Notes under the pieces: generated by a model
What the model was told of the DNA's origin: nothing
Seen by the model: the letters and a program-made list of their open reading frames with translations, nothing else
The model's database searches: none
Position numbers and translations under genes: made by a program
Shown here: one piece after another, positions 1 to 6,437 of the stretch
Layout: each line of letters opens with the position of its first letter
Numbering within the stretch: the first letter of the stretch is position 1
Origin: Candidatus Latescibacterota bacterium
GTDB lineage: Bacteria; JAAXHH01; JABIQT01
DNA: 6,437 nt
Direction: 5' to 3'
Assembly (NCBI GenBank): GCA_018667995.1
Contig: JABIQT010000340.1
Location: 1-6,437 of the forward strand

Positions 1-15
1 AGGACATTCAGACTC

Positions 16-1101
16 CTAATCTGTTATTTCAGCCGGCTTTACGGAACGTCCCTCAGCCATGGATCGATAGCCGGCGTGTACAAGCTGCAACGTCTTCAGA
101 TTGTCTCTACCATGAGTTTCCGGCGGTCGCTCTTCCTCAATCGCCTTCATCAATTCACCCATAGGCCCAATAAAAGAGTCCGGTGCCCACATCTCTTCAA
201 AACGGTGCTTGAACGAGAGGTGTGACATGTTCGTTGTTGAATGGAACTCCAACGTATCCGGACGTCCATATGGATAGTTATACAGTAATCCGAATGTGCC
301 GCTAATATATCCTTCGGTTCCATCAATCCGAAGTGTTGCATGGCGATCTTCCGTCCAATTGTTGTGATTGACGGAAACGACGGCACCGAATGTATCTGAA
401 AAATCGCATACCGTTACGGTCCGCGTTTCCCCCCTCGGTGCCTGTTCCGGGTATCTGAAACCCGAAGAAGAGACGCTACACGGTTCTCCGAAGAGGGAGC
501 GAAGGCTGTCGAAGTAATGAATGCTGTGATACATCAGATCCAAGCCTTCCACCTCAAGAAGCCATGGCCAAGCGCTCCAGTCTGTCAGAATGCTGATGTC
601 AATCGTAGCAGCCACAGGTTCGCCAATCCATCCCCGTTCAATCAGCGTACGTGAGGCACGAATGGCTTGATCCCAGCGCATCTGCTGGTTCACAGCCAGC
701 GTGATATTAGCCCTCTCGGCAGAATCAACAATGCCTACCGCTTCACCAAAATCATTTGAAAGCGGTTTCTGACAAAGCACGTCCTTGCCCGATGCAGTGA
801 TCTCTTCGACCAGTTTGCGCTGGTGCCATGGGGGAACAGCAATGTCGATAATATCGACATGCGGATCGTCTAACATTGCTGTCAGATCCGGATATACGGT
901 AGAGATCTCAAACTTCGTGGCAGTTTGTCGGGCAATTTCTGTGTTCACGTCCATGATTCCGGCAATCTTGAATCCCGCCTTGCGGTACGCTGGAAGATGT
1001 GCCGCGTTTACGATGGCACCAGCGCCCACGATTCCAATACCAAAATCCTGTCTGGCCCCTAATTTGGGCCTGTAGTCCAAATCAAGATCCGGGGTTACCA
1101 T
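16..1101 (-). CDS. Gfo/Idh/MocA-family NAD(P)-dependent oxidoreductase
   Basis: 361 residues, complete. The family oxidises or reduces sugars, inositols and related polyols with NAD(P) in the cytoplasm; the substrate here cannot be told from sequence. After a polar 20-residue N-terminal tail, a Rossmann nucleotide-binding motif lies at residues 21-30 (IGIVGAGAI), followed by the acidic strand end near D51 (GIMD). The family EKP motif appears as CQKP at 110-113, keeping the catalytic-type Lys112. The C-terminal substrate domain has HSIHYFD at 192-198: His195 and Asp198 fit the usual D-x3-H-x2-D pattern, but the first Asp is Tyr191. The length is typical of the family. The ATG is chosen because a GGGAGG Shine-Dalgarno sits 7 nt before it and because the Rossmann fold follows. 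It lies 17 bp after the M14 carboxypeptidase gene, probably in one transcript. The family call is firm; the reaction is unknown. Confidence 0.95.
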   Translation of the reverse strand: MVTPDLDLDYRPKLGARQDFGIGIVGAGAIVNAAHLPAYRKAGFKIAGIMDVNTEIARQTATKFEISTVYPDLTAMLDDPHVDIIDIAVPPWHQRKLVEEITASGKDVLCQKPLSNDFGEAVGIVDSAERANITLAVNQQMRWDQAIRASRTLIERGWIGEPVAATIDISILTDWSAWPWLLEVEGLDLMYHSIHYFDSLRSLFGEPCSVSSSGFRYPEQAPRGETRTVTVCDFSDTFGAVVSVNHNNWTEDRHATLRIDGTEGYISGTFGLLYNYPYGRPDTLEFHSTTNMSHLSFKHRFEEMWAPDSFIGPMGELMKAIEEERPPETHGRDNLKTLQLVHAGYRSMAEGRSVKPAEITD

Positions 1102-1108
1102 GCCAATG

Positions 1109-1114
1109 CCTCCC
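1109..1114 (-). promoter_or_regulatory. Shine-Dalgarno site of the oxidoreductase gene
   Basis: Read on the minus strand the 17-bp gap between the carboxypeptidase stop and the oxidoreductase start contains GGGAGG, followed by 7 nt and then ATG at 1101. This is a strong ribosome site. It fixes the start codon and indicates independent initiation rather than simple translational coupling. Confidence 0.8.
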
Positions 1115-1118
1115 TATG

Positions 1119-2519
1119 TTAATAGCGACTTTCCTGCGCCGCGGCGGCATTCAACCCAGCCAGTACTGCCGATAGCTGCAGACGGACCTGCGTTTCGAGA
1201 GATACATGCTGAAAATCAAACCGCCGGTTCATATCTTCAAATCGTGCATCGAAATTCCCCAGCAGCATCCGACTTCTTGCCTCATCAGCAGGGGATTGGG
1301 TTTCACAACTCAGTCTGTACGCCGCGGCGGCGTTGAATACCCTATGTCTTAGCGTAGCAAGATTCACGTCGAAGAGGTCACGCAGTGCGGCCATTTTTCC
1401 AGAGTACCGGTCCAGGTCACTTGTCAGAGCCTTAAGCCCAGCTCTTCTGTAAGATAGATAGGACTGATAGTATTCGAGCCAGAATTGCCCATCAGGTGTC
1501 ATCTCGGTCTGGTAGTATCCATGAATTATCTCCGACAGGGCATTCAGAACGTCCGTAAGTTCGTCGCCACGGCGTATCTCCAGGTCGTCCCTGGGCATCT
1601 CCGTAGCGGCCATATTGGCCAGAGACTTATCATAAGCATAGGGCAGCTCGCTGACAGCCGCAAATTGGGTATTGCAGTTCTTCATCACATACTGCATTGA
1701 GTTTATCCGGAAATCCGTGACCAGCTCGCCGTTCCCAGACTGCTGAAAGAACGCCCGCATGCCCTCTACTGTCGGCGTCGAATGAAATCCCTTTCGGATT
1801 CGGAAGAACCCCTTCTGGCCTCCCCTATCTTCGTCGTGTAACGGGATCCCTTCTTCCTCACAAGCACGGCAGATTAACGACAATGATGACTCGTGAGCTT
1901 CAATATCAGGCTCAGCAGCCACGAGAAACCATGCCCCTCCAGTAAACACAATGCTATGGAGACTCAAATGGGCGCCGATTGGAGCGGCATCGTCAAAGAA
2001 ACGGGCACAAGCAACGTTCTCAGGGCGAATATGAAGAACCGACGAATCTGGATATTCGGCATAGCCGAATTCCACATCGTCCCTTGGGAGATCTCGGTAG
2101 ACGTTGAGGAAGTATATACGGAAGTCAAAGGGGAGAGCTACCCAGTCGCGATTGCGAGATAAGCCATCCGGGTTGGCCGAGGGTATAATGTGAAAACGAA
2201 AACGGTCTTTCAGTTTCTGCCAAGCGGGAACTTCATTCAAAAGGCGAACCAAAAGAAGGGCTGTCACAACGCCAGCTGGCTCGTCAGCATGGGCGTTTCC
2301 CTTTACCGAGATGCCGATAGGGCCGTCGCCCATCGTGAAGGCACAGATCGGTCTTCCTTCCCGCGAGTCGCCTATGTGATCAAGCGTCATTGCCGGCGCC
2401 AAATCTGATAGTTTTTCGCAGGCATCCGAAAGTGCCTCAGCCGTCACATAGGAGAGGTGTAGCCTCTGATTCCTGAGCGACTGCCAGGCACCGGATATGG
2501 CGTCGGAAGTAGTAGTCAT
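1119..2519 (-). CDS. M14-family zinc carboxypeptidase with helical C-terminal extension
   Basis: 466 residues. M14 enzymes remove C-terminal residues from peptides or modified amino acids with one zinc ion. Visible elements are the zinc pair H77-x2-E80 in GNAHADEPAG; NPDG at 116-119; VYRDLP at 140-145, which aligns with the NRNxP carboxylate-binding segment so that Arg142 matches Arg145 of carboxypeptidase A; SLHS at 186-189 giving the third zinc ligand His188; and VSELPY with Glu291 as probable catalytic glutamate. The catalytic domain ends near residue 300. About 160 further residues look helical, with few family landmarks. There is no signal peptide, so a cytoplasmic enzyme is likely. ATG 2519 is the only usual start in the open frame, which runs back to a stop at 2577-2579, but no clear Shine-Dalgarno precedes it. 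The gene is followed after 17 bp by the oxidoreductase. The substrate is unknown; it could be an amidohydrolase-like M14 member rather than a true peptidase. Confidence 0.88.
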   Translation of the reverse strand: MTTTSDAISGAWQSLRNQRLHLSYVTAEALSDACEKLSDLAPAMTLDHIGDSREGRPICAFTMGDGPIGISVKGNAHADEPAGVVTALLLVRLLNEVPAWQKLKDRFRFHIIPSANPDGLSRNRDWVALPFDFRIYFLNVYRDLPRDDVEFGYAEYPDSSVLHIRPENVACARFFDDAAPIGAHLSLHSIVFTGGAWFLVAAEPDIEAHESSLSLICRACEEEGIPLHDEDRGGQKGFFRIRKGFHSTPTVEGMRAFFQQSGNGELVTDFRINSMQYVMKNCNTQFAAVSELPYAYDKSLANMAATEMPRDDLEIRRGDELTDVLNALSEIIHGYYQTEMTPDGQFWLEYYQSYLSYRRAGLKALTSDLDRYSGKMAALRDLFDVNLATLRHRVFNAAAAYRLSCETQSPADEARSRMLLGNFDARFEDMNRRFDFQHVSLETQVRLQLSAVLAGLNAAAAQESRY

Positions 2520-2563
2520 TTGGTAATATAAGAAACGCGCCGCAGCGATTAGCCGGACGCGTT
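2520..2563 (-). terminator. GC-rich hairpin with T-rich tail between lipoprotein and carboxypeptidase genes
   Basis: On the minus strand AACGCG, a bulged T and CCG pair with CGG and CGCGTT across an 11-nt loop (2534-2563), giving nine base pairs. The tail that follows is TCTTATATT, T-rich but mixed. It lies downstream of the lipoprotein stop and only 14 nt before the carboxypeptidase ATG. It may be an imperfect intrinsic terminator for the lipoprotein transcript, or a leader hairpin that attenuates the carboxypeptidase. Its direction fits the minus strand, because the plus-strand flank lacks a T run. Confidence 0.4.
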
Positions 2564-2612
2564 GAACTAAAACTCGTTACGATATCTCACAGGTCAAGCA
2601 TGGCTCCAGAAA

Positions 2613-3077
2613 TCACTTCATTCTGGTGCCTTCGTTTGCCACTTTGCGTCGGTCCTGCTCGACGCTGATGGCCTTCTCCACGAACTCAATCTTCTTCTGT
2701 ACCGACTCCGCATCGTCATAGGCCGGAAACTTCGCCAATAGAGATTCGAACTGCTCGAGAGATTTCTCATATTCCTGCGTCTGTATGTAAATTCCACCGA
2801 TCTCGTTCATGGCATGGGAGGCGACCTCGCTGCTGGGATCCGATTGAATGGCCTCCAGGTATACCAAGAGAGCTTCATCATATCGACCTGCCTCGCGAAG
2901 CGTCGAAGCGATCTCAAACGTAGTAATGTCGCCCAAAGGAGAACCATCAGAGCTGCCAAAGCCGCCGGTGTCGGTCCCCTCATGGAACAGAAAGCATGAT
3001 GTCAAACTCATAATAACTGCACAGAGAACTACTAAAGTCAAATAAGACCGGTTCTGTGAGGTCACAGACGGTTTCAT
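2613..3077 (-). CDS. small TPR lipoprotein
   Basis: 154 residues. The N-terminus is a lipoprotein signal: Lys and Arg in the first ten residues, a hydrophobic core at 12-25 and the lipobox LTSC with Cys28 as the predicted lipidated residue. A Gly/Ser/Asp-rich linker follows at about 33-50. Two TPR-like helical pairs come next, about 54-83 (REAGRYDEALLVYLEAI) and 87-120 (TQEYEKSLEQFESLL), then a charged helical tail. No catalytic residues are seen, so the protein is probably a periplasmic-face scaffold or partner-binding protein, in general style like small TPR lipoproteins of envelope assembly. The start is supported by AGGAG 6 nt before ATG 3077 and by the signal peptide beginning there. It is transcribed divergently from the large membrane peptidase gene, which also ends in TPRs. 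Its specific role is unknown. Confidence 0.85.
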   Translation of the reverse strand: MKPSVTSQNRSYLTLVVLCAVIMSLTSCFLFHEGTDTGGFGSSDGSPLGDITTFEIASTLREAGRYDEALLVYLEAIQSDPSSEVASHAMNEIGGIYIQTQEYEKSLEQFESLLAKFPAYDDAESVQKKIEFVEKAISVEQDRRKVANEGTRMK

Positions 3078-3083
3078 ATTAAT

Positions 3084-3088
3084 CTCCT
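3084..3088 (-). promoter_or_regulatory. Shine-Dalgarno site of the TPR lipoprotein gene
   Basis: AGGAG is read on the minus strand 6 nt before the ATG at 3077. It supports this start, which also places the signal peptide correctly. Confidence 0.75.
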
Positions 3089-3152
3089 GTAAATCAAGCC
3101 CATTTTTGCATCAGTCGCGTTTTACTCAATATGTCCTGTTTGAATCATGAAA

Positions 3153-3181
3153 AGTATATAAGAAGGGCAGGCGATTGTCAA
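3153..3181 (-). promoter_or_regulatory. near-consensus sigma-70 promoter for the lipoprotein gene
   Basis: On the minus strand TTGACA (3181-3176) matches the -35 consensus exactly and TATACT (3158-3153) matches the -10 at five of six positions, with an optimal 17-bp spacer. Transcription would begin near 3146, giving a leader of about 70 nt before ATG 3077. No operator was recognised. Because the match is so good, the gene is probably expressed strongly and constitutively. This is a sequence match only. Confidence 0.7.
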
Positions 3182-3282
3182 TACTCTAAAGACACGCTCA
3201 GGAAAACAACTGGTACGCCTCGTCGGACGGGTTTATTTTCTGAAGGTGCCAAAACCTGACCTTATTCACACAATGGACCATA

Positions 3283-5625
3283 ATGCCTCGTACATTATTT
3301 ACCGCCCTGATTGATGCCGGACGTCGCCGAAGTTACCTCTTCGCACTGATCTGTCTGACCATTGCAGCGACCACAATGACCGCTCTCCCGTTGGTAGGAG
3401 TATTGGGGTACGAGTTCGCGTTCCTTATGGGTGTTTTAGTGGCCTTTGCTGCGGGCGTGACCTCTTCACTGCACTTCTCCCGTCGGCGCTCGGAGGCTAT
3501 CGGAGTCGGATCATCTGAGACTTCAATTGGGGCTGAGCTCTTCTGCATGTTGGTTCTAAATCTGTTTCTGTTGATTCCCCCATTTCTGATAATGTCCGCA
3601 AAAGGGCTCATCACTGGCTTGTGCAATTTCGAAGAAGCCACCTCATTCTATCTACTGATTCCAGTAATCACATCACTTCTTGCCACGGCTGTAGGCGCCC
3701 TATGCGGCCTAACTACGGCCAGGGGGCGCTATGCCTGGTTAATGTACATAGGCTATGCGCTCATAGTGATTGCCACTAGCGTTTACAGGCTTTTAACCGA
3801 ACCACCGGTTTTCGCGTACAACGACCTGGTGGGTTATTTTCCGGGACCTATCTACGATGAGGTTATACGACTGACCTCAACACTCATCATCGCACGTAGT
3901 CTTGTACTTCTTGAAGTCGTCGTTCTGATAATGGGAATTGTGCTTACGGTAAATCCTTCGTCGTGGCGATTGGAGCCGCGGCGCCTGCTCCGCCCAATGG
4001 ACTGGCCCCGGGAACTTGGGCTCAGTCTTACCAGGCTAGGATTTCTGGCTGGTCTGATCGCTCTTCTGACGACCTCGGTATATCGTGCTCAACTAGGAAT
4101 TGTGATTGACCGGGAGCATATTCAAACCGTATTGGGAGGCTTCAAACGAACGGAGCATTTTGATATTTACTACGACCTGAACTCGGACACTGGTAAAAGA
4201 ATTGATCTGATCGCTCTGGACCACGAATTTCAGTATGACCAATTGAGAAACTATCTGGAAGTAACCGCGGACTTTCGAATCACGTCATTCATCTACGCGA
4301 CCCCGGATCAGAAGAAGCGGCTTATGGGTGCACGGTTCACGTCCATCGAACGTCCTGGTTCAGACGAAATGCATTTGAACGATGCGGGGTTTCCACACCC
4401 GGTGATGAAGCATGAGCTGGCGCATGTGCTGTCGTCCGATTTCGGGAACCGTCTCTACGGCGGCAGCTATATGATGGGGTATCATGAAGGACTGGCCTCT
4501 GCCGCGGACTGGCGAGTAGACACCATGACCCTCCATCAGTGGAGCAAGGCTATGCGGCAGCTCAACCTGGCGCCGCCACTTAGTCGAATCCTGGGTACCG
4601 TTGGATTCTGGTCCGAGGCACCTTCGCGTAGCTACACGCTAACGGGCTCATTCGTCAGATTCGTCATCTCATCCTATGGCATTTCCGGATTCAAGCAGGC
4701 TTTTCCGGATGGCGACCTGGAAGGGGCCTTTGGCAGACCACTATCAGAGATGATAGCAGAATGGGAGTCTTTCATTGATGCCATTTCACTGACCGAGTCT
4801 GAACTAAATGCGGCAAGACAGAGGTTTCACCGTCCCAGCATATTTCGTAGGCACTGCCCGCACGAGGTTGCCGCGTTGATGGATGAAGCTTCAGTCCACT
4901 ATAGGCAGGGCCGATACGGCCAGTCGATCCGGTACTACGAACAGGTCCTGGATTTGGAGCCCGAAAATCCCTCTGCGCTGAGGGGATTGATGTTGGGGCT
5001 ATATCGCGACACTCAGTACAATCGTTCAGCAGCGGTAGCCGATACAATCATTTCCGATGAGAGGCGGACCGTCAGAATCCTGGCATCAGCCCTGCTTAAG
5101 CAAGGCGATATATCGTGGTTGCGGGGCGAGTTATCGGAAGCCCGATCGCGATACCTGCAGGCACTGGACCGCCGCGGGAATGATGCTATGGAACGGGAGG
5201 CTATGATCAAGATCGCAGCATTGGATCTTCCTGAGGTTAGAGATAACATTATAGGCTATCTCACATCAGATCAGAGCGAGGCCACCAAGGATATTCTACT
5301 CATGCAAGCAATTCAGCGAACGCCTGATTTTGCCATAGCACATTACCTCATGGCGCGCCGTCTCTACAACGGACAGGATTACGAGATGGCGCTGCCTTAT
5401 CTGCAGACCGCGGATAGCTTGAGCACGGCAAACCTGGTGCTCGATGGTGAGATCGCACGGTTGCTAGCTCACAGCTATTTCCACACTGGCGCTTATACCA
5501 CTGCACGCGCAGTTTTTTCACGGATAGCAGCTAGCACCAATTCGTCTGCCCGCATGGTCTGGGCCGAGTCCTGGCTTGCAAGGTGTGATTGGTTCAATAT
5601 CAATGGGAGAGACGTACAGGGATAA
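3283..5625 (+). CDS. polytopic membrane protein with extracytoplasmic gluzincin (peptidase MA-like) domain and C-terminal TPRs
   Basis: 780 residues. About seven hydrophobic helices lie near 18-36, 41-61, 85-105, 121-143, 151-169, 198-222 and 250-267. Positive residues (RRR 14-16, RRR 67-69, RGR 147-149, the basic loop 229-243) fit N-terminus inside and the rest outside. From about 286 (KRTEHFDIYYD) a peptidase MA-like domain runs to about 500. It contains HELAH at 377-381, the HExxH zinc site with Glu378 as catalytic base, and HEGLA at 401-405 with Glu402 as third zinc ligand. YTLTGSFVRF follows at 451-460, matching the later conserved helix of this family. TPR-like helices fill about 530-755, clearest at 531-564, 600-635, 684-715 and 722-754. 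The protein is thus a membrane-anchored metalloprotease with a protein-binding tail, likely acting on envelope proteins; its substrate is unknown. No Shine-Dalgarno is seen before the ATG, but the start sits correctly before the first helix. Its stop touches that of the convergent hydrolase gene. Confidence 0.9.
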   Translation: MPRTLFTALIDAGRRRSYLFALICLTIAATTMTALPLVGVLGYEFAFLMGVLVAFAAGVTSSLHFSRRRSEAIGVGSSETSIGAELFCMLVLNLFLLIPPFLIMSAKGLITGLCNFEEATSFYLLIPVITSLLATAVGALCGLTTARGRYAWLMYIGYALIVIATSVYRLLTEPPVFAYNDLVGYFPGPIYDEVIRLTSTLIIARSLVLLEVVVLIMGIVLTVNPSSWRLEPRRLLRPMDWPRELGLSLTRLGFLAGLIALLTTSVYRAQLGIVIDREHIQTVLGGFKRTEHFDIYYDLNSDTGKRIDLIALDHEFQYDQLRNYLEVTADFRITSFIYATPDQKKRLMGARFTSIERPGSDEMHLNDAGFPHPVMKHELAHVLSSDFGNRLYGGSYMMGYHEGLASAADWRVDTMTLHQWSKAMRQLNLAPPLSRILGTVGFWSEAPSRSYTLTGSFVRFVISSYGISGFKQAFPDGDLEGAFGRPLSEMIAEWESFIDAISLTESELNAARQRFHRPSIFRRHCPHEVAALMDEASVHYRQGRYGQSIRYYEQVLDLEPENPSALRGLMLGLYRDTQYNRSAAVADTIISDERRTVRILASALLKQGDISWLRGELSEARSRYLQALDRRGNDAMEREAMIKIAALDLPEVRDNIIGYLTSDQSEATKDILLMQAIQRTPDFAIAHYLMARRLYNGQDYEMALPYLQTADSLSTANLVLDGEIARLLAHSYFHTGAYTTARAVFSRIAASTNSSARMVWAESWLARCDWFNINGRDVQG

Positions 5626-6437
5626 TCAGAGGGATAGTGGCTGGTTTTCCCGAGCGCCAAAGCACTCCACGGACGCACCTTCCTGCTCGACTATATGACG
5701 CGCTTGGAAGACCATGGCATCTATGAGATTATCATCGTGTCCTGGATCGTGATGAAACAGGCCAAGCCGCGGCACATCTGCAATCATCGCCAGTTTTACG
5801 GAACGTTGGTAGTTGGAATGGCCCCAAGTGGGAAACCGGTCATACTGCTCTGGGGTAAATTGTGAATCATGAAAGAGTAGGTCTGCCTCCTTGCAGAATG
5901 AGACCATTCGCTGAAAGATCTCCTCGTCATCCGAGGGCGTGAGATCGTTATCGGGGATAAAAACCAGGACAGCTCCATCCGCTTCGATCCGATACCCTAC
6001 CCCGCCTCCGGGGTGGTTAATGTCCGCACAGGATATAGTTGCGCCGTTGATATCGCAGGATCTCTCCGTCACATTGTGAAAGTTGATATCAGCTTGCATG
6101 GCGTTGAAATTTACAGGAAAATGGATGCTCTCCATCTGGCTGATGAGAATGTCTTCTATATGCTTCTCTCCCTGATAATATCCGTATATCTGAAGCTGGT
6201 TACCAGGAATGTAAGCAGGGGTGAAGAAAGGAAATCCTTGTATGTGGTCCCAGTGGGCGTGGGTAAGAAAGAGAGATACATCGACGGGCGCACCTCGAGA
6301 AAGCAATTCGCCGCCCAGTTTTCGAATGCCTGTGCCGGCATCGAAAATAAGGCAACTACCATCATCGAGTATTACCTCAAGGCATGTGGTGTTTCCGCCG
6401 TATCGGGCCGTCTCAGGACCGGGTGTGGCTATCGATC
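5626..6437 (-). CDS. metallo-beta-lactamase-fold hydrolase (PhnP/COG1235-like), 5' end outside window
   Basis: The reading frame is open to the window edge, giving 269 residues; only about ten N-terminal residues seem missing, because the visible start SIATPGPETARYGGNT matches the strand-one region usually preceded by a short FWGTRG-type segment. The zinc motif is THAHWDH at visible residues 58-64. Further ligand motifs are INHPGG, PDND, LFHDSQFT, WGHSNYQ and LFHHDPGHDD near the C-terminus, the usual set of this two-metal hydrolase subfamily. Members cleave phosphodiesters or related esters in the cytoplasm; the substrate here is not known. A TTG at 6304-6306 could be mistaken for the start, but the conserved GGNT and DAGTGIR segments lie upstream of it, so the true start is beyond 6437. 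Convergent with the membrane peptidase gene, stop against stop. It is complete at the C-terminus. Confidence 0.92.
   Translation of the reverse strand, partial: SIATPGPETARYGGNTTCLEVILDDGSCLIFDAGTGIRKLGGELLSRGAPVDVSLFLTHAHWDHIQGFPFFTPAYIPGNQLQIYGYYQGEKHIEDILISQMESIHFPVNFNAMQADINFHNVTERSCDINGATISCADINHPGGGVGYRIEADGAVLVFIPDNDLTPSDDEEIFQRMVSFCKEADLLFHDSQFTPEQYDRFPTWGHSNYQRSVKLAMIADVPRLGLFHHDPGHDDNLIDAMVFQARHIVEQEGASVECFGARENQPLSL

Follow-up and report, generated by a model that had tools for sequence, protein, structure and literature searches.

Sequence and structure-based analysis of an apparently undescribed protein family joining seven membrane helices, a gluzincin peptidase domain and TPR repeats

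One gene in a contig of a Candidatus Latescibacterota bacterium (JABIQT010000340.1) raises the question of what a protein would do that carries a multi-helix membrane domain, a zinc peptidase site and a long TPR tail in a single chain. The window, by which we mean the whole stretch of DNA analyzed, comprises 6,437 nucleotides. A first-pass annotation made from the sequence alone had described this three-part fusion, had not recognized its membrane domain and had proposed, by analogy with the protease BepA, that it could survey envelope protein assembly.

Domain architecture and distribution

The gene and its three parts are arranged as follows:

3283-5625, + strand: whole open reading frame, 780 amino acids plus stop, encoding membrane domain, gluzincin and TPR repeats (open frame, homologues, AlphaFold2 model)
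3283-4092, + strand: seven-helix membrane domain, residues 1-270, N-terminus predicted inside (hydropathy, model, loop charges)
4093-4791, + strand: gluzincin peptidase domain, residues 271-503 (structure match to M9 collagenases; PF13485 in family member L138)
4858-5604, + strand: C-terminal TPR superhelix, residues 526-774 (Pfam TPR models, model helices, TPR structure matches)

That this is a real gene follows from its end-to-end conservation at 46-49% identity in the 15 other genomes sampled from the same phylum; a full-length homologue was found in all 16 genomes, one copy each. Hydropathy, motifs, Pfam TPR matches and the predicted structure all bear out the fusion of seven transmembrane helices, a peptidase MA fold and TPRs. 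TPR motifs occur from residue 530 onward and score above the Pfam cut-off (TPR_2, 44.8 bits vs 27), while Pfam gave no match before residue 500 and NCBIfam only weak TPR cross-matches. No Pfam or NCBIfam model spans the architecture, and literature searches for any description of a family with this domain order found nothing relevant.

AlphaFold2 modeling based on 72 homologues (alignment A4) resulted in a mean pLDDT of 95.1 and a pTM of 0.92 for the whole chain, so that membrane domain, peptidase and TPRs are predicted to form a single unit. This model was used instead of an earlier one built from 16 close homologues, in which the peptidase was poorly modeled (mean pLDDT 69.9). Whole-chain Foldseek and VIA matches were mostly TPR proteins, and among these TPR-dominated matches listed, none was to residues 1-270 alone.

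The closest named relatives are metagenome-assembled genomes (MAGs) deposited as Candidatus Latescibacterota, Gemmatimonadetes, Zixiibacteriota or uncultured bacterium. A single-sequence scan of genome contigs returned no relatives; other phyla were reached with alignment A1. Using an alignment-based scan with one genome per species, full-length relatives were found in records named Poribacteria, Myxococcales/Myxococcota, Melioribacter and other Bacteroidota. The first cross-phylum scan demanded the peptide pattern QKKRLMGA or YNPIxGYF, and the conservation of these stretches in the first set is thus partly selected; the zinc motif played no part in selection. Whole-genome profile searches were carried out in the phyla of a Poribacteria, a Myxococcales and a Melioribacter MAG, the sample names following deposited titles. 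Matches were obtained in 78/84 genomes for Poribacteria, 190/282 for Myxococcota and 119/296 for Bacteroidota, some of the latter peptidase-only. When the membrane domain was searched by itself, 106 of the 296 Bacteroidota genomes (about one third) matched; except for two weak matches and some fragments at contig ends, these matches sit in open reading frames of 690-815 amino acids. Among the Bacteroidota genomes sampled, the membrane domain was thus found as part of the fusion only, and a genome usually has a single copy. The peptidase domain also has relatives in Bacteroidota that stand alone, lacking the membrane domain (e.g. G379:C11 and G462:C57), in open reading frames of 260-330 or of 940-1130 amino acids. 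No relative of the protease was found in the viral contigs, phages and plasmids searched, so that, by these collections, its gene is neither mobile nor phage-borne. Proteins of this architecture thus form a real, widespread family that carries no name in the libraries searched and is apparently undescribed.

The peptidase domain and known zinc proteases

Three features define the peptidase site:

4411-4425, + strand: HELAH zinc and catalytic motif, residues 377-381 (HExxH in 72/72 and in 40/40 divergent homologues)
4483-4497, + strand: HEGLA, residues 401-405, with E402 as third zinc ligand (E402 in 112/112)
4633-4635, + strand: codon of the invariant tyrosine Y451 (112/112)

Across the 72 diverse sequences of alignment A4, no variation was seen at H377, E378, H381, E402, G403, Y451, K344 and G349. 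The zinc residues and Y451 were again invariant in 40 further members chosen as divergent, in which K344 varies. The homologue survey suggested in the first-pass annotation hence found H377, E378, H381 and E402 kept in 112/112 sequences, which speaks against a family of pseudoproteases. Among the 72 sequences, the gap between HExxH and the downstream glutamate ranges from 18 to 30 (20 in the 780-residue protein), while the gap between this glutamate and the tyrosine is almost fixed at 47-49. By analogy with M1-type gluzincins, Y451 likely acts as a transition-state residue.

The family belongs to the peptidase MA superfamily, as indicated by HExxH with a downstream glutamate, by PF13485 (Peptidase_MA_2) in L138 and by the gluzincin fold. 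L138 passes the PF13485 gathering score with 33.8 bits vs 32.4; matches were found in 8/27 members, most members other than L138 score below the cut-off, and none was reported for the 780-residue protein. The fold itself was independently confirmed in the predicted model, where vibrio-type M9 collagenases align to residues 271-503 (Z 15.4, 219 residues, rmsd 3.4, 13% identity), a structure match alone and the best non-TPR match among Foldseek candidates dominated by TPR proteins.

The family was also compared with its nearest known counterparts. PF13485 describes the same superfamily, but it is a loose model that covers the peptidase part only and does not describe the membrane domain. M9 collagenases are secreted, carry no such membrane domain and share only the fold. 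M1 aminopeptidases combine a gluzincin zinc site with a downstream invariant tyrosine, and fusions of ABC permeases with M1 peptidases join a membrane domain to a peptidase. The likeness to our family lies in the zinc site, the downstream tyrosine and this general layout. Membership in M1 was nevertheless rejected, with GAMEN present in 0/72 sequences and the HExxH-x18-E spacing in only 3/72. Membership in M48 was likewise rejected: the HPx4R motif, which constitutes the M48 active-site plug (PMC7950410), is found in 0/72 sequences, and no histidine is conserved besides the HExxH pair, whereas M48 enzymes have a histidine as fourth zinc-site residue. The integral-membrane M48 proteases Ste24 and HtpX resemble the family as multi-helix membrane proteins with HExxH; however, the family lacks the M48 plug, and its peptidase is a separate domain, predicted to be periplasmic, that follows the helices and is itself followed by TPRs.

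Membrane domain, topology and a conserved cysteine pair

The following features outside the peptidase domain are conserved:

3790-3876, + strand: periplasmic loop 3, residues 170-198, the last before TM6, with the signature PPVFxYNPxxGYFPGxIYDE (alignments)
3622-3624, + strand: codon of C114 in periplasmic loop 2 (cysteine pair counts)
4855-4857, + strand: codon of C525 in the linker between peptidase and TPRs (cysteine pair counts)

Based on hydropathy and the model, the helices span about residues 16-32, 43-65, 82-111, 116-144, 148-172, 199-222 and 245-266. Mean numbers of lysine plus arginine were calculated over 72 sequences with loops numbered along the chain, loops 1, 3 and 5 being periplasmic loops 1, 2 and 3. 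Values for the cytosolic parts were 2.65 (N-terminus), 2.76 (loop 2), 1.99 (loop 4) and 3.33 (loop 6), compared with 0.03 (loop 1), 1.04 (loop 3) and 0.28 (loop 5) on the periplasmic side. This clear positive-inside pattern strongly argues for a topology with the N-terminus inside, seven helices, and peptidase and TPRs outside. The location outside the cytoplasm that the annotation had predicted for the peptidase is thus also the one favored by loop charge.

Eleven columns of the membrane domain are at least 90% conserved (P36, L37, E44, C114, column 119, P174, G184, G188, Y191, D192 and R205). P174, G184, G188, Y191 and D192 of the signature loop are almost or fully invariant, G188 and D192 being invariant in the 72 sequences of A4, and R205 opens TM6. 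All 11 columns lie in periplasmic loops or at most 10 residues away, a region comprising 100 of 249 positions (p about 3e-5, the columns not being independent of each other). By this conservation pattern, the membrane domain does more than anchor the protein. In the 40 divergent members, D192 is replaced by glutamate in 14 and E44 by histidine in 13, and both changes co-occur in 12 sequences. This joint change may mean that TM2 touches the signature loop, or it may only mark a single clade. Members of one genus in the window's phylum (L005-L016) carry glycine-rich low-complexity repeats of varying length, inserted in the two cytosolic loops after residues 75 and 246.

No convincing match for the membrane domain was found in Pfam, NCBIfam or PDB sequences. 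A PDB sequence match to citrate synthase (0.011) and Pfam matches to Acyl_transf_3 (0.018), DUF6057 (0.19) and others, each seen in one or two members, were taken as chance. The conserved signature could have a function of its own, e.g. the handling of lipids or ions, and the peptidase would then be secondary. Another alternative is that the protein is part of a transporter or exporter in which the peptidase trims a peptide or lipid cargo moved by the seven helices, similar to permease-peptidase fusions. Such a role would fit the domain's own signature, an ABC-2 ATPase and permease encoded directly upstream in one locus (L047) and, for Ignavibacteria, downstream genes of the MacAB/TolC type. 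However, most loci have no adjoining ABC genes, and identity as an ABC-2 permease was rejected since the best ABC2_membrane match, the only Pfam permease candidate, had an E of 0.38 and occurred in 1/54 members. We regard this alternative as improbable.

Further, C114 and C525 are the sole near-universal cysteines of the family. Both are present in 109/112 sequences and both absent in the remaining 3, while neither was ever found alone (0/112). The top covariation partner of C525 is C114, by a wide margin. The losses look separate, as the three sequences without the pair share only 14-20% mutual identity and the nearest relatives of one of them (L236; 42%) keep both cysteines. From these counts, we strongly infer a structural disulfide that ties the base of the TPR domain to the membrane domain. 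Such a bond would need an oxidizing compartment, which agrees with the periplasmic topology.

Gene neighborhood and possible function

In Bacteroidota, murA (TIGR01072) lies directly upstream of the protease gene in 25/30 of the best loci, usually a few bases apart, and in 15/20 loci of a wider set. The downstream partner changes while murA is constant, with a tRNA nucleotidyltransferase-like gene often found downstream of the protease. The pairing would be explained if the protease processed or degraded a protein of peptidoglycan synthesis or remodeling and were for this reason co-expressed with MurA. Yet murA does not adjoin the gene in 30 Myxococcota loci, 30 Poribacteria loci or the relatives of the window, and MurA is cytoplasmic whereas the peptidase is predicted to be periplasmic, so that we consider a dedicated cell-wall factor unlikely, if still worth keeping in mind.

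Some Myxococcota carry a Lon protease gene that overlaps the start of the protease gene; in others, a DUF192 gene precedes it. In several Myxococcota (L209:10682-13708; L208, L213, L215, L220), a second protein of about 950-1000 amino acids, with TPRs flanking a Peptidase_MA_2-like domain, is encoded just downstream. An ECF-type sigma factor gene (cluster c19) is found slightly downstream in a few Myxococcota loci. Together with a single-copy, membrane-anchored periplasmic peptidase bearing protein-binding repeats, this could point to a site-1-type signaling protease which would cleave a membrane regulator in its periplasmic part and thereby report on the envelope. No recurrent anti-sigma factor or sensor partner was seen across phyla, however, and a signaling role appears quite unlikely to us.

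In the window and in L031, Gfo/Idh/MocA, M14-type and TPR lipoprotein-like genes adjoin the protease gene on the opposite strand. In the window, these neighbors and a further one include:

1119-2519, - strand: M14 zinc carboxypeptidase-like protein (PF00246, 3.4e-13; no NCBIfam model matches)
2613-3077, - strand: TPR lipoprotein-like gene with weak YbgF/BamD-type matches, divergent from the protease gene
5626-6435, - strand: metallo-beta-lactamase-fold hydrolase, RNase Z-like, whose stop codon abuts that of the protease with zero gap

A universal operon was sought across phyla and none was found, neighbors varying between murA, Lon, DUF192 and others. In consequence, gene context suggests envelope or proteostasis work only in broad terms. 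As leads only, murA and Lon fit a general role of this kind and not outer-membrane assembly specifically; a link to BAM or LptD was not seen in the gene context of the family.

This bears on the proposed analogy with BepA (YfgC) of E. coli, which combines a periplasmic M48 zinc site (HExxH plus glutamate) with a TPR domain that follows at the C-terminus and packs against the protease (PMC7950410, PMC8423444). The TPR and M48 domains of BepA remain tightly associated (PMC7950410), and the protein either breaks down LptD or helps it to assemble, probably on the BAM complex (PMC8423444). A periplasmic HExxH protease with a C-terminal TPR domain is the predicted arrangement in our family as well. 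However, BepA lacks the seven-helix membrane domain, and our family is characterized by its C114-C525 pair and its GYFPGxIYDE loop. The structural part of the first-pass interpretation stands, whereas the BepA-like function stays at the level of analogy. The best reading of the mode of action is that it would be somewhat like that of BepA, though the enzyme is not an M48 protease.

We favor, with moderate confidence, a periplasmic zinc endopeptidase that is anchored in the inner membrane, belongs to an undescribed family and is predicted to serve envelope maintenance. The seven helices would anchor the protein in the inner membrane with its N-terminus inside and place the gluzincin domain on the periplasmic face, and the TPR tail may recruit clients or partners. 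The C114-C525 disulfide would lock membrane domain, peptidase and TPRs into one rigid unit. The conserved patch on the periplasmic side (P36-L37, E44, the GYFPGxIYDE signature of loop 3 and R205) would face the peptidase and probably steer membrane-linked substrate toward the zinc site. The most likely task would be to remove or process proteins located at the inner membrane's outer leaflet. Architecture, conservation, distribution and a confident fold prediction form the firm part of this scheme, while the way in which the membrane domain would handle substrate, and the envelope role itself, are put forward as tentative suggestions. A bolder and more tentative version, which we think possible but do not favor, would see here a core, so far undescribed membrane-protease class shared by several phyla of diderms. 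Its seven-helix domain would have a new fold, contribute to the substrate path at the periplasmic surface of the membrane and be disulfide-clamped to gluzincin and TPR receptor, and its role in envelope biogenesis would be tied to peptidoglycan synthesis in Bacteroidota.

Being single-copy, near-universal in two sampled phyla, wide in two more and invariant in its catalytic residues, the protein probably fulfills a basic envelope task. The family offers concrete handles in the form of one catalytic glutamate, one cysteine pair and one membrane signature loop, and the conserved murA pairing in Bacteroidota provides a way into the question of how non-model diderms police their envelope.
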